Source: Cupriavidus metallidurans CH34 (lineage in GTDB: Bacteria > Pseudomonadota > Gammaproteobacteria > Burkholderiales > Burkholderiaceae). From it: 64,000 nt of DNA. Below, piece by piece: positions 1 to 64,000 of this stretch; the stretch's first letter is position 1; the number at the start of each line of letters is the position of its first letter. Position numbers and translations under genes: made by a program. The stretch lies in contig NC_007974.2 of NCBI RefSeq assembly GCF_000196015.1, positions 1,364,001 to 1,428,000 on the forward strand, read 5' to 3'. The notes below the pieces were generated by a model. That model saw only the letters and a list, made by a program, of their open reading frames with translations, had not been told where the DNA came from and made no database searches.

Positions 1-359
1 GCGCGGCGCTGCTCCAGGTTCACAAGGAAGTCATCGGTTATGACCGTGGCCAGTACGAGCGGCTGCACGGTCCGATTCCAGCCGGCCAGTTCGTGCAACT
101 CGTGACCGAGGAGTCCTTCTTCCGCTGGCTCGATCCGCTATCGAGACTGATCATCGAGATCGACGAAGAACTCGATGGTGAAGAACATCACGACGAAACC
201 TGCCGGGCCGTGGCTGCCGCCGCGCAGAAGCTGTTCAGCGAACGTGGCGACGCGGACTTCCGCAAGCGCTATCAGGAAGCGCTGCAGGATGAAGCCGCGG
301 TCACCGTCGCGCACGGCCGGCTGATGTCCGTCATCGGGCAATTGCGCCAGTTGCCCTAA
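1..359 (+). CDS. Conserved hypothetical protein (5' end outside window)
   Basis: The reading frame is open from base 3 and runs to TAA at 357-359, so the N-terminus lies upstream of the window. The visible 118 residues are mostly helical and acidic. They carry a hydrophobic stretch that includes FFRWLDPLSRLIIEIDE, typical of a small conserved proteobacterial family without known function. A GTG at 93 could serve as a start, but the frame continues in the same style before it, so a longer protein is likelier. No membrane segment or catalytic motif is visible. I cannot assign a function. Confidence 0.7.
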   Translation, partial: AALLQVHKEVIGYDRGQYERLHGPIPAGQFVQLVTEESFFRWLDPLSRLIIEIDEELDGEEHHDETCRAVAAAAQKLFSERGDADFRKRYQEALQDEAAVTVAHGRLMSVIGQLRQLP

Positions 360-360
360 A

Positions 361-386
361 TTGCCCTGGTTGCCCTGGTTGCCTGG
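361..386. repeat. Tandem 9-bp repeat at a gene 3' end
   Basis: TTGCCCTGG occurs at 361-369 and 370-378, then a shortened copy at 379-386. The last sense codons of the preceding gene (TTG CCC) and its stop look like a further degenerate copy. It belongs to a set of short tandem duplications at gene ends in this window. Confidence 0.6.
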
Positions 387-419
387 CCACTTTCGCTAAC
401 GCTCTCCGACGCCCTCCAA

Positions 420-1156
<737 letters not shown>

Positions 1157-1246
1157 CACAACCTCCTGTCGATACCCGGTCGGAATTGACTTCCGACAGT
1201 CACTTAGACAGTAGCTGCATCGAGAAGTCCAAATTTCGGAATCTTC

Positions 1247-1266
1247 CGATTCTCGTATGAGAATCG
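1247..1266. promoter_or_regulatory. Perfect 8-4-8 inverted repeat, candidate operator
   Basis: CGATTCTC-GTAT-GAGAATCG is a perfect inverted repeat about 90 bp upstream of the lipoprotein start and just before the candidate small RNA on the other strand. It is placed to control both divergent units. The half-site order (ATTCTC then GAGAAT) is the reverse of a Fur box, so Fur is not favoured. The binding protein is unknown. Confidence 0.45.
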
Positions 1267-1279
1267 TCTTCTTACACTG

Positions 1280-1390
1280 CCCCTCGCCCGTGCAATACGG
1301 GCGACCCACCCGGTTTCAGGGTCGACCCCTCCCCCTGAGACTCAGGCTTCACGATGCCACGCGGTCCCCGCCCCGTGGCATCTTTTTTTT
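1280..1390 (+). ncRNA. Candidate small RNA ending in an orphan intrinsic terminator
   Basis: A strong terminator reads on the plus strand: GATGCCACG (1353-1361), CGTGGCATC (1374-1382) and eight T (1383-1390). No plus-strand gene lies upstream of it. Before it are an 8-bp hairpin (TCGCCCGT 1284-1291 with ACGGGCGA 1297-1304), a C-rich anti-Shine-Dalgarno-like run (1326-1335) and a small hairpin CCTGA/TCAGG (1334-1346). A weak -10-like TACACT lies at 1273-1278. Three stem-loops plus a Rho-independent end and a C-rich single strand are the usual build of a trans-acting RNA. No coding frame fits. The exact 5' end is a guess. Confidence 0.5.
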
Positions 1391-2081
1391 ACAGGCCCTT
1401 CTCCACCAGGTCGAGCAGTCGTTGGCCGAGCACTCCCGCCTGCTCCCTTGCCCGGCCGCGCAGCGGCCCGTCGATGAGCAGGATCGCCAGGCCATGTACG
1501 GCCGACCACGCAAGGTACTCCGCACCCGGACGTCGTTCGACTGGCAGCAGGCCTGCCTCTACCCAGCGATCCAGTGCGGCGCCAAGCAGTTCGAACGGGT
1601 TCAGTCCGCTATTGCCGGCTTTTGCCGGATCGGAATCTTCCTCCACATCGTCGGGAACCGAGAATGCGGTGCGAAACAGCCCTGTCTCACCCAAGGCAAA
1701 GCGCAGGTAGCCCGCGCCTACCGCCCGCAGGCTCGCCCGCGCGCGCTCGGCAGGCGCGGCATCAGAAGGAATCGTCGCCAACTCCGCTTCCATCGCCATC
1801 GCCAGGCCGGACAGCGCGTGCGCGCGCACTGCCTGCAAAAGATCCTGCCGGTTCGCGAAGTGCCGGTATGCCGCATTCGGCACCACGCCCGCTCGGCGTG
1901 TCGCCTCGCGCAGGACAACGGCATCTGGCCCGCCCTGCCGTGCCAGATCGATGCCTGCTTCGAGCAGGGCGCGGCGCAGGTCACCATGGCGATAAGTGGT
2001 GCGCGTGGGCGGTGTGGGCGGTGTGGGCGGTGTGGGCGGTGTGGGCGGTGTGGGCGGTGTGGGCGCGGCGGTTCGATTCAT
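1389..2081 (-). CDS. TetR-family transcriptional regulator with repeat-encoded Thr-Pro-Pro tail
   Basis: Start ATG 2081 follows GGGAG five bases upstream. Product 230 aa. Residues 7-26 are a (TPP)n tail. The TetR helix-turn-helix follows (about 28-75, with LREATRRAGVVPNAAYRHF), then a helical ligand-binding domain ending with an AWSAVHGLAILLIDGP-type helix seen in TetR C-terminal domains. It would act as a cytoplasmic repressor. The neighbouring cardiolipin synthase is upstream on the same strand, so the target is unclear. The tail is unusual: XPP motifs slow ribosomes and are helped by EF-P, so repeat number could tune expression. Confidence 0.85.
   Translation of the reverse strand: MNRTAAPTPPTPPTPPTPPTPPTPPTRTTYRHGDLRRALLEAGIDLARQGGPDAVVLREATRRAGVVPNAAYRHFANRQDLLQAVRAHALSGLAMAMEAELATIPSDAAPAERARASLRAVGAGYLRFALGETGLFRTAFSVPDDVEEDSDPAKAGNSGLNPFELLGAALDRWVEAGLLPVERRPGAEYLAWSAVHGLAILLIDGPLRGRAREQAGVLGQRLLDLVEKGL
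2005..2064. repeat. In-frame 9-bp tandem repeat in tetR
   Basis: Six perfect consecutive copies of GGTGTGGGC (2011-2064) are preceded by a partial copy (2005-2010). The unit is a multiple of three, so copy-number change keeps the TetR frame and only alters the length of its Thr-Pro-Pro tail. Confidence 0.9.
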
Positions 2082-2132
2082 GCTAGCTCCCATGCGGACA
2101 ACGTCCAGGGCAACGAATAACAATAGTAGACA

Positions 2133-2140
2133 GTGTACAC
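2133..2140. promoter_or_regulatory. GTGTACAC palindrome in the tetR leader
   Basis: A perfect 8-bp palindrome, flanked by TAGACA, lies about 50 bp upstream of the tetR start codon, where TetR-type repressors often bind their own promoter. Short and unproven. Confidence 0.3.
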
Positions 2141-2190
2141 AAACACTTCCAGCGCCGTTCGTCCGCGCGGTTCGCGTATTTCCCGCGTCA

Positions 2191-3624
2191 CTAAAGGATG
2201 GGAGCGAAGAGCTTGGCCACGTGCATCGCCACGCGCAGGATCGCGGGCGCGCCAAGGAAGTCCTCGCGGTCGATCTGACGGGCCTGCGCGAAATCGGCTT
2301 CCAGCATCTCGGCCACGCTGGCCGCGAATGCCGGGTGAGCCGTCATGACCATCATCTCGAAGTTGAGCCGGAACGAGCGATTGTCCAGATTCGCGGTGCC
2401 GACAGCCGCCGCGTCGTCGTCGACCAGGATGACCTTCTGGTGCAGGAAGCCCGGCTGGTAGCGGAACACCTTCACGCCGGCGCAGACGGCCTGGTGGGCA
2501 TAGATCGTCGACGCCCCATAGACCACGTAATGGTCCGGCCGGGCCGGTATCAGGATGCGCACGTCCACACCACGCAGCACTGCCAGCCGTAGCATCGCGG
2601 AAACGGCTTCGTCGGGCACGAAGTATGGCGACGTAATCCAGATCCGCTTGCGCGCGGCCTGGATCGCCTCGACGAAGAACAGCGAGCATGTCTCCTGCGC
2701 GTCCGCCGGCCCGGATGGCACGATCTGGCACACCATGTCGCCGAAACGCCTCGGCGGTGGCAGCAACAGGTAGGGCACCTCGTGCGCGGCCCAGTACCAG
2801 TCCTCGGCGAACGTCATCTGCAGCTCGAGCACCACCGCGCCGCGAATCTCGATATGGGTATCCCGCCAGGGCGCGAGTGGTGGCCGGCGACCGAGGTACT
2901 CGTTGCCGACGTTATGACCCCCGACAAAGGCGCGCTCGCCATCGACGATGACCAGCTTGCGGTGATTGCGGAAGTTGAGCTGGAAGCGATTGACAAAGCC
3001 GGGATGCGTGGCGAATGAGCGCACGTGGACGCCGGCTTCCTCCAGCGCACGCAGGTAGGCCCGGCCTAGCGCGTGACAGCCGATGCTGTCGTATAGGAAA
3101 TAGACCCTGACCCCCGCCTTGGCACGCGCGCACAGGCGGCGTTGCAGTTCGAGTCCAAGCTCATCATCATGAACGATGAAGAACTGGACCACCACGACCT
3201 GCGTGGCGGCATCGATCGCGGCGAAGATCGCCTGGAAGGTCGCCTCGCCGTTGACCAGCAGCCGCACGTCGTTATTACCCAGGCATGGCATGCCAGTCAG
3301 ACGCGGCAATGCGCGCATGCATTCCTGGTCGGGGTTCATCACCAGGCAGGCGCTGAGCGAATCCAGCTCCTGGGTACTCATGTTCTGGCGGATCTCGCGC
3401 AGACGGTGATTGTTGAAGCGCCGCGCATTGACGTATCCCGCGAAGCGGCTTCGTCCAAAGATCAGATAGGGGATCAGCGAGAAGTACGGCATCATGACCA
3501 GCGATCCAGCCCAGGCTATGGCCCCGGGCGCAGTGCGTACGGTCATGACGGCGTGCAGCGCCGCAATCACGCCCAGCACGTGAAGAGACACGACGATCGC
3601 TGCAATCACACTAGGGGTCAACAT
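2191..3624 (-). CDS. cls: Cardiolipin synthase (phospholipase D superfamily)
   Basis: Membrane enzyme that condenses phosphatidylglycerol to cardiolipin. From ATG 3624 the protein has 477 aa, the usual length. Two N-terminal membrane segments (about 5-25 and 35-60) precede two HKD catalytic motifs: NHRKLVIVDG with the following GGHN, and HQKVILVDD with GTANLDNRS. Both His, Lys and Asp sets are intact. A longer frame runs up to 3708, but residues before MLTPSV look unlike a leader. It ends 109 bp upstream of the tetR gene; whether the two are co-transcribed is not clear. Confidence 0.9.
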   Translation of the reverse strand: MLTPSVIAAIVVSLHVLGVIAALHAVMTVRTAPGAIAWAGSLVMMPYFSLIPYLIFGRSRFAGYVNARRFNNHRLREIRQNMSTQELDSLSACLVMNPDQECMRALPRLTGMPCLGNNDVRLLVNGEATFQAIFAAIDAATQVVVVQFFIVHDDELGLELQRRLCARAKAGVRVYFLYDSIGCHALGRAYLRALEEAGVHVRSFATHPGFVNRFQLNFRNHRKLVIVDGERAFVGGHNVGNEYLGRRPPLAPWRDTHIEIRGAVVLELQMTFAEDWYWAAHEVPYLLLPPPRRFGDMVCQIVPSGPADAQETCSLFFVEAIQAARKRIWITSPYFVPDEAVSAMLRLAVLRGVDVRILIPARPDHYVVYGASTIYAHQAVCAGVKVFRYQPGFLHQKVILVDDDAAAVGTANLDNRSFRLNFEMMVMTAHPAFAASVAEMLEADFAQARQIDREDFLGAPAILRVAMHVAKLFAPIL

Positions 3625-3777
3625 AGGCAGCCGGGGCCGGACGGGATGGACGCTATTCTGGCACAGCACATCACTTCCAACATCCCCAAGCCTCGCACCC
3701 GAATCCATGCTGCTTAATTTTTAGGCAGTCCGATGCGCTCCCATGACCCGGCGCGACTGGCGGAGGCGCCGACGCAG

Positions 3778-3800
3778 TTATCCACACAATCTGTGGATAA
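3778..3800. promoter_or_regulatory. Inverted pair of perfect DnaA boxes
   Basis: TTATCCACA (3778-3786) and TGTGGATAA (3792-3800) are both exact consensus DnaA boxes, facing each other across 5 bp. They lie in the 323-bp gap between cls and the response regulator, about 150 bp upstream of the latter. No AT-rich unwinding region or replication gene is nearby, so this is not an obvious origin. A DnaA-controlled promoter or a DnaA-titrating site is more plausible. Nothing else stands out in this gap. Confidence 0.7.
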
Positions 3801-3947
3801 GCGACACCACGCACGCGTCGCCGGCCGGACGCCCGATTTCGTTTCATTCCGACGTCAACGCCATCCATTTAAGGAAACACCGATTGTTCGCCCTGCCAAC
3901 GCTGGCTACGCTGCAACGCGTTTACTTCGCTTTCCAGAGAATGTCGC

Positions 3948-4733
3948 ATGAATGCCCGAACGAACATCGCGCTGCTTGCAAACAGCTCGTCACCCCTGCA
4001 TCCGCTGCAGGAACTCCTTGCCGTCGCCGGCTACCAATGCAACGTCTTTCACGCCGGGCGTGACCTGATTCAAGGGCTCGGCCATGACACCTACGAGATG
4101 CTCCTGATCGACCGTGAGCTGGCCGACATCTCCGCCATCGACGTGATTCGCACCGTCCGGGCGGTGCGCAACCGCGACGTGCCAATCGTGATCTTTGCCA
4201 GCGAGAACAATGACGACGACCTCGTCGAGGCCCTTGATGCCGGCGCCGACGACTACGTGCTTCGCCCGCTGGCCGCGCGCGTGCTGCTGGCCCGCATCGC
4301 CGCATTGCGCCGGCGCATGAGCGGCACGCGCTTGCGCGGAGCCATGCCGTTGCGCGCCGGGCCATACGAGCTGAGCAACCCCGGTCGCTACGCCACGCTC
4401 AATGGCGGCCGGATTCCGATGACGCCCAAGGAGTTCGACCTGGCCATGCTGATGTTCGCCAACGCGGGCCGCATTCTGGCCAGCCGCCGCATCGAGCACA
4501 CAATCTGGGGACATGACTTGCCGCCCTACTCCCGCGCGCTGGCCGGACTGGTATCGCGAATGCGTCGTACCCTGAACCTGTGCGCGGAGAACGGCGTCAC
4601 GGTCAGCGTCGTCTATGCCCAGGGGTATCGGCTGGACATCCTCGATCAAGCTGCGCGCCACGAATTGTCCGCTGCCGCTCGCGCGGCCTCCGCGTCATCG
4701 ACCCCTGCGCGGATGTTCAAATTGCTTTCGTAA
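3948..4733 (+). CDS. OmpR-like response regulator with degenerate receiver
   Basis: Product 261 aa: receiver-like domain (about 5-120) plus OmpR/PhoB winged helix (about 140-235, with MTPKEFDLAMLMFANAGRILASR). The phospho-acceptor Asp is present at residue 55 (MLLIDRELAD). However, the acidic pair normally at the end of strand 1 is replaced by Ala-Asn, and the conserved Lys of strand 5 is Arg (YVLRPL). Mg-dependent phosphorylation is therefore doubtful, as in atypical regulators. No histidine kinase is adjacent. The 3' end converges with the EAL-GGDEF gene. Confidence 0.85.
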   Translation: MNARTNIALLANSSSPLHPLQELLAVAGYQCNVFHAGRDLIQGLGHDTYEMLLIDRELADISAIDVIRTVRAVRNRDVPIVIFASENNDDDLVEALDAGADDYVLRPLAARVLLARIAALRRRMSGTRLRGAMPLRAGPYELSNPGRYATLNGGRIPMTPKEFDLAMLMFANAGRILASRRIEHTIWGHDLPPYSRALAGLVSRMRRTLNLCAENGVTVSVVYAQGYRLDILDQAARHELSAAARAASASSTPARMFKLLS

Positions 4734-4753
4734 GACCGCCTGAAAATCCAGAT

Positions 4754-6688
4754 CTAGATATCGAGCGCGCCGCGCGCAGCCAGTTCGGCGATATCGATCC
4801 GCGCAACGCCTGATGGCGCGCGCTTGGCGCTGCGCTTGGCCACCGCCGAGGCCGCGCCGATATGCTGACTGCATAGCCGCAGCGTCGCCATTGCTTCCGC
4901 ACCGACACTGACCACGCCGGCGGCCATCGTTACCGGCACGCAAAACGCCGGATTGCCGAACCGGTCCTCGCCGTGAATACCGCCAGCAGCACGATCCGTC
5001 GACGAGTACGACATCAGTGCCGCATCGTTGAAGCGTGCGATGGCGTCCCGGATACGCACCTCCCAATCGTCCCCCTGGTACAACACCAGGAAGTCGTCGC
5101 CGCCGACATGTCCAAGGAAGTCGCGCGCGGGGTCACAAGCCTGCGCCAGAATCGCGGCCGCGCCCTTCAGCATTTCGTCGCCCTTCCAGTAGCCGTAGCG
5201 ATCGTTGAATGGCTTGAACTGGTTGAGGTCGACGTAGCACGCATGGAACGCGCTGCCAGCTGCGATGAGTCGGTCGACGTGCTGGTTCAGCAGGATGTTT
5301 CCGGGCAGGAACGTCAGCGGATTCGCATAACGTGCCGCCTCCATGCGTACCTCGGTGGTGGCGCGTAGCAAATCGGCCACGGTGCCAAGACCCACGTATC
5401 TGCCTTGATCAGTGATCACGAAACCATCGGCCAGCACATGCGATTGCTCGCCCGCGAAGAGTTCGGCCATATCCTCCAGACTGGTGCGGCGGTCGAAGCA
5501 AACTGGCGCCGGATTGGCGATCGTGATGCAGGCCTTCCTGCCATAGAGTTCCCGATGAAATGGCGTGGCGTAGCGGTCGATCAGGATTTGCCGGTTCATC
5601 ATCGCCACCGGCCGCATGGCCTCGTCCACCACCGCCATGGCGTGCAGATCGGGCTGGCTGTGAAACCGCGCCAGGACGTCGTTATTGGAGGTAGCCGGAT
5701 GAATCGTGGGCGCGGGGCGCAGGAGTTGCCCGGCTGTCATGCCCGACCACCCCGAGCGCAAGGCTTGGGGAAACACCGCGATCTGACGCGAGGCCAGCAC
5801 AGCCCGCACCTCCAGCGACGCTTGCCGTTCAGGCTGCGCCACTGGCCTCCCCAAAAAGTAGCCCTGGCCCGCGAAAACACCAAGATCCCGCACCATGGCC
5901 AGTTCCTCGGCCCGCTCGATGCCTTCTGCGATCACGTGCCCACCGAATGCTCCCATCATGCGTAGCATCCCGCGCAGTATCTCCAGCCGGCGCGAGCACG
6001 TGCCTATCCCGCGCACGAGCGACTTGTCCAGCTTGATGAACTGCGGCGACAGATCGGCCAGCATGTCGAGATTGGCATGTCCCGAGCCGAAATCGTCCAG
6101 AGCGTAATGCACGCCTAGCTCGCCGAGCAACGCCATGGCCTCGCCAAAGGTCTGGGCATTGCCGATGGCAGTCTGCTCCGTGATCTCGATGACGACCCGG
6201 GATGGTGCGATAGCCGCCGCTCCGCCGACAATGCCATCGGCCCCCAGCAACGCGGCCATGGCGTGTCCACGCCCGACCAGAAGATGGCGCAGCGTCAATG
6301 GACTGAAGTTCAGGAACAGCTTGCCGGGCAGGTTCAGCGACGACCACGCATCGAGCGCGGTACGGGCTGCCGCCACTTCAAGCGCCACGGTTGTCCCATT
6401 TGCCTGCGCGCGTCGGAACAAGGCGTCAGGCATCTCGTGCAACGATGCGGCCGGGCCGCGAATCAACGCCTCATGACCAAGAATGTCCCCATTGCCCAGC
6501 GACACGATAGGCTGGAATACCGCCTGCAGCGAAGGCAGGCACACAGCCTCTCGGGCCGTGGCCAACGAGGAGGCGACGGTCAGCATGACATGCGGATAAG
6601 GGTTGAATGGCAGGTTATCGGCCGGGAGGCCGTGATGCCACGAGGCGGCTTTCGGCGCGAACGATAAATGGAGCGTCCGCCATTTCAT
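4754..6688 (-). CDS. EAL-CBS-GGDEF cyclic-di-GMP signalling protein
   Basis: About 644 aa. The EAL domain is N-terminal (about 45-280) and keeps its catalytic set: GHEALIRGP, LFLNFSP, VVIEITEQ, ALDDFGSGH, FIKLDKS and VIAEGIE. It should hydrolyse c-di-GMP. A CBS-pair-like region follows (about 300-430), then a GGDEF domain whose signature reads GGDDF; Asp for Glu may lower cyclase activity. No membrane segment is seen, so it is probably cytoplasmic. The start at 6688 lacks a good ribosome site, and an internal Met is possible. It is divergent from the chemoreceptor and convergent with the response regulator. Confidence 0.85.
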   Translation of the reverse strand: MKWRTLHLSFAPKAASWHHGLPADNLPFNPYPHVMLTVASSLATAREAVCLPSLQAVFQPIVSLGNGDILGHEALIRGPAASLHEMPDALFRRAQANGTTVALEVAAARTALDAWSSLNLPGKLFLNFSPLTLRHLLVGRGHAMAALLGADGIVGGAAAIAPSRVVIEITEQTAIGNAQTFGEAMALLGELGVHYALDDFGSGHANLDMLADLSPQFIKLDKSLVRGIGTCSRRLEILRGMLRMMGAFGGHVIAEGIERAEELAMVRDLGVFAGQGYFLGRPVAQPERQASLEVRAVLASRQIAVFPQALRSGWSGMTAGQLLRPAPTIHPATSNNDVLARFHSQPDLHAMAVVDEAMRPVAMMNRQILIDRYATPFHRELYGRKACITIANPAPVCFDRRTSLEDMAELFAGEQSHVLADGFVITDQGRYVGLGTVADLLRATTEVRMEAARYANPLTFLPGNILLNQHVDRLIAAGSAFHACYVDLNQFKPFNDRYGYWKGDEMLKGAAAILAQACDPARDFLGHVGGDDFLVLYQGDDWEVRIRDAIARFNDAALMSYSSTDRAAGGIHGEDRFGNPAFCVPVTMAAGVVSVGAEAMATLRLCSQHIGAASAVAKRSAKRAPSGVARIDIAELAARGALDI

Positions 6689-6886
6689 GACAGCAATGTG
6701 TCGCCAGTATGACGACGCCACCCATTCAGGGGGTGTCACGTTATCGTCACATTCATGCACGACGATCGCGCTGCACCGCAGCACGACCGACGCCCCGCAC
6801 TCTCCAGGGAATGACCGAGAGGCCGGCATGCCGCAGCGCATCGGGTCATGGAATGACGGGGTCGCGGCCCCGAAGGAGTGTTTCTC

Positions 6887-8491
6887 GTGTTGCAAGCCAT
6901 CAAGCTGGGTCTGCCTGGACTGGGAGGCAAATCCCTGTGGCAAGGACTGGCGCGCCTGCCGCTGGTCATGCGGCTGTCAGCGGCATTCGTGCTGATCTAC
7001 GCCTTCGGCGCGGCCGTCGGACTCACCGGCATCATCAATCTGGTTCATTTGAAGCAGGATACGGACACGCTCTACCAGCGCGACATGCGCGGCGCGATCT
7101 CCGCCGAGCGTGCTCAGGCGGCGCTGGCCACGCTGGGCCGCGCCCAGCTGTCGCTGACGTTGGCCACCAGCACCGCGGAGCGCGACACCGCCGCGTCGGA
7201 GATCGCCCAGGCGCTGCGTCGGCTCGACCAGGCCGTTGACGGCGTCCGCTCGGCCGCCCCGCAGCAAGCCGACGCGCTGCAGAAAGAGCGCGCGACTGCC
7301 GGCGAACTGATGAACAACTTCGTGGCCCTGATCGGCAAGCAGCCGCTCGACGCCCTGCAATTCGATTCATCGGTCTCGGTCGACGGACACTTCGTCGGCG
7401 AACAACTGCAGAAGCTCGCCGGCCTGATCGAACAGACACGGTCCACGCTGGATCAACAAGCTGCGGACACGGTTGCCGGCGTGGCCGCCGCGCAAGTCAC
7501 CGCCCAGACCGTGATGGCGGTACTGCTCGTCGCCAGTTTCATTGCCGCCGCCGCGCTGGCCTGGATCGCTGCACGTAGCCTGACACGCGAACTCGGAGGC
7601 GAACCGCGCGACGCCGCGGCCGTTGCGAATCGCATCGCCAATGGCGACCTGACCGCCCGGATCGCCGTGGGCGCGCATGATCAAGGCAGCCTGCTCTACT
7701 TCCTGGCCGGCATGCGCGATCAATTGGCCGGCGTGCTCGCGCGCATTCAGCAATGCGCGCATGAAATCTCCAGTGCCAGCGACGGTATCGCAAACGGCAA
7801 CCGCGAACTGGCTGCACGCACGGGCACGCAGGCTTCAGCGCTTGCCGAGGCGGCAGGGAACGTGGCGCGCCTGACCGAACTGGTCCAGCAGGCGCACGCA
7901 CAGGCCCGACAGTCGAGCGACATGGCCAGCCGCGCGCGCGAAGCCACCACTACAGGCATGGCGTCGGTGCGCGACATGAGCGGCGCCATGGCGAACGTTC
8001 ACGCGCAGTCGCGCAACATCTCGGAAATCGTCACGGTGATCGAAGGGATTGCCTTCCAGACCAATATCCTGGCGCTGAATGCAGCGGTGGAAGCTGCTCG
8101 CGCGGGCGCTGCGGGACGTGGTTTCGCCGTTGTCGCGCAGGAAGTCCGCGCATTGGCCCAGCGTAGCGCCACGGCTGCGCGCGAAATCGGCGGCATTGTC
8201 GGCGACGCGGCGAAAGAGATCGCACGCGGTGCGGACCTCAGCACGCGCGTGGTGGGCGCCATGGAAGGCATCGATGTCGCGGTCAATCACAGCCACACCC
8301 TTGCCGAAGAACTGCGCCTGCTGGCCGACGAACAGGCGGCCGGCATCGGGCACGTCGCCGATGCGCTGACACGGCTCGAGCAGACCAGCGCCCAGAACGG
8401 CACGCTCGTGGAGGCGGTGTCTGGCCAGGCGGCGCAACTCGACCAACAGGCCGCAGCGCTGGAGGCAGACGTCGCGCGCTTCCGCTTCTGA
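6887..8491 (+). CDS. Methyl-accepting chemotaxis protein
   Basis: Transmembrane chemoreceptor signalling to CheA/CheW. The start GTG 6887 is preferred to GTG 6878 because the AAGGAG site (6873-6878) is then eight bases away. Product 534 aa. Segments in order: first membrane helix (about 30-52), a periplasmic four-helix sensor of roughly 150 residues, second membrane helix (about 205-230), HAMP, and a coiled-coil signalling domain with the hairpin tip [22 protein letters not shown]. No C-terminal CheR pentapeptide is visible. The ligand cannot be told. Confidence 0.92.
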
Positions 8492-8511
8492 GGTTTCGCA
8501 CCGCCGCAATA

Positions 8512-8545
8512 CCTTGCCCTGAGGGTGCAGAACGCCGGGGCAAGG
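8512..8545 (+). terminator. Terminator-like hairpin after the chemoreceptor gene
   Basis: CCTTGCCC (8512-8519) pairs with GGGCAAGG (8538-8545). The only T-rich stretch is a short TTTT a few bases later, so termination may be inefficient. Confidence 0.35.
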
Positions 8546-8678
8546 CTTCAGTTTTCGCATTTGTCGTCCGTAAATGGCAACACGCCTATTGACCGACGCA
8601 TAACGCCCCGCGAGCATGACCCACAGGCCGAAGGCATTGCGTCATTGGCCAAGGAAATGCCTCCGCGGAGACAAGCGA

Positions 8679-8879
8679 ATGCTACGCAAAGCCGTACAGG
8701 ACGACAGCAGCTTTCTGGAAGACTTCGAGAACGCCGGGCGCGATTGGGCGCCCCGGCTCAAGCCTTGCGGCACCTGCCACGCCTGCGAGCAGCCGGTCAG
8801 GCGAGCCGAACTGTTTTGCGGCATCACGTGCCAGTACTCGTTTGAGCATTTCGAAATGCAATTGCTGCGCAAGCGCTGA
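8679..8879 (+). CDS. Small Cys-rich, probably zinc-binding protein
   Basis: ATG 8679 follows GCGGAG eight bases upstream; the frame extends earlier but without such a site. The 66-residue product has a CxxCxxC cluster (CGTCHAC) and a second CxxxC (CGITC) about 20 residues later, a likely zinc knuckle, and ends in a basic helix. Function unknown. It lies 187 bp downstream of the chemoreceptor gene on the same strand. Confidence 0.6.
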   Translation: MLRKAVQDDSSFLEDFENAGRDWAPRLKPCGTCHACEQPVRRAELFCGITCQYSFEHFEMQLLRKR

Positions 8880-9213
8880 ACACCCTTCCCCTCGTTTGTA
8901 ATGCATCAAATGTTTCACATCCGCGAACATTTCCTTTCAAATTCCTGTCAACCGACCCGCCAAACCACTCGTTGAGGCGTGCATCGGGTCTGTATCCGCG
9001 CGTCGACATTGTCGAGACAATGCGGACTGCAGCCGGGCAGTGTGTCTGCACGAAACAACTGATATCAAGCGCTAACCGGCATTTACGAGTTGTGTGGCCA
9101 AGTTACACGGCTGTTGCACTTGAGCACAATTTGTGTAGCCCATCGCACCCTAAAGCCAGATACGCTTGATTCAACTTAACCGCTTAACTGCGACTGACAA
9201 ACACAGGAATCCC
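8880..9213. other. Intergenic region without a gene
   Basis: 334 bp, lower in GC than its surroundings. The only structure I see is the inverted repeat CACAA-T-TTGTG at 9125-9135, about 80 bp before the next start codon, a possible operator or part of a promoter. Confidence 0.4.
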
Positions 9214-9864
9214 ATGTCTGAACGCCTCATCATGCTGGACGTCCCCGGCGTCCTGTATTCGGACCGCTCCGCTACCCGCCTGGGCGGCACGCCAAACACG
9301 GGAACCCTGCGAGACGTCAGGTACTTCGACCCCATCGCCCTCGGCTACCTGCGCCGCCTGTTCGGCATTGCCGGCGCCCGCGTCGTGGTCTCGGACGCCT
9401 GGCGCCGTGGCACCCCGGCCGCCATCTTCCAGCAGCTGGATCTGCAGGTCGAAGGCATGACGCCGCCGGTGGCAGGCGGACACGGCGCGGAGATCGACGC
9501 CTGGTTCGCGCAACACCCGGCGCCGGGCGCATGGGTCATCATCTCGACCGCTGCCCCGGAGTCCCTGACCGACGAGCAGCGCGCACACCTGGTACAGGTG
9601 AATCCGGCCGAAGGTCTGACCGTCGACATCTTCCGCAAGGCGCTCGACATCCTCGGTGTGGCCTGCCCTTCCACCATCACGCCGGATTCGCGCGTCGACC
9701 CGGATCTCAAGGCCAAGCTGCGCCATCTGCAGCAACTGGCACGCGAGGCACCGGAGCGCTTCATGCCGGCGCCCGCCGCAGCCGAGGCCCGCGAGCGCGC
9801 CATGGCCATCGCGGTGGCCAGCCTGACTGGCAAGCAGCTCGAATCGGGTGCCATTCACGCTTGA
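9214..9864 (+). CDS. HAD-like hypothetical protein, probably catalytically dead
   Basis: 216 aa, starting at ATG 9214 behind CAGGAAT. The order of motifs (MLDVPGVLY near the N-terminus, VVVSDAWRRG about 60 residues on, then VIIS and GLT segments) resembles HAD-fold domains of the type found in RNA-repair-linked proteins. The nucleophile motif DxDG reads DVPG, so the second Asp is Pro, and the later acidic DD pair is missing. Phosphotransfer is unlikely. A structural or binding role is possible. The family assignment is tentative. Confidence 0.55.
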   Translation: MSERLIMLDVPGVLYSDRSATRLGGTPNTGTLRDVRYFDPIALGYLRRLFGIAGARVVVSDAWRRGTPAAIFQQLDLQVEGMTPPVAGGHGAEIDAWFAQHPAPGAWVIISTAAPESLTDEQRAHLVQVNPAEGLTVDIFRKALDILGVACPSTITPDSRVDPDLKAKLRHLQQLAREAPERFMPAPAAAEARERAMAIAVASLTGKQLESGAIHA

Positions 9865-9916
9865 TTCAGGGCTGATTCAGCACTGACGCTCAATCGGTCC
9901 CGCAGCAAGAGACAAA

Positions 9917-9945
9917 GGGCCGCAAGCAATTGCGGCCCTTTTTTC
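9917..9945 (+). terminator. Rho-independent terminator
   Basis: GGGCCGCAA (9917-9925) pairs with TTGCGGCCC (9930-9938) across GCAA, followed by six T. It closes the HAD-like gene; upstream A residues give a weak reverse terminator for the CMD gene. Confidence 0.85.
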
Positions 9946-9964
9946 ATTGGCTTTCAGCCTCGCG

Positions 9965-9991
9965 CGCCATCAGCGCCATCAGCGCCATCAG
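9965..9991. repeat. 9-bp tandem repeat past the CMD gene stop
   Basis: Three perfect CGCCATCAG copies lie about 20 bp beyond the stop codon of the minus-strand CMD gene. Read on that strand, each unit contains TGA. Confidence 0.7.
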
Positions 9992-10009
9992 CGCAATCTC
10001 GGCGCAACC

Positions 10010-10555
10010 TCAACGCGCAATCAGCTTCACGCCCGGGAAATCCACTGGCACGTTGAACACCACGTTGACGTAGTTCGTGAACAGGTTCAACGCGACGTGT
10101 GCCAGGATCTCGACAATCTCTTCGTCGCCGAAACCGACCTGGCGTAGCGATGCCACTTCGGTCTCGCTAATCTGCCCGCGCGCTTCCACGACCTTCACCG
10201 CGAACGCCAGCGCGGCGGCCGTCTTGGGTTCGTCCGACAGACCTGCCTGGGCTGCGGCCATCTCCTCGGCCGATGCGCCCGCCTTGCGGCCCAGCGCGGT
10301 ATGCGCGGCCAGACAGTATTCACAGCGATTGCGGTCGGCAACGGCTACGGCGATCTTCTCGCCCAGTTGCGCTGAGATCGTGCCACCACCGAGCGCGCCG
10401 AAGCTGCCCCACATCGACTGCAGCGCGGCCGGCGAGTTGGCCACGGCGCGGAACATATTGGGTACGACGCCGAACGCGGTCTGGATCTGTTCGATGGCAG
10501 TCACGCTTGCGGCCGGAGCAGTGCGTTGGTCTACGAGGGGAACACGTGCGGTCAT
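10010..10555 (-). CDS. Carboxymuconolactone decarboxylase / AhpD-like protein
   Basis: 181 aa from ATG 10555, with AAAGGAG upstream. All-helical CMD fold carrying the AhpD-type redox motif EYCLAAH (Cys-X-X-type pair reduced to Cys plus His; only one Cys is visible in the motif). It is most like the alkylhydroperoxidase-related proteins that sit beside an AraC regulator in many beta-proteobacteria. A role in peroxide or reactive-compound defence is inferred. It is divergent from the AraC gene, with 140 bp between starts, presumably the shared control region. Confidence 0.8.
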   Translation of the reverse strand: MTARVPLVDQRTAPAASVTAIEQIQTAFGVVPNMFRAVANSPAALQSMWGSFGALGGGTISAQLGEKIAVAVADRNRCEYCLAAHTALGRKAGASAEEMAAAQAGLSDEPKTAAALAFAVKVVEARGQISETEVASLRQVGFGDEEIVEILAHVALNLFTNYVNVVFNVPVDFPGVKLIAR

Positions 10556-10695
10556 GATGAAGCTCCTTTCTGGATGATAAGTGGAGTGGTACTGGGAACC
10601 GGACGGGCCGTGCCGTCCATGGGCTCCACTATGCCGCCGGGCGCAACACGATCGGATACCATACGTCCACGAAACATACCAATTCATCCATCAAG

Positions 10696-11565
10696 ATGTC
10701 CCACCCGATCGAATCCACTCCTGACCGCCTCTCCGGCTTGCTGGAGCGCTTCCGCGTTCGCGCCCACCTGTTCCATACCGGGGCGCTCTGCGGGATCAGC
10801 CGGTTCGATGTGAAGGAACGCGGATTCCTGCACGTGCTGCGCGAAGGCCATCTGACGCTCTCGCACTCGGCCCGTGGCCTGCCTCGGCGCATGGAAATCC
10901 GCGAACCGTCCCTGCTGTTCTATCCGCGGCACGTCGTCCACACCTTCCACAATCCGCCGATCGAAGGCTCGCAGTTCACCTGCGCCACGCTCGAGTTCGC
11001 CGGAGGTGCAATGAACCCGGTTGCGAGGGCCCTGCCCCCGCTGATCGTGTTGCCGCTGGCGCGGGTCGAGGGGCTGGATGCCGCGCTATCGCTGCTGTTC
11101 GCCGAGACCGGGCGTGTCCGCTGCGGCCAGCGGCTGCTGGCAGACCGCTTGTTCGAGGTCGTGCTGATCCAGCTACTGCGCTGGATGCTCGATCATCCGG
11201 CCGATGCAGGCATCCAGGCGGGCCTGATTACCGGGCTTTCCGATCCGCGACTGGCCCGCGCACTGGTGGCGATGCACGAAGCCCCTGGCGAGACCTGGAA
11301 CCTGGACCGCATGGCGTCCTGCGCCGGCATGTCGCGCAGCGCATTCGCCTCCGCCTTCCGCGAAATCGTGGGACAAACGCCAGCCGACTACCTGGCCGGC
11401 TGGCGTATCAGCCTTGCACAGGCCCGGCTGCGTGATGGCGTACCGATCAAGCTGCTGGCCAACGAACTTGGGTATGCCAACCCCTCTGCGCTGTCGCGTG
11501 TTTTCGCGGCCAAAGTTGGCAAATCGCCACGGGAATGGCTGCAGACGCAAGCCTCCGAGCACTAG
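10696..11565 (+). CDS. AraC-family transcriptional regulator (cupin type)
   Basis: 289 aa. An N-terminal cupin-like sensor domain (about 20-180, with HVLREGHLTLSH and FYPRHVVHTF) precedes two C-terminal helix-turn-helix motifs (about 190-285, with MASCAGMSRSAFASAFREIVG and ANELGYANPSALSRVFAAKVG). It is divergent to the CMD gene, the standard arrangement for a regulator activating its neighbour. An effector cannot be read from the sequence. Confidence 0.88.
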   Translation: MSHPIESTPDRLSGLLERFRVRAHLFHTGALCGISRFDVKERGFLHVLREGHLTLSHSARGLPRRMEIREPSLLFYPRHVVHTFHNPPIEGSQFTCATLEFAGGAMNPVARALPPLIVLPLARVEGLDAALSLLFAETGRVRCGQRLLADRLFEVVLIQLLRWMLDHPADAGIQAGLITGLSDPRLARALVAMHEAPGETWNLDRMASCAGMSRSAFASAFREIVGQTPADYLAGWRISLAQARLRDGVPIKLLANELGYANPSALSRVFAAKVGKSPREWLQTQASEH

Positions 11566-11577
11566 ATTCAGCCGTTG

Positions 11578-11596
11578 AATTCTGCAATGCAGAATT
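11578..11596. promoter_or_regulatory. Palindromic operator upstream of iclR-type gene
   Basis: AATTCTGCA-A-TGCAGAATT is a perfect 9-1-9 inverted repeat 242 bp upstream of the IclR-family start. IclR-type regulators commonly bind short AT-rich palindromes of this kind, so autoregulation is likely. A TTGACA-like -35 lies nearby at about 11613. Confidence 0.6.
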
Positions 11597-11838
11597 ATGA
11601 TTCCGCGCTGCGGTTGACAATTGCCGAGTATCGGTGGGACGATTCGACTCATCGAATACCGGTGAGTCATCAACACCGGACGCCTTACCCGGAGACATCA
11701 TGCGTAGTACCGCAGTACCCGCGAACCGTTCTGGTCTCGCGTCCTTCCCCCTTTTCGCAAGACCACGCCTGCTCGCAGGCACCACCATCCAGGCGAAGCT
11801 GCACGTGCAACTTGCCACGGGCAAAGAGTGAGCACGCC

Positions 11839-12663
11839 ATGGAAGATGTGATCGAAATGGCGGAGATCGCCGCCGCACCCAAGGAAAGCAAACGCAAGGA
11901 AGACCGCCATTTCGTGACCGCGCTGGCGCGTGGTCTGGATGTGCTGGCGTGCTTTCGTGCATTCGACAGCGAACTTGGCAATGCCGAACTCGCCAAGCGC
12001 TGTGGCCTGCCGAAATCGACGATTTCGCGCCTGACCCACACGCTGACCGAACTTGGCTACCTCCAGGCCCTGACGGACCCCGTTCGTTACCGCCTGGGCA
12101 GTTCCGCACTGGCGCTGGCGCCCGCCGCGCAGCAGGGTGCAGAGGTCCTGGCGGTGGCGCGGCCCTACATGCAGGAATTGGCGGATTTGTCGCAAGGCGT
12201 CGCCTCACTGATCGTGCGCGACCGCGGACGTATGCTGGTATTCGAGAACTGCCAGTCCGAGACCTACCTGACTCTGCGCGTCGCCGTGGGAAGCCGCGTA
12301 TCGGGGCTCAATACGGCAGCAGGCCGTGCCTACCTGGTGGCATTGCCGCCAGCCGAGCAGCGTCAGGCGCTAACGGCATTCCGCACGGACGAGAAGGTCG
12401 CCCCTGCCGAAGCAGAAGCCATCCTCGCGAACAGCCGTGACGAGCAACGCCGGCTTGGCTGCACCACGTCGTTTGGTGAATGGCTGCCCGACATCAATTC
12501 GATCGCCCACGCGTTCCGGCCGGGTCCCTCATTGCCCCCGATGACGCTGAGCTGCAGCGGTCCCAATGCGATCGTGCCGCCAGCCCATCTGCTGGAGAAA
12601 GTGCGTCCGCTGCTGCGTGACCATATCCGCAAGATCGAAGCCGCGTTCGGTGTCACACGGTAA
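11839..12663 (+). CDS. IclR-family transcriptional regulator
   Basis: 274 aa from ATG 11839. Winged helix-turn-helix at about 28-90 (ALARGLDVLACF, LAKRCGLPKSTISRLTHTL), then an IclR effector domain to the end with DRGRMLVFENCQS, VGSRVSGLNTAAGRAYL and the LGCTTSFGEW region. Family members sense small aromatic or carboxylic acids. The frame continues to 11575, but that part overlaps the palindrome and looks non-coding. It is followed after 97 bp by a CHMI-type isomerase gene, which suggests an aromatic-acid link. Confidence 0.88.
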   Translation: MEDVIEMAEIAAAPKESKRKEDRHFVTALARGLDVLACFRAFDSELGNAELAKRCGLPKSTISRLTHTLTELGYLQALTDPVRYRLGSSALALAPAAQQGAEVLAVARPYMQELADLSQGVASLIVRDRGRMLVFENCQSETYLTLRVAVGSRVSGLNTAAGRAYLVALPPAEQRQALTAFRTDEKVAPAEAEAILANSRDEQRRLGCTTSFGEWLPDINSIAHAFRPGPSLPPMTLSCSGPNAIVPPAHLLEKVRPLLRDHIRKIEAAFGVTR

Positions 12664-12760
12664 CGGAGCGCAACACTGACGGGATGGGAAACGGTTGCGG
12701 GCACGCCGCACCGGAATGCCGTACGATGCGGGTTTCCCGCTATCAACCGGACCCGGTTCC

Positions 12761-13129
12761 ATGCCCCATCTCGTCATCGAACTCACGGAAAACACCCGCC
12801 TGACCTGCTCTCAAGAAGAGCTGCTCGACGAGGCGAACGCCGCGCTGCTGTCCAGCGGCCAATTCCAGGAACCCGATATCAAGTCGCGCTGCGTGACGCT
12901 CTCCACCTATCGCCAGGGAACGGAGAACGTGGACCGCGCGTTCGTCCACGCCACGCTGCAGATCCTGGACGGCCGTGAGCAGGCTGTGCGCAAGGAACTC
13001 GGCCAGCTGGTGTGCAATGCGATCTCGGAGATGGTCCGCCCCGGCGCGTCGGCGCAAAGCGTTCAGGTGTCTGTGAACGTCGTGGAAATGGAGCGCGCGA
13101 CGTACTCCAAGCAGATCATTGGCGGCTAA
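12761..13129 (+). CDS. 5-carboxymethyl-2-hydroxymuconate isomerase-like protein
   Basis: 122 aa with the CHMI/HpcD fold of the tautomerase superfamily. The start MPHLVIELTEN places Pro at residue 2, the catalytic base after Met removal. The known family role is isomerisation of 5-carboxymethyl-2-hydroxymuconate in homoprotocatechuate (4-hydroxyphenylacetate) breakdown. None of the other hpc genes are here, so this is an orphan and its real substrate is open. It is downstream of the IclR regulator on the same strand. Confidence 0.8.
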   Translation: MPHLVIELTENTRLTCSQEELLDEANAALLSSGQFQEPDIKSRCVTLSTYRQGTENVDRAFVHATLQILDGREQAVRKELGQLVCNAISEMVRPGASAQSVQVSVNVVEMERATYSKQIIGG

Positions 13130-13144
13130 GCCTGGCGATCTTCC

Positions 13145-13173
13145 GCCTCTCCCCCACCTGCGGGAGAGAGGCG
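13145..13173. terminator. GC-rich hairpin between convergent genes
   Basis: GCCTCTCCC and GGGAGAGAGGC form an imperfect hairpin with one bulge and no T-run. It belongs to a recurring type of CTCTCCC/GGGAGAG hairpins at gene ends in this window. Confidence 0.35.
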
Positions 13174-13195
13174 ACACCCCTCAACAAACCACCAC

Positions 13196-14788
13196 TCAGG
13201 TCACCGGCGCCGGATTGAACAGCGCCAGCGCGTTATGCAGCTTGTGGTGCTCGGCCCAGGTCTGCTTGCGGCCGCTGGCCACGTCGATCATCAGGTGGAA
13301 CAACTCCCAGCCCACATCCTCGATCGTGGCTTCGCCCGTGGCGATGCGGCCTGCGTTCACGTCCATCAGGTCGTGCCAGCGGCGCGCCAGATCGCTGCGC
13401 GTTGCGACCTTGATCACGGGCACCTCGGCCAGACCATACGGCGTGCCGCGCCCCGTCGTGAAGATGTGCAGGTTCATGCCGGCAGCCAGTTGCAGCGTGC
13501 CACAGATGAAATCGCTGGCCGGGGTCGCCGCGTAGATCAAGCCCTTCTGCTTGACCTTCTCGCCCGGTGACACCACGCCCGAGATCGGCGCGCTGCCCGA
13601 CTTGACGATCGAACCCATGGCCTTTTCCACGATATTCGACAGGCCACCCTTCTTGTTGCCTGGCGTCGTGTTGGCGCTGCGATCGACGCGACCACGGTCC
13701 AGATAGCGGTCGTACCAGTCCATTTCCCGAATCATCGCTTCGGCCACCTCGGGGGTAGCGGCGCGGGCGGTGAGCTGGTCAATACCGTCGCGGACCTCGG
13801 TCACTTCCGAGAACATCACGGTCGCGCCGGCGCGCACGAGCAGGTCTGTGGCAAAGCCGACAGCCGGATTGGCCGTCACGCCGGAGAACGCATCGCTACC
13901 GCCGCACTGCACGCCCACCACCAGTTCCGATACGGGCACCGTCTCGCGCTTGCGGGCATTGAGGGTCTGCAGATGGGTCTCGGCCATCGCCATGATCGAG
14001 TCGATCATCGACGCGAAACCCACGTGCTTGTCGTCCTGCAAGCAAACCACGCCCACCTGCACCTCGCCGGCGCCGGTCTGGATCGGGATTGTGCCCGGCG
14101 GCATCAGGCGTTCCGGCTGCAGCTTCTCGCACCCCAGGCTCACCATCATGGCGGTGCCGCCGAAGTTCGGATTCAGCGCGATATTGCGCAGCGTGCGGAT
14201 TGGCACGATCGCGTCGGGCGCATCGATCGCCACGCCGCAGCCATAGGTATGCTCGAGGCCGATCACGTCGTCGACGTTCGGATAGCGCGGCAGCAGCTCG
14301 GTCTTGATCCGGTGCACCGCGTGCTCCACTACGCCGGACACGCACTGCACCGTGGTCGTGATCGCCAGAATGTTGCGCGTGCCGACCGATCCGTCCGGAT
14401 TGCGGAAACCCTCGAACGTATAGCCTTCCAGCGGCGGCAGCGGCTCGGGCACACGTGTGCCGATCGGCAGATCGGTCAGTCCCGGCGCGGTTGGCATTTC
14501 AATCACGCGCTCGTTGACCCACGCGCCGCGCGGCAGGTCCTGCAAGGCGTAGCCGATGGTCACGTTGTAGCGCGTAACCGCGTCACCTTTCTTTAGATCC
14601 ACCAGCGCCACTTTGTGGCCCTGCGGCACGCGCTCCACGAGCGTCAGACCGCACGGGAATACTGAGCCGGCTGGCAGCCCGCCGTCGTTGGCGACGATGG
14701 CCACGTTGTCATTGGCGTGAATGCGGATGTAGAGCGGCGCGCGTTCGGCGGCCTGGCCCTGCGCGTTTTGTACCGACAAGTCCGACAT
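13196..14788 (-). CDS. garD: Galactarate dehydratase
   Basis: 530 aa, matching the GarD branch of the UxaA/altronate dehydratase family (about 520 aa). It dehydrates D-galactarate to 5-keto-4-deoxyglucarate in an iron-dependent reaction. Seen: an N-terminal SAF-like domain beginning [17 protein letters not shown], then [17 protein letters not shown] motif ([15 protein letters not shown]), [16 protein letters not shown] and [13 protein letters not shown] strong AAGGAAGG site precedes ATG 14788. It lies 16 bp behind the MFS gene, so the two form an operon divergent from kdgD, whose product uses its reaction product. Confidence 0.9.
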
Positions 14789-14804
14789 GTTGGGGATTCC
14801 TTCC

Positions 14805-16166
14805 TTATTGGGGGTGCTTCAGCTCGACGCGGCGAATGTCCTTGACGATCACCAGATAGCTCAGCACGGTGACCAGGGCATTGATACCCACGAACACCAG
14901 CGCGCCGTTGAACGAGCCTGTCGCGCTCAGGATATAGCCGATCACGATCGGCGTCACAATGCCGGCGATATTGCCGAACGTGTTGAAGATGCTGCCCGCC
15001 AGGCCGATCACTTCCTTGGGCGCAGTGTCAGCCACCACGGCCCAGCCCAGCGCGCCGATGCCCTTGCCGAAGAACGCGAGCGCCATGATGCCCACCACCA
15101 GCCATTCGGCATCCACGTAGTTGCAGGCGATCATGGACACCGACAGCAACATGCCCGCCACGATCGGCACCTTGCGGGCGATGGTCAGTGAGTAGCCGCG
15201 GCGCAGCAAGTGGTCGGAGATCACGCCGCCCAGCACGCCGCCGAGAAAACCGCAGATGGCCGGCAGGGACGCGACGAAACCCGCCTTCAGGATCGACATG
15301 CCGCGCGCTTGCACCAGGTACACCGGAAACCACGTGAGGAAGAAGTACGTCAGCACGTTGATGCAGTACTGGCCCAGATAGACCCCGGCCAGCATCCGGT
15401 TCGACAGCAACTGCCGGGCATAGAACCAGCCAGCGGGATTAGCGCCCTGCTTTGACTTGCCTGCCCCTTCATTCATGTGAATCAGGCCACCGCCCTGCTC
15501 GATGTGCTCAAGTTCCGCGCGATTCACAGCCGGATGCGTGACCGGGCTGCGCATGACCTTGAGCCAGAGCATCGCCAGCAGCATGCCCATGATGCCCATC
15601 CACAGGTAGACGTGATGCCAGCCCATGCTGTGAACGATCCATGCCATCAGCGGCGTGAACACCACGGCGGCGAAGTACTGCGCGGCGTTGAAGATGGCCG
15701 ACGCGGTGCCGCGCTCGGCGGTCGGGAACCAGCTTGCCACCACCTTTGCATTGGCCGGGAATGCCGGGGACTCGGCCAGGCCCACGGCGAAACGCAGCAT
15801 GAAGAGCGCCGTCATCGTTGCTCCCATCGAGGCGAAGATGCCGACCCACCCCTGCAGCAGCGTGAAGAATGACCAGAGGAAGATGCTCACGGCATAGATG
15901 CGCCGGGCGCCAAAGCGATCGAGTAGCCAGCCGCCAGGAATCTGCGCCATCACGTACGACCAACTGAAGGCCGAGAAGATATAGCCCATCTGGACGGCCG
16001 AGAAACCGAATTCCTCGCGCATCGCGGGCCCGGTAATCGACAGCGTGGCACGATCCGCGTAGTTGACCGTGGTCACGATGAAAATCAGCGCGAGAATCCA
16101 GTAACGGACATTGGTGCGCCGCGCGGTGGATGCGGCTGCAGCGCCTGTGGTGGGGGTGGCATTCAT
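14805..16166 (-). CDS. gudP: MFS transporter for glucarate/galactarate
   Basis: 453 aa from ATG 16166, chosen over ATG 16181 because GAGGAGA is correctly spaced before it. Twelve membrane helices and the ACS-family signature ([16 protein letters not shown] near the N-terminus, [11 protein letters not shown] between helices 2 and 3) match the anion:cation symporters that carry hexarates (GudP/GarP). It is first in an operon with garD and divergent from kdgD, which supports hexarate uptake. The exact substrate preference is not visible. Confidence 0.85.
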
Positions 16167-16229
16167 GAGAGGTCTCCTCACAGCCCTGGTTCCTGGATGC
16201 GGGAGTGCTTCTGGACCGGCTTGAGATAT

Positions 16230-16252
16230 GTCGTCATACGACTTGAATTATA
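16230..16252 (-). promoter_or_regulatory. Promoter -10 and operator for the gudP-garD operon
   Basis: On the minus strand a consensus TATAAT (16247-16252) is followed by the inverted repeat GTCGT-ATG-ACGAC (16230-16242) over the likely transcription start. The repeat resembles GntR/FadR-class sites, but no regulator gene is in the window. A related GTACGATGAC lies at about 16482, about 100 bp before kdgD. The rest of the 419-bp gap shows no gene. Confidence 0.45.
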
Positions 16253-16585
16253 AGAACGAGGCTCGAATGAATGCAGTGCGCGTTTACCCCTACTCCGCGC
16301 ATTCTCCGACTCCGTAGTCCGACACATATCACCCTCTTTCAGCCTGCTTATGGGCTCTCAGGGCAATTTTCTCTTCAGGCCGTCACTTTCCATTTGAGCG
16401 CAGGCGTGCTTCCGAAGCAGTCAAACCCGGGGTTTTCCCTCAGACTTCCCTGTCGATGCTTGCGCGCTTTTCGCTATGGTTGTACGATGACTTATCTCGA
16501 AGCCATCGACCAGATGGAACGAGGCCATAACCCACCTTGTTCCCCACCAACCGCCATCTGCCATGTGGCGATCAGGAAGCGTGAC

Positions 16586-17500
16586 ATGACTACACCGCAA
16601 GAACTCAAGCAGATCATCTCGGAAGGCCTGCTCTCTTTCCCTATCACCGATTTCGACGCGCAAGGCAACTTCCGCCCCGATACCTATATCGAGCGCCTGG
16701 AATGGCTGGCGCCCTACGGTGCGTCGGCGCTGTTTGCCGCCGGCGGCACGGGTGAGTTCTTCTCGCTGACGCAGCAGGACTATTCGAACGTGATTCGCAC
16801 CGCGGTGGAGACCTGCCGGGGCAAGGTACCCATTCTTGCCGGCGCCGGTGGCGCGACTCGCGTGGCGATCGAATACGCGAAGGAAGCCGAGCGCCTGGGC
16901 GCCCACGGCGTGCTGCTGATGCCGCACTACCTGACCGAAGCCAGCGAAGAAGGCATCGCCAACCACATCGAAGAGGTTTGCAAGGCGCTGAAAATCGGCG
17001 TGATCGTCTACAACCGCGCGAACTCCCGTATCGGCGCCGACCTGCTGGAACGCGTGGTCGACCGCTGCCCCAACCTGATCGGCTTCAAGGACGGCGTGGG
17101 CGAGATCGAGGCGATGGTGCGCGTTCGCCGCAAGCTTGGTGACCGGCTCGCATACCTGGGCGGCCTGCCTACCGCCGAAGTCTATGCCGCCGCCTACAAG
17201 GCGCTGGGCGTGCCCGTCTACTCGTCGGCCGTGTTCAACTTCATCCCGAAGACCGCGATGGAGTTTTACCGCGCGATTGCCGCTGACGACCACGCCACGG
17301 TGGGTCGCCTGATCGACGATTTCTTCCTGCCGTACCTGGACATCCGCAACCGCAAACAAGGCTACGCGGTGTCGATCGTCAAGGCTGGCGCCAAGCTGGT
17401 TGGCCACGATGCCGGTCCGGTGCGCGCGCCGCTGACCGATCTGACCGAAGACGAAATGGCACGGCTGGATGCGCTGATCCGCAAGCTCGGACCGCAGTAA
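16586..17500 (+). CDS. kdgD: 5-dehydro-4-deoxyglucarate dehydratase
   Basis: 304 aa from ATG 16586 behind AGGAAG, the normal family length; the longer upstream frame is not needed. A TIM-barrel of the DapA/NAL superfamily, it dehydrates and decarboxylates 5-keto-4-deoxyglucarate to 2-oxoglutarate semialdehyde. Schiff-base Lys168 lies in IGFKDGVGE, with the partner Tyr142 in VYNRAN and GGTGEFFSL for carboxylate binding. Divergent from gudP-garD, it completes a galactarate path. The final semialdehyde dehydrogenase is not in this window. Confidence 0.92.
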
Positions 17501-17533
17501 GTTTCTCAGGTCGTCACTTTGAGAGTTTGGACA

Positions 17534-17559
17534 GAGCCGATTCGTCGGCTCTTTTTTTT
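17534..17559 (+). terminator. Rho-independent terminator of kdgD
   Basis: GAGCCGA-TTCG-TCGGCTC followed by eight T: a textbook UUCG-loop terminator. Confidence 0.92.
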
Positions 17560-17574
17560 GCGCGTCGCCAAATT

Positions 17575-17609
17575 AAAAAAAAAACGCCAACCCGCGAAGG
17601 GTTGGCGTT
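17575..17609 (-). terminator. Rho-independent terminator of aceA
   Basis: On the minus strand AACGCCAACCC pairs with GGGTTGGCGTT (stem 17583-17593 / 17599-17609) and is followed by a run of about eight to ten T. Confidence 0.92.
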
Positions 17610-17642
17610 CTGCCTGAAGCTTGCTTAGGAGTACGACCCAGA

Positions 17643-19223
17643 TCAGAACTGGTTCATCGTGTTGTCCTTGCCAGCCGCCTTCAGGGCAGCTTCGCCGCTG
17701 AAGTATTCCTTGTGGTCGTCACCGATGTCCGAGCCGGACATGTTCTGGTGCTTGACGCAGGCGATGCCCTGACGGATTTCCTTGCGCTGCACGCCGGCCA
17801 CGTAGCCCAGCATGCCCTGGTCGCCGAAGTATTCCTTGGCCAGGTTGTCGGTCGACAGCGCGGCGGTGTGGTACGTCGGCAGCGTGATCAGGTGGTGGAA
17901 GATACCGGCTTCACGCGATGCATCGGCCTGGAACGTGCGGATCTTCTCGTCAGCGATCTTGGCGAGTTCGCTGTCGTCGTATTCCACGCTCATCAGCTGG
18001 GTGCGCTCGTATGCCGACACGTCCTTGCCCGCGGCCTTCATCGCGTCGTAGGCCTGCTGGCGGAAGTTCAGGGTCCAGTTGAACGACGGGCTGTTGTTGT
18101 ACACCAGCTTGGCGTTCGGGATGACCTTGCGGATTTCGCTGACCATGCCACCGATCTGGGCGATATGCGGCTTTTCGGTTTCGATCCACAGCAGGTCGGC
18201 GCCGTTTTGCAGCGCGGTGACGCAATCCAGGACGCAACGTGCTTCGCCCGTGCCGGCACGGAACTGGAACAGGTTGCTCGGCAGACGCTTCGGACGCAGC
18301 AGCTTGCCGTCGCGCTTGATGATGACATCACCGTTGCCCAGTTGGTCAGCCGACAGTTCCTCGCAATCCAGGAACGAGTTGTACTGGTCGCCCAGGTCGC
18401 CCGGGGTGGCGGTCACGGCGATCTGCTTGGTCAGGCCTGCGCCCAGCGAATCGGTACGGGCCACAATGACGCCGTCGTCCACGCCCAGTTCGAGGAAGGC
18501 GTAGCGGATCGCGCGGATCTTGGCCAGGAAGTCCTCGTGCGGCACGGTGACCTTGCCATCCTGGTGGCCGCACTGCTTCTCGTCGGACACCTGGTTCTCG
18601 ATCTGGATGCAGCATGCACCGGCTTCGATGAACTGCTTGGCCAGCAGGTACGTCGCCTCGGCATTGCCGAAACCAGCGTCGATGTCGGCGATGATGGGCA
18701 CCACGTGGGTGACGTGGTTGTCGATCTTTTCCTGGATGGCGGCTTTGGCGGCACCGGTGGCGGCATCCAGTTCGCGGAACAGGCCGCCCAGTTCCCGTGC
18801 GTCAGCCTGGCGCAGGAACGTGTACAGCTCGCGGATCAGCGCGCTGACCGAGGTCTTTTCGTGCATCGACTGGTCCGGCAGCGGGCCGAACTCGGAGCGC
18901 AGCGCAGCGACCATCCAGCCCGACAGGTAGAGGTAGCGACGCTCGGTGCTCTTGAAGTGCTTCTTGATGGAAATCATCTTCTGCTGGCCGATGAAACCGT
19001 GCCAGCAACCGAGCGACTGGGTGTACTTGGAAGGATTCGCATCATAGGCGGCCATGTCGGCGCGCATGATCTTGGCGGTGTACTTGGCGATGTCCAGACC
19101 CGTCTTGAACTTGTTCTGGGCACGCATGCGAGCGGCATACTCGGGGTTGATGGCATTCCACGCGCTGCCGTGTTGCTCTTTCAAACCAGCAACTGCCTTG
19201 ATGTCGTCTTGATACTGAGCCAT
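17643..19223 (-). CDS. aceA: Isocitrate lyase
   Basis: 526 aa, the long form also found in Pseudomonas. It cleaves isocitrate to succinate and glyoxylate, the entry step of the glyoxylate shunt, and is needed for growth on acetate and fatty acids. The catalytic Cys218 lies in DEKQCGHQDGKVTVPHEDF (the shorter enzymes have KKCGH). PIIADIDAGFGN binds the metal. The ATG at 19223 is the start of the conserved family N-terminus. Malate synthase is not adjacent. The gene stands alone, with its own AT-rich control region and terminator. Confidence 0.95.
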   Translation of the reverse strand: MAQYQDDIKAVAGLKEQHGSAWNAINPEYAARMRAQNKFKTGLDIAKYTAKIMRADMAAYDANPSKYTQSLGCWHGFIGQQKMISIKKHFKSTERRYLYLSGWMVAALRSEFGPLPDQSMHEKTSVSALIRELYTFLRQADARELGGLFRELDAATGAAKAAIQEKIDNHVTHVVPIIADIDAGFGNAEATYLLAKQFIEAGACCIQIENQVSDEKQCGHQDGKVTVPHEDFLAKIRAIRYAFLELGVDDGVIVARTDSLGAGLTKQIAVTATPGDLGDQYNSFLDCEELSADQLGNGDVIIKRDGKLLRPKRLPSNLFQFRAGTGEARCVLDCVTALQNGADLLWIETEKPHIAQIGGMVSEIRKVIPNAKLVYNNSPSFNWTLNFRQQAYDAMKAAGKDVSAYERTQLMSVEYDDSELAKIADEKIRTFQADASREAGIFHHLITLPTYHTAALSTDNLAKEYFGDQGMLGYVAGVQRKEIRQGIACVKHQNMSGSDIGDDHKEYFSGEAALKAAGKDNTMNQF

Positions 19224-19338
19224 ACGAGTTTCCTAAGAGTGAAGCGTGTTTGAAGAAGTGTTTGCCTGTGCCGCTACGGGTGTCGAAGCAAGCAGCGTGG
19301 AAATAATTGTAGGGGGTTTTTGATGCATCGCGGCAAGG

Positions 19339-19357
19339 TCTTATATAAGACATAAGA
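19339..19357. promoter_or_regulatory. TCTTATATAAGA palindrome upstream of aceA
   Basis: A perfect 12-bp palindrome (19339-19350), with a further half-site (TCTTAT on the minus strand) directly beside it, sits about 115 bp upstream of the aceA start in an unusually AT-rich stretch (19310-19480). Position and symmetry suggest the operator of a carbon-source regulator or an extended promoter element. The regulator is unknown. Confidence 0.45.
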
Positions 19358-19617
19358 GTTAATTTATCCTTATTTTTCAAAGAGATAAGCTCTATTTTTT
19401 GCGATGTGGAACGAGTTTTCGGAGAACGAAAAGAACCCGGCGGTGAAATTTTCCGGCGATTTCGCAATATGAAATGTGCTTTCAGTTCCCGGGGAAGGGG
19501 TCGCCGCAGATGGCTGGCGCACTGATATAGATACATCTGGGTCCTTCAGGCGCAGTTGAAGGACGGTGTCATGCGCCAGCGGAGATGTCTATGCTCCGTG
19601 CGAGAATCCTTGTGCTT

Positions 19618-19713
19618 GCCGATCAGAGCCACATGACGCGGCACTTCTCGAAGACATTCGGACTGACGCCAGGGCGCTGGCTGCAAGTCGCCGGGTACAT
19701 GCAACGCGGCTGA
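19618..19713 (+). pseudogene. C-terminal remnant of an AraC-family regulator
   Basis: The frame reads ADQSHMTRHFSKTFGLTPGRW and ends at TGA 19711-19713. ADQSHMTRHF...FG.TPG is the hallmark of the second helix-turn-helix of AraC/XylS regulators. Nothing resembling the first helix-turn-helix or sensor domain lies in frame upstream. A stretch in another frame at about 19530-19575 (YIWVLQAQLKDG) might be the preceding helix, shifted out of frame. A decayed or deleted regulator is the simplest reading. The rest of the 19224-19790 gap holds only the aceA control region. Confidence 0.7.
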
Positions 19714-19790
19714 GCACACCCACGATCGTTCAATACCGTCGCGCGGATCGTGCGTAAGCTCGAATCGTCAACATTTGAGCGGAGAGAACG

Positions 19791-20216
19791 ATGCCCCAAG
19801 CCCCCAAACATCCCACCATGCATGCCGACCGTGGCCAGTGCCGGGCCATCGACCTGATCGACAAGATCGCGCTGATCGACGGTCACTGGCAACCGCGCGT
19901 CGTCGCTGAAATGAACGACTATCAGTTCAAGGTCGTGAAGGTCGAGGGAGAGTTCCAGTGGCACCGCCATGTCGACACCGACGAAACCTTCATCGTCCTG
20001 GAAGGAGAACTGCGCATCGACGTCCGGGCGGGACCCACGGGCGACGGGTCGATCGTGCTGCGTGCCGGGCAGATGGCGGTGGTGCCGAAGGGCGTCGAGC
20101 ACAAGCCCTGCGCGAACGCGGAAGTCAAACTGCTGCTGATCGAGCCGCGCGGCGTGGTGAACACGGGTGACGGTGCGGCGGGCGAGCGCACCGTCGAGAA
20201 CGACCAGTGGATTTGA
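19791..20216 (+). CDS. Cupin-domain protein
   Basis: 141 aa, preceded by GCGGAGAGA. A single cupin barrel with the metal-binding motif 1 (EFQWHRHVDTDETFIVLEG, two His and a Glu) and motif 2 (VPKGVEHKP with His). Proteins of this compact kind are often annotated only as cupin, with isomerase, dioxygenase or sensor roles. It directly follows the AraC remnant, which may once have been its regulator. No specific substrate can be assigned. Confidence 0.8.
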   Translation: MPQAPKHPTMHADRGQCRAIDLIDKIALIDGHWQPRVVAEMNDYQFKVVKVEGEFQWHRHVDTDETFIVLEGELRIDVRAGPTGDGSIVLRAGQMAVVPKGVEHKPCANAEVKLLLIEPRGVVNTGDGAAGERTVENDQWI

Positions 20217-20267
20217 CCCGCCCTCCGGCATTTGTCGGGGCGGTACGATGTTGTAACCCCGCGGCGA

Positions 20268-20960
20268 CTACAACCACCGCCAGATGCCCGCCGCAATCGC
20301 GGCGAGCGGCAGGTGGGCCCAGGTCGCCGCGAGCCAGACGATAAGCCCACCAAGGAGCGCGTGCGAGCCAAATCCGGCCAGCCGAGCCCGGCCGGTGACG
20401 ATCGCCGCAAATGGAAGGTAGCTCGTCTTGGCCTCCCAGTCCGGCCAGCGGTCTGGCAGCAGCCGTTCCTTTTTCTGGTCCTGCAATGCGGCGCCTACAA
20501 GGGCGAGCACGATCATTGCCAGCGCGACCACGATGTTCCTCGTCACCGGATACACAGCGATATGGCACACGCCCCAAAGCGCGAAGGCCCACATCATCGG
20601 ATGACGCGTCACCGCAAACACGCCGCGCGCAGCCTCCGGGAAGGCGCCCGGGCGGCCAACCGTGGGCAACGCCGGATTTCGGATCAGGGATCCCATCAGC
20701 AGGATCGAGGCGATCAGCATGACCACCGTCACCACCGCCCAGATCCCGTCGCCAGGCACCCACAGCGGTGACGAAACCGGCGCTCGCTTGTAGGTCATCA
20801 CCATCCACCCAAGCGTCAGGAAGGCGACCAGCGAATAGATGCCGAGAAACCCCTTTTCGCCGACCGCGCGAACCAGCGCTCCCCGCAACGGATGAGACAG
20901 CAGGAAATGACTGCCCACGAAGGCGACTGACGCCACCACCACCGCACCAATACTTCCCAT
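20268..20960 (-). CDS. NnrU-family integral membrane protein
   Basis: 230 aa starting at ATG 20960 behind GGGAGG. Six or so hydrophobic helices, with the NnrU signatures HFLLSHPLR near the N-terminus and VTRHPMMWAFALWGVCH in the middle. NnrU relatives are linked to denitrification and isoprenylcysteine-methyltransferase-like folds, but their activity is unsettled. No nitrite or nitric oxide reductase genes are nearby, so a denitrification role here is not supported. Divergent from the GNAT gene. Confidence 0.8.
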   Translation of the reverse strand: MGSIGAVVVASVAFVGSHFLLSHPLRGALVRAVGEKGFLGIYSLVAFLTLGWMVMTYKRAPVSSPLWVPGDGIWAVVTVVMLIASILLMGSLIRNPALPTVGRPGAFPEAARGVFAVTRHPMMWAFALWGVCHIAVYPVTRNIVVALAMIVLALVGAALQDQKKERLLPDRWPDWEAKTSYLPFAAIVTGRARLAGFGSHALLGGLIVWLAATWAHLPLAAIAAGIWRWL

Positions 20961-21047
20961 TGCCCGCCTCCCACGATCTGGATGATTGGTTGACCGTATT
21001 GCAGTATGGTTGATGTCCACCGCGAGAGCATCAATGAGGAAAACTGC

Positions 21048-21554
21048 ATGACCATCTCCGTCCGGACCGAGCGTCCCGAGGATGTTGAAACCATCGCCCA
21101 ACTCACGGAAGCGGCGTTCAGGGGCGAGACCCACTCGAGCCACACCGAAGCCTTCATCATCAACGGCTTGCGTCGTGCCGGATGCCTGACGCTCTCGCTG
21201 GTGGCGGAGGATGAAAGCGGGATCGTCGGCCACGTTGCAGCCTCGCCCGTCACCATTTCCTCCGGCAATTCGGGCTGGTATGGCATTGGGCCAGTCTCGG
21301 TATTGCCAGATCGGCAGCGCAGGGGCATTGGCTCGGTGCTGATGCTGGCGGCGCTTGATGAGTTGCGACGCCTTGGCGCACGCGGTTGCGTCGTGCTGGG
21401 TGAGCCTGCCTATTACGGCAGATTCGGCTTCCAGGCCGATTCCCGGCTGGTGTTGCCCGGCGTACCGCAGGAGTATTTCCAGACCCTTGCCTTCGGGCCC
21501 GACGTGCCGGTAGGCACCGTGCGCTATCACGATGCATTCGACGCCACGGAGTAG
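21048..21554 (+). CDS. GNAT-family N-acetyltransferase
   Basis: 168 aa from ATG 21048 with GAGGA upstream. The acetyl-CoA loop reads VLPDRQRRGIGSVLM (Q/RxxGxG/A type), and the C-terminal EPAYYGRFGF motif is typical of the YhbS-like subgroup. The substrate is unknown. It is divergent from nnrU; the 2OG-oxygenase follows 240 bp downstream on the same strand. Confidence 0.85.
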   Translation: MTISVRTERPEDVETIAQLTEAAFRGETHSSHTEAFIINGLRRAGCLTLSLVAEDESGIVGHVAASPVTISSGNSGWYGIGPVSVLPDRQRRGIGSVLMLAALDELRRLGARGCVVLGEPAYYGRFGFQADSRLVLPGVPQEYFQTLAFGPDVPVGTVRYHDAFDATE

Positions 21555-21793
21555 CCGTCGCCCGCGCCAATCTGGTGAATCGGGGCGCGCGCCGGCTGGC
21601 CCGAATCCTGCGTCACCTACGATCGAAGAGTAGAAGCGTTCAACCGCCCCGCCCTTTCCAGGCACCGGGGCGGCAGGAAATTGCTCTTGAGTTCCGTGTC
21701 CATCCCGGAAGTCGAGAGCCGCATTGCCGCGATATGCGTGTGTCTTGCTCCCGGGACGGACCGATCGGCCCACATTCCCGAACCCGGACACCC

Positions 21794-22786
21794 ATGACCA
21801 ACGCCACCCTTCCCCTCCACGAGCTTGCCCGCGAATCACGCATGGGCGCCCATGGCTCCGAAACCGACACGCGCGAGATCCGCTGCATCGACCTGTCGGA
21901 CTTCGACACCCGCAAGCCAGAGATTACCGATCAGCTCTGGCGTGCCGCCACCGACATCGGCTTCTTCCAACTGCGGCACCACGGTATCGACCTGCCCGCC
22001 ATACGGCAGGCATTTGCCATGGCCGAACAATTCTTCGCATTGCCGGAGACGGTAAAAGCCCGGTATCCATTGCAGAAAGCCAACAACGCGGGCTGGGAAT
22101 CGCGCGCGCAGGTAAGGCCATCCACCGGCACGCCGGACCAGAAGGAGTCCTATCAGATCACGCGCCCACACATGGCGCCACTCTGGCCTTCGGAGACCGA
22201 ATTGCCCGGGTTCCGGCAGACGATGCTCGAATTCGAGGCGCAATGCTGGAACGTGGGAATGAAGGTGCTGTCCTGCTTCGCCGACAGACTCGGCTTCGAC
22301 ACCGACTTCTTCTCGCGCGCGCATGACCCGGCCGCGCCGGATTACCAGAGCACGCTACGGCTGCTGCATTACTACGCGATTCCACCCGAGGCGCAGGACA
22401 AGCTCGACCTGTGGCGCGCCGGCGCCCATACCGATTTCGACTGCCTGACGCTACTGTTCCAGCGCGAAGGCCAGGGTGGTCTGCAGGTGTGTCCCGGCAA
22501 GGAGATGGATGCCCAGGCCTGGACCCCGATCGCGCCGATCGAGGACGTGGTCACCTGCAACATCGGGGACATGCTGATGCGTTGGAGCGACGACCATCTG
22601 CCGTCGAACTTCCATCGCGTCCGGAATCCCGCGCCGGGAGAGTACATGGGCCCGCGCTACAGCCTTGCGTTCTTCTGCCAGGCCAACCGCGATGCGGTGA
22701 TCGAAGGGCCGTCGAAGCGGTATCCGGCGATTACGGCAGGTGATTTCCTGCGGCAAAGAGTCGCGGCGAACTTCAAGGCCTACTGA
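21794..22786 (+). CDS. 2-oxoglutarate/Fe(II)-dependent dioxygenase (isopenicillin N synthase-like)
   Basis: 330 aa. An N-terminal DIOX_N region (IRCIDLSDFDT..., GFFQLRHHGID) precedes the double-stranded beta-helix core. The iron triad is intact: His and Asp in AGAHTDFDCLTLL and the distal His in LPSNFHRV. PRYSLAFF holds the Arg that would bind 2-oxoglutarate. Substrates of such bacterial enzymes range from amino acids to secondary metabolites, and none can be inferred here. The start is set at ATG 21794; the upstream frame lacks family similarity. Confidence 0.87.
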   Translation: MTNATLPLHELARESRMGAHGSETDTREIRCIDLSDFDTRKPEITDQLWRAATDIGFFQLRHHGIDLPAIRQAFAMAEQFFALPETVKARYPLQKANNAGWESRAQVRPSTGTPDQKESYQITRPHMAPLWPSETELPGFRQTMLEFEAQCWNVGMKVLSCFADRLGFDTDFFSRAHDPAAPDYQSTLRLLHYYAIPPEAQDKLDLWRAGAHTDFDCLTLLFQREGQGGLQVCPGKEMDAQAWTPIAPIEDVVTCNIGDMLMRWSDDHLPSNFHRVRNPAPGEYMGPRYSLAFFCQANRDAVIEGPSKRYPAITAGDFLRQRVAANFKAY

Positions 22787-22817
22787 GGCACTGATCCCGC
22801 TCGATCCCGCCCGCCCA

Positions 22818-22853
22818 ACAAAAAACCCCGGGCCTTTCGGGCACGGGGTTTCA
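22818..22853 (-). terminator. Rho-independent terminator of the histone-like gene
   Basis: On the minus strand ACCCCG...CGGGGT with a GAAA-containing loop is followed by six T. In the other direction it may also help end the dioxygenase transcript. Confidence 0.85.
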
Positions 22854-22910
22854 AGTCGCCCGGCGCCGAGCGATCGGCACCGGACTGACGACTACCAAAG
22901 ATGCGGGCGA

Positions 22911-23384
22911 TCAGGCCGCAGCGTCCTTCAGCTTCTTCAGCGGACGCACCTTGACCTTGACGCTGGCCGGCTTGGCCGGGAACCAACGCTCTTCGCCAGT
23001 GAACGGATCCTTGCCGAAGCGCTTCTTCTTGGCCGGCACTTGCTGTGCGGTCACCTTCAGCAGGCCCGGCAGCGTGAATTCGCCAGCACCCTTCTTGTTC
23101 AGTGCGCTGACGATGGTGTTTTCGAGGTGTGCCAGCACCGTCTTCACGGCCTTGGCTTCCAGTTGGGTCTGGGCTACCAGGTGAGCGACCAGGCTCGACT
23201 TGTTGAAGGTGTCCTTCAGCGGCTTCGGAGTCGGTGCGGCAGCGGCGGGAGCAGCCTTCTTGGCCGGAGCGGCCTTCTTGGCAGCAGCCTTCACAGGTGC
23301 CTTCACGGGTGCCTTGGGTGCCGCGGCCTTCTTGGCAGCGGGCTTGGTTGCGGTCTTCGCGGTCGGTTTCGCTTTGGTCGCCAT
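22911..23384 (-). CDS. HU-type DNA-binding protein with histone H1-like Lys/Ala tail
   Basis: 157 aa. The first 55 residues are a Lys/Ala/Pro-rich tail (repeats of AKKAAPAKKA and KAPVKAP), resembling eukaryotic H1 C-termini. Residues about 60-155 form an HU/IHF-like domain (KSSLVAHLVAQT, KGAGEFTLPGLLKV, RFGKDPFTGEERWFPAKP). It probably compacts nucleoid DNA. The fusion order, with the tail first, is known from beta-proteobacteria. A second, plain HU gene lies at 29134. It has its own terminator. Confidence 0.85.
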   Translation of the reverse strand: MATKAKPTAKTATKPAAKKAAAPKAPVKAPVKAAAKKAAPAKKAAPAAAAPTPKPLKDTFNKSSLVAHLVAQTQLEAKAVKTVLAHLENTIVSALNKKGAGEFTLPGLLKVTAQQVPAKKKRFGKDPFTGEERWFPAKPASVKVKVRPLKKLKDAAA

Positions 23385-23640
23385 GTCTATATACGAGAGT
23401 TGAAGATAGTGTGCCGGCCGATCGCAACGTTTGGCATGTTGCTGAACGTCAGTGCCGGTACGCACTGAATCATAGCGGAAACGGCCAGAAGTAAAGGGGT
23501 TTTCGTACATGCCGCAGGGCAAACCAAGTGAAAACCCCGTGTTTTGTAGCTGGTTTGCATCAGCAAACACGCTGCGGAGCGTTACGTCCCCCCACTTTCG
23601 CATTCCGCGAGCGTCGCGCGACGGCGCGTTTTCGGGTCAT

Positions 23641-24138
23641 TCAATGCGCGTGCGCCAGCATCGCATCGCGCGTTTCACGCGCCAGGCCAAGCGCGAAAGC
23701 CGTCTCCGCGACGAGGAAAAGCGGCCCCACCAGCAGACCAACCAGATCGTCGACGAACGCCGGCTTGCGACCCTCGAAGTAATGCCCGACGAACTGGATG
23801 ACCCAGCCCACGACGAACAGACCGATGCCAGATGCCAGCCACGCGGCCGTCGGCAACGCCGCAAGCCACGCGCCGGCCCACACGAAAAACGCCAGAATCA
23901 CGGCCATTACCACGCCGAAAGCGAACGACAGGCGCAGGTAAAACAGGCACGAAAGCGCGTAGACGATCATCGCCGGCGTCAGGTATCGAGCGCCGTCACC
24001 AAGCGGCAGCGCGGGCCGGCCAAGCAGCGCCGTCACGGCCAGGACGATCATCGGGATGCCGATGAAATGCGTCACGACGTTGCGGGTATCACGGTGATAG
24101 GCAGCGTAGTTCGACAGGTGATCGATCAGGGTTTTCAC
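23641..24138 (-). CDS. Mpo1-like membrane protein (DUF962)
   Basis: 165 aa starting at GTG 24138 with GGAGAC upstream. Four hydrophobic helices and the family signatures NYAAYHRDTRNVVTHFIGIP at the N-terminus and QFVGHYFEGRKPAFVDDL near the C-terminus. The conserved His residues match yeast Mpo1, an iron-dependent dioxygenase of 2-hydroxy fatty acids in sphingolipid turnover. Whether the bacterial member does the same is not established. Confidence 0.85.
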   Translation of the reverse strand: MKTLIDHLSNYAAYHRDTRNVVTHFIGIPMIVLAVTALLGRPALPLGDGARYLTPAMIVYALSCLFYLRLSFAFGVVMAVILAFFVWAGAWLAALPTAAWLASGIGLFVVGWVIQFVGHYFEGRKPAFVDDLVGLLVGPLFLVAETAFALGLARETRDAMLAHAH

Positions 24139-24280
24139 GGGCGTCTCCGTAGTTTTTTATGCTTTGGCGCAAGGTTCGCATCGCGGCCGTTGCGGCCTTA
24201 TAGTAGTCACGTCCCGTGCGATTCGGTAGCGTTCCCCCTTCCGTTCGAGCGCCCCCACTAATTCCCGCCAGCCCCCCACC

Positions 24281-25159
24281 ATGCTTGCCGCCGACGAAAT
24301 CCCCGCTCTCCACCCCGACCAGTTGGTCGCCTGGCTGCGACGCATCGGCATCGCAGAGGTTCCCGACGCCCCCACGCTACCGGTGCTGAACACGCTGATC
24401 GCGGCCCAACTCGCGCACATCCCGTTCGAGAATCTCGACGCGCTGCTCGGCCGCCGGGTGTCGATCGATCTGCCCTCGGTATTCGAAAAACTCGTGGCGC
24501 AGGGCCGCGGCGGCTACTGCTTCGAGCAGAACACCCTGCTCTGCGCCGGCCTCAAGGCACTCGGTTACGCAGTGACGCCGCTTGCAGCGCGCGTGCGCTG
24601 GCATGTGCCGGAAGCCACGCCGACGGGGCTGTCGCACATGCTCCTGCGCGTAGAAGTGGCGCACGAAAGCTATATCGCCGATGTGGGCTTCGGCGGGCCG
24701 ACGCCGGACCGCGCCTTGTCGCTATCGCTGCCGCCGGATGAAAACACGCCCTATCGTCTGCATCCCTCCCCGGCAAACGCGCTGACGGGTACGGGTTTTC
24801 ACTGCCTGGATCTGACGGTGCCCGACGTCAGCGACGACGCTTCGGGTTGGCAACCGATCTACCGTTTCGACCTGACCCCGCAGCCCTGGATCGATTTCAT
24901 CGCGCGGAACTGGTACGTCTCCACGCATCCAGACAGCCACTTCACCCGTACGCTGATGGCCGCGCGTACCGACGGCGACACCCGGCTCGCGCTCGCCAAT
25001 GGCAACCTGAGCGAGCGCTCGCCCGACGGCAGCGTGCGAAAAACCGCCCTGGCGTCGGCCGACGCCGTGATCGACACGCTGGCAACGCGCTTCCAGATCC
25101 GGCTCGATCCCGCCTTGCGCGCCGCGCTGGCGACACGACTGCCAGCGGTGCTCGGATAG
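24281..25159 (+). CDS. nat: Arylamine N-acetyltransferase
   Basis: 292 aa, normal for the family. It transfers acetyl from acetyl-CoA to arylamines or hydrazines. The catalytic triad is visible: Cys80 in RGGYCFEQN, His119 in GLSHMLLRV and Asp134 in ADVGFGGP. PFENLDALLG is the conserved N-terminal motif. The start ATG 24281 gives about 11 residues more than the shortest homologues. No clear partner genes. Confidence 0.92.
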   Translation: MLAADEIPALHPDQLVAWLRRIGIAEVPDAPTLPVLNTLIAAQLAHIPFENLDALLGRRVSIDLPSVFEKLVAQGRGGYCFEQNTLLCAGLKALGYAVTPLAARVRWHVPEATPTGLSHMLLRVEVAHESYIADVGFGGPTPDRALSLSLPPDENTPYRLHPSPANALTGTGFHCLDLTVPDVSDDASGWQPIYRFDLTPQPWIDFIARNWYVSTHPDSHFTRTLMAARTDGDTRLALANGNLSERSPDGSVRKTALASADAVIDTLATRFQIRLDPALRAALATRLPAVLG

Positions 25160-25348
25160 AGACCCGGCCGCCATTCCGCGCAGCGGCACACGCCATGCAT
25201 CGCGTGAATTGCCCGCAGAAAGTTTGCTGATACAGGCATCCTGGCACCGCTTTCGTTATGGACTGAGTCCTGGCGCCTGCCCATAATGTCCCGGCCAATC
25301 ACCCATCCAGACAGCGGCAATGACCGCTGTCAAACAACAGGAGACGCC

Positions 25349-26113
25349 ATGTCATTGTTCGATCTGTCGGGCAAGGTAGCCATCATTACCGGTTCTTCGC
25401 GCGGCATCGGCCGGGCCATCGCCGAGCAGCTTGCCATCCAGGGCGCGAAGGTCGTCGTCTCCTCGCGCAAGATCGAGGCCTGCCAGGAAGTCGTCGACGC
25501 CATCAACGCCAAGCACGGCGCGGGCACCGCGCTGGCCGTGGCCGCCAATATCTCGTCGAAGGATGCACTGCAGCATCTGGTGGACGAAACCAATCGCGTC
25601 TACGGCAAGGTCGACGTGCTGGTCTGCAACGCGGCATCGAACCCCTACTACGGCCCGATGAGTGGCGTGAGCGACGAGCAATTCCGCAAGGTGCTCGACA
25701 ACAACGTGATCTCGAACCACTGGCTGATCCAGATGGTGGCGCCGCAGATGATCGAACGCCGCGAGGGCTCGATCATCATCGTGTCGTCGATCGGTGGCCT
25801 GCGCGGCTCGCCCACGATCGGGGTCTACAACGTGTCCAAGGCCGCCGATTTCCAGTTGGCCCGCAATCTGGCCGTGGAGTTCGGGCCGCACAACGTACGC
25901 GTGAACTGCATTGCCCCGGGCCTGATCAAGACCGATTTCGCACGTGCCCTCTGGGAAGATCCGGTGCGTTACAAGCAATCCACCGAGAACGCGCCGCTGC
26001 GCCGCATCGGCGAACCGGTGGAAATCGCGGGCGCGGCCTGCTATCTGGCTTCCGCCGCCAGCACGTTCATGACGGGCCAGGCACTGGTTGTTGACGGGGG
26101 CGTTACCATCTGA
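25349..26113 (+). CDS. Short-chain dehydrogenase/reductase
   Basis: 254 aa from ATG 25349 behind CAGGAGA. A Rossmann fold with TGSSRGIGRAIAE, NAASNPYYGP and the catalytic Ser/Tyr/Lys in IVSSIGG and YNVSKAA. The C-terminal CYLASAASTFMTGQALVVDGG is classical FabG-like. It sits 25 bp before an acyl-CoA synthetase gene, so both are likely co-transcribed and may act on the same acyl or acyl-CoA compound. Confidence 0.9.
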   Translation: MSLFDLSGKVAIITGSSRGIGRAIAEQLAIQGAKVVVSSRKIEACQEVVDAINAKHGAGTALAVAANISSKDALQHLVDETNRVYGKVDVLVCNAASNPYYGPMSGVSDEQFRKVLDNNVISNHWLIQMVAPQMIERREGSIIIVSSIGGLRGSPTIGVYNVSKAADFQLARNLAVEFGPHNVRVNCIAPGLIKTDFARALWEDPVRYKQSTENAPLRRIGEPVEIAGAACYLASAASTFMTGQALVVDGGVTI

Positions 26114-26138
26114 CGATTGTTTTTGCGGGAGGCCATGC

Positions 26139-27944
26139 ATGTCGCAACAACCGCAGCAACAGCAGCACCAAGAGCACCAGCAGCAGACGCAGCAATCCCG
26201 GCCGCCGGAGGCTGGCGCCGGCCAATGGCCGGTCATGTCCCTGGCCGAAGCGCACGCCCGGCTGACCGCGCCGGGCGCGCCGTTCGAAACCGAGACGCGC
26301 GTGATCCGGGGCATCCCGACCACGGTCTGGAAGAATGCGCCACCGACGCTGCGCGATCTGTTCCTGATCGCGGCAGCCTGGGGCGACAAGACCTTCGTGG
26401 TCTACGAAGAGGAGCGCGTCAGCTATCGCGCGTTCGCGCAGGCGGCCACGACGCTGGCCCAGCAACTGGTACGCGACGGCATCCACAAGGGCGACCGCGT
26501 GGCCGTGGCCATGCGCAACCTGCCCGAGTGGCCTGTGGCGTTCTACGCGGCAATTCTCGCCGGCGCCATCGTCACCCCGCTCAATGCGTGGTGGACCGGT
26601 CCCGAGCTGGAATATGGCCTGGCCGATTCGGGCAGCCGCGTTGCCATCGTCGACTACGAACGGCTGGATCGCATCACGGAGCATCTGGCAGCCTGCCCCG
26701 ATCTCGAACGGATCTACGTCGTGCGCGCCCCCGCCAATGCGACCTTCGACGACCCGCGTATCGTGCCGCTGGCATCGGTAATCGGCGAATCGGATGCGTG
26801 GCCGGCACTCCCCTCGCAATCGCTCCCGGTCGTCCCCCTGGATCCGGACGATGACGTGACGATCTTCTATACGTCCGGCACCACGGGCAAGCCGAAAGGC
26901 GCCGTCGGCACGCACCGCAACGCCTGCACGGTGGCCGTGTGCGCGCAATTCAGCCCGCTGCGCAACCTGCTGCGCCGTGGCGAGCCGGTGCCGGAACCGA
27001 ATCCGGACGCCCCACAGAAAGGGGGATTGCTGGCGGTGCCGTTCTTTCACGTCACCGGCTGCATGTCCATCCTGAATGGCACGCTCGCCACCGGCGGAAA
27101 GATCGTCTTGCTCTATCGCTGGGACACGCTGCGCGCCATGGAACTGATTCAGGCGGAGCGCTGCACCGGCGCGGGTGGCGTGCCGACCATCGCGTGGCAG
27201 ATTCTGGAGCACCCTCAGCGCGGCGAGTTCGATCTGTCGTCGCTCGAGAACATGAACTATGGTGGGGCCCCCGCCTCACCGGAACTCGTGCGCCGGATCA
27301 AAGAGGTATTCCCACATGCCGCACCGGGCATCGGCTGGGGTATGACGGAAACGTCAGCCACGTTCACAAGCCACAGCGCCGAGGAATACATCCATCGTCC
27401 CGACAGCGCCGGCCCGGCGCTGCCGATCTGCGAGATGAAGATCGACGATGGATTCGGCCGGGCACTCCCGCCCGGCGAGGTCGGCGAGTTGCTGGTCCGC
27501 GGCGCCAATGTGGTCCACAGCTACTGGAACAAGCCCGAGGCAACCGCAAAGACCTTCGTCGACGGATGGCTGCACACCGGCGACGTGGCGCGTATCGACG
27601 AGGACGGATTCCTCTATATCGTCGACCGCATGAAGGACATGCTGATCCGTGGCGGCGAGAACATCTACTGCATCGAGGTGGAAAGCACGCTATACGATCA
27701 TCCGGCCATCATGGATGCGGCGGTGGTAGGCATTCCGCACCGCACGCTGGGGGAGGAGCCCGGCGCGGTGGTCAGCCTGAAGCCTGGCATGAAGGCAACC
27801 GAGGCCGAACTGCAGGAGTTCGTGCGCGCGCGTCTGGCGGCCTTCAAGGTGCCGGTGCGCGTGATCGTGCTGGAGGAGATGCTGCCGCGGAATCCGAACG
27901 GGAAAATCCTGAAGTCGAACCTCAGGAAGCTGTTCGCGGCTTGA
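26139..27944 (+). CDS. AMP-forming acyl-CoA synthetase
   Basis: 601 aa. It adenylates a carboxylic acid and transfers it to CoA. Core motifs: the P-loop IFYTSGTTGKPKGAVGTH (about 247-264), GWGMTETSA, LHTGDVARIDEDGF and the C-terminal PRNPNGKILK with the catalytic Lys. A Gln-rich N-terminal extension (residues 1-20, mostly Gln and His) precedes the domain and is not a family feature. The start ATG 26139 has GGGAGG upstream. It is in an operon with the SDR gene. Acyl chain length cannot be read. Confidence 0.9.
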   Translation: MSQQPQQQQHQEHQQQTQQSRPPEAGAGQWPVMSLAEAHARLTAPGAPFETETRVIRGIPTTVWKNAPPTLRDLFLIAAAWGDKTFVVYEEERVSYRAFAQAATTLAQQLVRDGIHKGDRVAVAMRNLPEWPVAFYAAILAGAIVTPLNAWWTGPELEYGLADSGSRVAIVDYERLDRITEHLAACPDLERIYVVRAPANATFDDPRIVPLASVIGESDAWPALPSQSLPVVPLDPDDDVTIFYTSGTTGKPKGAVGTHRNACTVAVCAQFSPLRNLLRRGEPVPEPNPDAPQKGGLLAVPFFHVTGCMSILNGTLATGGKIVLLYRWDTLRAMELIQAERCTGAGGVPTIAWQILEHPQRGEFDLSSLENMNYGGAPASPELVRRIKEVFPHAAPGIGWGMTETSATFTSHSAEEYIHRPDSAGPALPICEMKIDDGFGRALPPGEVGELLVRGANVVHSYWNKPEATAKTFVDGWLHTGDVARIDEDGFLYIVDRMKDMLIRGGENIYCIEVESTLYDHPAIMDAAVVGIPHRTLGEEPGAVVSLKPGMKATEAELQEFVRARLAAFKVPVRVIVLEEMLPRNPNGKILKSNLRKLFAA

Positions 27945-27958
27945 TTGTCTGAGGTGAC

Positions 27959-27987
27959 GCCCCCTCTTCCGCAAACGGGAGAGGGGC
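27959..27987. terminator. GC-rich hairpin between convergent genes
   Basis: GCCCC.TCT.CC and GG.AGAGGGGC pair around GCAAAC, without a T-run. Same type as the hairpins at 13145 and 55891. Confidence 0.4.
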
Positions 27988-28009
27988 GCAAACCGTCAGT
28001 CTCTGAATA

Positions 28010-28486
28010 TCACTTCACCGGAATCGGCGTCCCCGCCGGCACCGGCACGGCAGTGACCGAGTTCTGCGGGCTGCCGGACACGATCCGATCCGAATACGTC
28101 AGATAGACCAGCGTATTGCGCTTGCGGTCCACTGCGCGCACCACGTGCAGCGTCTTGAACAGGATCGACATGCGCTCGGAGAACACATCCTCTTGCGCCT
28201 TCACCGGACCCTTGAACGTAATCGGCCCCACCTGGCGGCAGGCAATCGACGCCTCTGGCGGATCTTCGGCCATGCCGAACGTGCCCTTGATGCCCCCGGT
28301 CCGGGCGCGCGAGACGTAGCAGGTCACCCCGTCGACTTGCGGATCGTCGTAAGCCTCGATAACAACTTTATCCGATCCGGTCATGCGGAAATTGGTGGAA
28401 ACACTGCCGATCTCTTCGGCCTGTGCCGCGCAGGCAAGCATACCGATGGCAAGGCCTGCGGCCATGCCGATACGAAGTCTGGTCAT
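28010..28486 (-). CDS. creA: CreA-family periplasmic protein
   Basis: 158 aa with a Sec signal peptide (cleavage after ACAAQA, about residue 23). The mature part has the CreA signatures [37 protein letters not shown] and [18 protein letters not shown]. CreA is conserved in proteobacteria and sits beside the CreBCD system in E. coli, but its function is unknown. It lies 7 bp behind the thioesterase gene and is probably co-transcribed with it. Confidence 0.88.
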
Positions 28487-28493
28487 GTCGGGG

Positions 28494-28979
28494 TCACGGT
28501 GTGGAGCCTTTGATCTCGTCGTGGCGACGTTCCATTTCCTGGCGCAGCGCGCGTCGCTGCTTGGCGGCTTCGAAACGCTGGCGCTCCACTTCGTCACGCG
28601 GCTGCAGCGGCGGCACTTCGGCCGGCGCACCGTTGTCGTCAACGGCGACCATCGTGAAGTAGCAGCTATTGGTATGGCGCACGACCTTGCTGCGGATATT
28701 CTCGGTCACCACCTTGATACCGATCTCCATCGAGCTGCGGCCCGTGAAGTTGACGGCAGCCAGGAACGTCACAAGTTCGCCCACATGGATCGGCTGGCGG
28801 AACATCACCTGGTCCACCGACAGCGTAACCACGTAGCGGCCGGCATAGCGGCTGGCGCAGGCGTAGGCCACCATATCGAGGTATTTCAGGATCGTGCCGC
28901 CGTGGACATTGCCGGAGAAATTGGCCATGTCCGGCGTCATCAGCACGGTCATGGAAAGCTGGTGGGACAGATCGTTCAT
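28494..28979 (-). CDS. Hotdog-fold acyl-CoA thioesterase
   Basis: 161 aa. The YciA/ACOT7-type hotdog motif [24 protein letters not shown] carries the active-site helix. [21 protein letters not shown] forms the following strands. A charged coiled tail ([20 protein letters not shown]) ends the protein. It would hydrolyse medium or long acyl-CoAs in the cytoplasm. The start ATG 28979 fits the family; an ATG at 29003 is an alternative. First gene of a two-gene unit with creA. Confidence 0.88.
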
Positions 28980-29082
28980 CGCAGGAAATCCAGATTCGGG
29001 CATTCAGGCGCCGGCAGTGTAACTCGCCGCGTGCGTGAATGGGAGCCCGGTCCACCCCAGCCATGCAAGAAACTTCCGACAA

Positions 29083-29112
29083 AAGAAAAGCGGCCCCTCA
29101 GGCCGCTTTCTT
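29083..29112 (-). terminator. Rho-independent terminator of the HU gene
   Basis: On the minus strand AAAGCGGCC pairs with GGCCGCTTT across TGAGG, followed by TCTTTT. Confidence 0.88.
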
Positions 29113-29133
29113 TGCTTCTCAGACGCGATGTGC

Positions 29134-29415
29134 TTACTTCTTCTTGTTCACAGCGTCCTTGAAACCCTGACCTGCCGAGAACTTCACGGTCTTGGCCGCA
29201 GGAATCTTGATCGTTTCGCCGGTGCGCGGATTACGACCGGTGCGGGCAGCACGTTTGCCCGAGCTGAAACTGCCAAAACCCACCAGAGTGACCGAGTCGC
29301 CCTTGGCTACTGCCTTCTTGATACTGTCCAGCGCAGCGTTCAGCGCGCGCTCGGCGGCGGCGTTGCTGAGTTCTGCTTCCGCGGCGATGGCCGATACCAG
29401 TTCACCTTTATTCAT
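29134..29415 (-). CDS. hup: HU-family nucleoid protein
   Basis: 93 aa, canonical HU length. [17 protein letters not shown] at the start, [25 protein letters not shown] for the DNA-binding arm, and [20 protein letters not shown] at the end are all typical. It binds and bends DNA as a dimer. AAGGGAA precedes ATG 29415. Monocistronic, with its own terminator. Confidence 0.95.
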
Positions 29416-29781
29416 GGCTGATTTCCCTTGTTGGTCGTCGTCACCGGACTTTTTACCGCATGGCAGAAGTCCGATCGGCGCAGTCTAATCTGCCCTTTGT
29501 GCCTTGGGCAATCCCCAGTGGCACCAATGCAACGAAAACTGCCGGAAATCGTTCTGTGGCAAGACTTAGCGGGCGTTCTCCCCCTCTTTTCCGAGAATCG
29601 AAACATCACTTTTTGCGGCTGTCTGCTGTACCGAATATCGCACATCGGCATTCCCGGAGAAATTGCCGTACCCGTCACTGGAACGTTCGGGTCCCATTTG
29701 CCAGGCATCAATCCCTCCAGACTCAACAACGCCCAGTTCAGGTGCAATGCACCGTTTCGGGTCTGCTTTGACAACACAACG

Positions 29782-29798
29782 TGCGCCATCACGGCGCA
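29782..29798. promoter_or_regulatory. NtrC-like enhancer site
   Basis: TGCGCC-N5-GGCGCA is a perfect inverted repeat with the geometry of NtrC sites (consensus TGCACC-N5-GGTGCA, one change per half). It is 136 bp upstream of the sigma-54-like promoter of the ammonium transporter. Further repeats GGTGC-AAT-GCACC (29741-29753) and AGTGCG-CCA-CGCACT (29867-29881) flank it. The 29416-29966 gap otherwise holds no credible gene. Confidence 0.5.
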
Positions 29799-29917
29799 TT
29801 TACGCCATATTCCCTCTTTTTGGGCGTTGGTACTCCGCGGCTCAGCGTGACCCGAAACGCCATCCAAGTGCGCCACGCACTGAGTTTGCGCGGTTTTTCG
29901 GCGTTCATGCCCAGATC

Positions 29918-29933
29918 TGGAACGGCTTTTGCA
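29918..29933 (+). promoter_or_regulatory. Sigma-54 (RpoN) type promoter of amt
   Basis: TGGAAC-N5-TTGCA matches the -24/-12 consensus TGGCAC-N5-TTGCA with a single change and ends 34 bp before the amt start codon. Ammonium transporters are classic NtrC/RpoN targets, which supports the call. Confidence 0.65.
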
Positions 29934-29966
29934 TACCCATGCTCCCATTTTGAGCATGGGGCAACG

Positions 29967-31169
29967 ATGGACAACTTGAAAACCGGTACGGATGCAATGT
30001 TCATCCTGCTTGGCGCGATCATGGTGCTAGCCATGCACGCGGGATTCGCATTCCTGGAGCTTGGCACCGTCCGCAAGAAGAATCAGGTCAATGCCCTGGT
30101 CAAGATCCTGGTCGATTTCGCGGTCTCGACGATTTCATACTTTTTTATCGGTTATACGGTCGCCTACGGTGTGCAATTCATGTCCGGGGCAGATGTACTG
30201 GCGCAAAAAAGCGGCTATGAGCTGGTGAAGTTCTTCTTCCTGGCCACATTTGCTGCGGCCATCCCGGCGATTATCTCGGGCGGTATTGCCGAGCGCTCGC
30301 GATTCAACCCGCAACTGGCAGCCACGTTCGTGCTGGTCGGTTTCGTCTACCCCTTCTTCGAAGGCATCGCGTGGAACAACCGATTCGGCATCCAGGACTG
30401 GATCGCCTCCGTGACCGGTGCGCCGTTTCATGATTTTGCCGGCTCGGTGGTGGTCCACGCGGTCGGTGGCTGGATCGCGCTGCCGGCGGTGCTGCTGCTG
30501 GGCGCACGCCGCGGCCGCTATCAGAAGGATGGCCGCATCAGCGCGCACCCGCCTTCGAATATCCCGTTCCTCGCGCTGGGCGCCTGGGTACTGGCGGTGG
30601 GCTGGTTCGGCTTCAATGTCATGAGCGCGCAGACCGTCGACAAGATCAGCGGCCTTGTCGCGATCAACTCGCTGATGGCAATGGCGGGCGGCACGCTGGC
30701 CGCGTGGTGGGCCGGCCGCAACGATCCGGGCTTTGCCTACAACGGCCCCCTGGCAGGCCTGGTCGCCGTTTGCGCGGGCTCGGACCTAATGCATCCGCTG
30801 GGCGCGCTGATTACCGGCGCGGTGGCGGGTGTGCTGTTCGTTCATCTGTTTACGCTGGCGCAGAACAAGTGGCACATCGACGACGTACTCGGTGTCTGGC
30901 CCCTGCACGGCCTGTGCGGCGCCTGGGGCGGCATCGCCGCGGGCATCTTCGGCAGCCACGCGCTCGGCGGTATCGGCGGCGTCTCGATCGTGGCCCAGCT
31001 TATCGGCACGGCCATGGGGATCGTGATTGCCCTGGTGGGCGGCACCGTGGTCTACGGCACGCTGAAGAAGGTCGTCGGCATTCGCCTGGACGCTGAGGAG
31101 GAGTACAACGGCGCCGACCTGACACTGCACCGCATCTCCGCTACACCGGAGCGCGAAACGAGCTGGTAA
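29967..31169 (+). CDS. amt: Ammonium transporter
   Basis: 400 aa from ATG 29967, eleven membrane helices. The pore twin histidines are His164 (FAGSVVVHAVGG) and His314 (VWPLHGLCGAWGG); FEGIAWNN and the aromatic gate residues are also present. It conducts ammonium across the inner membrane under nitrogen limitation. No signal peptide and no adjacent glnK, unlike many amtB operons. The promoter is likely RpoN-dependent. A terminator follows at 31203. Confidence 0.93.
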   Translation: MDNLKTGTDAMFILLGAIMVLAMHAGFAFLELGTVRKKNQVNALVKILVDFAVSTISYFFIGYTVAYGVQFMSGADVLAQKSGYELVKFFFLATFAAAIPAIISGGIAERSRFNPQLAATFVLVGFVYPFFEGIAWNNRFGIQDWIASVTGAPFHDFAGSVVVHAVGGWIALPAVLLLGARRGRYQKDGRISAHPPSNIPFLALGAWVLAVGWFGFNVMSAQTVDKISGLVAINSLMAMAGGTLAAWWAGRNDPGFAYNGPLAGLVAVCAGSDLMHPLGALITGAVAGVLFVHLFTLAQNKWHIDDVLGVWPLHGLCGAWGGIAAGIFGSHALGGIGGVSIVAQLIGTAMGIVIALVGGTVVYGTLKKVVGIRLDAEEEYNGADLTLHRISATPERETSW

Positions 31170-31202
31170 TCGACGCGCTTGCAGCCTCGAATCGCCCCAA
31201 AT

Positions 31203-31232
31203 AAAACGGCCGGAATCATCCGGCCGTTTTAC
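31203..31232 (+). terminator. Rho-independent terminator of amt
   Basis: AAAACGGCCGGA (31203-31214) pairs with TCCGGCCGTTTT (31219-31230); the symmetrical A and T ends make it bidirectional. Confidence 0.88.
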
Positions 31233-31410
31233 TTTGTGTTCACAAAGATTAACTTGAACTTTGATCTCGACGCGCCCAATAATGCCCTTGGACTCCCGAA
31301 GATACGCCGCCACAGGCGTGTCTTGCAGCCCTGGCACCATCCACACCGATTTGCGCTGATTCTGACGTGCCTGATTTTCACTTTTCCATAAAGAACTGGA
31401 GCGTGCCCCC

Positions 31411-32277
31411 ATGGATACTTCTTCGTTGCAAAGCATCCGCGATGTGATTTATGGCTATGCCACTGTTTTCGGCGTCAAGATCCTTGCCGCCCTCGCCTTC
31501 TGGGTGGTCGGCCGCTGGCTGATTCATTTCGTGGTGCGCATGGTCCAGAATTCGCTGGCCAGGCAGAAGGTAGACCCGACGCTGCTGCGCTACGTTGGCT
31601 CGATCGTTACCGTCACGCTGAATGTCGTGCTGGTCATCGGCATCCTCGGCTACTTCGGCATCCAGACTACGACGTTTGCGGCGCTGATCGCCGCAGCCGG
31701 TGTTGCTATCGGTATGGCCTGGTCTGGCCTGATGTCGAACTTCGCGGCCGGCGCGTTCCTGGTGGTCCTGCGTCCGTTCAAGGTCGGGGATTTTGTATCC
31801 GTCGGTGGTGTCACCGGCACGGTGCGCGAGATCGGCCTGTTCTCCACCACGCTCGACACGCCCGACAACGTCATGACGGTCGTCGGCAACAACAAGATCT
31901 TCAGCGACACGATCCAGAATTTCTCGGCCAATGCGTTCCGCCGGGTCGAATTGAAGGCGCAACTTGCCGGGTCGACGGACGTGGCAGCCGCCACGGCTTT
32001 GCTCAAGGAAAAGATCGCGGCCATTCCGAACGTGCTGACCGAACCGCCCGTCGATGTCGAGATCCTTGAATTCACGTTGGTTGGCCCGGTCTTGGCCGTC
32101 CGCCCCTACTGCCATACCGATCACTACTGGCAGGTCTATTTCGATACCAATCGCACGATTCGCGACAGCTTCGGCCAGGCGGGCTTCCAGGCGCCGATGC
32201 CGGCCCAGGTCGTGGTGATGCAGAACGCGCCGGCCGTATCGGTAGCATCGGGCACGCCGGCAAACCAGGCGGCCTGA
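31411..32277 (+). CDS. mscS: Small-conductance mechanosensitive channel
   Basis: 288 aa, close to E. coli MscS (286 aa). Three membrane helices; the pore helix TM3 is FAALIAAAGVAIGMAWSGLM with the Ala/Gly packing pattern, followed by NFAAGAFLVVLRPFKVGDFV and the beta domain. It opens under hypo-osmotic shock to release solutes. It stands alone after the amt terminator and has CTGGAG upstream of ATG 31411. Confidence 0.93.
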   Translation: MDTSSLQSIRDVIYGYATVFGVKILAALAFWVVGRWLIHFVVRMVQNSLARQKVDPTLLRYVGSIVTVTLNVVLVIGILGYFGIQTTTFAALIAAAGVAIGMAWSGLMSNFAAGAFLVVLRPFKVGDFVSVGGVTGTVREIGLFSTTLDTPDNVMTVVGNNKIFSDTIQNFSANAFRRVELKAQLAGSTDVAAATALLKEKIAAIPNVLTEPPVDVEILEFTLVGPVLAVRPYCHTDHYWQVYFDTNRTIRDSFGQAGFQAPMPAQVVVMQNAPAVSVASGTPANQAA

Positions 32278-32307
32278 GCTTGATCCGGCCAGGCAAGTTC
32301 GGCGGGA

Positions 32308-33534
32308 TCAGGTTGCGGATTGGGAGCGCTGCCGCATACCTGCCCGCCCGTAGAGACGCAGCACGACCGCGCCACTGCCGCAGACAGCCATGACAACGGC
32401 CAGCGGCAACGCGGTGCCATCGTGCCAGAGGCTGACCGCCGCGCCTGCCAGCGTGCCGAAGCCGAACTGCAACGTGCCCATCAACGCCGAAGCCGTGCCG
32501 GCGCGATGACTCTGATGGGATAGCGCCAAAGCCGAGGCGTTGGGCGTGATGCAGCCAAGGCCCGACAGGAATGCGAAGAAGCAGACCAGCAGTACCGGAA
32601 GCGTTGCCCAGCCGATCAGGGCTGTGCCGGCCAGGACGAGACCTGCCACGCAAGGCGCGAACAGCGCCACGCGCAACACATCGTCAAGCGCGCGCGCCCG
32701 CACCAGGCGGGTATTGACCTGCGACATGCCGATCAGGCCAAACGCATTCGCCCCGAAAACAAAGCCGTAGTGGGAGGGATCGATGCCATGCAGTTCGATC
32801 AGCACAAACGGCGACCCCGCAATATAGGCGAACATGCCGCCCTGCACGCATCCCGCCGCCAGCGAATAGCCGAGAAATTCGCGATCGCGCAGCAACTCCC
32901 AGTAGCTGCGCAGCACTGCAACCGGATGCAGTGTCCGGCGGCGCTGCACGTCGAGCGACTCCTCCATGCGTACGTGGACGAACCACAGCAGCAGCACCGC
33001 TGCGCCACAGTGAATCCAGAAGATCGCACGCCAGCCGGAAGCCGCCAGCACCGCGCCACCAATCAGCGGCGCCAGGATCGGCGCCAGGCCCATCACGAGC
33101 ATCAGCGAGGAGTACGCCCGCGCCGACTCATGGGCTTCCATCCGGTCACGAATCACCGCGCGCGAGACTACCAGGCCGGTACAGCCGCCAAGCGCCTGCA
33201 GGAACCGCCAGAGCATCAACGAATCGACGGTCGACGCCATCGCACAGCCTGCAGCCGCCGCGCCGTAGATCGTGAGTCCGACGTACAGTGGCGGCTTGCG
33301 GCCGAAGCGATCGCTGATCGGGCCGTAAAACGCCTGTCCAATCGCCAGCCCAACCAGAAACGTGCCAAGCGTCAGCTGCACCTGTCCGATGTCGGTATGC
33401 AGATCTGCTGCCAACGCCGGGAAGCTCGGCAGGTACATATCGATGGACAGCGGCGCGATGGCGGTCAGCGATGCGCAAATCAGAAGCCAGAGGGGAAAAC
33501 GGGAGGACGATGGCGCGCCCTTGGTCGACGTCAT
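32308..33534 (-). CDS. Bcr/CflA-family MFS drug exporter
   Basis: 408 aa from ATG 33534, twelve membrane helices. Bcr/CflA signatures: SIDMYLPSFPALAADL in helix 1, GPISDRFGRKPPLYVGL in the loop between helices 2 and 3, and VVSRAVIRDR in the helix 4-5 region. Proton-driven efflux of drugs or metabolites such as sulfonamides or dipeptides is the family role; the real substrate is unknown. Convergent with mscS. Confidence 0.88.
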   Translation of the reverse strand: MTSTKGAPSSSRFPLWLLICASLTAIAPLSIDMYLPSFPALAADLHTDIGQVQLTLGTFLVGLAIGQAFYGPISDRFGRKPPLYVGLTIYGAAAAGCAMASTVDSLMLWRFLQALGGCTGLVVSRAVIRDRMEAHESARAYSSLMLVMGLAPILAPLIGGAVLAASGWRAIFWIHCGAAVLLLWFVHVRMEESLDVQRRRTLHPVAVLRSYWELLRDREFLGYSLAAGCVQGGMFAYIAGSPFVLIELHGIDPSHYGFVFGANAFGLIGMSQVNTRLVRARALDDVLRVALFAPCVAGLVLAGTALIGWATLPVLLVCFFAFLSGLGCITPNASALALSHQSHRAGTASALMGTLQFGFGTLAGAAVSLWHDGTALPLAVVMAVCGSGAVVLRLYGRAGMRQRSQSAT

Positions 33535-33794
33535 GAAAGGGTTCCGGAAACGCAAGGCGCAATTGTTGCACAGCCGGCAAATGCGCACCGGCCCACCCGT
33601 CGGGGAAGCAAGGATGTTGGCATCGATCGCCAGGCAACCCGCCACCGGTGCGGAACATTGTTGGACTGGCTTTCACGCGCGGCGGGGTGGAGGGTACAAT
33701 GCCTGCCTGTCGGCTCGGATGTTGCACCGACCACGCAGTCAGACGCATCGCGGGAGACGGATCACGGGAACCGTCCCCGGCACCGTTATCCTGC

Positions 33795-34373
33795 ATGACC
33801 ATACGATATAAGCCGTTAATTGCCTCGCTGAGCCTGGTTGCGATCGCAGCCCTGCCGCCGTTGCCCGCATGGGCCGCGCCGGGCAGGCCGACCGCGACGC
33901 CGGCTCCGTCTTCCGCGCCCGTGGCGGTGGACGAAGCCGACGCCCTGGCGAGAATGCTCAAGGGTGCCGCCACCGGTCAGAACACGGGCGCCGCCGGCGT
34001 GCCGGAACTCCTGCGCAATACCAATCGCCCGGACAGCGTGCTGGCGCGCGCCTGCCGCCAGCTCAACGATGCGCTGCCGATCGAGATCGACGGAGAGACT
34101 CGCCTGCGGCGCTGTCAGTCGATTCCAGGCAAGCACATCCTGTTTCAGCTGGAACTGACCAACTACCGTGGCCCGATGCTCGACCTCGCCAGCTTCGAGG
34201 TCAACTACGCGGCGCCGCTACAGCGCAACATCTGCGCTAACCGCGACGTCGAGATCCTAACCAAGCTCGGCATCAGCATGATGTTCCGCTATATGACTCG
34301 CAACGATCGCGGCGAGCGTCGTGTCGGCGACGTCTATATCAACGCCCCGATCTGTACCGCCGCGTTGCGATAA
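33795..34373 (+). CDS. Secreted hypothetical protein
   Basis: 192 aa with a clear signal peptide (hydrophobic ASLSLVAIAALPPLP, cleavage near AWA). The mature part starts with a Pro/Ala-rich linker, then a compact domain with four Cys (ACRQL, RRCQS, NICAN, PICTA) that could form two disulfides. ELTNYRGPMLDLASFEVNYA looks like beta structure. I do not recognise the family. It ends before a shared terminator with opgH; 34374-34571 holds nothing else visible. Confidence 0.7.
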   Translation: MTIRYKPLIASLSLVAIAALPPLPAWAAPGRPTATPAPSSAPVAVDEADALARMLKGAATGQNTGAAGVPELLRNTNRPDSVLARACRQLNDALPIEIDGETRLRRCQSIPGKHILFQLELTNYRGPMLDLASFEVNYAAPLQRNICANRDVEILTKLGISMMFRYMTRNDRGERRVGDVYINAPICTAALR

Positions 34374-34571
34374 CCCGTTTCAAACAAGTGCCACACGCCT
34401 GCATGCAGGCGGATTCGGCATCGGCCAGAGTGCCATCCTCAAACCGATGCTGTCGTGGTCCCTTCGCCCGAAGATGCCATGGAGTGTGAGGGCGCAGCCC
34501 GAGCCAATATCGTGCCACGGCATAACTGGAAAAGCGCCGGTCTCCCCTTCGCGTCCGGATGCCGGACAAAC

Positions 34572-34603
34572 AAAAACGGCAGGCTTCAAAGCCTGCCGTT
34601 TTT
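34572..34603. terminator. Bidirectional Rho-independent terminator
   Basis: AAAAACGGCAGGC (34572-34584) pairs with GCCTGCCGTTTTT (34591-34603). It ends the secreted-protein gene on the plus strand and opgH on the minus strand. Confidence 0.92.
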
Positions 34604-34622
34604 GATTCCAGCGATGCGTCCC

Positions 34623-37229
34623 TCAGGCCGCCCGTGGACGCAATGGCAACACGTTCGGCGCCCGGCGCATCAACACGCGCGTTTCCTTCCAGGCGCTGTC
34701 CGCCAGTGGCGAACCCCAAACCAGCTCATGCAGCCTGGCCAGCGCGAACGGATCGCCCAGCAACACGTGCTTCTGCGCAGCCGAGAGCGACTTCGGCCCG
34801 TTCGTCAGCGCGTGCTGCACGAGCGCCGCGTGTTGCAGCCGTGCCGCTTCGGGCTGGATCTTGCGCGCGGTACCGGTGGCGCACATCAGCGCGTTGGTCA
34901 CCGGATCGACCACGGCATCGACGAAGCCCGGCACCTCCTGTGCATTCTCCACATGCTGCTGCGTCTCCACGATCTCGCGCGGCACGACAGTTTCCTCGGG
35001 AATCATGAACAGGCCCGCGCGACGCGCGGCACGACCCAGGGACACCCGCGACAGCATCACGGACAACGGAATCGACAGCGCAAGCGACCCAACGATTGGC
35101 AGCAGCCACCAGATGAAGCCCGGGCTGATCCAGTAGACGCCTGCGCCCCACACCAGTCCCAGCAGCGTATGCCAGCCGTGGCGACGGAATGCCTCGCCCC
35201 AGGTGGTCTCGGCGTCCTCGCGCGGTGGCGACTTCCACGAGATCCCCCAGCCGCTATAGGCTGCGATCACGAACTTCGTGTGGAACAGCATGCGCGTCGG
35301 TGCCAGCAGGGCCGACATCGTCATCTCCAGCAACATGCTAATGAACAGCCGCACCACACCGCCATACTGCTTGGCGTCCTTGAGCAGCAACAACACGCTG
35401 GCCAGCTTGGGTAGGAACAGCAGCGTGGCCGTTGCCGAGAACAGCGCGAGCGCCTTCTCCGGATGCCACTCCGGCCAGGTTGGGAACATCTGGTACGGCT
35501 TGGTGAAGTACTCGGGCGGCACCAGCGCGTGCTTCGCCAGCGCGGCCGTGGACAGCAGCAGGAACAGGAACCAGAGCGGCGCCGACACGTAGGCCATGAT
35601 GCCGGTCAGGAACACCGCGCGGTGCACCGCGTGGAAGCCCTGTTTCATCCAGAGCCGGAAGTTCATCAGGTTGCCCTGGCACCAGCGGCGGTCTCGCTTG
35701 ACCTCGTCGAGCAGGTTCGGCGGCAATTCCTCGAACGAACCCGGCAGGTCGTATGCGATCCACACGCCCCAGCCCGCGCGGCGCATGACCGCTGCCTCGA
35801 CAAAGTCGTGGGACAGAATCTCGCCAGAGAGCGGACCCTTACCCGGCAGCGGCGCCAGGCCGCAGTGCTCCATGAACGGCTTGATGCGAATGATTGCGTT
35901 GTGGCCCCAGTAGTGCGATTCACCAAGTTGCCAGTAATGCAGGCCAGCCGTAAACAGCGGGCCGTAGACGCGAGTGGAGAACTGCTGCACGCGCGCGTAA
36001 AGCGTGTCGCGGCCGACCGCGAGCGGCGCGGTCTGGATGATGCCTGCACCTGGGTTGGCCTCCATCAGCCGCGTCAGCGTGGCCAGGCAGTCGCCACTCA
36101 TCACGCTGTCAGCATCAAGCACGATCATGTAGCGATACTTGCTGCCCCAGCGGCGGCAGAAGTCGGCCACGTTGCCGGTCTTGCGCTTCACACGGTGGCG
36201 ACGCCAGCGGTAGTAGATGCGGCCGAATCCGCCTACGGCGCGGCACACTTCCATCCACGCGTCATGTTCGGCCGTGCGCAGATCGGGATTGCCGCTATCG
36301 GACAGGACGATGAAATCGAAATGCTGCAGCTCGCCGGTGCGCTCGAGAGATTCGTAGGTCGCGCGCAAACCGGCGAAGACGCGCGTCACGTCTTCATTGC
36401 AAATCGGCATGATCACGGCCGTGCGGGCGGCGGGATCGATCGGCGCATCGCTCGCGGCACTGCGCGATATCAGATGGCGGTCACCGCCCTTGGCCAGTAC
36501 CAGAAAGCCCATCATCGCCGTCCAGAAGCCAGCCGACACCCACGAGAACAACACGGCGAACAGCACCAGGATCGCCACTTCGAGCGGATCCGCACCGTGA
36601 TACGGCAGTACCTTCGCCATGAAATACGTGGCCAGCGCGGTCTGGATGACCACCAGCGCCAGCAGGAACCAACGACGATGCGACCCAGCGGGATGCCACT
36701 TGCCTTCGGCATCCGGGCCGTCATGCAGCGTATCCCAGGTTTCTGGGACCGGCGGCCGGCCCAGCATCTTGCGCCAGGTATTGCGAATCCAGCCCGAGAT
36801 CACATGCGGTGGCCACTGACGCGGCACCATGGACGCGCGCTGCGGCTCCGGGCCCGTGTCCACGCGCACGGTGCCATCATCCCGACGCTGCAGCAACGGG
36901 GCGCCATCGACCTGTGGATTGCCGTACGCCATCGCGAAGCGTCGGGGCACCGAGGCATATGCAGCACCACCGGCCGTATTCCGCGTATTCAGATCCGCGA
37001 TGTCCTTCTCCTTCGGGTCACGCCCAGCCAGGCGCCATTGCAACTCCGTCATCGCCGACGGCACTTCAATGCCCTCAGCCGGCAGGCTCGACACAGCCGG
37101 AGACAGGGCATCGGCCAGCAGTTCACTACGTACCTCGGGCGAAGCCGGCAGACGATCGACATAGCGCTCGCATACTGCCGCCGCCTGGGCCGGTAACTGC
37201 TTTAGCCTGGGGGTAAGATGTAGCTCCAT
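34623..37229 (-). CDS. opgH: Osmoregulated periplasmic glucan glucosyltransferase
   Basis: 868 aa inner-membrane GT2 enzyme that builds the beta-1,2-linked glucan backbone and extrudes it to the periplasm. Visible: N-terminal cytoplasmic part, two membrane helices at about 190-245, the GT domain with VIMPICNEDVTRVFAGL, VLDADSVMSGD and the processive RDRRWCQGNL motif, then a cluster of C-terminal helices (about 520-720). Its start codon overlaps the opgG 3' end by 28 bp, which implies translational coupling. Shared terminator at 34572. Confidence 0.95.
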   Translation of the reverse strand: MELHLTPRLKQLPAQAAAVCERYVDRLPASPEVRSELLADALSPAVSSLPAEGIEVPSAMTELQWRLAGRDPKEKDIADLNTRNTAGGAAYASVPRRFAMAYGNPQVDGAPLLQRRDDGTVRVDTGPEPQRASMVPRQWPPHVISGWIRNTWRKMLGRPPVPETWDTLHDGPDAEGKWHPAGSHRRWFLLALVVIQTALATYFMAKVLPYHGADPLEVAILVLFAVLFSWVSAGFWTAMMGFLVLAKGGDRHLISRSAASDAPIDPAARTAVIMPICNEDVTRVFAGLRATYESLERTGELQHFDFIVLSDSGNPDLRTAEHDAWMEVCRAVGGFGRIYYRWRRHRVKRKTGNVADFCRRWGSKYRYMIVLDADSVMSGDCLATLTRLMEANPGAGIIQTAPLAVGRDTLYARVQQFSTRVYGPLFTAGLHYWQLGESHYWGHNAIIRIKPFMEHCGLAPLPGKGPLSGEILSHDFVEAAVMRRAGWGVWIAYDLPGSFEELPPNLLDEVKRDRRWCQGNLMNFRLWMKQGFHAVHRAVFLTGIMAYVSAPLWFLFLLLSTAALAKHALVPPEYFTKPYQMFPTWPEWHPEKALALFSATATLLFLPKLASVLLLLKDAKQYGGVVRLFISMLLEMTMSALLAPTRMLFHTKFVIAAYSGWGISWKSPPREDAETTWGEAFRRHGWHTLLGLVWGAGVYWISPGFIWWLLPIVGSLALSIPLSVMLSRVSLGRAARRAGLFMIPEETVVPREIVETQQHVENAQEVPGFVDAVVDPVTNALMCATGTARKIQPEAARLQHAALVQHALTNGPKSLSAAQKHVLLGDPFALARLHELVWGSPLADSAWKETRVLMRRAPNVLPLRPRAA

Positions 37230-38788
37230 GTTTCGGAAAGGGTTGTATTGCCGTTGCGAAGATAGCCGCGCAACTCAACCGGCTTGTTCTCGTCCTTGCG
37301 CCGCATGAACATCGTCATGCGCCAGCCACCCGTGGCCTCATTGCGCTGGACTGTTGTCTTGAGCAGTTCGCCATTGGCGTCCGCCGAAATCACTGCATCC
37401 AGTCTCGCGTCATCGGGCAGTTTCTTGAAGGCCGGGCCTTCGAAATCCACCATCAGCGAGAAGCTGGTGTCATCCTGCTTGCGCGTAAGGCCCTGCCCAC
37501 GGCGCGTTTGCGTGACCCATGACAGCGGCGGCAGGTTCTCGCCATCCTTCTGCCACTTCAGGCGGTACTCGTAATCGAATGCCTGCTTGGGTTTCGGCGG
37601 GCTGTCGGGCACCCAGAACGCGACGATGTTGTCGTTGGTCTCGTCGGGCGTTGGAATCTGCACCAGCTCCACGCGGCCCGAACCCCAGTTACCCTTCGGC
37701 TCCACCCAGGCACTCGGACGGCGCTCATACCAGGCTCCGATCTCCTGGTAGTTGTCGAAGCTACGATCGCGCTGCATCAGGCCATACCCTTGCGGATTGG
37801 TGGCGGCGAACGATGTCACCAACAGTCGCTTGGGGTTGACCAGCGGACGCCAGATCCATTCGCCGGTACCAAGCTGCACCGACAGGCCATCGGAATCATG
37901 CACCTCGGGCCGGTAGTCGGTGTCTTGAGACGGCTGGTTCTCGCCAAACAGATACATGCTCGTCAGCGGCGCCAGACCCAGCTTGGTCACGTTCTCACGC
38001 AGGAAGAGACGTGACTTCACTTCCATCACGGTCTCGTTGCCGGGCTTGATGACGAACCGGTACGCGCCACTCACGCGGCGGGAGTCCATCAGCGCGTAGA
38101 TGGTCAGCTGCTTGTCGTTGGCCGCCGGTCGCTCGATCCAGTATTCGACGAAGCGCGGAAACTCCTCGCCCGAGTTCAAGGCCGTGTCGACCGCCAGGCC
38201 GCGGGCCGACAGACCATACCACTGGTCCTTGCCCAGCGCGCGGAAGTAACTCGCGCCCAGGAACGACGCCAGCTCATCCTTGCGCTTGCCCTGGTTCAGC
38301 GGATACAGCAGCTTGAAACCGGCAAACCCGAGTCCCTTGAGCTTGGCCGGATCCACCCGGTGAGAGCCATAGTTGAACGCGGAAGGATCGAATCGGAATT
38401 CGCGCACGCTATTGCCGACCACCTCGTTGATCTTCACCGGCTGGTCGAACACCATGCCCTCGTGGAAGAACGACACCTCGAACGGCAGCCGCTGGCCGCG
38501 CCACGCGAAGCGTTCGGGCTTGTACTCGATCTCGCGATAACGCTCGTAGGGAAGATCCTTCAGTTCGCGCGGCAAGTCGTGTTTCACCGGCTTGTACGGC
38601 GACGCCGACAACTGACGCGCGCGCGCCGCCACGGTCTCGAAGTCGAACGCGTGCGCAGTCACCACCATCGCCGCCAGCAGGCCGCCACCAATCCATCGCC
38701 CAAGACCGGACATCCTCGCCGATAAGCGCCGCGCAGGCGCCGCGGTCGGAATCTGGTCGTGGCGAATTGAAGGTGTAATGGCGGTCAT
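37202..38788 (-). CDS. opgG: Osmoregulated periplasmic glucan biosynthesis protein G
   Basis: About 528 aa from ATG 38788. A signal peptide (GLGRWIGGGLLAAMVVTAHAF) lies 30-45 residues in, so ATG 38713 is an alternative start. The mature protein has the OpgG/D beta-sandwich signatures FDFETVAARARQLSASPYKP, YRFVIKPGNETVMEV and MYLFGENQP. In the periplasm it shapes or branches the glucan made by OpgH. The opgGH order is the standard one. The frame extends further upstream without support. Confidence 0.93.
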   Translation of the reverse strand: MTAITPSIRHDQIPTAAPARRLSARMSGLGRWIGGGLLAAMVVTAHAFDFETVAARARQLSASPYKPVKHDLPRELKDLPYERYREIEYKPERFAWRGQRLPFEVSFFHEGMVFDQPVKINEVVGNSVREFRFDPSAFNYGSHRVDPAKLKGLGFAGFKLLYPLNQGKRKDELASFLGASYFRALGKDQWYGLSARGLAVDTALNSGEEFPRFVEYWIERPAANDKQLTIYALMDSRRVSGAYRFVIKPGNETVMEVKSRLFLRENVTKLGLAPLTSMYLFGENQPSQDTDYRPEVHDSDGLSVQLGTGEWIWRPLVNPKRLLVTSFAATNPQGYGLMQRDRSFDNYQEIGAWYERRPSAWVEPKGNWGSGRVELVQIPTPDETNDNIVAFWVPDSPPKPKQAFDYEYRLKWQKDGENLPPLSWVTQTRRGQGLTRKQDDTSFSLMVDFEGPAFKKLPDDARLDAVISADANGELLKTTVQRNEATGGWRMTMFMRRKDENKPVELRGYLRNGNTTLSETWSYILPPG

Positions 38789-39237
38789 GAAGGCCCGGGA
38801 GTGGGTTAACGGAAGCAGCGACCCGATCATGTGGCCGGATCGTGAATCTTCAACATGCGGAAGCAGCAAGAGATGAGCCAGGGTGCTGCGCAACGACGCC
38901 CGCGTCGGCATATCCGTGCCAGTGCCAGATAGGCCCACCGCAGGACAGGTTTGATGGCTTTGTTGCATTGCGATGCGAAACCTTAACAATTCGAGCCTTA
39001 AAAGTCACGTTTCGGTGTCGCAACGTTTGCAACAAAATGTCACACCTGTGGGCTGAAAGCCGCTCCGGACAAGCGTTTGCGGGTTGAAGTCAAGCATAGG
39101 TCATGGTTTGACAAGGTGGCGCCGGGCGTTAACGGCCGCATCGAAGAATGTGCCGCGGACGCCCTTCCTTTGCACGCAATCCGTCACCACGCGCTTACAA
39201 TCGGCCCATCGACAACGTCATTTCACAAGGAACCGTC
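38789..39237. other. Control region between opgG and a divergent secreted-protein gene
   Basis: 449 bp, AT-richer around 38975-39045, where the opgGH promoter probably lies. A direct repeat GTTGC-N4-GTTGC (minus strand, about 39020-39035) is the only motif I see. No gene is supported. Confidence 0.4.
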
Positions 39238-39639
39238 ATGTCCTTCCGGCGTCATTTCCGCCTTGCCATTGCAGCCACCGCGGGTTGCGCCCTGCTGCTT
39301 GGCGCCAGCCAGCCGGCCCTGGCCTATTTTGACAATTACCTGTCCGGCAGCATCGTGGGCACGTTGAACAAGAAGGAAGTTGCCTCACTCCAGCAAACCG
39401 TGCGCAAGGCACTCAACGAAACGGAAGACAACCAGGTCGTGGAATGGCATTTCCCCGGCGAGGGTCGTCGTCAGGCCGTGGATGGCACGGTCAGCCCGAT
39501 CGCCACCAAGACGGACAAGGGCCAATCCTGCCGCCGGCTGAAATCGGAACTGAAGCGCGGAAGCGCCACCGAGGCCTGGTCAGGCTGGTTCTGCAAGCAG
39601 TCGAATGGCACCTGGAAGGCGCGTCAAGTCCAGGACTGA
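39238..39639 (+). CDS. RT0821/Lpp0805-like secreted surface protein
   Basis: 133 aa from ATG 39238 with AAGGAA upstream. Signal peptide to about residue 30 (ASQPALA). The mature domain has the pattern seen in 17-kDa-antigen-like proteins: ALNETEDNQVVEWHFPGEG, a GTVSP turn, GQSCRRLKSELK and WFCKQSNGTWK, with two Cys likely bridged. It lacks the lipobox and glycine-zipper found in longer members. Function unknown; envelope location is inferred. Confidence 0.65.
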   Translation: MSFRRHFRLAIAATAGCALLLGASQPALAYFDNYLSGSIVGTLNKKEVASLQQTVRKALNETEDNQVVEWHFPGEGRRQAVDGTVSPIATKTDKGQSCRRLKSELKRGSATEAWSGWFCKQSNGTWKARQVQD

Positions 39640-39652
39640 CGCCTGATAGGCC

Positions 39653-39698
39653 ACCGGCCGACGCGGAGTGCCGGGTGGCACTCCCGCAGTCGGCCGGT
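39653..39698. terminator. Large nested hairpin between convergent genes
   Basis: ACCGGCCGAC (39653-39662) pairs with GTCGGCCGGT (39689-39698). Inside it GGAGTGCC (39665-39672) pairs with GGCACTCC (39677-39684) around GGGT. There is no T-run, so it may act as a bidirectional mRNA stabiliser or a Rho-assisted terminator. Confidence 0.5.
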
Positions 39699-39701
39699 AG
39701 A

Positions 39702-39724
39702 CGAATACTCAGCGCGAATACTCA
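39702..39724. repeat. 13-bp tandem duplication containing a stop codon
   Basis: CGAATACTCA occurs at 39702-39711 and 39715-39724. On the minus strand the second copy contains the TGA stop of the adhesin-like gene, and the first copy repeats that TGA just downstream. Confidence 0.65.
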
Positions 39725-40312
39725 GTGGCAGAGACGGCCGATCAGTTCACCGGCCAGCGTGCCGGGGGCTGCCGGCTGGGGCATCCCGGCCTGAGGCCCA
39801 CGAATCGTATAGAGCGATTCGCCGCGCGCGTAGCGCTTGTTGTAGAGGGTCTGTTCGATCACTGCATACATCGACGTCGCGCAGTTAAGCACCATGCGCT
39901 TGAGCGATGAGCGGATCGTGTCGCCACTGGCGGTCTTGATGACACCAGCCGGTGCGTTATGCACCAGCACCACACCCACTTCGGTGCCGCGCCGGCGGAT
40001 GGCCGTCTGATCGAGATAGGAAACCATGCCAGTGGCGCCCATCAGCGGCATCCAGCGCTGCGGGTCTGGTGCGGCCGGATCGGGCGAGGCCACCAATGTG
40101 CACCCTTCACGCGGCGAAGCGCGAAACACGGTGCCACCATTCGGGCCCTGGCATTGATACAGAGCACCGGCTGCTACCGGGCGCACCGCAGGATTGGGCA
40201 TCGGAGGGGTCATTGGACCCATGCCATCCGATTCCGCATAGGCAATCGGCGTGGCAAGACAAAGGCACGCGCCGGCGAGCAGGGCCGCGCGCGAAATAAA
40301 GCGGGAGAACAT
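39722..40312 (-). CDS. Secreted protein with surface-adhesin-E-like domain
   Basis: 196 aa from ATG 40312; signal peptide with cleavage near PIAYA (residue about 26). A short Pro/Met-rich linker and a Cys pair (YQCQG, REGCTL) precede a C-terminal domain: VSYLDQTAIRRRGTEVGVVLVHN, then KRMVLNCATSMYAVI, YARGES and PGTLAGELIGRLC. That layout resembles surface-adhesin protein E domains. The assignment is moderate. Convergent with the preceding gene. Confidence 0.6.
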   Translation of the reverse strand: MFSRFISRAALLAGACLCLATPIAYAESDGMGPMTPPMPNPAVRPVAAGALYQCQGPNGGTVFRASPREGCTLVASPDPAAPDPQRWMPLMGATGMVSYLDQTAIRRRGTEVGVVLVHNAPAGVIKTASGDTIRSSLKRMVLNCATSMYAVIEQTLYNKRYARGESLYTIRGPQAGMPQPAAPGTLAGELIGRLCH

Positions 40313-40434
40313 TGGGAACCCTCGTAAGGACGGGAAAAAGTCCCCGCATTTTCGCACAGCGTTCGCGCGCGACGATGATCTTGATCGATCTGCATCGTTT
40401 TGAGATCCCCGCCGCGTCATTTGTTTGCGGCTGG

Positions 40435-41121
40435 TCAGGCGTTAATTTCCCGCCACGCCACCAGATCGGCGATCGTCAGTACTGGCAACTGATACATCTC
40501 GGCAAACGCCAGCGCTTCGGGCCTGCGTGCCATCGTGCCATCGGGATTCATCAACTCGCACAACACCGCGGCCGGCGACAGTCCCGCCATGCGCGCAAGC
40601 TCGACCGAGCCCTCGGTATGCCCGCGACGCGCCAGCACACCCCCTTCCACTGCTACCAGAGGAAACACGTGTCCGGGGCTCACCACGGCATCAAGGCCCG
40701 CCTCATCGGCGATGGCTGCGCGAATGGTCGTGATCCGGTCCGCCGCGCTGACACCGGTGGTCACGCCTTCACGCGCCTCGATCGATACCGTGAACGCAGT
40801 GCCGTACTGGCTGCGATTGTTCTCGACCATCGGCCGCAGGCCGAGTTGCCGCACCTTCTCCGGCGTGAGGCACAGGCAGACGATGCCGCTGCATTCGCGG
40901 ATCATCATGGCCATGTTCGAGTTCGTCAGCCGCTCCGCTGCAAGAATCAGGTCTGCCTCGTTTTCGCGGTCGTCATCGTCGAGCAGTACGACCGGACGGC
41001 CATCGCGCATCGCATCGAGGGCCTGCGCGATGCGCTCGGCCAGTGGACGCGCGTCGGCATCGGATGGCGCCAGTGCGGCGGTGGAATCAGGAAGGCTGGT
41101 GGATTTGGTAAGGGTCAGCAT
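40435..41121 (-). CDS. ribB: 3,4-dihydroxy-2-butanone 4-phosphate synthase
   Basis: 228 aa from ATG 41121 with ACGGAG upstream. It converts ribulose 5-phosphate to the four-carbon precursor of riboflavin. Motifs: [20 protein letters not shown] (acidic loop), [32 protein letters not shown] and the His in [13 protein letters not shown]. This is the stand-alone RibB, without a GTP cyclohydrolase II domain. The FMN riboswitch upstream makes its expression respond to flavin level. Confidence 0.94.
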
Positions 41122-41250
41122 TGAAACGCTCCGTGCGTGGATTTCCATGGATGGGCGTTTCAGGGGATGATCAGCGAGAACGGCAAAGACACCCCGACAG
41201 CACGCAATGGACGACATCGCGCGCGCATGGGGTCATGCGAATTCCGCCCA

Positions 41251-41404
41251 TCTTCTTTCATCCGGACTTTAACCGTCGGCCCTGGCCTCTCACCAGATCT
41301 GCTGACCCCACGCGGAGAGCGTGGGCGCTCGCGGGCTCGTGACAATGCGCCATTGGCGCCGGCCACATACCGCCGGTGGGGAATTGCACCCCGCCCTGAA
41401 GACG
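41251..41404 (-). promoter_or_regulatory. FMN riboswitch (RFN element)
   Basis: On the minus strand the conserved blocks occur in order: TTCAGGGCGGGGTG and CCCCACCGGCGGTA at the 5' side, GAGCCCGCGAGCG, GGTCAGCAGATCTGGT, and CCGACGGTTAAAGTCCGGAT at the 3' side. Basal stem TCTTC (41400-41404) pairs with GAAGA (41251-41255). It lies 130 bp before the ribB start codon, the classical position. An expression platform sits between; I see no strong intrinsic terminator there, so control of translation is likely. Confidence 0.93.
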
Positions 41405-41473
41405 TAACGATGCCGCCGCGAGAGACCTCGCAGCGGCCCGAGGATCTTAGCACGACTGTGCTTTTTTAGTTGT

Positions 41474-42364
41474 TCAGCGATTCGTCGACGCTGCCAACGG
41501 ATTTGCTGGCACCTCGGCAAGCGCTTCGAATACCGCCTTTGTGGCGTCGTCAGCGGGATAGAAGCACTCGATCCGCAGTTCCTGCAGGGTGACATCCTGT
41601 GGAATACCCAGCGTGGTCAGCGTGGAGAACAGCGAGGCACGGAATCGCCCGGCATGAAGCGCCACCGGCAGCACGGGCGGCGGCGTGCCTTCGGCCGGAT
41701 CATCCTCGACAAGCAGGACACCTCCTGGCCCGACCATGTCCGGATGCCATTCGGCGATCCGCCGCAGGATCTCGCGCGCGGTCTGGTCCTGCGCCTGTAC
41801 CTGCAGTTCCTGCCAGACGCGCCGCAGCAAATAGCGGCCCACCTGCCGCGCGTTCTCGATCACAGGCCAGAGACCCTTGGGATCGAACACCGCCAGCATC
41901 AGGTTCAGTCGGCCCCCTCCTTCGTCCAGCATGGCTGGCTTGCGGCCCTGCAGCAGCTTGTCGAGCATGCGCCGGTAGGCCTGATTGGCATCGACCAGGT
42001 GCCAGAAACGGTCGAGCACCACGGCCGGATACGGTTCTTGTTTGGCCAGGATCAGCGCGATGGCGTGCCGCACCATCTGCATCGGAGGCGAGGCCAGCGC
42101 GTGCTCGCTATACGCCGGGGCATAGCCGCTGGCCAGCAGCAGCCGGTTGCGCTGCCGCAAGGGCACGCCCAGGCGTTCTGCGAGCGCCAGCACCATCTCA
42201 CGACTGGGCCGGGCGCGGCCTGACTCGAGAAAACTGATATGGCGCTGCGACACGCCGGCCGCCAACGACAGGGCAAGCTGGCTATAGCCGCGCTTTCCGC
42301 GCCAGTAGCGCAGCAGGCCGGGGAAATCGAGGGCGGCTTCGGAGCCGGGAGTTAGCGTATCCAT
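41474..42364 (-). CDS. XRE-family regulator with MmyB-like ligand domain
   Basis: 296 aa. An N-terminal lambda-repressor-type helix-turn-helix (about 15-70, with YSQLALSLAAGVSQRHISFLESGRARPS) is followed by an MmyB-like ligand-binding domain with the recognisable FWHLVDANQAYRRML segment. Actinobacterial homologues bind fatty acids or methylenomycin-type signals; the ligand here is unknown. It is upstream of the ribB riboswitch on the same strand, with no evidence that it controls ribB. Confidence 0.85.
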   Translation of the reverse strand: MDTLTPGSEAALDFPGLLRYWRGKRGYSQLALSLAAGVSQRHISFLESGRARPSREMVLALAERLGVPLRQRNRLLLASGYAPAYSEHALASPPMQMVRHAIALILAKQEPYPAVVLDRFWHLVDANQAYRRMLDKLLQGRKPAMLDEGGGRLNLMLAVFDPKGLWPVIENARQVGRYLLRRVWQELQVQAQDQTAREILRRIAEWHPDMVGPGGVLLVEDDPAEGTPPPVLPVALHAGRFRASLFSTLTTLGIPQDVTLQELRIECFYPADDATKAVFEALAEVPANPLAASTNR

Positions 42365-42673
42365 GGGACGGATTACAGCACGCCGGCCATGCCCGGGCGA
42401 CTACCTTCGAGGTAATCGTTGTAATTCAATCATCCACCATGCAAACACTGCCATTGCTGCCACGAACGCGCGGACTATCGACGATCGACAGTGATAGTGA
42501 GGGGTTCCGAGACCAGCCCACAGCGGGTTTCGTTGTCTTCACAAGGAAATGTCTGATTCTTCGTGAGCGCCGCAACAAGCATGACCCACGTCAATTCCAA
42601 GCTGCCGCCAGCTACACAAAATGTAATCAATCGGCACAGTCTCTCGCCCTCCCCCCGCTTAACAGGACACAAC
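42365..42673. other. Intergenic region between divergent genes
   Basis: 309 bp containing the promoters of the XRE gene and of ydcH-ppk2. I see no repeat, hairpin or coding frame worth naming. Confidence 0.4.
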
Positions 42674-42892
42674 ATGTTCCCGGAATACCGCGAAGAAATC
42701 TCCCGCCTCAAGACTGAAGACGCCCACTTTTCGCGTCTGTTCAACCTCCACAACGATCTCGATCATCAGATCAAGAACATGGAAAGCGGCATCGTCGTCG
42801 GAACCCATGAAGCCATCGAAAACCTGAAGAAAGAGAAGCTGCGCCTGAAGGATCAGTTGTACGTGATTCTTCGCAAGACCGCCGGAAACTAA
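42674..42892 (+). CDS. YdcH-family small coiled-coil protein (DUF465)
   Basis: 72 aa from ATG 42674. MFPEYREEISRLKTEDAHFSRLFNLHNDLDHQI followed by a second helix with LKKEKLRLKDQLYVIL is the YdcH/DUF465 helical hairpin. Function is unknown, although such proteins are very common in proteobacteria. Its stop is one base before the ppk2 start, so the two are translationally coupled. Confidence 0.88.
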   Translation: MFPEYREEISRLKTEDAHFSRLFNLHNDLDHQIKNMESGIVVGTHEAIENLKKEKLRLKDQLYVILRKTAGN

Positions 42893-42893
42893 C

Positions 42894-44045
42894 ATGGCCA
42901 TTGGCAAGAAAAACACAGCGGCCAGCGAAGGGCTTCAGTCCATCGACGCCGCGCAACCGCTTGCAGGCTCCAGTGCCGAAGAGCGTCCGGTCAACAAGGG
43001 GGACGTTCTTCCCACCAACTCGGCGCGTTCGGCCGAACTTCACGCTGTGCGCGATGGCGCGGAAGCCGCCAGGGTGCTCGTGGCCAGTGGCTTACGCGAC
43101 GTGCTGGCCGATGTCGCCGGCAAGGACCCGGATACTGTCCTTGCCACCGTCCGCACGGTCATGGACGGCCTGTCGCCCGACGAGGCCGCCGAACTGCGTC
43201 GCCTGATCCTCGAGGGCGAGCCCTCGACGTGGCCTGCCGGCAAAAAACGCCATCCTGACGAAGAACTGTCACCCACTTGGCGCCAGGGCACGTATCCGTA
43301 TCAGAACCTGATGTCGCGCCGCAACTACGAAAAGCAGAAGTACCTCCTGCAGGTGGAGTTGCTGAAGCTTCAGGCGTGGGTGCGCGAAACGGGCCAGCGC
43401 GTGGTGATCGTCTTCGAGGGACGCGACGCGGCCGGCAAGGGCGGCGCGATCAAACGGTTCATGGAGCATCTGAACCCACGCGGCGCGCGCGTGGTGGCGC
43501 TCGAAAAGCCCACGGACACCGAGCGTTCGCAGTGGTACTTCCAGCGTTATATCCAGCACCTGCCGGCAGCTGGCGAGATCGTGCTGTTCGACCGCTCCTG
43601 GTACAACCGTGCAGGTGTCGAGCACGTGATGGGCTTCTGCAGCAATGCCGAGTATCACGACTTCCTGTATCAGGCACCCGAGTTCGAGCGGCACATCGTC
43701 CGCAGCGGCATCCATCTGTTCAAATTCTGGTTCTCCGTGAGCCAGAAGGAACAACGGCGCCGCTTCAAGGAGCGTCAGGTCCATCCACTCAAGCAGTGGA
43801 AACTGAGCCCGGTCGACCTTGCTTCGCTCGACAAATGGGAAGACTACACCCAGGCCAAGGAAGCGATGTTCGCCCGTACGGACACCGCCGACGCCCCCTG
43901 GACCGTGATCCGTTCGGACTGCAAAAAACGGGCGCGCCTGAACGCGATGCGCGTCGTGCTCCACCGCTTTGCCTATACAAATCGCAGCCCGGAGCATGTC
44001 GGCCTGGTCGACCCGCTGGTCGTAGGCCGTGCGCTGGCAGGTTGA
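42894..44045 (+). CDS. ppk2: Polyphosphate kinase 2 family protein
   Basis: 383 aa. The PPK2 domain spans about 130-370: Walker A EGRDAAGKGGAIKR (about 175-188), the lid region with ERSQWYFQRYIQHLP, and Walker B VLFDRSWYNRAGVEHVMGFC. It transfers phosphate between polyphosphate and nucleotides; class and direction cannot be set from sequence alone. A roughly 125-residue N-terminal extension, low in complexity at first and then helical, is longer than in class I enzymes. Coupled to ydcH; own terminator. Confidence 0.92.
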   Translation: MAIGKKNTAASEGLQSIDAAQPLAGSSAEERPVNKGDVLPTNSARSAELHAVRDGAEAARVLVASGLRDVLADVAGKDPDTVLATVRTVMDGLSPDEAAELRRLILEGEPSTWPAGKKRHPDEELSPTWRQGTYPYQNLMSRRNYEKQKYLLQVELLKLQAWVRETGQRVVIVFEGRDAAGKGGAIKRFMEHLNPRGARVVALEKPTDTERSQWYFQRYIQHLPAAGEIVLFDRSWYNRAGVEHVMGFCSNAEYHDFLYQAPEFERHIVRSGIHLFKFWFSVSQKEQRRRFKERQVHPLKQWKLSPVDLASLDKWEDYTQAKEAMFARTDTADAPWTVIRSDCKKRARLNAMRVVLHRFAYTNRSPEHVGLVDPLVVGRALAG

Positions 44046-44071
44046 GCGCAACGGGATAGCGGCGGCCTCGG

Positions 44072-44100
44072 AACGCCCACCGTTACCGGTGGGCGTTTTC
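44072..44100 (+). terminator. Rho-independent terminator of ppk2
   Basis: AACGCCCACCG (44072-44082) pairs with CGGTGGGCGTT (44087-44097) across TTAC, ending in TTTT. Confidence 0.88.
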
Positions 44101-44221
44101 GCATCCACGATTCAGAACCTCGGGAATCCGGGGTTTCAGATTCATCCCATATTGGTAATGGCGCGCGATTCGTACGATGGCTCCATCCCGGAACCAATGA
44201 CTGACCGTACCGCCAACCATC

Positions 44222-44506
44222 ATGATCCGCTCGCTCTCCGACAAGACAACGGCCGCCATCTATTGCGGCCAGTCCGTTCACACACTGCCCGCTCACATTC
44301 AGGCCGACGCGCTGCGCAAGCTCGCGATCCTCGACGCTGCGTCGTCTCTTCCCGATATGGTCGCCCCACCCGCAAACCGGCTGGAACCAGTTCTTGGCAA
44401 GCGCCGCGGACACTGGCGCGTCCGCATTAAAGGTCCGTGGCATCTCTGTTTTCGCTTCATCAACGGCGAAGCCTGGGACGTCGGCATCGCCGAATACGAG
44501 GAATGA
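44222..44506 (+). CDS. higB: HigB-type toxin (RelE superfamily)
   Basis: 94 aa. A RelE/HigB fold with LRKLAILDAASSLPDMVAPPANRLEPVLGKRRGHWRVRIKGPWHLCFRF and a C-terminal VGIAEYEE, as in ribosome-dependent mRNA interferases of the HigB group. It would be neutralised by the following antitoxin; toxin-first order is the hallmark of higBA. Nine bases separate the two genes. Activity is inferred. Confidence 0.9.
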   Translation: MIRSLSDKTTAAIYCGQSVHTLPAHIQADALRKLAILDAASSLPDMVAPPANRLEPVLGKRRGHWRVRIKGPWHLCFRFINGEAWDVGIAEYEE

Positions 44507-44515
44507 GGAGCGCGC

Positions 44516-44863
44516 ATGACAATCAACCGCGAAGACTTGCGGCGCGCGGATTTTCGCAGCATTGCCACCGGCCAGCCGATTCCGCCGGCACACCCCGGCG
44601 ATGTACTGGAAACCGAGTTCATGGCGCCAAACGAACTGTCGGCGGAAGCATTGGCGGTGGCCTTGCATATGGCGCCGCAACGAATTCACGATATCGTGCG
44701 GCGTCAGCGAGCCATCTCGCCAGACACCGCCCTGCGGCTGGCCCGCTATTTCGGCACTAGTGCGGAATTCTGGGCGGGCCTCCAGACCGCATATGCACTG
44801 CGGCTGGCGCGCGCGACTGCAGGGGCGAACATCGAGCGCGACATCCAGCCGCTGACAGCATGA
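44516..44863 (+). CDS. higA: HigA-type antitoxin
   Basis: 115 aa with GAGGAG before ATG 44516. It carries HPGDVLETEFMAPNELSAEALAVALHMAPQRIHDIVRRQRAISPDTALRLARYFGTSAEFWAGLQ, the HigA-type XRE helix-turn-helix. It binds HigB and represses the operon. The C-terminus is short and helical. Confidence 0.92.
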   Translation: MTINREDLRRADFRSIATGQPIPPAHPGDVLETEFMAPNELSAEALAVALHMAPQRIHDIVRRQRAISPDTALRLARYFGTSAEFWAGLQTAYALRLARATAGANIERDIQPLTA

Positions 44864-44977
44864 CCTGCCCTTGCGCCACCACGACAGTGATGCTTACGCC
44901 ACCAAGGCCGTACCCCGTCACATGCCGATGGTATGCTCTGACTTTTCAATTCCCGCGCGCACAGGGCGCGCACCCTG

Positions 44978-46291
44978 ATGGAAATTGCCATACTTTTGGC
45001 GCTCATTCTGCTGAACGGGCTGTTCGCCATGTCCGAAATCGCGCTTGTGACGGCTCGCAAGGCCCGCCTTCAGCGCCATATCGACGAAGGCGACCGGGGC
45101 GCCATGGCTGCCGTGAAACTGGGCGAGGACCCTACCCGTTTCCTCTCGACTGTCCAGATCGGCATTACGTCGATCGGCGTGCTGAACGGCGTGGTTGGTG
45201 AATCCACGCTGGCGGCGCCACTTGGCGTATGGCTTCAGGGATTTGGTATTTCGGCCACTACTGCTGGATACGTTGCCACCGCGATCGTGGTGGCCGGCCT
45301 GACCTATTTCTCCATCGTGCTGGGCGAACTCGTGCCCAAGCGGCTGGGTCAGCTTGCGCCGGAAGCGATCGCCCGGATGGCCGCCCGCCCGATTTCGTTC
45401 CTCGCCGTTGCCTCCACCCCCTTCGTCAAGCTGCTGTCGAGCTCTACCCGCCTCGTGCTGCGCCTGCTTGGTGTGAAAACCAATCGCGGCCCGGCAGTTA
45501 CCGAGGAGGAAATCCACGCGCTACTGGTGGAAGGCTCGGAGGCCGGCATCATCGAGCAGCAGGAGCACACGATGGTGCGCAACGTGTTCCGCCTCGACGA
45601 CCGCCAACTCGCTTCGCTGATGGTGCCCCGTGGCGATGTGGTCTATCTGGATGTCGAGGAGAGCGAGGACGAGAACCTGCGCCGCATCGAGGAATCGGAC
45701 CACGCCCGCTTTCCGGTGGTACGCGGCGGGATGCACGACATTCTCGGCGTAGTCAGCGCCCGGCAAATGCTGGCCAAGCGCCTGCGCGGCGAAAAGGCCG
45801 AGCTGACAGCCGTGCTGCAGCCGGCGGTATTTGTGCCCGAAAGCGTGACCGGCATGGAACTGCTCGAGAACTTCCGCTCGTCCGGCGGGCAAGTTGCCTT
45901 CGTAATCGACGAGTACGGCGAAGTACTGGGCCTCGTCACACTCCAGGATCTCGTGGAAGCGATCACCGGCGAGTTCAAGCCGGATGCGGCCGGCGACGAA
46001 TGGGCCGTGCAGCGCGACGACGGATCATGGCTGTTGGACGGACTGATCCCGATTCCCGAACTCAAGGACCGCATCGGCCTGCGGGCGGTGCCGGAAGAGG
46101 CCAAGGAGCGTTATCACACGCTATCAGGCATGCTCCTGTTGCTTCTGGGTCGACTGCCGCAAACCACCGACGCCGTGCAGTGGGAGGACTGGAAGTTCGA
46201 GATTGTCGACATGGACGGCAAGCGCATCGACAAGGTGCTGGCCTCCCGCGTGCCGGCGGAGGACGGCCCCGAGCCCGATACCACCGGCTGA
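44978..46291 (+). CDS. CNNM/CorC-HlyC family membrane transporter-like protein
   Basis: 437 aa. An N-terminal CNNM (DUF21) membrane domain (about 1-180, including FLSTVQIGITSIGVLNG and VLGELVPKRLGQLAPE) is followed by a CBS pair (about 200-330, with VPRGDVVYLD and FVIDEYGEVLGLVTLQDLVEAITGE) and a CorC_HlyC C-terminal domain. Often called hemolysin-like, the family is now linked to Mg or Co transport. The start ATG 44978 gives the usual membrane start. No partner gene. Confidence 0.9.
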   Translation: MEIAILLALILLNGLFAMSEIALVTARKARLQRHIDEGDRGAMAAVKLGEDPTRFLSTVQIGITSIGVLNGVVGESTLAAPLGVWLQGFGISATTAGYVATAIVVAGLTYFSIVLGELVPKRLGQLAPEAIARMAARPISFLAVASTPFVKLLSSSTRLVLRLLGVKTNRGPAVTEEEIHALLVEGSEAGIIEQQEHTMVRNVFRLDDRQLASLMVPRGDVVYLDVEESEDENLRRIEESDHARFPVVRGGMHDILGVVSARQMLAKRLRGEKAELTAVLQPAVFVPESVTGMELLENFRSSGGQVAFVIDEYGEVLGLVTLQDLVEAITGEFKPDAAGDEWAVQRDDGSWLLDGLIPIPELKDRIGLRAVPEEAKERYHTLSGMLLLLLGRLPQTTDAVQWEDWKFEIVDMDGKRIDKVLASRVPAEDGPEPDTTG

Positions 46292-46313
46292 TCGGCAATA
46301 CTGATCGGCAATA
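46288..46313. repeat. 13-bp tandem duplication over the stop codon
   Basis: CTGATCGGCAATA occurs twice in tandem (46288-46300, 46301-46313). The first copy contains the TGA stop of the CNNM/CorC gene. Confidence 0.75.
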
Positions 46314-46347
46314 CCTGACCGGTACCGATCATTTCGATTGATCGATC

Positions 46348-46374
46348 AAAACGGACACTTCGGTGTCCGTTTTC
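46348..46374 (+). terminator. Rho-independent terminator
   Basis: AAAACGGACAC-TTCG-GTGTCCGTTTT (46348-46373), a UUCG-loop terminator of the CNNM/CorC gene. Confidence 0.9.
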
Positions 46375-46690
46375 ACTTGTTTCAAGCCGAGTGTGTTTAT
46401 CGCTCGCCACTGCCGTGTTCAAGATACGCGACAGCCGGGCAATCCCGATATTGCTCAAGATCAACTTTCGCTGCGACGATATGCCTGTGCCAACATCGTC
46501 GAATTACGATCTCGCAGGTTCCTGCCGTATTATCTGACCAGCCGTGCATAGGTAGTGCGACCGCGCACACCCCATAGACCCTGCCGCACCACCGGGGCGC
46601 GCCGGGCGCGAGTACATCAGGACGGAACGCAGTCGCGGTATCGCCGGCGGCTATTGCCTAACATGAACTTGCTGCCAGCAAACGTATTCG
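46375..46690. other. Intergenic region without a gene
   Basis: 316 bp before the degenerate EAL gene. No good ribosome site precedes the next start codon. A stretch at 46613-46640 resembles the SRP RNA tip loosely but does not fold like it (see rejected items). Confidence 0.35.
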
Positions 46691-48028
46691 ATGGACTCTG
46701 AAGCCAAAGACGCGCATTGGGGGGATGACCGCGCCCGCGAGCCTGCGCTGTCCGAGTCCCAGCCCGCCGCCTTTCTGGCAGCGCTTGCCGGGCATCGCGC
46801 GGAGATTGGCACCGCACATCCGCTGGCGATCGTGATCGTCCGCCTGGACCGTTTTCAGTTTGCCTGCGAAACGATCGGCAGCCGGCGCACCCGCCTGCTG
46901 CGGGCTGAGGTCAAATCCCGGATAGCCGGTGTCGGCGTCATGCCCGCCGTGATGCACTGGTTGAGTCCGGCCGACCTTGGCATCGCCTGCCTTCTGCCGG
47001 CAACCGCCGAAGAGATGGCCGAACTGAGCCAGAGCATTGCCACAGCGCTGCGGCTCCCCTACTCCGTCGACGGATTCGAGCTATTCCTCTCGTGCAGCAT
47101 CGGCACCGCCATCGACAGCCCGGAAAGCGCCACCGAACGCAATCTGCAGCAGGCGTTCGATGCCATGCTGCAGATCAACAGGCGTGGCGGTGGTGGTATT
47201 GCCAATGCCAGCCAGCCTGTTAGCCCGCGCATGGTGACCCTGCTGGCGGCACTGCCCGAGGCCGTTTCACGCGGCGAATTCAGCCTGCAGTTACAGCCTC
47301 GTGCGTTATTCGACACAGCGGAGATTGCCGCCTATACGGTGCGCTTACGCTGGCATCACCCAGTGCTTGGGCGTATTTCGCCGCAGGACTTCCTGCCAGC
47401 CGTCGAAGCGCTCGGCATGATGCGCGAAGTCGGCCACTGGCTGGTGCAACAGTTGCTGCAATTGATCCAGGAGTCCAAACATGTGGCAAAGGTCCAGTTC
47501 ACGCTGCTGGCGTCCAGCCCGCAGCTCCTGGCCGACGATGCAATCACCATGCTGCAGCGCGCTGTAGAAACATCCGGTATCTCCCCGGACCGTCTCTGCG
47601 TGGAGGTGCCAGTCCAGTGCATCAGCGCAGTTGCCGATGCCACGCAGAAAGCCGCACGACTACATGACTGCGGCATCCAGATTTCCCTTTCGGATTTCAC
47701 AGATGACCAGGTCAGCCGGCACGCGCTGGCATTGGTCGCACCGGACATGGTGATGCTCGATGCACGGCATCTGGGCAGTTCGGCGCAGGCGCGCGATGCT
47801 GCCACGTTGTTGCGCGCGGCATGTGTGTTCGCCAGGTCGCGGGGCGTGGCGGTCCATGCCCGGGGTGTGGAAACTCGCGCCCAGCTTGAGGCCGTACGCG
47901 ATTGGGGTTGCGATGGCGTGCAAGGCTATCTGTTGGCGCAGCCCTTTCCCGCGCAATGGCTGGTGCAGACCCACGCAGCCGTGGCCGAGCGCGCTCGCCA
48001 GCTCCTGCGGCCAACCAATTTGGTCTAA
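46691..48028 (+). CDS. Degenerate GGDEF/EAL-domain protein, likely non-catalytic
   Basis: 445 aa. Residues about 35-165 have a GGDEF-like fold without the GGDEF signature. Residues about 180-430 align with EAL domains but almost every catalytic position is changed: EAL reads TVRL, the metal-binding LNLS reads LLASS, the DDFG motif reads LSDFTDD, the Lys site reads MLDARHL, and AEGVE reads ARGVET. Only the fold markers such as DGVQGYLLAQPFP remain. It probably binds a nucleotide or a protein rather than cutting c-di-GMP. No membrane segment. Start uncertain. Confidence 0.8.
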   Translation: MDSEAKDAHWGDDRAREPALSESQPAAFLAALAGHRAEIGTAHPLAIVIVRLDRFQFACETIGSRRTRLLRAEVKSRIAGVGVMPAVMHWLSPADLGIACLLPATAEEMAELSQSIATALRLPYSVDGFELFLSCSIGTAIDSPESATERNLQQAFDAMLQINRRGGGGIANASQPVSPRMVTLLAALPEAVSRGEFSLQLQPRALFDTAEIAAYTVRLRWHHPVLGRISPQDFLPAVEALGMMREVGHWLVQQLLQLIQESKHVAKVQFTLLASSPQLLADDAITMLQRAVETSGISPDRLCVEVPVQCISAVADATQKAARLHDCGIQISLSDFTDDQVSRHALALVAPDMVMLDARHLGSSAQARDAATLLRAACVFARSRGVAVHARGVETRAQLEAVRDWGCDGVQGYLLAQPFPAQWLVQTHAAVAERARQLLRPTNLV

Positions 48029-48172
48029 CCGGCATTGAGGTGAGGCGCAACGCGCGGATCACATCAATTGCAGTACAGATGGACTTACACTTTGGCACAT
48101 ATCCTGCATCGACAAGTATCGGCGCGGCGATAAAATGTGCCCGTTGATTACTATCCCTGAAAGGAGCCCCTC

Positions 48173-48301
48173 GTGAAGAAAGGATGGATCTGGTGCGTAC
48201 TGGTCGCCACATTGCTGGCAGGCTGCAATACCATGGCAGGACTTGGCCAGGACATTCAGAAGGGCGGTCAGAAGCTTGAGAATTCGGCCGAGCGCAAGTA
48301 A
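48173..48301 (+). CDS. Entericidin-like small lipoprotein
   Basis: 42 aa starting at GTG 48173 behind AAAGGAG. A signal peptide ends in the lipobox LLAG|C (Cys18), followed by NTMAGLGQDIQKGGQKLENSA, the amphipathic helix of the EcnA/EcnB family. These tiny outer-membrane lipoproteins are linked to stationary phase and osmotic stress. It is monocistronic with its own terminator. Confidence 0.92.
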   Translation: MKKGWIWCVLVATLLAGCNTMAGLGQDIQKGGQKLENSAERK

Positions 48302-48337
48302 GACGGCTGAGCGCTCAGGTTGTCCAACTGAAGCATG

Positions 48338-48365
48338 AAAAAGGGGCGCTCGTGCGCCCCTTTTC
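48338..48365 (+). terminator. Rho-independent terminator of the entericidin gene
   Basis: AAAAGGGGCGC pairs with GCGCCCCTTTT across TCGT (48339-48364). The flanking T and A runs make it useful in both directions, so it may also end eda. Confidence 0.88.
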
Positions 48366-48419
48366 TTTTTCCTGTTGCGGCTTGCCAGTGCCGCATCCTA
48401 TCGACGACTGCCATCAGGC

Positions 48420-49061
48420 TCAGACCTTCCGCAACTGGGCCGCCTCTTCGGCCAGCTTGCGGATTCGCCCCCAATCCTTCGCCGCAACCGCATCCTTCGG
48501 CACCACCCACGAACCGCCTACGCACACAACGTTGGGCAAGGCCAGATAGTTGGGCGCTTTCGCCAGATCGATACCTCCAGTCGGGCAGAATTTGAGCTGA
48601 GAGAACGGCCCGTGCAGCGATTTCAGCATCTGCACGCCCCCGGCTGCCTCCGCCGGGAAGAACTTCAGGAATGAGAAGCCCGCTTCGAGCGCGAACATCG
48701 CCTCGCTCGCAGTCGCCACGCCCGGCAGCAGCGAAATACCCGCATCTTGAGCGCCATCGGCCAGCTTCTGCGTCAGCCCAGGCGACACCGCGAACTGAGC
48801 GCCAGCATCACGTACCGCCTGGAGTTGGTCAGTCGTCAGGACGGTTCCCGCGCCGACCACTGCTTCCGGCAAGGCCTTGGCGACGGCTTCCATCGCCTGC
48901 AATGCCACCGGTGTGCGCAGCGTGATCTCAAGCAGCGGCAGGCCTCCGGCCACCAAGGCCTCGCTGATATGCAGCGCGTCGTCGACGGAGTGGTATTCGA
49001 GCACCGGAATCACCGGCACATTGGTCAGTCGTTCGAGCAGAGGGGAAGCGTGGATGGGCAT
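48420..49061 (-). CDS. eda: 2-keto-3-deoxy-6-phosphogluconate aldolase
   Basis: 213 aa from ATG 49061. It splits KDPG into pyruvate and glyceraldehyde 3-phosphate (cytoplasmic, Entner-Doudoroff). Catalytic Glu45 (LEITLRT) and Schiff-base Lys133 (FLKFFPAE) are at the same positions as in the E. coli enzyme; AGTVLTTDQ and FCPTGGI complete the barrel. It is last in the D-serine-dehydratase-like, kdgK, eda series, 103 bp after kdgK. That gap contains an 8-bp tandem repeat. Confidence 0.95.
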   Translation of the reverse strand: MPIHASPLLERLTNVPVIPVLEYHSVDDALHISEALVAGGLPLLEITLRTPVALQAMEAVAKALPEAVVGAGTVLTTDQLQAVRDAGAQFAVSPGLTQKLADGAQDAGISLLPGVATASEAMFALEAGFSFLKFFPAEAAGGVQMLKSLHGPFSQLKFCPTGGIDLAKAPNYLALPNVVCVGGSWVVPKDAVAAKDWGRIRKLAEEAAQLRKV

Positions 49062-49080
49062 GACGGATCTTCGATAAATT

Positions 49081-49117
49081 GGTGCGTTGGTGCGTTGGTG
49101 CGTTGGTGCGTTGGTGC
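49081..49117. repeat. 8-bp tandem repeat in the kdgK-eda gap
   Basis: Four perfect GGTGCGTT copies (49081-49112) plus a partial fifth, about 20-55 bp upstream of the eda start codon. Slippage here would change the spacing between kdgK and eda or the eda leader. Confidence 0.85.
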
Positions 49118-49164
49118 AAGGGGCCGAATTGTCGTAAAACGGGACAAGGCTGTTGCCGAATGCA

Positions 49165-50100
49165 TCAGGCAATCACTGTGACGCCCTGCTCCAGCCGGGC
49201 CCGCACGGTTTCGGCATGGGGGATAGGCGCCACGGCCCCATAACCCGTGGTCGACAGCGCGGCGGCAATGTTGGCATAGCGAGCCGCATCGAACGGATCA
49301 GCGTCCGCAGCCAGCCGTGCGATGAAACTGCCGCCGAAGCAGTCGCCCGCGCCGGTGGCATCGACCGGACGTACGGGGAACGGCGCCACCAGCGCGCGCG
49401 ACTCCTGCGTGGCGATGTAACTGCCCTCTTCTCCGAGCTTCAGCGCAACCAGTTCCACACCGCAACCCAGCAGATAGTCGACGATCGCGTCGCGGTCATC
49501 GAGCCCGGTCAGGATCGTGATGTCGTCCCAGCTCGGCAGGCATATGTCGGTCAGGGAGAATGCCTCGCGCATGATGCCGCGCGCGCGGGCCAGCGACCAG
49601 AGCCGCAATCGCAGATTCGTGTCGAGCGATACTTTCGCCCCGGCCTTGCGCGCATGTTCCATCGCCGCCAGTCCTGCATCACAGGCGCTGGTGCTAATTG
49701 CCAGGCTGATACCGGAGAGATGCAGAAAGCGCGCCTGCGCGATGGTTGCCAGCGGCAACTGCTCATGGTGATAGCGGCTGGCCGCGGAACGCTCGCGCAG
49801 ATAGTCGAAGCGATGGCCGTGGTTGTCGTGGGAGACGAAATAAACCCCGGTGGGCGCAGAGGCATTGACCACCACGTGTCGGGTATCGACACGTTCCCGT
49901 GTCCACAACGCCAGCAACCGCTCACCGAAACTGTCGGCCCCTACTGCGGTGATATAGCCCGTGGTCGCGCCCTGGCGCGCGGCGGCAATGCAGAAATTGG
50001 AGGTATCGCCGCCAAAGCCCTGCAGGTAACGCGACGGATCGTCGGGCTGCTGGTTGAACTCGATCAGCGGTTCGCCATAGGCAAGGATATCGATACTCAT
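49165..50100 (-). CDS. kdgK: 2-keto-3-deoxygluconate kinase
   Basis: 311 aa PfkB-family sugar kinase. It phosphorylates KDG to KDPG. Motifs: LAYGEPLIEFNQ at the start, GFGGDTSNFCIAAARQG (substrate), and DATGAGDCFGGSFI with the catalytic Asp. GAGGAG precedes ATG 50100. It feeds the eda product next door and probably receives KDG from the lyase encoded 57 bp upstream. Confidence 0.92.
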   Translation of the reverse strand: MSIDILAYGEPLIEFNQQPDDPSRYLQGFGGDTSNFCIAAARQGATTGYITAVGADSFGERLLALWTRERVDTRHVVVNASAPTGVYFVSHDNHGHRFDYLRERSAASRYHHEQLPLATIAQARFLHLSGISLAISTSACDAGLAAMEHARKAGAKVSLDTNLRLRLWSLARARGIMREAFSLTDICLPSWDDITILTGLDDRDAIVDYLLGCGVELVALKLGEEGSYIATQESRALVAPFPVRPVDATGAGDCFGGSFIARLAADADPFDAARYANIAAALSTTGYGAVAPIPHAETVRARLEQGVTVIA

Positions 50101-50157
50101 CTCGGCTTCATCTCCTCTTCATTCCATTCGGTCTGGCCACAGGGACTGACACCGGGG

Positions 50158-51438
50158 TCAGAAGAACGTCTGAACAATGTCGATGACCTGGAACTGGCTG
50201 TCCAGCACGGGAATATGGCGCCACTTGTCGAAGGTCAGGCAAGGATGCGAGATATCAAAGGCAATCATATCGCCGACGCGGATGTCATCGCCAGCCTCGA
50301 TTTCCAGATAGGCGTGCTGATCCATCATGCCCGTCACTTTCCAGCGCGCCGGCGTGGCAACAGGGCCGGCCGCACCCGGACGATACATCTGCGCTGGTAT
50401 CGGCATGCCCGCATCGAACGCGGCATCCCGCTTGCCCATGCCGATGATGGCGCGGTTTGGCTCAGGAATCGACTGCACATAGGCCCAGAGCTGCAGCGCG
50501 GGCAGCAGGCCCTCCCGCATCTTCTGCGCCACCGGATTGCTCGCCAGGATGCGTTCCTGCGCCGCTCGATAGACGCCGACGTCGTGCGTCAGGTAGCACC
50601 CGGGACGCAGCACGATATCGATCGGCATCCCGATATCGGTGCGCGCGAACTCTTCGGCCACCACGTCGTACCATGCCGAGCCCGCGCCGGACATCACCAC
50701 CGGGCTGCGTCCGAAACGCCCCGCCGCGGCCAGTTCGCGCGTTACGGCCACCGTGCGCTGCAGAAGCTCGCGGATATCGGCTTCCTGCTGCAGCACGCCT
50801 TCATAGATCTCGACGCCAGCCAGCTTCAGGGCGTTCGGCCAGCGCGACAGCGCATCGAGCACGTCCGCCTGCTGCGCGGCATCGCGCACACCGGTCCGGC
50901 CGCCCTCCACACCCAGTTCCAGCAGCACCTGCAGCGTCTGACCACGCGCGTCGAAGAACGCGCCAAGCTGGTCGACGAGCGCGGCCGAATCTACCAGCGA
51001 GAAGAACTCGAATGACGGATCGGCGGCCAGCAGATCGGCAACGATCTCCATATTGCGCCGCCCCACAAGCTGATTGGCCATCAGCACGCGCTTGACGCCG
51101 TGCGCGGCTGCCGCCGCGGTCTGATGGGCGGTGGCCAGCGTGATGCCCCACGCGCCCTCGGCAAGCTGACGCGCGAACAGTTTCGGCGCCATCGTCGTCT
51201 TGCCATGCGGTGCCAGCTGCACGCCGTATGCGCCCATGAAATTGCGCATCCACTGCAGGTTGTGCGTCAGACGGTCTTCATAGAGCACTGCGGCCGGGAG
51301 ACTGAGCTCTTCGGCCAGCAGACGCCAGCCCGGCTGACCCGCCTCGGACGGCGTGAGCGGCGCGTCCAGACGCCCCATCGCCTTGTTCAGCGGATCGATC
51401 ATACCGGTCTGGTACTTTGTTTCACGCATGACTGACAT
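50158..51438 (-). CDS. D-serine dehydratase-like PLP enzyme, predicted D-glucosaminate dehydratase
   Basis: About 426 aa (ATG 51438 or 51429). A fold-type III, alanine-racemase-like barrel with the PLP Lys80 in LAPHGKTTMAPKLF and a C-terminal domain with the zinc pair His398-x-Cys400 (SHPC), as in DSD1-type D-serine dehydratases. These enzymes eliminate water and ammonia from beta-hydroxy D-amino acids. D-glucosaminate is such a compound, and its dehydration gives KDG, the substrate of the adjacent KdgK. The general class is secure; the substrate is inferred from context. Divergent from rpiR. Confidence 0.82.
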   Translation of the reverse strand: MSVMRETKYQTGMIDPLNKAMGRLDAPLTPSEAGQPGWRLLAEELSLPAAVLYEDRLTHNLQWMRNFMGAYGVQLAPHGKTTMAPKLFARQLAEGAWGITLATAHQTAAAAAHGVKRVLMANQLVGRRNMEIVADLLAADPSFEFFSLVDSAALVDQLGAFFDARGQTLQVLLELGVEGGRTGVRDAAQQADVLDALSRWPNALKLAGVEIYEGVLQQEADIRELLQRTVAVTRELAAAGRFGRSPVVMSGAGSAWYDVVAEEFARTDIGMPIDIVLRPGCYLTHDVGVYRAAQERILASNPVAQKMREGLLPALQLWAYVQSIPEPNRAIIGMGKRDAAFDAGMPIPAQMYRPGAAGPVATPARWKVTGMMDQHAYLEIEAGDDIRVGDMIAFDISHPCLTFDKWRHIPVLDSQFQVIDIVQTFF

Positions 51439-51474
51439 CACCCTGTCAAAATTCAATTGACGTAATGATAGCCT

Positions 51475-51492
51475 TGAAACTACGATATTTCA
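51475..51492. promoter_or_regulatory. Candidate RpiR operator
   Basis: TGAAA-N8-TTTCA is an inverted repeat in the 123-bp gap between the divergent lyase and rpiR genes. RpiR/MurR regulators often bind such TGAAA/TTTCA arms. It is placed to control both arms of the locus. Confidence 0.5.
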
Positions 51493-51561
51493 TCCTTGTT
51501 AGAAAGTAACATGCTTCGTCGGCCGAGGTGACCGGCGGGGCCCGCCCACCCACCGTACGCC

Positions 51562-52467
51562 ATGACCGCGCCCTTCGACATCCTGACCCGCATCGCCGAG
51601 CGTGGCCCGTCATTGCGACTGGCCGAGCAGAAAGTGGCGCAGGTGATCCTTGAGGATCTTGCAGGGGCGGCGGCTGCCAGCATCAACGAACTGGCACGCA
51701 AGGCGGCGGTCAGCGAGGCAAGTGTCACGCGCTTCGCAAAGGCCATCGGTTGCCGCGACGTCCGCGATCTGAAACTGCGCCTGGCACAAGCCACGGCAGT
51801 CGGATCGCGTTTCCTGCAACCGGCGCCGGGCCCGGTCGATACTGACGCACCGGCCGCGCTGGCCGAGCGCATCCACGCCGACGTTCTCGCCACGCTCGAA
51901 GTCAACCGAAAGCTGATCGATCCCGAGCGGATTGACATTGCCGCGCGCCTGTTACTCAACGCACGCATGGTCTACGCTTTTGGCATGGGTGGAGGCTCGA
52001 CCTTCATGGCCGACGAGGCGCGGTATCGGCTGGCGCGATTGGGGCACCCGGTGGCCACGTATCACGACGCGCTGCTGCAGAAGATGGTCGCCGCAACACT
52101 GACGCGCGATGACGTGGTACTGGCGTTCTCGGCCAGCGGCAGCGTGCCGGAGATACTGGCCAGTTGCGATATCGCGCGCGAGTATGGCGCGCGGCTGATT
52201 GCCGTGACCGCGCTTGGCTCGCCGCTGGCCGCGCGCGCCGACGTGCTCCTGCCCGTGCGGACGCTGGAAACGGATTTCATCTTCAAGCCGTCGGCCTCGC
52301 GCTACGCGATGCTGATGGTGCTGGACGTACTGTCCACCCGCTTTGCGCTGCTGCAACAGGAGCAAAGCAAGGAAAAGTTGCGCCGGCTGAAATACGTGCT
52401 GGATGCCCACCGAGGCGTCAGCCAGGACAGCGACGGGCCGGACAGCCGCCAGCCGCTCGGAGACTGA
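51562..52467 (+). CDS. RpiR/MurR-family transcriptional regulator
   Basis: 301 aa. An N-terminal HTH_6 domain (about 1-80, SINELARKAAVSEASVTRFAKAIGC) and a C-terminal SIS sugar-phosphate-binding domain (about 130-260, VYAFGMGGGSTFMADEARYRLARLG and VVLAFSASGSVPEI). Members usually sense phosphorylated sugars or sugar acids; here KDPG or KDG would be logical. Its stop codon is two bases before the deacylase start. Confidence 0.92.
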   Translation: MTAPFDILTRIAERGPSLRLAEQKVAQVILEDLAGAAAASINELARKAAVSEASVTRFAKAIGCRDVRDLKLRLAQATAVGSRFLQPAPGPVDTDAPAALAERIHADVLATLEVNRKLIDPERIDIAARLLLNARMVYAFGMGGGSTFMADEARYRLARLGHPVATYHDALLQKMVAATLTRDDVVLAFSASGSVPEILASCDIAREYGARLIAVTALGSPLAARADVLLPVRTLETDFIFKPSASRYAMLMVLDVLSTRFALLQQEQSKEKLRRLKYVLDAHRGVSQDSDGPDSRQPLGD

Positions 52468-52469
52468 CA

Positions 52470-53933
52470 ATGCCACACCTGTTCGATACCCTGATCCGCT
52501 GCGTGCTGCTGCTCGATGGCTCGGGCGCCGCGGCGCGCCTGGCCGACGTGGCGATCCGCGATGGCCGCATCGCCCGCATCGACGAGCCTGGCGCGATCGA
52601 CCCCGATTCCGCGTCAAACGTCGTGGAAGGTCACGGTCTGGTGCTCTCCCCCGGGTTCATCGATGTCCATACGCACGACGACACCAATGTCGTGCGTGAG
52701 CCGGCGATGACACCGAAGATCTCGCAAGGCGTGACCACTGTGGTCGTCGGAAACTGCGGCATCAGCGCCGCACCCGTCACGCTGGCCGGTGATCCACCCG
52801 ACCCGATGAACCTGCTGGGCCGCGCCGACGCGTTTCGCTACCCCGACTTCAAAACGTATGTGGCAGCCGTCAACGCCGCGAAACCAGCCGTAAACGTGGC
52901 CGCACTGGTCGGCCATACCGCGCTGCGCAGCAATCATATGGACAGGCTCGACAGGCCCGCGACCGAGGCCGAGACCGCCGCAATGCGCGGCCAGCTTCAG
53001 GAAGCCCTGGATCATGGCGCGCTTGGGCTTTCCACCGGCCTGGCATATGCCAACGCATTCCACGCTCCCACCGACGAAGTGCTGGCGCTGGCCGAACCGC
53101 TGGCCAAGGCAGGCGCGATCTACGCCACCCACTTGCGCAGCGAGTTCGCGGAGATTCTGGACGCGATGGACGAAGCCTTCCGCATCGGCCGGCACGCGCG
53201 CGTGCCGGTGGTGATCTCGCACCTGAAATGCGCGGGCGTGTCGAACTGGGGCCGTAGCGGCGAGGTGCTCGCCGCGCTCGAAGGCGCGGAGCGTTGGCAA
53301 CCGGTTGGCTGCGACTGCTACCCCTACACCGCCAGTTCGTCGACACTCGATCTCAAGCAGGTCACCAACGACTTTGACATCCAGGTCACCTGGTCCGAGC
53401 CGCATCCCACGATGGGTGGCCGGCTGCTGGCCGATATCGCCGCCGAGTGGAACGTCGACCTGCTTGAGGCGGCACGGCGCCTGCAGCCTGCCGGCGCCGT
53501 CTATCACTGCATGGAGGATGCGGACGTCGATCGCATCCTGAGCCATCCTGCCACCGTGGTTGGGTCCGACGGGCTACCCAACGACCCGCTACCGCATCCG
53601 CGCCTTTGGGGCGCATTTCCACGCGTGCTGGGCCACTACGCGCGCGATCGCGAACTGTTCCCGCTCGCGGTGGCCGTCAACAAGATGACTGGCATGTCGG
53701 CCGAGCGCTTCGGCCTGACCGGTCGCGGCTTCGTGCGCGAAGGCTACTGGGCCGATCTCGTTCTGTTCGACGCCGCCACGATCCGCGACGCGGCGAGCTT
53801 CACCGATCCGCAGCAACCGGCCGAAGGCATTGCGGCCGTCTGGGTCAACGGCGAGTTGACATGGCGGCAACGCGCCGCCACCGGCGTACGCGCCGGCCGC
53901 TTCCTGCCACGCGGCACCCAGCAACAACACTGA
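52470..53933 (+). CDS. N-acyl-D-amino-acid deacylase
   Basis: 487 aa amidohydrolase that removes the acyl group from N-acyl-D-amino acids. The zinc ligands of D-aminoacylases are all visible: His67 and His69 (DVHTHDD), Cys96 (VGNCG), the His of YATHLRSE, the His of VISHLKCAG and the Asp of VVGSDGLPN. Numbering matches the Alcaligenes enzyme at the first three. The start lies two bases after the rpiR stop and 14 bp separate it from ridA, so one operon. In this context N-acetyl-D-glucosaminate is a plausible substrate. Confidence 0.9.
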   Translation: MPHLFDTLIRCVLLLDGSGAAARLADVAIRDGRIARIDEPGAIDPDSASNVVEGHGLVLSPGFIDVHTHDDTNVVREPAMTPKISQGVTTVVVGNCGISAAPVTLAGDPPDPMNLLGRADAFRYPDFKTYVAAVNAAKPAVNVAALVGHTALRSNHMDRLDRPATEAETAAMRGQLQEALDHGALGLSTGLAYANAFHAPTDEVLALAEPLAKAGAIYATHLRSEFAEILDAMDEAFRIGRHARVPVVISHLKCAGVSNWGRSGEVLAALEGAERWQPVGCDCYPYTASSSTLDLKQVTNDFDIQVTWSEPHPTMGGRLLADIAAEWNVDLLEAARRLQPAGAVYHCMEDADVDRILSHPATVVGSDGLPNDPLPHPRLWGAFPRVLGHYARDRELFPLAVAVNKMTGMSAERFGLTGRGFVREGYWADLVLFDAATIRDAASFTDPQQPAEGIAAVWVNGELTWRQRAATGVRAGRFLPRGTQQQH

Positions 53934-53947
53934 AAACAGGAGTTTCC

Positions 53948-54340
53948 ATGGATATCAAACGATTCGGCGTCGAAGGTGGCACCGGCCAGGGCGGCTCGCA
54001 CATGCCGTTCGCACGCGCCGTGCAAGCGGACGGCTGGCTCTACGTGTCGGGCCAGGTACCGATGGTCAACGGCGAAGTCATCGACGGCGGCATCGTCGCG
54101 CAGAGCCACCAGGCCATTCAGAACGTCATGGCCATCCTGGCGGAAGCCGGCTACGGCCCGGAGCATGTGGTTCGCTGCGGCGTCTGGCTGGACGATGCCC
54201 GCGACTTCACGTCGTTCAACAAGATCTTCAAGGAATACTTCGGCGCCAATCCGCCGGCCCGGGCCTGCGTGCAATCGAGCATGGTGGTCGACTGCAAGGT
54301 CGAAGTGGACTGCATCGCTTACAAGAAACCGGCGGCCTGA
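53948..54340 (+). CDS. RidA-family imine/enamine deaminase
   Basis: 130 aa with CAGGAG before ATG 53948. The YjgF/YER057c/UK114 fold with YVSGQVPMVNG, AQSHQAIQNVMAILAEAGYG and the substrate-binding Arg in NPPARACVQSSMVV (Arg-x-Cys). RidA proteins hydrolyse the reactive enamine or imine released by PLP-dependent dehydratases. Its place in an operon opposite such a dehydratase fits that role well. Confidence 0.9.
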   Translation: MDIKRFGVEGGTGQGGSHMPFARAVQADGWLYVSGQVPMVNGEVIDGGIVAQSHQAIQNVMAILAEAGYGPEHVVRCGVWLDDARDFTSFNKIFKEYFGANPPARACVQSSMVVDCKVEVDCIAYKKPAA

Positions 54341-54513
54341 ACCCGGCCGGCGTGGACGTGGTCGGCGAGCCAGCCGAGCCGGGGCCACAGCTTCATAGCT
54401 TTTTAGCTTTTCCAGCTTTCTCAACCCGCCGCTACGCGACACAAGGCATAGCGGCTTTTTCACACGCGGAAGCGGACCGTCCGGACCGGCGGCACCCGCA
54501 AAAAGGAGACGAC

Positions 54514-55875
54514 ATGGGTGCCGTTACAGGAACCACGCTCTTGGTCTATGCGCTGATCGCCGTGATCGCGCTGGTGATCCTGATCGCCAAATTCAAACTG
54601 AACCCATTCATCACGCTCGTGGTGGTCTCGGTGGCGCTGGGCTTCGCCGTGGGGATGCCGATGGGCGACATCATCAAGTCGTTCGAAGCGGGTGTCGGCG
54701 GCACGCTCGGGCATATCGCGCTCGTGATCGGGCTCGGCACGATGCTTGGCAAGATGATGGCCGAATCGGGCGGCGCCGAGCGCATCGCGCTGACGCTGGT
54801 CGACTTCTTCGGCGAGAAGAACGTGCACTGGGCGATGGTGGTCATCGCCTTCATCGTCGGCCTGCCGGTGTTCTTCGAGGTAGGCTTCGTGCTGCTCGTC
54901 CCGATCGCCTTCAACGTCGCCAAGCGCACCAATACCTCGATGGTGCTGGTTGGCATCCCGATGGTCGCCGGCCTCTCGGTGGTGCACGGGCTGATTCCGC
55001 CGCACCCTGCCGCGCTGCTGGCTGTGCAGGCCTACGGCGCTGACATGGGCAAGACGATCATGTACGCGCTGATCGTCGGTGTCCCGACAGCCGCCATCGC
55101 TGGCCCGCTGTTCGCCAAGCTGATCGACCGCCACGTGAAGCTGCCCGAGGTCAACCCGCTGGCCGCGCAGTTCACCGAAGAAGCCGAGAACATCAAGGCC
55201 ACGCGCCAATTGCCAGGCTTCGGCATCACTGTCTTCACGATCCTGCTGCCGGTGATTCTGATGCTGATTGGTAGCTGGGCGGACCTGATTGCCACGCCGA
55301 AGACCTTCGCCAACGACTTCCTCAAGCTGATCGGTAACTCGGTCATGGCACTGCTGATCGCCGCGCTGGTCAGCTTCTATACCTTCGGCAAGGCCCGCGG
55401 CTTCGGTCGCGATGCGATCCTGAAGTTCACCAACGAGTGCGTGGCGCCGACCGCCATCATCACCCTCGTGGTGGGTGCCGGCGGTGGCTTCGGCCGCATC
55501 CTGCGCGACTCCGGCATCTCCACCGCCATCGTCGACGTGGCAACCCACGCAAACGTCTCGGTGCTGGTATTGGGCTGGCTGGTGGCCGTGATGATCCGCA
55601 TCGCCACCGGCTCGGCCACCGTGGCCATGACCACCGCCGCCGGCATCGTCGCCCCGATCGCCGCCAGCGTGCCGGGCACGCGCCCCGAACTGCTGGTGCT
55701 GACGACCGGCGCCGGTTCGCTGATCCTGTCGCACGTCAACGACGGCGGCTTCTGGCTGGTCAAGGAGTACTTCAACATGACCGTGACCCAGACCTTCAAG
55801 ACCTGGTCGGTCGCCGAAACGATCATTTCGGTCGTGGCGTTGCTACTGACGCTGGGACTGGCGACGGTGACCTGA
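54514..55875 (+). CDS. GntP-family gluconate-type permease
   Basis: 453 aa with AAAAGGAG upstream. About twelve membrane helices and GntP signatures: KLNPFITLVVVSVALGFAVGMP, GLPVFFEVGFVLLVPIAF, GLIPPHPAALL and RIATGSATVAMTTAAGI. GntP members import gluconate and related sugar acids. It is last in the rpiR operon (173 bp after ridA), so it probably brings in the substrate of the deacylase or lyase. Confidence 0.92.
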   Translation: MGAVTGTTLLVYALIAVIALVILIAKFKLNPFITLVVVSVALGFAVGMPMGDIIKSFEAGVGGTLGHIALVIGLGTMLGKMMAESGGAERIALTLVDFFGEKNVHWAMVVIAFIVGLPVFFEVGFVLLVPIAFNVAKRTNTSMVLVGIPMVAGLSVVHGLIPPHPAALLAVQAYGADMGKTIMYALIVGVPTAAIAGPLFAKLIDRHVKLPEVNPLAAQFTEEAENIKATRQLPGFGITVFTILLPVILMLIGSWADLIATPKTFANDFLKLIGNSVMALLIAALVSFYTFGKARGFGRDAILKFTNECVAPTAIITLVVGAGGGFGRILRDSGISTAIVDVATHANVSVLVLGWLVAVMIRIATGSATVAMTTAAGIVAPIAASVPGTRPELLVLTTGAGSLILSHVNDGGFWLVKEYFNMTVTQTFKTWSVAETIISVVALLLTLGLATVT

Positions 55876-55890
55876 GGCTTCGCGGCGGTG

Positions 55891-55928
55891 TTTTCTCCCC
55901 TGTTCCGCCCGACGGCGGGGGAGAAAAC
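55891..55928. terminator. Hairpin after gntP
   Basis: TTTTCTCCCC (55891-55900) pairs with GGGGGAGAAAA (55917-55927) around an 18-base loop. It lacks a plain T-run; likely an end-of-operon structure. Confidence 0.55.
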
Positions 55929-56009
55929 CCGGGGTAGCACAAAGCCCCCACCCCTCCTACACTCCCTGTTCGATGCAGCCGTCCGATGCTGCACTTCCGG
56001 GAGACTCTC

Positions 56010-57191
56010 ATGACGTTCAGTCCGATGCGGCGTGCCATCACGGCCTGCAGCGCCTTCGCCGTCCTCACGTATCCCCTCCTCACCCTTGCGGCCGATCCCG
56101 TGAAGATTGGCCTGATCGCCCCGTTTTCTGGCAGCTTTGCCGACTACGGCAAGCAGATGGAAGGCGGCATCAAGGCCTGGCAGAAGCTGAACGGCGACGT
56201 CGTGGCGGGCCGCAAGATCGAGGTGATCATGAAGGACACCACGGGTCCGGTCCCCGAGGTCGCCAAGCGGCTGGCGCAGGAGCTGGTGGTGCGCGACAAG
56301 GTCGATATCCTGGCAGGCTTCGGCCTGACGCCCGAGGCGCTGGCCGTTGCCCCGGTCGCCGAGCAGGCGAAGAAGCCGATGGTGATTTTCAATGCGGCGT
56401 CGTCGGTCATCACCACCAAGTCAAACTACATCACCCGCGTGTCGATGACGCTGCCGCAGATCTCGGCACCGATGGCGACGTGGGCCGTTCGCAATAACGT
56501 CCGCAAGGTCGTGACGCTGGTCGCAGACTACGCCCCTGGCATCGACGCCGAAACGGCCTTCAAAACCAACTTCCTGGGCGGTGGCGGCCAGATTGTCGAA
56601 TCGATCCGCGTGCCGCTGCGAAATCCCGAGTTCGCCCCGTTCATCCAGCGCATCAAGGATGCCAAACCCGAGGCCGTGTTCCTGTTCCTGCCGGCAGGCG
56701 AACAAGGCGTGGCGTTCATGAAGGGCTTCCGCGAACGTGGGCTGGCCGATGCCGGTATCCGCGTCATCGCCACGGGCGACCTGACCGACGACCACGTGCT
56801 GCCGGCCATGGGCGATGCCACGTTGGGCGTGATCACGTCGTTCCACTACTCGGCGGCGCATGATTCGAAGGAGAACAAGGCGTTCCTGAAGGCCTTTGCC
56901 GATGCCAACCCAGGGGCCGGACGCCCGAACTTCATGGCCGTGGCCGCATACGACGGCATGGCCGCCATCTACGATGCGCTGAAGAAGACCAACGGCGCGA
57001 CGGACGGCGACAAGCTCGTTGGCGCTCTGAAGGGCATGAAACTGCAGAGCCCGCGCGGCGCCATCACGATTGACCCCGCCACCCGCGACGTGGTCCAGAC
57101 GGTCTATATCCGGAAGGTAGAGAAGGTGAACGGCGAGCTCTACAACGTCGAATTCGACAAGTTCGATGGCGTGAAGGACTCGGGGAAGTAG
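56010..57191 (+). CDS. Branched-chain-type ABC transporter solute-binding protein
   Basis: 393 aa from ATG 56010 (GGGAGA upstream). A signal peptide (to about residue 28, TLAA) is followed by the type I periplasmic binding fold typical of LivJ-like proteins: VKIGLIAPFSGSFADYGKQMEGG, GRKIEVIMKDT, LAGFGLTPEALAVAPVAEQ and FNAASSVITTKSNYITR. Substrates range from branched amino acids to amides and aromatic acids. The matching permease/ATPase operon lies 1.2 kb away on the other strand. Confidence 0.9.
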   Translation: MTFSPMRRAITACSAFAVLTYPLLTLAADPVKIGLIAPFSGSFADYGKQMEGGIKAWQKLNGDVVAGRKIEVIMKDTTGPVPEVAKRLAQELVVRDKVDILAGFGLTPEALAVAPVAEQAKKPMVIFNAASSVITTKSNYITRVSMTLPQISAPMATWAVRNNVRKVVTLVADYAPGIDAETAFKTNFLGGGGQIVESIRVPLRNPEFAPFIQRIKDAKPEAVFLFLPAGEQGVAFMKGFRERGLADAGIRVIATGDLTDDHVLPAMGDATLGVITSFHYSAAHDSKENKAFLKAFADANPGAGRPNFMAVAAYDGMAAIYDALKKTNGATDGDKLVGALKGMKLQSPRGAITIDPATRDVVQTVYIRKVEKVNGELYNVEFDKFDGVKDSGK

Positions 57192-57228
57192 CCCCAAGGC
57201 GCTCGGCGTGGTTGCCGCGCCCGTGCCA

Positions 57229-57696
57229 TCACTGCGCGGGCGGGGCAATCACCTTGGACATCTCCGAAGTCTGATTCCAGCCGCTCCGTTGATAGAGCGG
57301 TCGACCTGCCTCGGTAGCGTGGAGAACGGCAAATTCCACGCCGCGTCGCGCGAACTCCGCCTCGGCCAACGCCATCAACTGCTGCGCCAGACCCCGGCGC
57401 CGGCGCGTTGGCGCTACATAGACGTTGAGGACATAGCCCCGGCGATCCTGTGTCGGATGCGCGGGATGCGGTGGCCAGTCGACCAGCATCAGGCCGATAC
57501 CCGCTACAGGGCGCCCCGCATCGGTCAACAGAAAGCCGAAGTAGCTGCCATCCGCCAGGCGTGGCCGCAGCCAGGCGCGAAAGTGGTCTGTCATCGTGCG
57601 CAACGTGCCCGGGGCAAAGCCTGCCTCCTGAAACATCGCCTCCCGATGCTGGCAAATGAGGTCGAGGTCATCGACACCGATGGTACGAACATCCAT
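57229..57696 (-). CDS. GNAT-family N-acetyltransferase
   Basis: 155 aa from ATG 57696 with AGGA eight bases upstream. MDVRTIGVDDLDLICQHREAMFQEAGF at the start and the acetyl-CoA loop VAPTRRRRGLAQQLMALAEAEF are typical. Substrate unknown. Its leader was split by the inverted-repeat element at 57701-57843, which duplicates the 13 bp that include the ribosome site. Confidence 0.85.
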   Translation of the reverse strand: MDVRTIGVDDLDLICQHREAMFQEAGFAPGTLRTMTDHFRAWLRPRLADGSYFGFLLTDAGRPVAGIGLMLVDWPPHPAHPTQDRRGYVLNVYVAPTRRRRGLAQQLMALAEAEFARRGVEFAVLHATEAGRPLYQRSGWNQTSEMSKVIAPPAQ

Positions 57697-57700
57697 GGAC

Positions 57701-57843
57701 AAAAATCCTGTTAGAGGCGCTATCAAAATGATTCTGGCGTCGTTGCGCGGCCTTGGCCAGTCCACTTGTACTGTCTGCGCCCGCGCGTCTAGCCAGAACC
57801 GCTTCGCTTCATTTTGATAGCGCCTCTTATAAAAATCCTGTTA
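57701..57843. mobile_element. MITE/REP-like element with terminal inverted repeats and flanking direct repeats
   Basis: AGAGGCGCTATCAAAATGA (57713-57731) is the exact reverse complement of 57809-57827, giving 19-bp terminal inverted repeats around a 77-bp core with further inner complementarity (TTCTGGC / GCCAGAA). The unit is bounded by perfect 13-bp direct repeats AAAAATCCTGTTA at 57701-57713 and 57831-57843. No coding frame. It looks like a non-autonomous insertion or dispersed repeat that landed in the leader of the GNAT gene. Confidence 0.7.
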
Positions 57844-57929
57844 CCAACTTCAACCCAAGACCGGATCGGATGCACTGACGGGCATTGGCGGAGCGGATAC
57901 CACAGACCGTGAATCCGCTCCGGCGCCAA

Positions 57930-58196
57930 TCAGTACGGCGACAGCTCCTCGAGAGCCCTGGCTGCCTCCTGCCTCAACATGCGCAGGATCAGCGCAGCCC
58001 CTTCATTCGAAAACTCCGGCGCGGCGGCGTGCTCGACTGCAACCGTCACCACACCCATTGCCCCTTCGACGCGCTGCAACTGCCGGAACGCCATCACATC
58101 CGGCGCTGGAAAGCCCGCATGGGGTTGCCCTGGTGGCCCGGCCTGCCGCTTGCCGGCGGGCTTGCGCGAAGCGGCTCCGGGTACCGGCTTATCCAT
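57930..58196 (-). CDS. Hypothetical small protein
   Basis: 88 aa if started at ATG 58196, which has GGGGAGG upstream; a longer frame starts at 58250. The N-terminal third is Gly/Pro/Lys-rich. The C-terminal half (FRQLQRVEGAMGVVTVAVEHAAAPEFSNEGAALILRMLRQEAARALEELS) is a regular helical sequence that looks genuine. I do not recognise a family. A second frame with its own AAGGAG starts at 58264 and ends early, so a frameshift is possible. Confidence 0.4.
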   Translation of the reverse strand: MDKPVPGAASRKPAGKRQAGPPGQPHAGFPAPDVMAFRQLQRVEGAMGVVTVAVEHAAAPEFSNEGAALILRMLRQEAARALEELSPY

Positions 58197-58371
58197 GCCC
58201 CGGCCTCCCCAGGGGGAGGGAGACCGGAACAGCAAGTAAGATGCAGACATCGTGGCGATGCATGGCGTAACTCCTTTCTTTCGACAAAGCGTTCAGGCGG
58301 GCGTGTGGCCCGCGTCGCCACCCTTGCGGCGACCCATGCATTGTCAAAGCCGGGAGACCACACGGATATAA

Positions 58372-58399
58372 GACGATTCCGAAAACGTTCGGAATCGTC
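58372..58399. promoter_or_regulatory. Perfect 12-4-12 inverted repeat
   Basis: GACGATTCCGAA-AACG-TTCGGAATCGTC lies 30 bp beyond the livF stop codon and about 175 bp before the small hypothetical gene. Without a T-run it may be a transcript-end hairpin or an operator for the downstream gene. Confidence 0.5.
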
Positions 58400-58429
58400 C
58401 GAGCACTAATGCGAACGCCCCGCCCCCTG

Positions 58430-59131
58430 CTATCGGACCGAAACCAGCCGATCCAGCAACGCCTTGTTGGCCAGCAGTGTTGCGCTATCCGACCGGTGCA
58501 CCACTCGGCCCCGGTCCAGAACAATCGCCTGCCGGGTCATGCCCAACGCCAACCGCGCGTGTTGCTCCACCACGATCACAGCCATGCCCGCGTCTGCGAT
58601 CAGCCCTGCGATCACGCGCTGCAACTCCTGCACGATGACCGGCGCCAGCCCTTCCATCGGCTCGTCCAGCAGCAACAGGGCGGGGTTGACCATCAGTGCC
58701 CGGCCAATGGCCAGCATCTGCTGCTCCCCGCCAGACAACTGGTTGCCGAGATTACGCCGACGCTCACCCAACCTCGGAAAGGTCCGATACACACGCTGGA
58801 CATCCCATGGCCCGGGCCGGGCCACCGCGCCGAGATGCTCCTCCACGGTCAGCGAGGGAAAGACCCAGCGCTCCTGCGGCACCCAGCCGATGCCGCTCTG
58901 CGCACGGCGATGCGGCGGCACCCTGGCCAGATCCCGCCCTTGCCAGACCAGCTTGCCCCCACGCAATCGCGTGAAGCCCATCAGCGTGGACAGCAACGTA
59001 GTCTTGCCTACGCCGTTACGGCCCAGCAGCGCGAGGCTGTCGCCGGCGCCCAGCGCCAGATCGATCTGCTCGAGCACCGTCGCCTCGCCATATCCGGCGC
59101 TGACAGTCTCCAGCCGTAGCAGATCACTCAT
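58430..59131 (-). CDS. livF: ABC transporter ATP-binding protein LivF
   Basis: 233 aa. Walker A LLGRNGVGKTTLLSTLMG, signature QLSGGEQQMLAIGRAL and Walker B LLLLDEPMEGLAP are intact. One of the two ATPases of a branched-chain-type (HAAT) importer. It starts inside the livG 3' end (8-bp overlap), and is last in the livH-livM-livG-livF operon. Confidence 0.92.
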   Translation of the reverse strand: MSDLLRLETVSAGYGEATVLEQIDLALGAGDSLALLGRNGVGKTTLLSTLMGFTRLRGGKLVWQGRDLARVPPHRRAQSGIGWVPQERWVFPSLTVEEHLGAVARPGPWDVQRVYRTFPRLGERRRNLGNQLSGGEQQMLAIGRALMVNPALLLLDEPMEGLAPVIVQELQRVIAGLIADAGMAVIVVEQHARLALGMTRQAIVLDRGRVVHRSDSATLLANKALLDRLVSVR

Positions 59132-59876
59132 GGGCGGCCTCTCCAAGATAGACCTCACGCACTCTTGGGTCGGTGGAGACTTCAGCCGGCGTCCCTTCCA
59201 TCAATACGCGCCCGGCCACCAGCACCGTGATGCGTTCGGCGAAGCGGAACACCAGATCCATATCGTGCTCGATGAAAACGATGGTGATGTCGCGGGGCAG
59301 CGCGGCAATCACCGCGAATAACTCTGCACTCTCACCGGTCGGAATGCCGGCGGCGGGCTCGTCGAGCAGCAGGATCGAAGGCCGCGTGGCCAGCGCGAGT
59401 GCCATCTCCAGCAGGCGCTGTTTGCCATAGGGCAATTGCCGGGTCTCGACATCGGCGTCGGCCTCGAGCCTGAGCATGGCCAGCACTGCCATCGCCTCGT
59501 CGACTAGCGCGACCTGCGACGCCACCGTGCGCCTCCAGACGCGCCCCGCCCCCGTGCGCTCGGCGACCGCCAGCACTACTGATTCGAGCACCGTCAGCCC
59601 GGGGAACAGCGTGTTGATCTGGAATGTGCGCGTCATGCCCAGCTCCACGCGCACGTGCTGCGGCAGCGTGGTGATGTCACGCTCGCCGAGCCAGATGCGT
59701 CCTGCCGACGGCGCCAGCGCCCCGGTCAGCAGATTGACAAACGTGGTCTTGCCCGCCCCATTGGGTCCGATCAGCGCATGGCGGGCGCCCGGTTTGAACG
59801 TCAGCGAGACGTCGCTGTTCGCCGCGAACGCGCCCCACGATTTGCTCAGCCCTTCCGTGCGCAGGATCGCGGTCAT
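59124..59876 (-). CDS. livG: ABC transporter ATP-binding protein LivG
   Basis: 250 aa. Walker A LIGPNGAGKTTFVNLLTG, the LivG-type signature QLPYGKQRLLEMALAL and Walker B ILLLDEPAAG. C-terminal LivG extension RVREVYLGE. Overlaps livM by 4 bp (ATGA) and livF by 8 bp, so expression is tightly coupled. Confidence 0.92.
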   Translation of the reverse strand: MTAILRTEGLSKSWGAFAANSDVSLTFKPGARHALIGPNGAGKTTFVNLLTGALAPSAGRIWLGERDITTLPQHVRVELGMTRTFQINTLFPGLTVLESVVLAVAERTGAGRVWRRTVASQVALVDEAMAVLAMLRLEADADVETRQLPYGKQRLLEMALALATRPSILLLDEPAAGIPTGESAELFAVIAALPRDITIVFIEHDMDLVFRFAERITVLVAGRVLMEGTPAEVSTDPRVREVYLGEAAHE

Positions 59877-60868
59877 GCGTCGACCTCCTTTCGCGCTGGC
59901 TCGGACGGATGCCTGCGCCGGCCGAGCGCCGACAGCGCCCCCATCACACCACCTCTCGCGAACAACACGATGACCACCAGCAGCAACCCGATCCAGAATT
60001 GCCAGTACACGGGGTTGATACCAGCCAGGACGTCCTGCGCGATCATGAACAATGCCGCGCCAACCAACGCGCCGTAAAGCCGCCCAGTGCCACCAAGCAC
60101 CAGCATCACCAGCAATTCAGCCGAGCGCGGAAAGCCGAGCACATCCATGCCGACAAACTGCGTGGTCTGGGCCAGCAAGCCGCCCGCCACGCCGGCAATC
60201 GCCGCTGCCACCGTGAAGACCGCCCGAAGTCGTGCGGGCACGTCGGTCCCAAGCGCTGGCATTCGCCGCGCACCCTCGCGAATACCCCGCAGCGACAGAC
60301 CGAATGGCGAAGCCACCAGCCTTCGCACCAGCAGAAAGATCACAAACAGCACCACCAGGCTGTAGACATAGGCGGTCTTGCCGAACAGGTCGAACTCGAA
60401 CATGCCAAGGATCTTGTTCATCGTCACGCCGGAGAGCCCGTCGACGCCACCCGTCAGAAATGCCGCCTTGTTCGCCGCCTCGAACAACATCAGACCGATG
60501 CCGAGCGTCACCATCAGGCGGGTCAGATCGCCGCCCCGGATCACGAGGAAGCTGCACAGCCATCCGGCCAGCGCCGCCACCGCAGCTGCGGCTAGCAAGC
60601 CCGTGAGCGGCTCACCCCAGCCATGCGCGCCAAGCAGACCGGCCATGTACGCGCCCAGGCCGAAGAACGCCGCATGGCCCAGCGACACGATGCCCGCATA
60701 ACCCAGAATCAGATCGAGCGATAGCGCGAAGAGTCCAACGATCAGGATCTGGCTGCCGAGGATCAGGTAGTCGGGCAGCAAGAAGAACGCCACGACCGGC
60801 GCCAGCCAGAACACGATCTCCGCCGGATGCCAGCGGCCATCGGGCAGACGATGCACACGGGTCTTCAT
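59873..60868 (-). CDS. livM: ABC transporter permease LivM
   Basis: 331 aa from ATG 60868; a longer open frame to 61396 overlaps livH and is not real. About nine membrane helices with GYAGIVSLGHAAFFGLGAYMAGLL and LRGIREGARRMPALGTDV, the LivM-type coupling region. Forms the inner-membrane channel with LivH. Overlaps livH by 4 bp. Confidence 0.9.
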   Translation of the reverse strand: MKTRVHRLPDGRWHPAEIVFWLAPVVAFFLLPDYLILGSQILIVGLFALSLDLILGYAGIVSLGHAAFFGLGAYMAGLLGAHGWGEPLTGLLAAAAVAALAGWLCSFLVIRGGDLTRLMVTLGIGLMLFEAANKAAFLTGGVDGLSGVTMNKILGMFEFDLFGKTAYVYSLVVLFVIFLLVRRLVASPFGLSLRGIREGARRMPALGTDVPARLRAVFTVAAAIAGVAGGLLAQTTQFVGMDVLGFPRSAELLVMLVLGGTGRLYGALVGAALFMIAQDVLAGINPVYWQFWIGLLLVVIVLFARGGVMGALSALGRRRHPSEPARKEVDA

Positions 60869-61731
60869 GCGCGCCTCCCGTAGAGACCTGCCGGAAACGC
60901 TACCAGCAGCAGCACCATCATTGCGTAGATCACGAACGCGCCGATCTCGGGCACGTAGTACTTGCCTGCCACGTCCGCCACGCCCAACACGATCGCGGCG
61001 ACCAGCGAGCCACGGATACTCCCGGCACCGCCAACGGCGACCACGAGCAGGAAATACACCATGTACTTGAGCGGGAACGTCGGATCGAGGCCCAGCACGT
61101 CGATGCCCAGCCCACCGCCAAGTCCGGCCAGGCCCGATCCCAGCGCGAAGGTCAGGCTGAACACGCGTTCGACGTCGATGCCAAGCCCGCGCGCCGCCTG
61201 CTGATGATCGACTGCCGCGCGCACCTGCGCGCCAAAGCGGGTACGCGCAACAAGCCACCCAAGCGCCAGCGTGATGGCGATCACGACCGCGATCAGGAAC
61301 AGGCGGTAGGCGCCGAGGTCGACCCCGCCCACGCGAACCTGCCCGATCAGGAAATCCGGCAATACCACGGGCTGCTGGCCCGGGCCGAACAGCCACGTGG
61401 CGCCCGCCATCGCCATGAAGGTCAGGCCGATCGAGAACAGCACCTGATCCAGGTGGCTGGCCCGATACAGCCTGCGATAGAGCGTGCGCTCAAGCACCCA
61501 GCCGGCTGCCGCCGCGCCCAGGAACGCCAGCGGCAATGCTGCCAGGAACGGCACCCCGGCCCGGTTCATCAGCACCACCGCCACGTAGCCACCAAGCATC
61601 GCGAACGCGCCATGTGCCAGGTTCACGAAGTTCATCAGCCCCATCGTCACGGACAGCCCGATGCTGATGAGGAACAGCAGGCTGCCGTATGCCACGCCAT
61701 CGAACAGCACGCCAGGCAAGCTCGATATCAC
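60865..61731 (-). CDS. livH: ABC transporter permease LivH
   Basis: 288 aa from GTG 61731. MGLMNFVNLAHGAFAMLGGYVAV is the LivH signature; RTRFGAQVRAAVDHQQAARGLGIDVERVF is the coupling loop. First gene of the operon; partner solute-binding protein is probably the one at 56010, though not adjacent. The substrate is unknown. Confidence 0.9.
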   Translation of the reverse strand: MISSLPGVLFDGVAYGSLLFLISIGLSVTMGLMNFVNLAHGAFAMLGGYVAVVLMNRAGVPFLAALPLAFLGAAAAGWVLERTLYRRLYRASHLDQVLFSIGLTFMAMAGATWLFGPGQQPVVLPDFLIGQVRVGGVDLGAYRLFLIAVVIAITLALGWLVARTRFGAQVRAAVDHQQAARGLGIDVERVFSLTFALGSGLAGLGGGLGIDVLGLDPTFPLKYMVYFLLVVAVGGAGSIRGSLVAAIVLGVADVAGKYYVPEIGAFVIYAMMVLLLVAFPAGLYGRRA

Positions 61732-61899
61732 AATCCGGTCCTTTTCATGGATGACCGCGCGTTCGGGAAGGTTGGCGCCGATTGTTCAGGTCTCGCCGCA
61801 TTTTTGCAATCGGGCGCGACCCGCGCAGCACCCGGTGCCGGTTTACTTCGCCCCCCACAAGCGCTAAGGTCGTTGCACCTGACAGCCGGGGACATCGCC

Positions 61900-62823
61900 A
61901 TGTCGATTGACCGCCGCACCTTTCTGGGAATCTCCGCCTCGCTGGCCGCGCTGCCAGCCGGCCTCACGCTCGGCAACACGGCCAGCGCCGCAACCGTCGA
62001 CGCGCCGATGCGTCGCAAGATTCCGGGCTCGACCGTGCAATTGCCCGTCATTGGCATGGGGACGGCCCGTACGTTCAACACCGGCAAGAGCACCGAAGAA
62101 CGCGCACCCCTGACCGAAGTCATGGCCGTGCTGCTGCAACGCCTGCCAAGCGCCGTCGTCGATACCGCGCCGAGCTATGGCAGCGCCGAAGCGGTGACCG
62201 GCGACCTGCTGCAAGCCGCCGACGCGCGGCGCCGCGTCTTCCTGGCCACCAAGATCTCAGCCAACGCAGCCAGTGCACCAGCGCAGTTCGCCAGTTCGCT
62301 ATCTGATCTGCATACGGATGCGGTCGATTTGCTGCAGGTGCACAACCTGATCGACTGGCGCGACAACCTGAAGCTGCTTCGGCAATGGAAGGAACAGCGC
62401 AAGACGCGGTATATCGGCATCACCCACTATCGGGAAGACGCGCAGGATGCCGTCGCGCAGATCGTGCGGGCCGAGAGGCTCGACTTCGTCCAGATCAACT
62501 ATTCACTGGGCGAACGCGGTGCCGAGCGCGTGTTGCTGCCGCTATGCCAGGAGCGCGGCGTAGCCGTGTTGATCAACCGCCCGTTCCAGGACGGGCGCCT
62601 GTTTGCGGCCGTCAAGGGCAAGCCCGTGCCAGACTGGGCCGCCGAGGTCGACTGCGAGTCCTGGGGTCAGCTCTTCCTGAAGTTCATCGTCAGTCATCCC
62701 GCTGTCACCGCCGCCATCCCGGCCACCTCCAATCCGCACAATATGCTCGACAACGCAGGCGCCGCGTTCGGGCGGATGCCCGATACGCCCGAACGCGCCC
62801 GCATCGCAGCGGCGCTGGCCTGA
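61900..62823 (+). CDS. Tat-exported aldo/keto reductase
   Basis: 307 aa from ATG 61900. A twin-arginine signal (DRRTFLGISASLAALPAG, cleavage near ASAA) precedes an AKR barrel with the catalytic tetrad Asp and Tyr in VDTAPSYGSAE, Lys in LATKISAN and His in LLQVHNLID. Export of an NAD(P)H-using enzyme is odd because the periplasm has little cofactor; Tat could carry it folded with cofactor bound. Divergent from livH. The stop is followed by 12-bp repeats. Confidence 0.85.
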   Translation: MSIDRRTFLGISASLAALPAGLTLGNTASAATVDAPMRRKIPGSTVQLPVIGMGTARTFNTGKSTEERAPLTEVMAVLLQRLPSAVVDTAPSYGSAEAVTGDLLQAADARRRVFLATKISANAASAPAQFASSLSDLHTDAVDLLQVHNLIDWRDNLKLLRQWKEQRKTRYIGITHYREDAQDAVAQIVRAERLDFVQINYSLGERGAERVLLPLCQERGVAVLINRPFQDGRLFAAVKGKPVPDWAAEVDCESWGQLFLKFIVSHPAVTAAIPATSNPHNMLDNAGAAFGRMPDTPERARIAAALA

Positions 62824-62850
62824 CTGCTGACCTGACTGCTGGCCTGACCG
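62812..62850. repeat. 12-bp tandem repeat over the stop codon
   Basis: GCCTGACTGCTG, ACCTGACTGCTG and GCCTGACC follow each other across the TGA of the aldo/keto reductase gene, each copy containing TGA. Confidence 0.65.
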
Positions 62851-62862
62851 TCGGCCCTCGCC

Positions 62863-64000
62863 ATGGACACTCCGGACCTGCCTCCCAATCCCGCCGGCCC
62901 CAGCGGGCTGCTTGGCATCGATCGGAGCGAAACCCCGGCCGTGGTGGCGGGCTTCCTATTCTTCTTCTGCCTGTTCGCGAGCTACTTCATGCTGCGGCCC
63001 GTGCGGGAGACGATGGGCATCGCTGGCGGCGTGCAGAATCTGCAGTGGCTGTTTACCGCGACGTTCGTGGTGATGCTCGTGGCCATCCCGTTCTACGGCG
63101 CATGTTGCAAGTGGCTGCCGCGCCGGCGCTTCGTGCCATGGGTCTACGCATTCTTCATCGCCAACCTCGTGGCGTTCGCGCTGGTCACCCGCGCCCTGCC
63201 CGATAGTGTCTGGCTGGCCCGCGTGTTCTATGTCTGGATCTCGGTCTTCAACCTGTTTGTGGTATCGGTGGCGTGGAGCCTGATGGCCGATGTATTTCGG
63301 CCCGAACAGGCCAAGCGACTGTTCGCCATCATCGCGGCGGGCGCCAGCGCAGGTGGTCTCGCCGGACCCGTACTCGGCGCCGGGCTCGTGGGACACATCG
63401 GATTGACTGGCCTGATGTTGCTGTCGGCCGCGTTGCTGGCCGCGACGCTGCCCGGGGTCGGCTACCTGTTCGCCTGGCGACGCAGGTATGGAGCGGGTGC
63501 GCCCGGCAGCGAGACAGCTTCGGCGGCGGACCCCGCGCAACCGGTAGGCGGCGGACTCTGGGCTGGCCTGTCCCTGGTCCTCCGTTCCCGGTACCTCATC
63601 GGTATCAGCCTGTTCGTGATCCTGCTGGCCACATCGAGCACGTTCCTCTACTTCGAGCAGGCACGACTGGTGGCGGCCACCTTCCACTCGCGTGCGCAGC
63701 AGACACAGGTATTCAGCGCGCTCGACGCCACCGTGCAGGCGCTAACGATCCTCGTGCAGATCTTCTTTTCAGGACGCGTGGCGCGGCGCTACGGCGTGAC
63801 CGCCCTGTTGACCGCCGTGCCGCTGGCCGTGACCGGCGGCTTCCTGCTACTGGCGATGTGGCCCACATTCGGCGTGCTCGCGGCTGCCATGATCGTGCGG
63901 CGCGTCGGGGAGTACGCGATGCTGCGCCCCGGCCGGGAGATGCTGTTTACGGTGGTCGACCCGGAAACCAAGTACAAGGCCAAGAACGTCATCGATACCG
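62863..64000 (+). CDS. NTP/NDP-exchange-type (Npt/Tlc-like) membrane transporter, 3' truncated
   Basis: Open from ATG 62863 to the window end (379 codons visible). Many membrane helices beginning VVAGFLFFFCLFASYFMLRPVRETMG. RVFYVWISVFNLFVVSVAWSLMADVF and KRLFAIIAAGASAGGLAGP match the proteobacterial proteins related to nucleotide transporters and MFS. In free-living bacteria their cargo is unknown; energy parasitism, as in Rickettsia, is not implied. The C-terminus lies outside the window. Confidence 0.75.
   Translation, partial: MDTPDLPPNPAGPSGLLGIDRSETPAVVAGFLFFFCLFASYFMLRPVRETMGIAGGVQNLQWLFTATFVVMLVAIPFYGACCKWLPRRRFVPWVYAFFIANLVAFALVTRALPDSVWLARVFYVWISVFNLFVVSVAWSLMADVFRPEQAKRLFAIIAAGASAGGLAGPVLGAGLVGHIGLTGLMLLSAALLAATLPGVGYLFAWRRRYGAGAPGSETASAADPAQPVGGGLWAGLSLVLRSRYLIGISLFVILLATSSTFLYFEQARLVAATFHSRAQQTQVFSALDATVQALTILVQIFFSGRVARRYGVTALLTAVPLAVTGGFLLLAMWPTFGVLAAAMIVRRVGEYAMLRPGREMLFTVVDPETKYKAKNVIDT

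Follow-up and report, generated by a model that had tools for sequence, protein, structure and literature searches.

A predicted ong-type gene cluster for N-acetyl-D-glucosaminate catabolism in Cupriavidus metallidurans CH34

In the 64,000-nucleotide stretch of contig NC_007974.2 of Cupriavidus metallidurans CH34 analysed here (the window), a gene resembling those of N-acyl-D-amino-acid deacylases lies in one array with genes of 2-keto-3-deoxygluconate (KDG) metabolism. Which substrate would call for both? An earlier note, made from the sequence alone, proposed N-acetyl-D-glucosaminate (GlcNAc1A), degraded via D-glucosaminate, KDG and KDPG to pyruvate and glyceraldehyde-3-phosphate. Jiang 2022 (PMC9537276) described this route as the ong pathway for GlcNAc1A in Pseudoalteromonas prydzensis; the enzyme families are the same, and the GlcNAc1A specificity residues are present in the window deacylase. 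The pathway is thus already known, and what is found here is a variant in which the importer differs and the chitin-cutting families searched for were not found. On sequence evidence we read the locus as an ong-type module for cytoplasmic GlcNAc1A catabolism, in a scavenger form, with a probability of roughly 0.87.

Gene array and proposed route

The seven genes of the divergent array are all open and occupy exactly positions 48420–55875 in the order and on the strands described earlier, and the Pfam matches agree for every gene. The features are:

48420–49061, minus strand: eda, KDPG aldolase (Pfam Aldolase; NCBIfam TIGR01182 above cut-off; LKFFPAE at 132)
49165–50100, minus strand: kdgK, PfkB-family 2-keto-3-deoxygluconate kinase (Pfam PfkB; GAGD at 250)
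50158–51429, minus strand: ongC-like gene, PLP D-glucosaminate ammonia-lyase/dehydratase, DSD1-like (Pfam Ala_racemase_N and D-ser_dehydrat)
51457–51486, plus strand: promoter-like TTGACG-18-TACGAT of the rpiR operon (consensus match; 8-mer TTGACGTA in 59 of 77 intergenic regions)
51465–51493, minus strand: promoter-like ATGAAA-17-TATCAT of the lyase operon (consensus match only)
51497–51511, no strand: probable OngR operator, palindrome TGTTA-N5-TAACA (conservation; single exact match in the genome)
51562–52467, plus strand: rpiR, ongR-like MurR/RpiR regulator (Pfam HTH_6 and SIS)
52470–53933, plus strand: ongB, predicted GlcNAc1A deacetylase (Pfam Amidohydro_3; residues; clade)
53948–54340, plus strand: ridA, RidA-family protein, ongD (Pfam Ribonuc_L-PSP; PAR motif at 103–105)
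54514–55875, plus strand: gntP, sugar-acid/H+ symporter, probable importer of GlcNAc1A/GlcN1A (Pfam GntP_permease; TIGR00791 above cut-off)

In the proposed route, GntP would import GlcNAc1A (and probably D-glucosaminate), OngB would strip the acetate to leave D-glucosaminate, and the PLP lyase OngC would eliminate the C3 hydroxyl to give ammonia and KDG, with RidA probably speeding hydrolysis of the enamine/imine or shielding enzymes from it. KdgK would then form KDPG, to be split by Eda into pyruvate and glyceraldehyde-3-phosphate, and OngR would bind a single palindromic operator, keeping the two divergent operons repressed until a pathway intermediate releases it. In relatives, the reactions of OngB, OngC and KdgK, the essentiality of OngD and the repression by OngR have been shown experimentally. 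In this strain the gene set, residues, conservation and operator point the same way; we infer the cargo of GntP, the chemistry of RidA, the effector of OngR and the scavenger lifestyle.

The ong cluster of P. prydzensis ACAM 620 has in common with the window the deacetylase OngB, the lyase OngC, the RidA protein OngD, KdgK and the RpiR-type OngR (PMC9537276); all five genes occur together here, all except OngB being assigned by family and synteny. That cluster consists of eight genes without an aldolase and includes the SSS transporter OngIT, the TonB-dependent receptor OngOT-1 and the GH20 enzyme OngA, with an LPMO and chitinases in the genome (PMC9537276), whereas the window has GntP, and eda in the lyase operon. 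By Pfam, none of the seven genes of the array is an SSS (SSF) transporter, GntP standing instead, and neither OngOT-1 nor OngA is among them. An aldolase gene is also present in the kdgA-containing ong clusters of Vibrio, Klebsiella and Serratia; these are Gammaproteobacteria, and all ong genes save ongOT-1 were called highly conserved (PMC9537276). The word GntP has 0 occurrences in the main text of Jiang 2022 (PMC9537276). GlcNAc1A is the oxidised end sugar left after microbial chitin cutting, and no match to AA10 LPMO, GH18 or GH20 was found in the strain's own genome; on these searches it lacks the set of AA10 LPMO and chitinases that full oxidative use of chitin requires. A PQQ glucose dehydrogenase, considered as a local source of glucosaminate, was rejected (one weak match, none above cut-off in the genome).

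The view that the active sites of deacylase, lyase, kinase and aldolase are intact stood up: PHGK (starting at 74) and SHPC (at 394) of the lyase, GAGD of the kinase and LKFFPAE of the aldolase, which we take to be active-site motifs, are present, and the deacylase differs from P. prydzensis OngB (PpOngB) at one of 20 active-site positions (348, Cys here and Gly in PpOngB). Conservation was judged in named loci, the best 80 of 290 relatives, which were found via the lyase and therefore contain it in 80/80 cases by construction; tblastn matches covering less than 40% of the query were excluded before counting. PHGK and HPC occur in 80/80 named lyases and GAGD in 69/69 named kinases, KFFPAE in only 31/46 named aldolases. 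The lyase matches 3gwq over its full length, and its resemblance to D-threonine aldolase and to D-threo-3-hydroxyaspartate dehydratase is remote. For kdgK the best NCBIfam model is KDG/KDGal kinase, below cut-off (184 versus 400 bits), and the best solved relative is the KDG kinase 1wye. In some relatives a DGOK-family kinase replaces this kinase.

RidA scores below the cut-off of its best NCBIfam model, TIGR00004 (95.4 versus 106.25 bits), and its PAR motif is kept in 75/76 named loci. As suggested earlier, RidA may resolve the enamine/imine to KDG: OngD is essential in vivo in P. prydzensis, but OngC without OngD gives KDG and ammonia in vitro, and the authors called the role of OngD unknown (PMC9537276).

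Since a single eda match was found in the genome, in the lyase operon, and the genome has two edd genes above cut-off, this operon probably serves ordinary sugar use too. Passages of two Cupriavidus papers had earlier assigned a lyase or deaminase plus kdgK to glucosaminate; there H16_B1211–B1213 of R. eutropha H16 are described as glucosaminate-degradation genes plus eda, with induction in the growth phase on fructose (PMC3734047, PMC2842291). By description these genes and those of C. necator JMP134 are probably the same lyase-kdgK-eda operon, and the glucosaminate passages mention neither deacylase, RidA, GntP nor GlcNAc1A (PMC3734047, PMC2842291).

Deacylase specificity and alternative substrates

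Sequence identity of the window deacylase is 55% with PpOngB and 60% with 9g5m. In a 58-row tree that included the D-aminoacylase AfDam but not BbDam, it falls with PpOngB in one 44-row clade (support 100/100), and AfDam lies outside this clade. The metal and catalytic residues H68, H70, C97, H222, H252 and D368 are all present and the GlcNAc1A-pocket residues A193, A256, S290, S291, S292 and Q298 are complete (PpOngB numbering); the OngB specificity residues, including Ser292 and Gln298, come from the structure and specificity paper of Wang 2025 (PMC12017989). The D-aminoacylases AfDam and BbDam have the fold family, metal ligands and catalytic Asp in common with the window protein but differ in the specificity pocket, which here is that of OngB (residue comparison with AfDam only). 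At position 298 AfDam has Arg in our alignment and Leu in the paper, probably owing to a shift in that loop. The two other D-aminoacylase-type copies in the genome (L118, L119) are without the pocket signature.

The signature Ala193/Ala256/Ser292/Gln298 was found in 25 of 39 deacylases from the phylum. This wide sample comprises 39 of 46 deacylase places (left out were the main copies in this strain, in G009 and in G015, as well as G125, G241, G302 and G311). A neighbouring OngC lyase accompanies 21/25 deacylases with the signature versus 1/14 without it (Fisher test; the genomes are related, so p values are optimistic). OngC was not found within ~8 kb in four signature-positive genomes (L125, L126, L155 and L156), and L138 lies inside the OngB clade yet lacks the signature.

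Free D-glucosaminate (and gluconate) might instead be the main natural substrate, with GlcNAc1A secondary, an alternative that we consider unlikely but worth weighing. It would suit the GntP family and the label of glucosaminate degradation given to such genes in the passages cited above (PMC3734047, PMC2842291). It would also suit growth phenotypes, the substrate in the phenotype papers being D-glucosaminic acid and not GlcNAc1A: this acid is used by 9/10 Collimonas strains and by all eight betaproteobacterial isolate types from bromeliads, including Cupriavidus- and Ralstonia-related ones. However, among the named loci, which were found via the lyase, a deacylase is present in 76/80, and its GlcNAc1A pocket is kept.

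Far less probable is a cluster that handles N-acyl-D-amino acids together with D-serine/D-threonine, derived for instance from peptidoglycan, with KdgK and Eda as incidental neighbours. Deacylase and lyase do fall in D-amino-acid enzyme families. The earlier note had counted lyase action on D-serine or D-threonine towards refutation; alone this is not decisive, since OngC deaminates both in vitro (PMC9537276). Against such a role, the residues of the pocket match those in GlcNAc1A deacetylases, for which activity on N-acetyl-D-amino acids was not detectable, and kdgK is present in 71/80 named loci. In Collimonas humicola RLT1W51, contig L080 holds gntP, ridA, the deacylase gene, rpiR, the lyase gene and kdgK; in Biolog tests this strain uses D-glucosaminic acid and is negative for D-serine. 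C. arenae Cal35 is negative for gluconate and for D-glucosaminic acid, and the Biolog result therefore cannot separate transport from catabolism. On residue signature, synteny and Biolog data together, D-amino-acid catabolism was rejected as the main role.

The least probable substrate is a different N-acetyl-hexosaminate, for instance the epimer of galacto or manno form: the same chemistry could suit epimers and some relatives have the DGOK-family kinase, but the C3-/C5-hydroxyl contacts Ser292, Ser290 and Gln298 are identical to PpOngB (PMC12017989) and the kinase is nearest to KDG/KDGal kinases, which leaves some room for the galacto form.

Regulator and operator

A palindrome had been noticed in the shared promoter, and the best-conserved palindrome there is TGTTACTTTCTAACA at 51497–51511 (minus-strand reading). 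TGTTA-N5-TAACA occurs in 63/77 intergenic regions; perfect-arm sites were counted by script in 66/77, or 64 without L063 and L077, which lie in lyase coding sequence (the shuffle control for this conservation preserves single-base content only). We regard it as the probable OngR operator. The perfect repeat TGAAAT-N6-ATTTCA occurs in 12/77 intergenic regions, versus 63/77 for TGTTA-N5-TAACA. A regulon beyond the locus was rejected: the genome has one exact operator match and one other place at two mismatches, against two for a control pattern.

The nearest NCBIfam model of the rpiR product is HexR, below cut-off (179 versus 296 bits), and HexR membership was not assigned. Beside edd on contig C3 lies a gene that scores nearer to HexR (257 bits, likewise short of the cut-off), so that OngR was rejected as the genome's main HexR. 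The effector of HexR is KDPG. Because OngR would control the one KDPG aldolase gene found in the genome, it may sense KDPG and so link the use of GlcNAc1A with Entner-Doudoroff flux as a whole.

Distribution and importer

As suggested earlier, other genomes were searched for the same neighbourhood: 46/80 named loci hold all seven families, and rpiR, deacylase and ridA lie beside the lyase in 75/80, of which 72 also have gntP. Chance clustering is ruled out by this four-gene core, which is found along with gntP in members of Cupriavidus, Ralstonia, Herbaspirillum and Collimonas. Three C. necator loci (L029, L030 and L032) are among those with the full set of seven. Among the five named loci without the core, L054 and L059 are on short contigs and L082 has no rpiR match; in L078 and L079 neither rpiR nor the deacylase was matched near the lyase in the sequence covered. 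KdgK was matched in only 3/25 and Eda in 4/25 signature-positive wide loci. An importer, GntP or SSF, is present in 21 of these 25, both together never, and on these sequences the two look exchangeable. In the window GntP would carry GlcNAc1A and probably also D-glucosaminate; since a single GntP match was found in the genome, it may mainly serve gluconate.

The 2022 work framed the pathway as belonging to chitin breakdown; most of its carriers there are marine Gammaproteobacteria, and a single betaproteobacterium is named as complete (PMC9537276). For Aeromonas, OngB/OngC matches are reported to be distant or absent (PMC11653859). No GlcNAc1A work in Cupriavidus was found among the open-access literature matches listed. 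Across 60 Cupriavidus genomes the deacetylase is present in 57, and an AA10 LPMO match in only 10.

It is conceivable, though we hold it doubtful as a whole, that cross-feeding by way of a GntP-type ong module, without an LPMO, is widespread among Burkholderiales, with a HexR-like OngR that may sense KDPG; most Cupriavidus would then live partly off oxidised chitin ends released by other microbes. The module would aid re-annotation of proteins now labelled D-serine deaminase or N-acyl-D-amino-acid deacylase, and the apparently exchangeable importer poses a testable transport question. Given the 57 of 60 Cupriavidus genomes with the deacetylase versus 10 with AA10, the ability to use GlcNAc1A probably extends far outside the circle of chitin degraders.

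The cluster and the published ong route

The interval 48420-55875 is occupied by seven open genes:

within 48420-55875, minus strand: lyase (ongC-like), kdgK and eda; Pfam family agrees for each
within 48420-55875, plus strand: rpiR (ongR-like), deacylase (ongB), ridA (ongD) and gntP; Pfam family agrees for each

Curated NCBIfam cut-offs are exceeded by eda and gntP; kdgK (184 of 400 bits) and ridA (95.4 of 106.25) fall below those of their best models, as does rpiR, whose best model is HexR (179 of 296). Between eda and kdgK, at 49079-49117, an 8-bp unit (TTGGTGCG) is repeated perfectly in tandem 4.9 times. A full-length match to the lyase (606 bits) is PDB entry 3gwq, which is filed as a D-serine deaminase and may in reality be a D-glucosaminate lyase. 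The D-glucosaminate dehydratase of Pseudomonas fluorescens was reportedly a PLP enzyme needing Mn2+, which would fit the lyase fold.

The earlier note had derived from sequence a route from N-acetyl-D-glucosaminate (GlcNAc1A) through D-glucosaminate (GlcN1A) to KDG. This is the route of the ong cluster described by Jiang and colleagues in Pseudoalteromonas prydzensis; according to the passages of that paper used here, OngB deacetylates GlcNAc1A, OngC converts GlcN1A to KDG and ammonia, KdgK phosphorylates KDG, OngD (RidA) is essential (the authors assign it no role) and OngR (MurR/RpiR type) represses ongCRBD and ongOT-1 (PMC9537276). The same passages place kdgA within the ong clusters of Vibrio, Klebsiella and Serratia, and a figure legend gives Achromobacter piechaudii as the sole betaproteobacterium among complete-pathway strains (PMC9537276). 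The cluster is real and well conserved and the note's reading of it is correct; the core biochemistry of the pathway is already in print.

Identity of the deacylase and its neighbourhoods across the phylum

When the window deacylase was compared with PDB by phmmer, 9g5m ranked above P. prydzensis OngB (PpOngB) and the latter above the D-aminoacylase AfDam (60, 55 and 50% identity, respectively). In the portions of their paper used here, Wang and colleagues report the structure of PpOngB with GlcNAc1A and a specificity that depends on Ser292 and Gln298 (PMC12017989). At 20 positions compared with PpOngB, the window protein differs solely at 348 (Cys for Gly; Asn in 9g5m). Two more copies in the same genome, with ~49% identity, lack the Ala193/Ala256/Ser292/Gln298 set (PpOngB numbering; the signature):

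C4:1783139, own genome: further D-aminoacylase-type gene (L118)
C4:1035068, own genome: further D-aminoacylase-type gene (L119)

A distant RidA-like match (30%) is found close to L119.

A maximum-likelihood tree of 58 rows was built from 39 deacylases sampled across the phylum, 15 chosen from named loci, PpOngB, AfDam, 9g5m and the window protein (another D-aminoacylase, BbDam, was left out). The window deacylase, PpOngB and 9g5m fall in one clade of 44 rows (support 100/100), and AfDam, L118 and L119 lie outside it. The entry 9g5m branches next to L133, a locus with OngC, OngD, OngR, an SSF transporter and Eda. L138:8004, a second copy in genome G366, lies within the clade yet lacks the signature and specificity residues.

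The deacylase search of 398 genomes of the phylum (E <= 1e-100) gave matches at 46 places in 41 genomes, and neighbourhoods were taken from 39 of these places. OngC, OngD and OngR were present in 21, 21 and 22 of the 25 signature-positive stretches, respectively, and each in 1 of the 14 signature-negative ones (signature versus OngC, Fisher p 3.5e-6, uncorrected for relatedness of the genomes). KdgK and Eda were matched in only 3/25 and 4/25 signature-positive stretches; both enzymes must frequently be encoded elsewhere or belong to another family, for example the DGOK kinase of L128 (L128:11496-12356, adjoining an SSF gene in an ong-like cluster). Four loci of one genus (L125, L126, L155 and L156) have signature-positive OngB, OngR and GntP, with neither OngC nor OngD within about 8 kb; the deaminating enzyme must therefore be elsewhere or different. 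At L146:4680-10995, an OngC-like lyase (46%) and a deacylase without Ser292/Gln298 are accompanied by a kinase of the DGOK family, an Eda-like aldolase (34%) and an ABC ATPase of the MalK type; the set is perhaps a sister pathway for a different N-acetyl aldonic acid.

Among the 25 signature-positive stretches, 8 have GntP, 13 SSF, none both and 4 neither; the window GntP is thus one of several importers found with the module. The stretches that lack both include L131, where an ABC ATPase gene adjoins OngD, and L122 and L124, each of which contains an MFS gene. GH20 occurs in 6/25, always with SSF. A named relative, Silvimonas terrae, has both GntP and GH20 nearby.

Named relatives and the probable shared operator

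Among the best 80 of 290 relatives found through the lyase, the nearest are Cupriavidus. The core of lyase, rpiR, deacylase and ridA is present in 75 of these 80 loci, with gntP in 72, with gntP and kdgK in 67, and all seven genes in 46. The flanks are kept less often: at >60% identity, and with stretches of varying length, the next downstream gene (periplasmic binding protein) is found in 16/80, and the upstream gene and another flanking gene, which we take to be EAL-type and CNNM-like, in 6/80 and 35/80, respectively. In Cupriavidus loci kdgK is followed by eda. Where eda is seen in loci named Ralstonia it lies beyond gntP, except in L008, which has the Cupriavidus order; the stretches from Herbaspirillum and Collimonas yielded no eda match. 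Only 31 of the 46 named eda matches contain the aldolase motif KFFPAE, and Ralstonia-type eda, ~58% identical to the window eda (48420-49061), may be a separate lineage.

The lyase-rpiR intergenic regions of 76 named loci and the window, many of them close relatives, were compared with 30 coding bases added on each side. TGTTA-N5-TAACA occurs in 63/77 intergenic regions; a perfect-arm site of this form was counted in 64/77 after two coding matches were removed (mononucleotide shuffles, 0.3). Both arms are altered together in Amantichitinum (TGATA...TATCA), and one arm is imperfect in Ralstonia-type loci (TGGTACTTTGTAACA). The window copy (51497-51511) has no other exact match in the genome. 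It is situated immediately downstream of a promoter-like site on the plus strand and upstream of one on the minus strand, a layout consistent with repression of both operons. A gene closer to HexR than OngR is found elsewhere in the genome, adjoining edd. HexR responds to KDPG; that OngR might do likewise is a guess.

Phenotypes of relatives and genome context

The published passages on relatives cited below concern glucosaminate, not GlcNAc1A. Collimonas humicola RLT1W51, whose contig carries gntP, ridA, deacylase, rpiR, lyase and kdgK, was positive in Biolog for D-glucosaminic and gluconic acids and negative for D-serine; among the strains in Table 1 of that paper, 9/10 used D-glucosaminic acid and 1/10 D-serine (PMC11288634). 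The sole glucosaminic-acid-negative strain of the 10, Cal35, was also gluconate-negative (PMC11288634), as might be expected if the two acids share an importer or aldolase. All 8 bromeliad betaproteobacterial isolate types, Cupriavidus- and Ralstonia-related ones included, used D-glucosaminic acid on EcoPlates (PMC4905999). Glucosaminate use was predicted for Cupriavidus/Ralstonia in the genome paper of C. necator JMP134 (PMC2842291), and in the H16 transcriptome H16_B1211-B1213, described there as glucosaminate genes and eda, were induced during the growth phase on fructose (PMC3734047).

In the 6.9 Mb genome (four contigs), one eda, one gntP and two edd above cut-off were found; no PQQ membrane glucose dehydrogenase scored above cut-off, and AA10 LPMO, GH18 and GH20 gave no match. 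The deacetylase is present in 57/60 genomes of the genus (E <= 1e-150; one of the 57 partial) and AA10 LPMO in 10/60 (including a weak match with stops and another with a single stop). Each of these 10 has the deacetylase as well. The AA10 step is thus usually absent. We infer that the organism scavenges GlcNAc1A. What is new is the GntP form of the module, the location, within the pathway's operon, of the one eda that the genome search found, and the spread of the pathway in Burkholderiales, with AA10 LPMO largely absent in the single genus counted (60 genomes).
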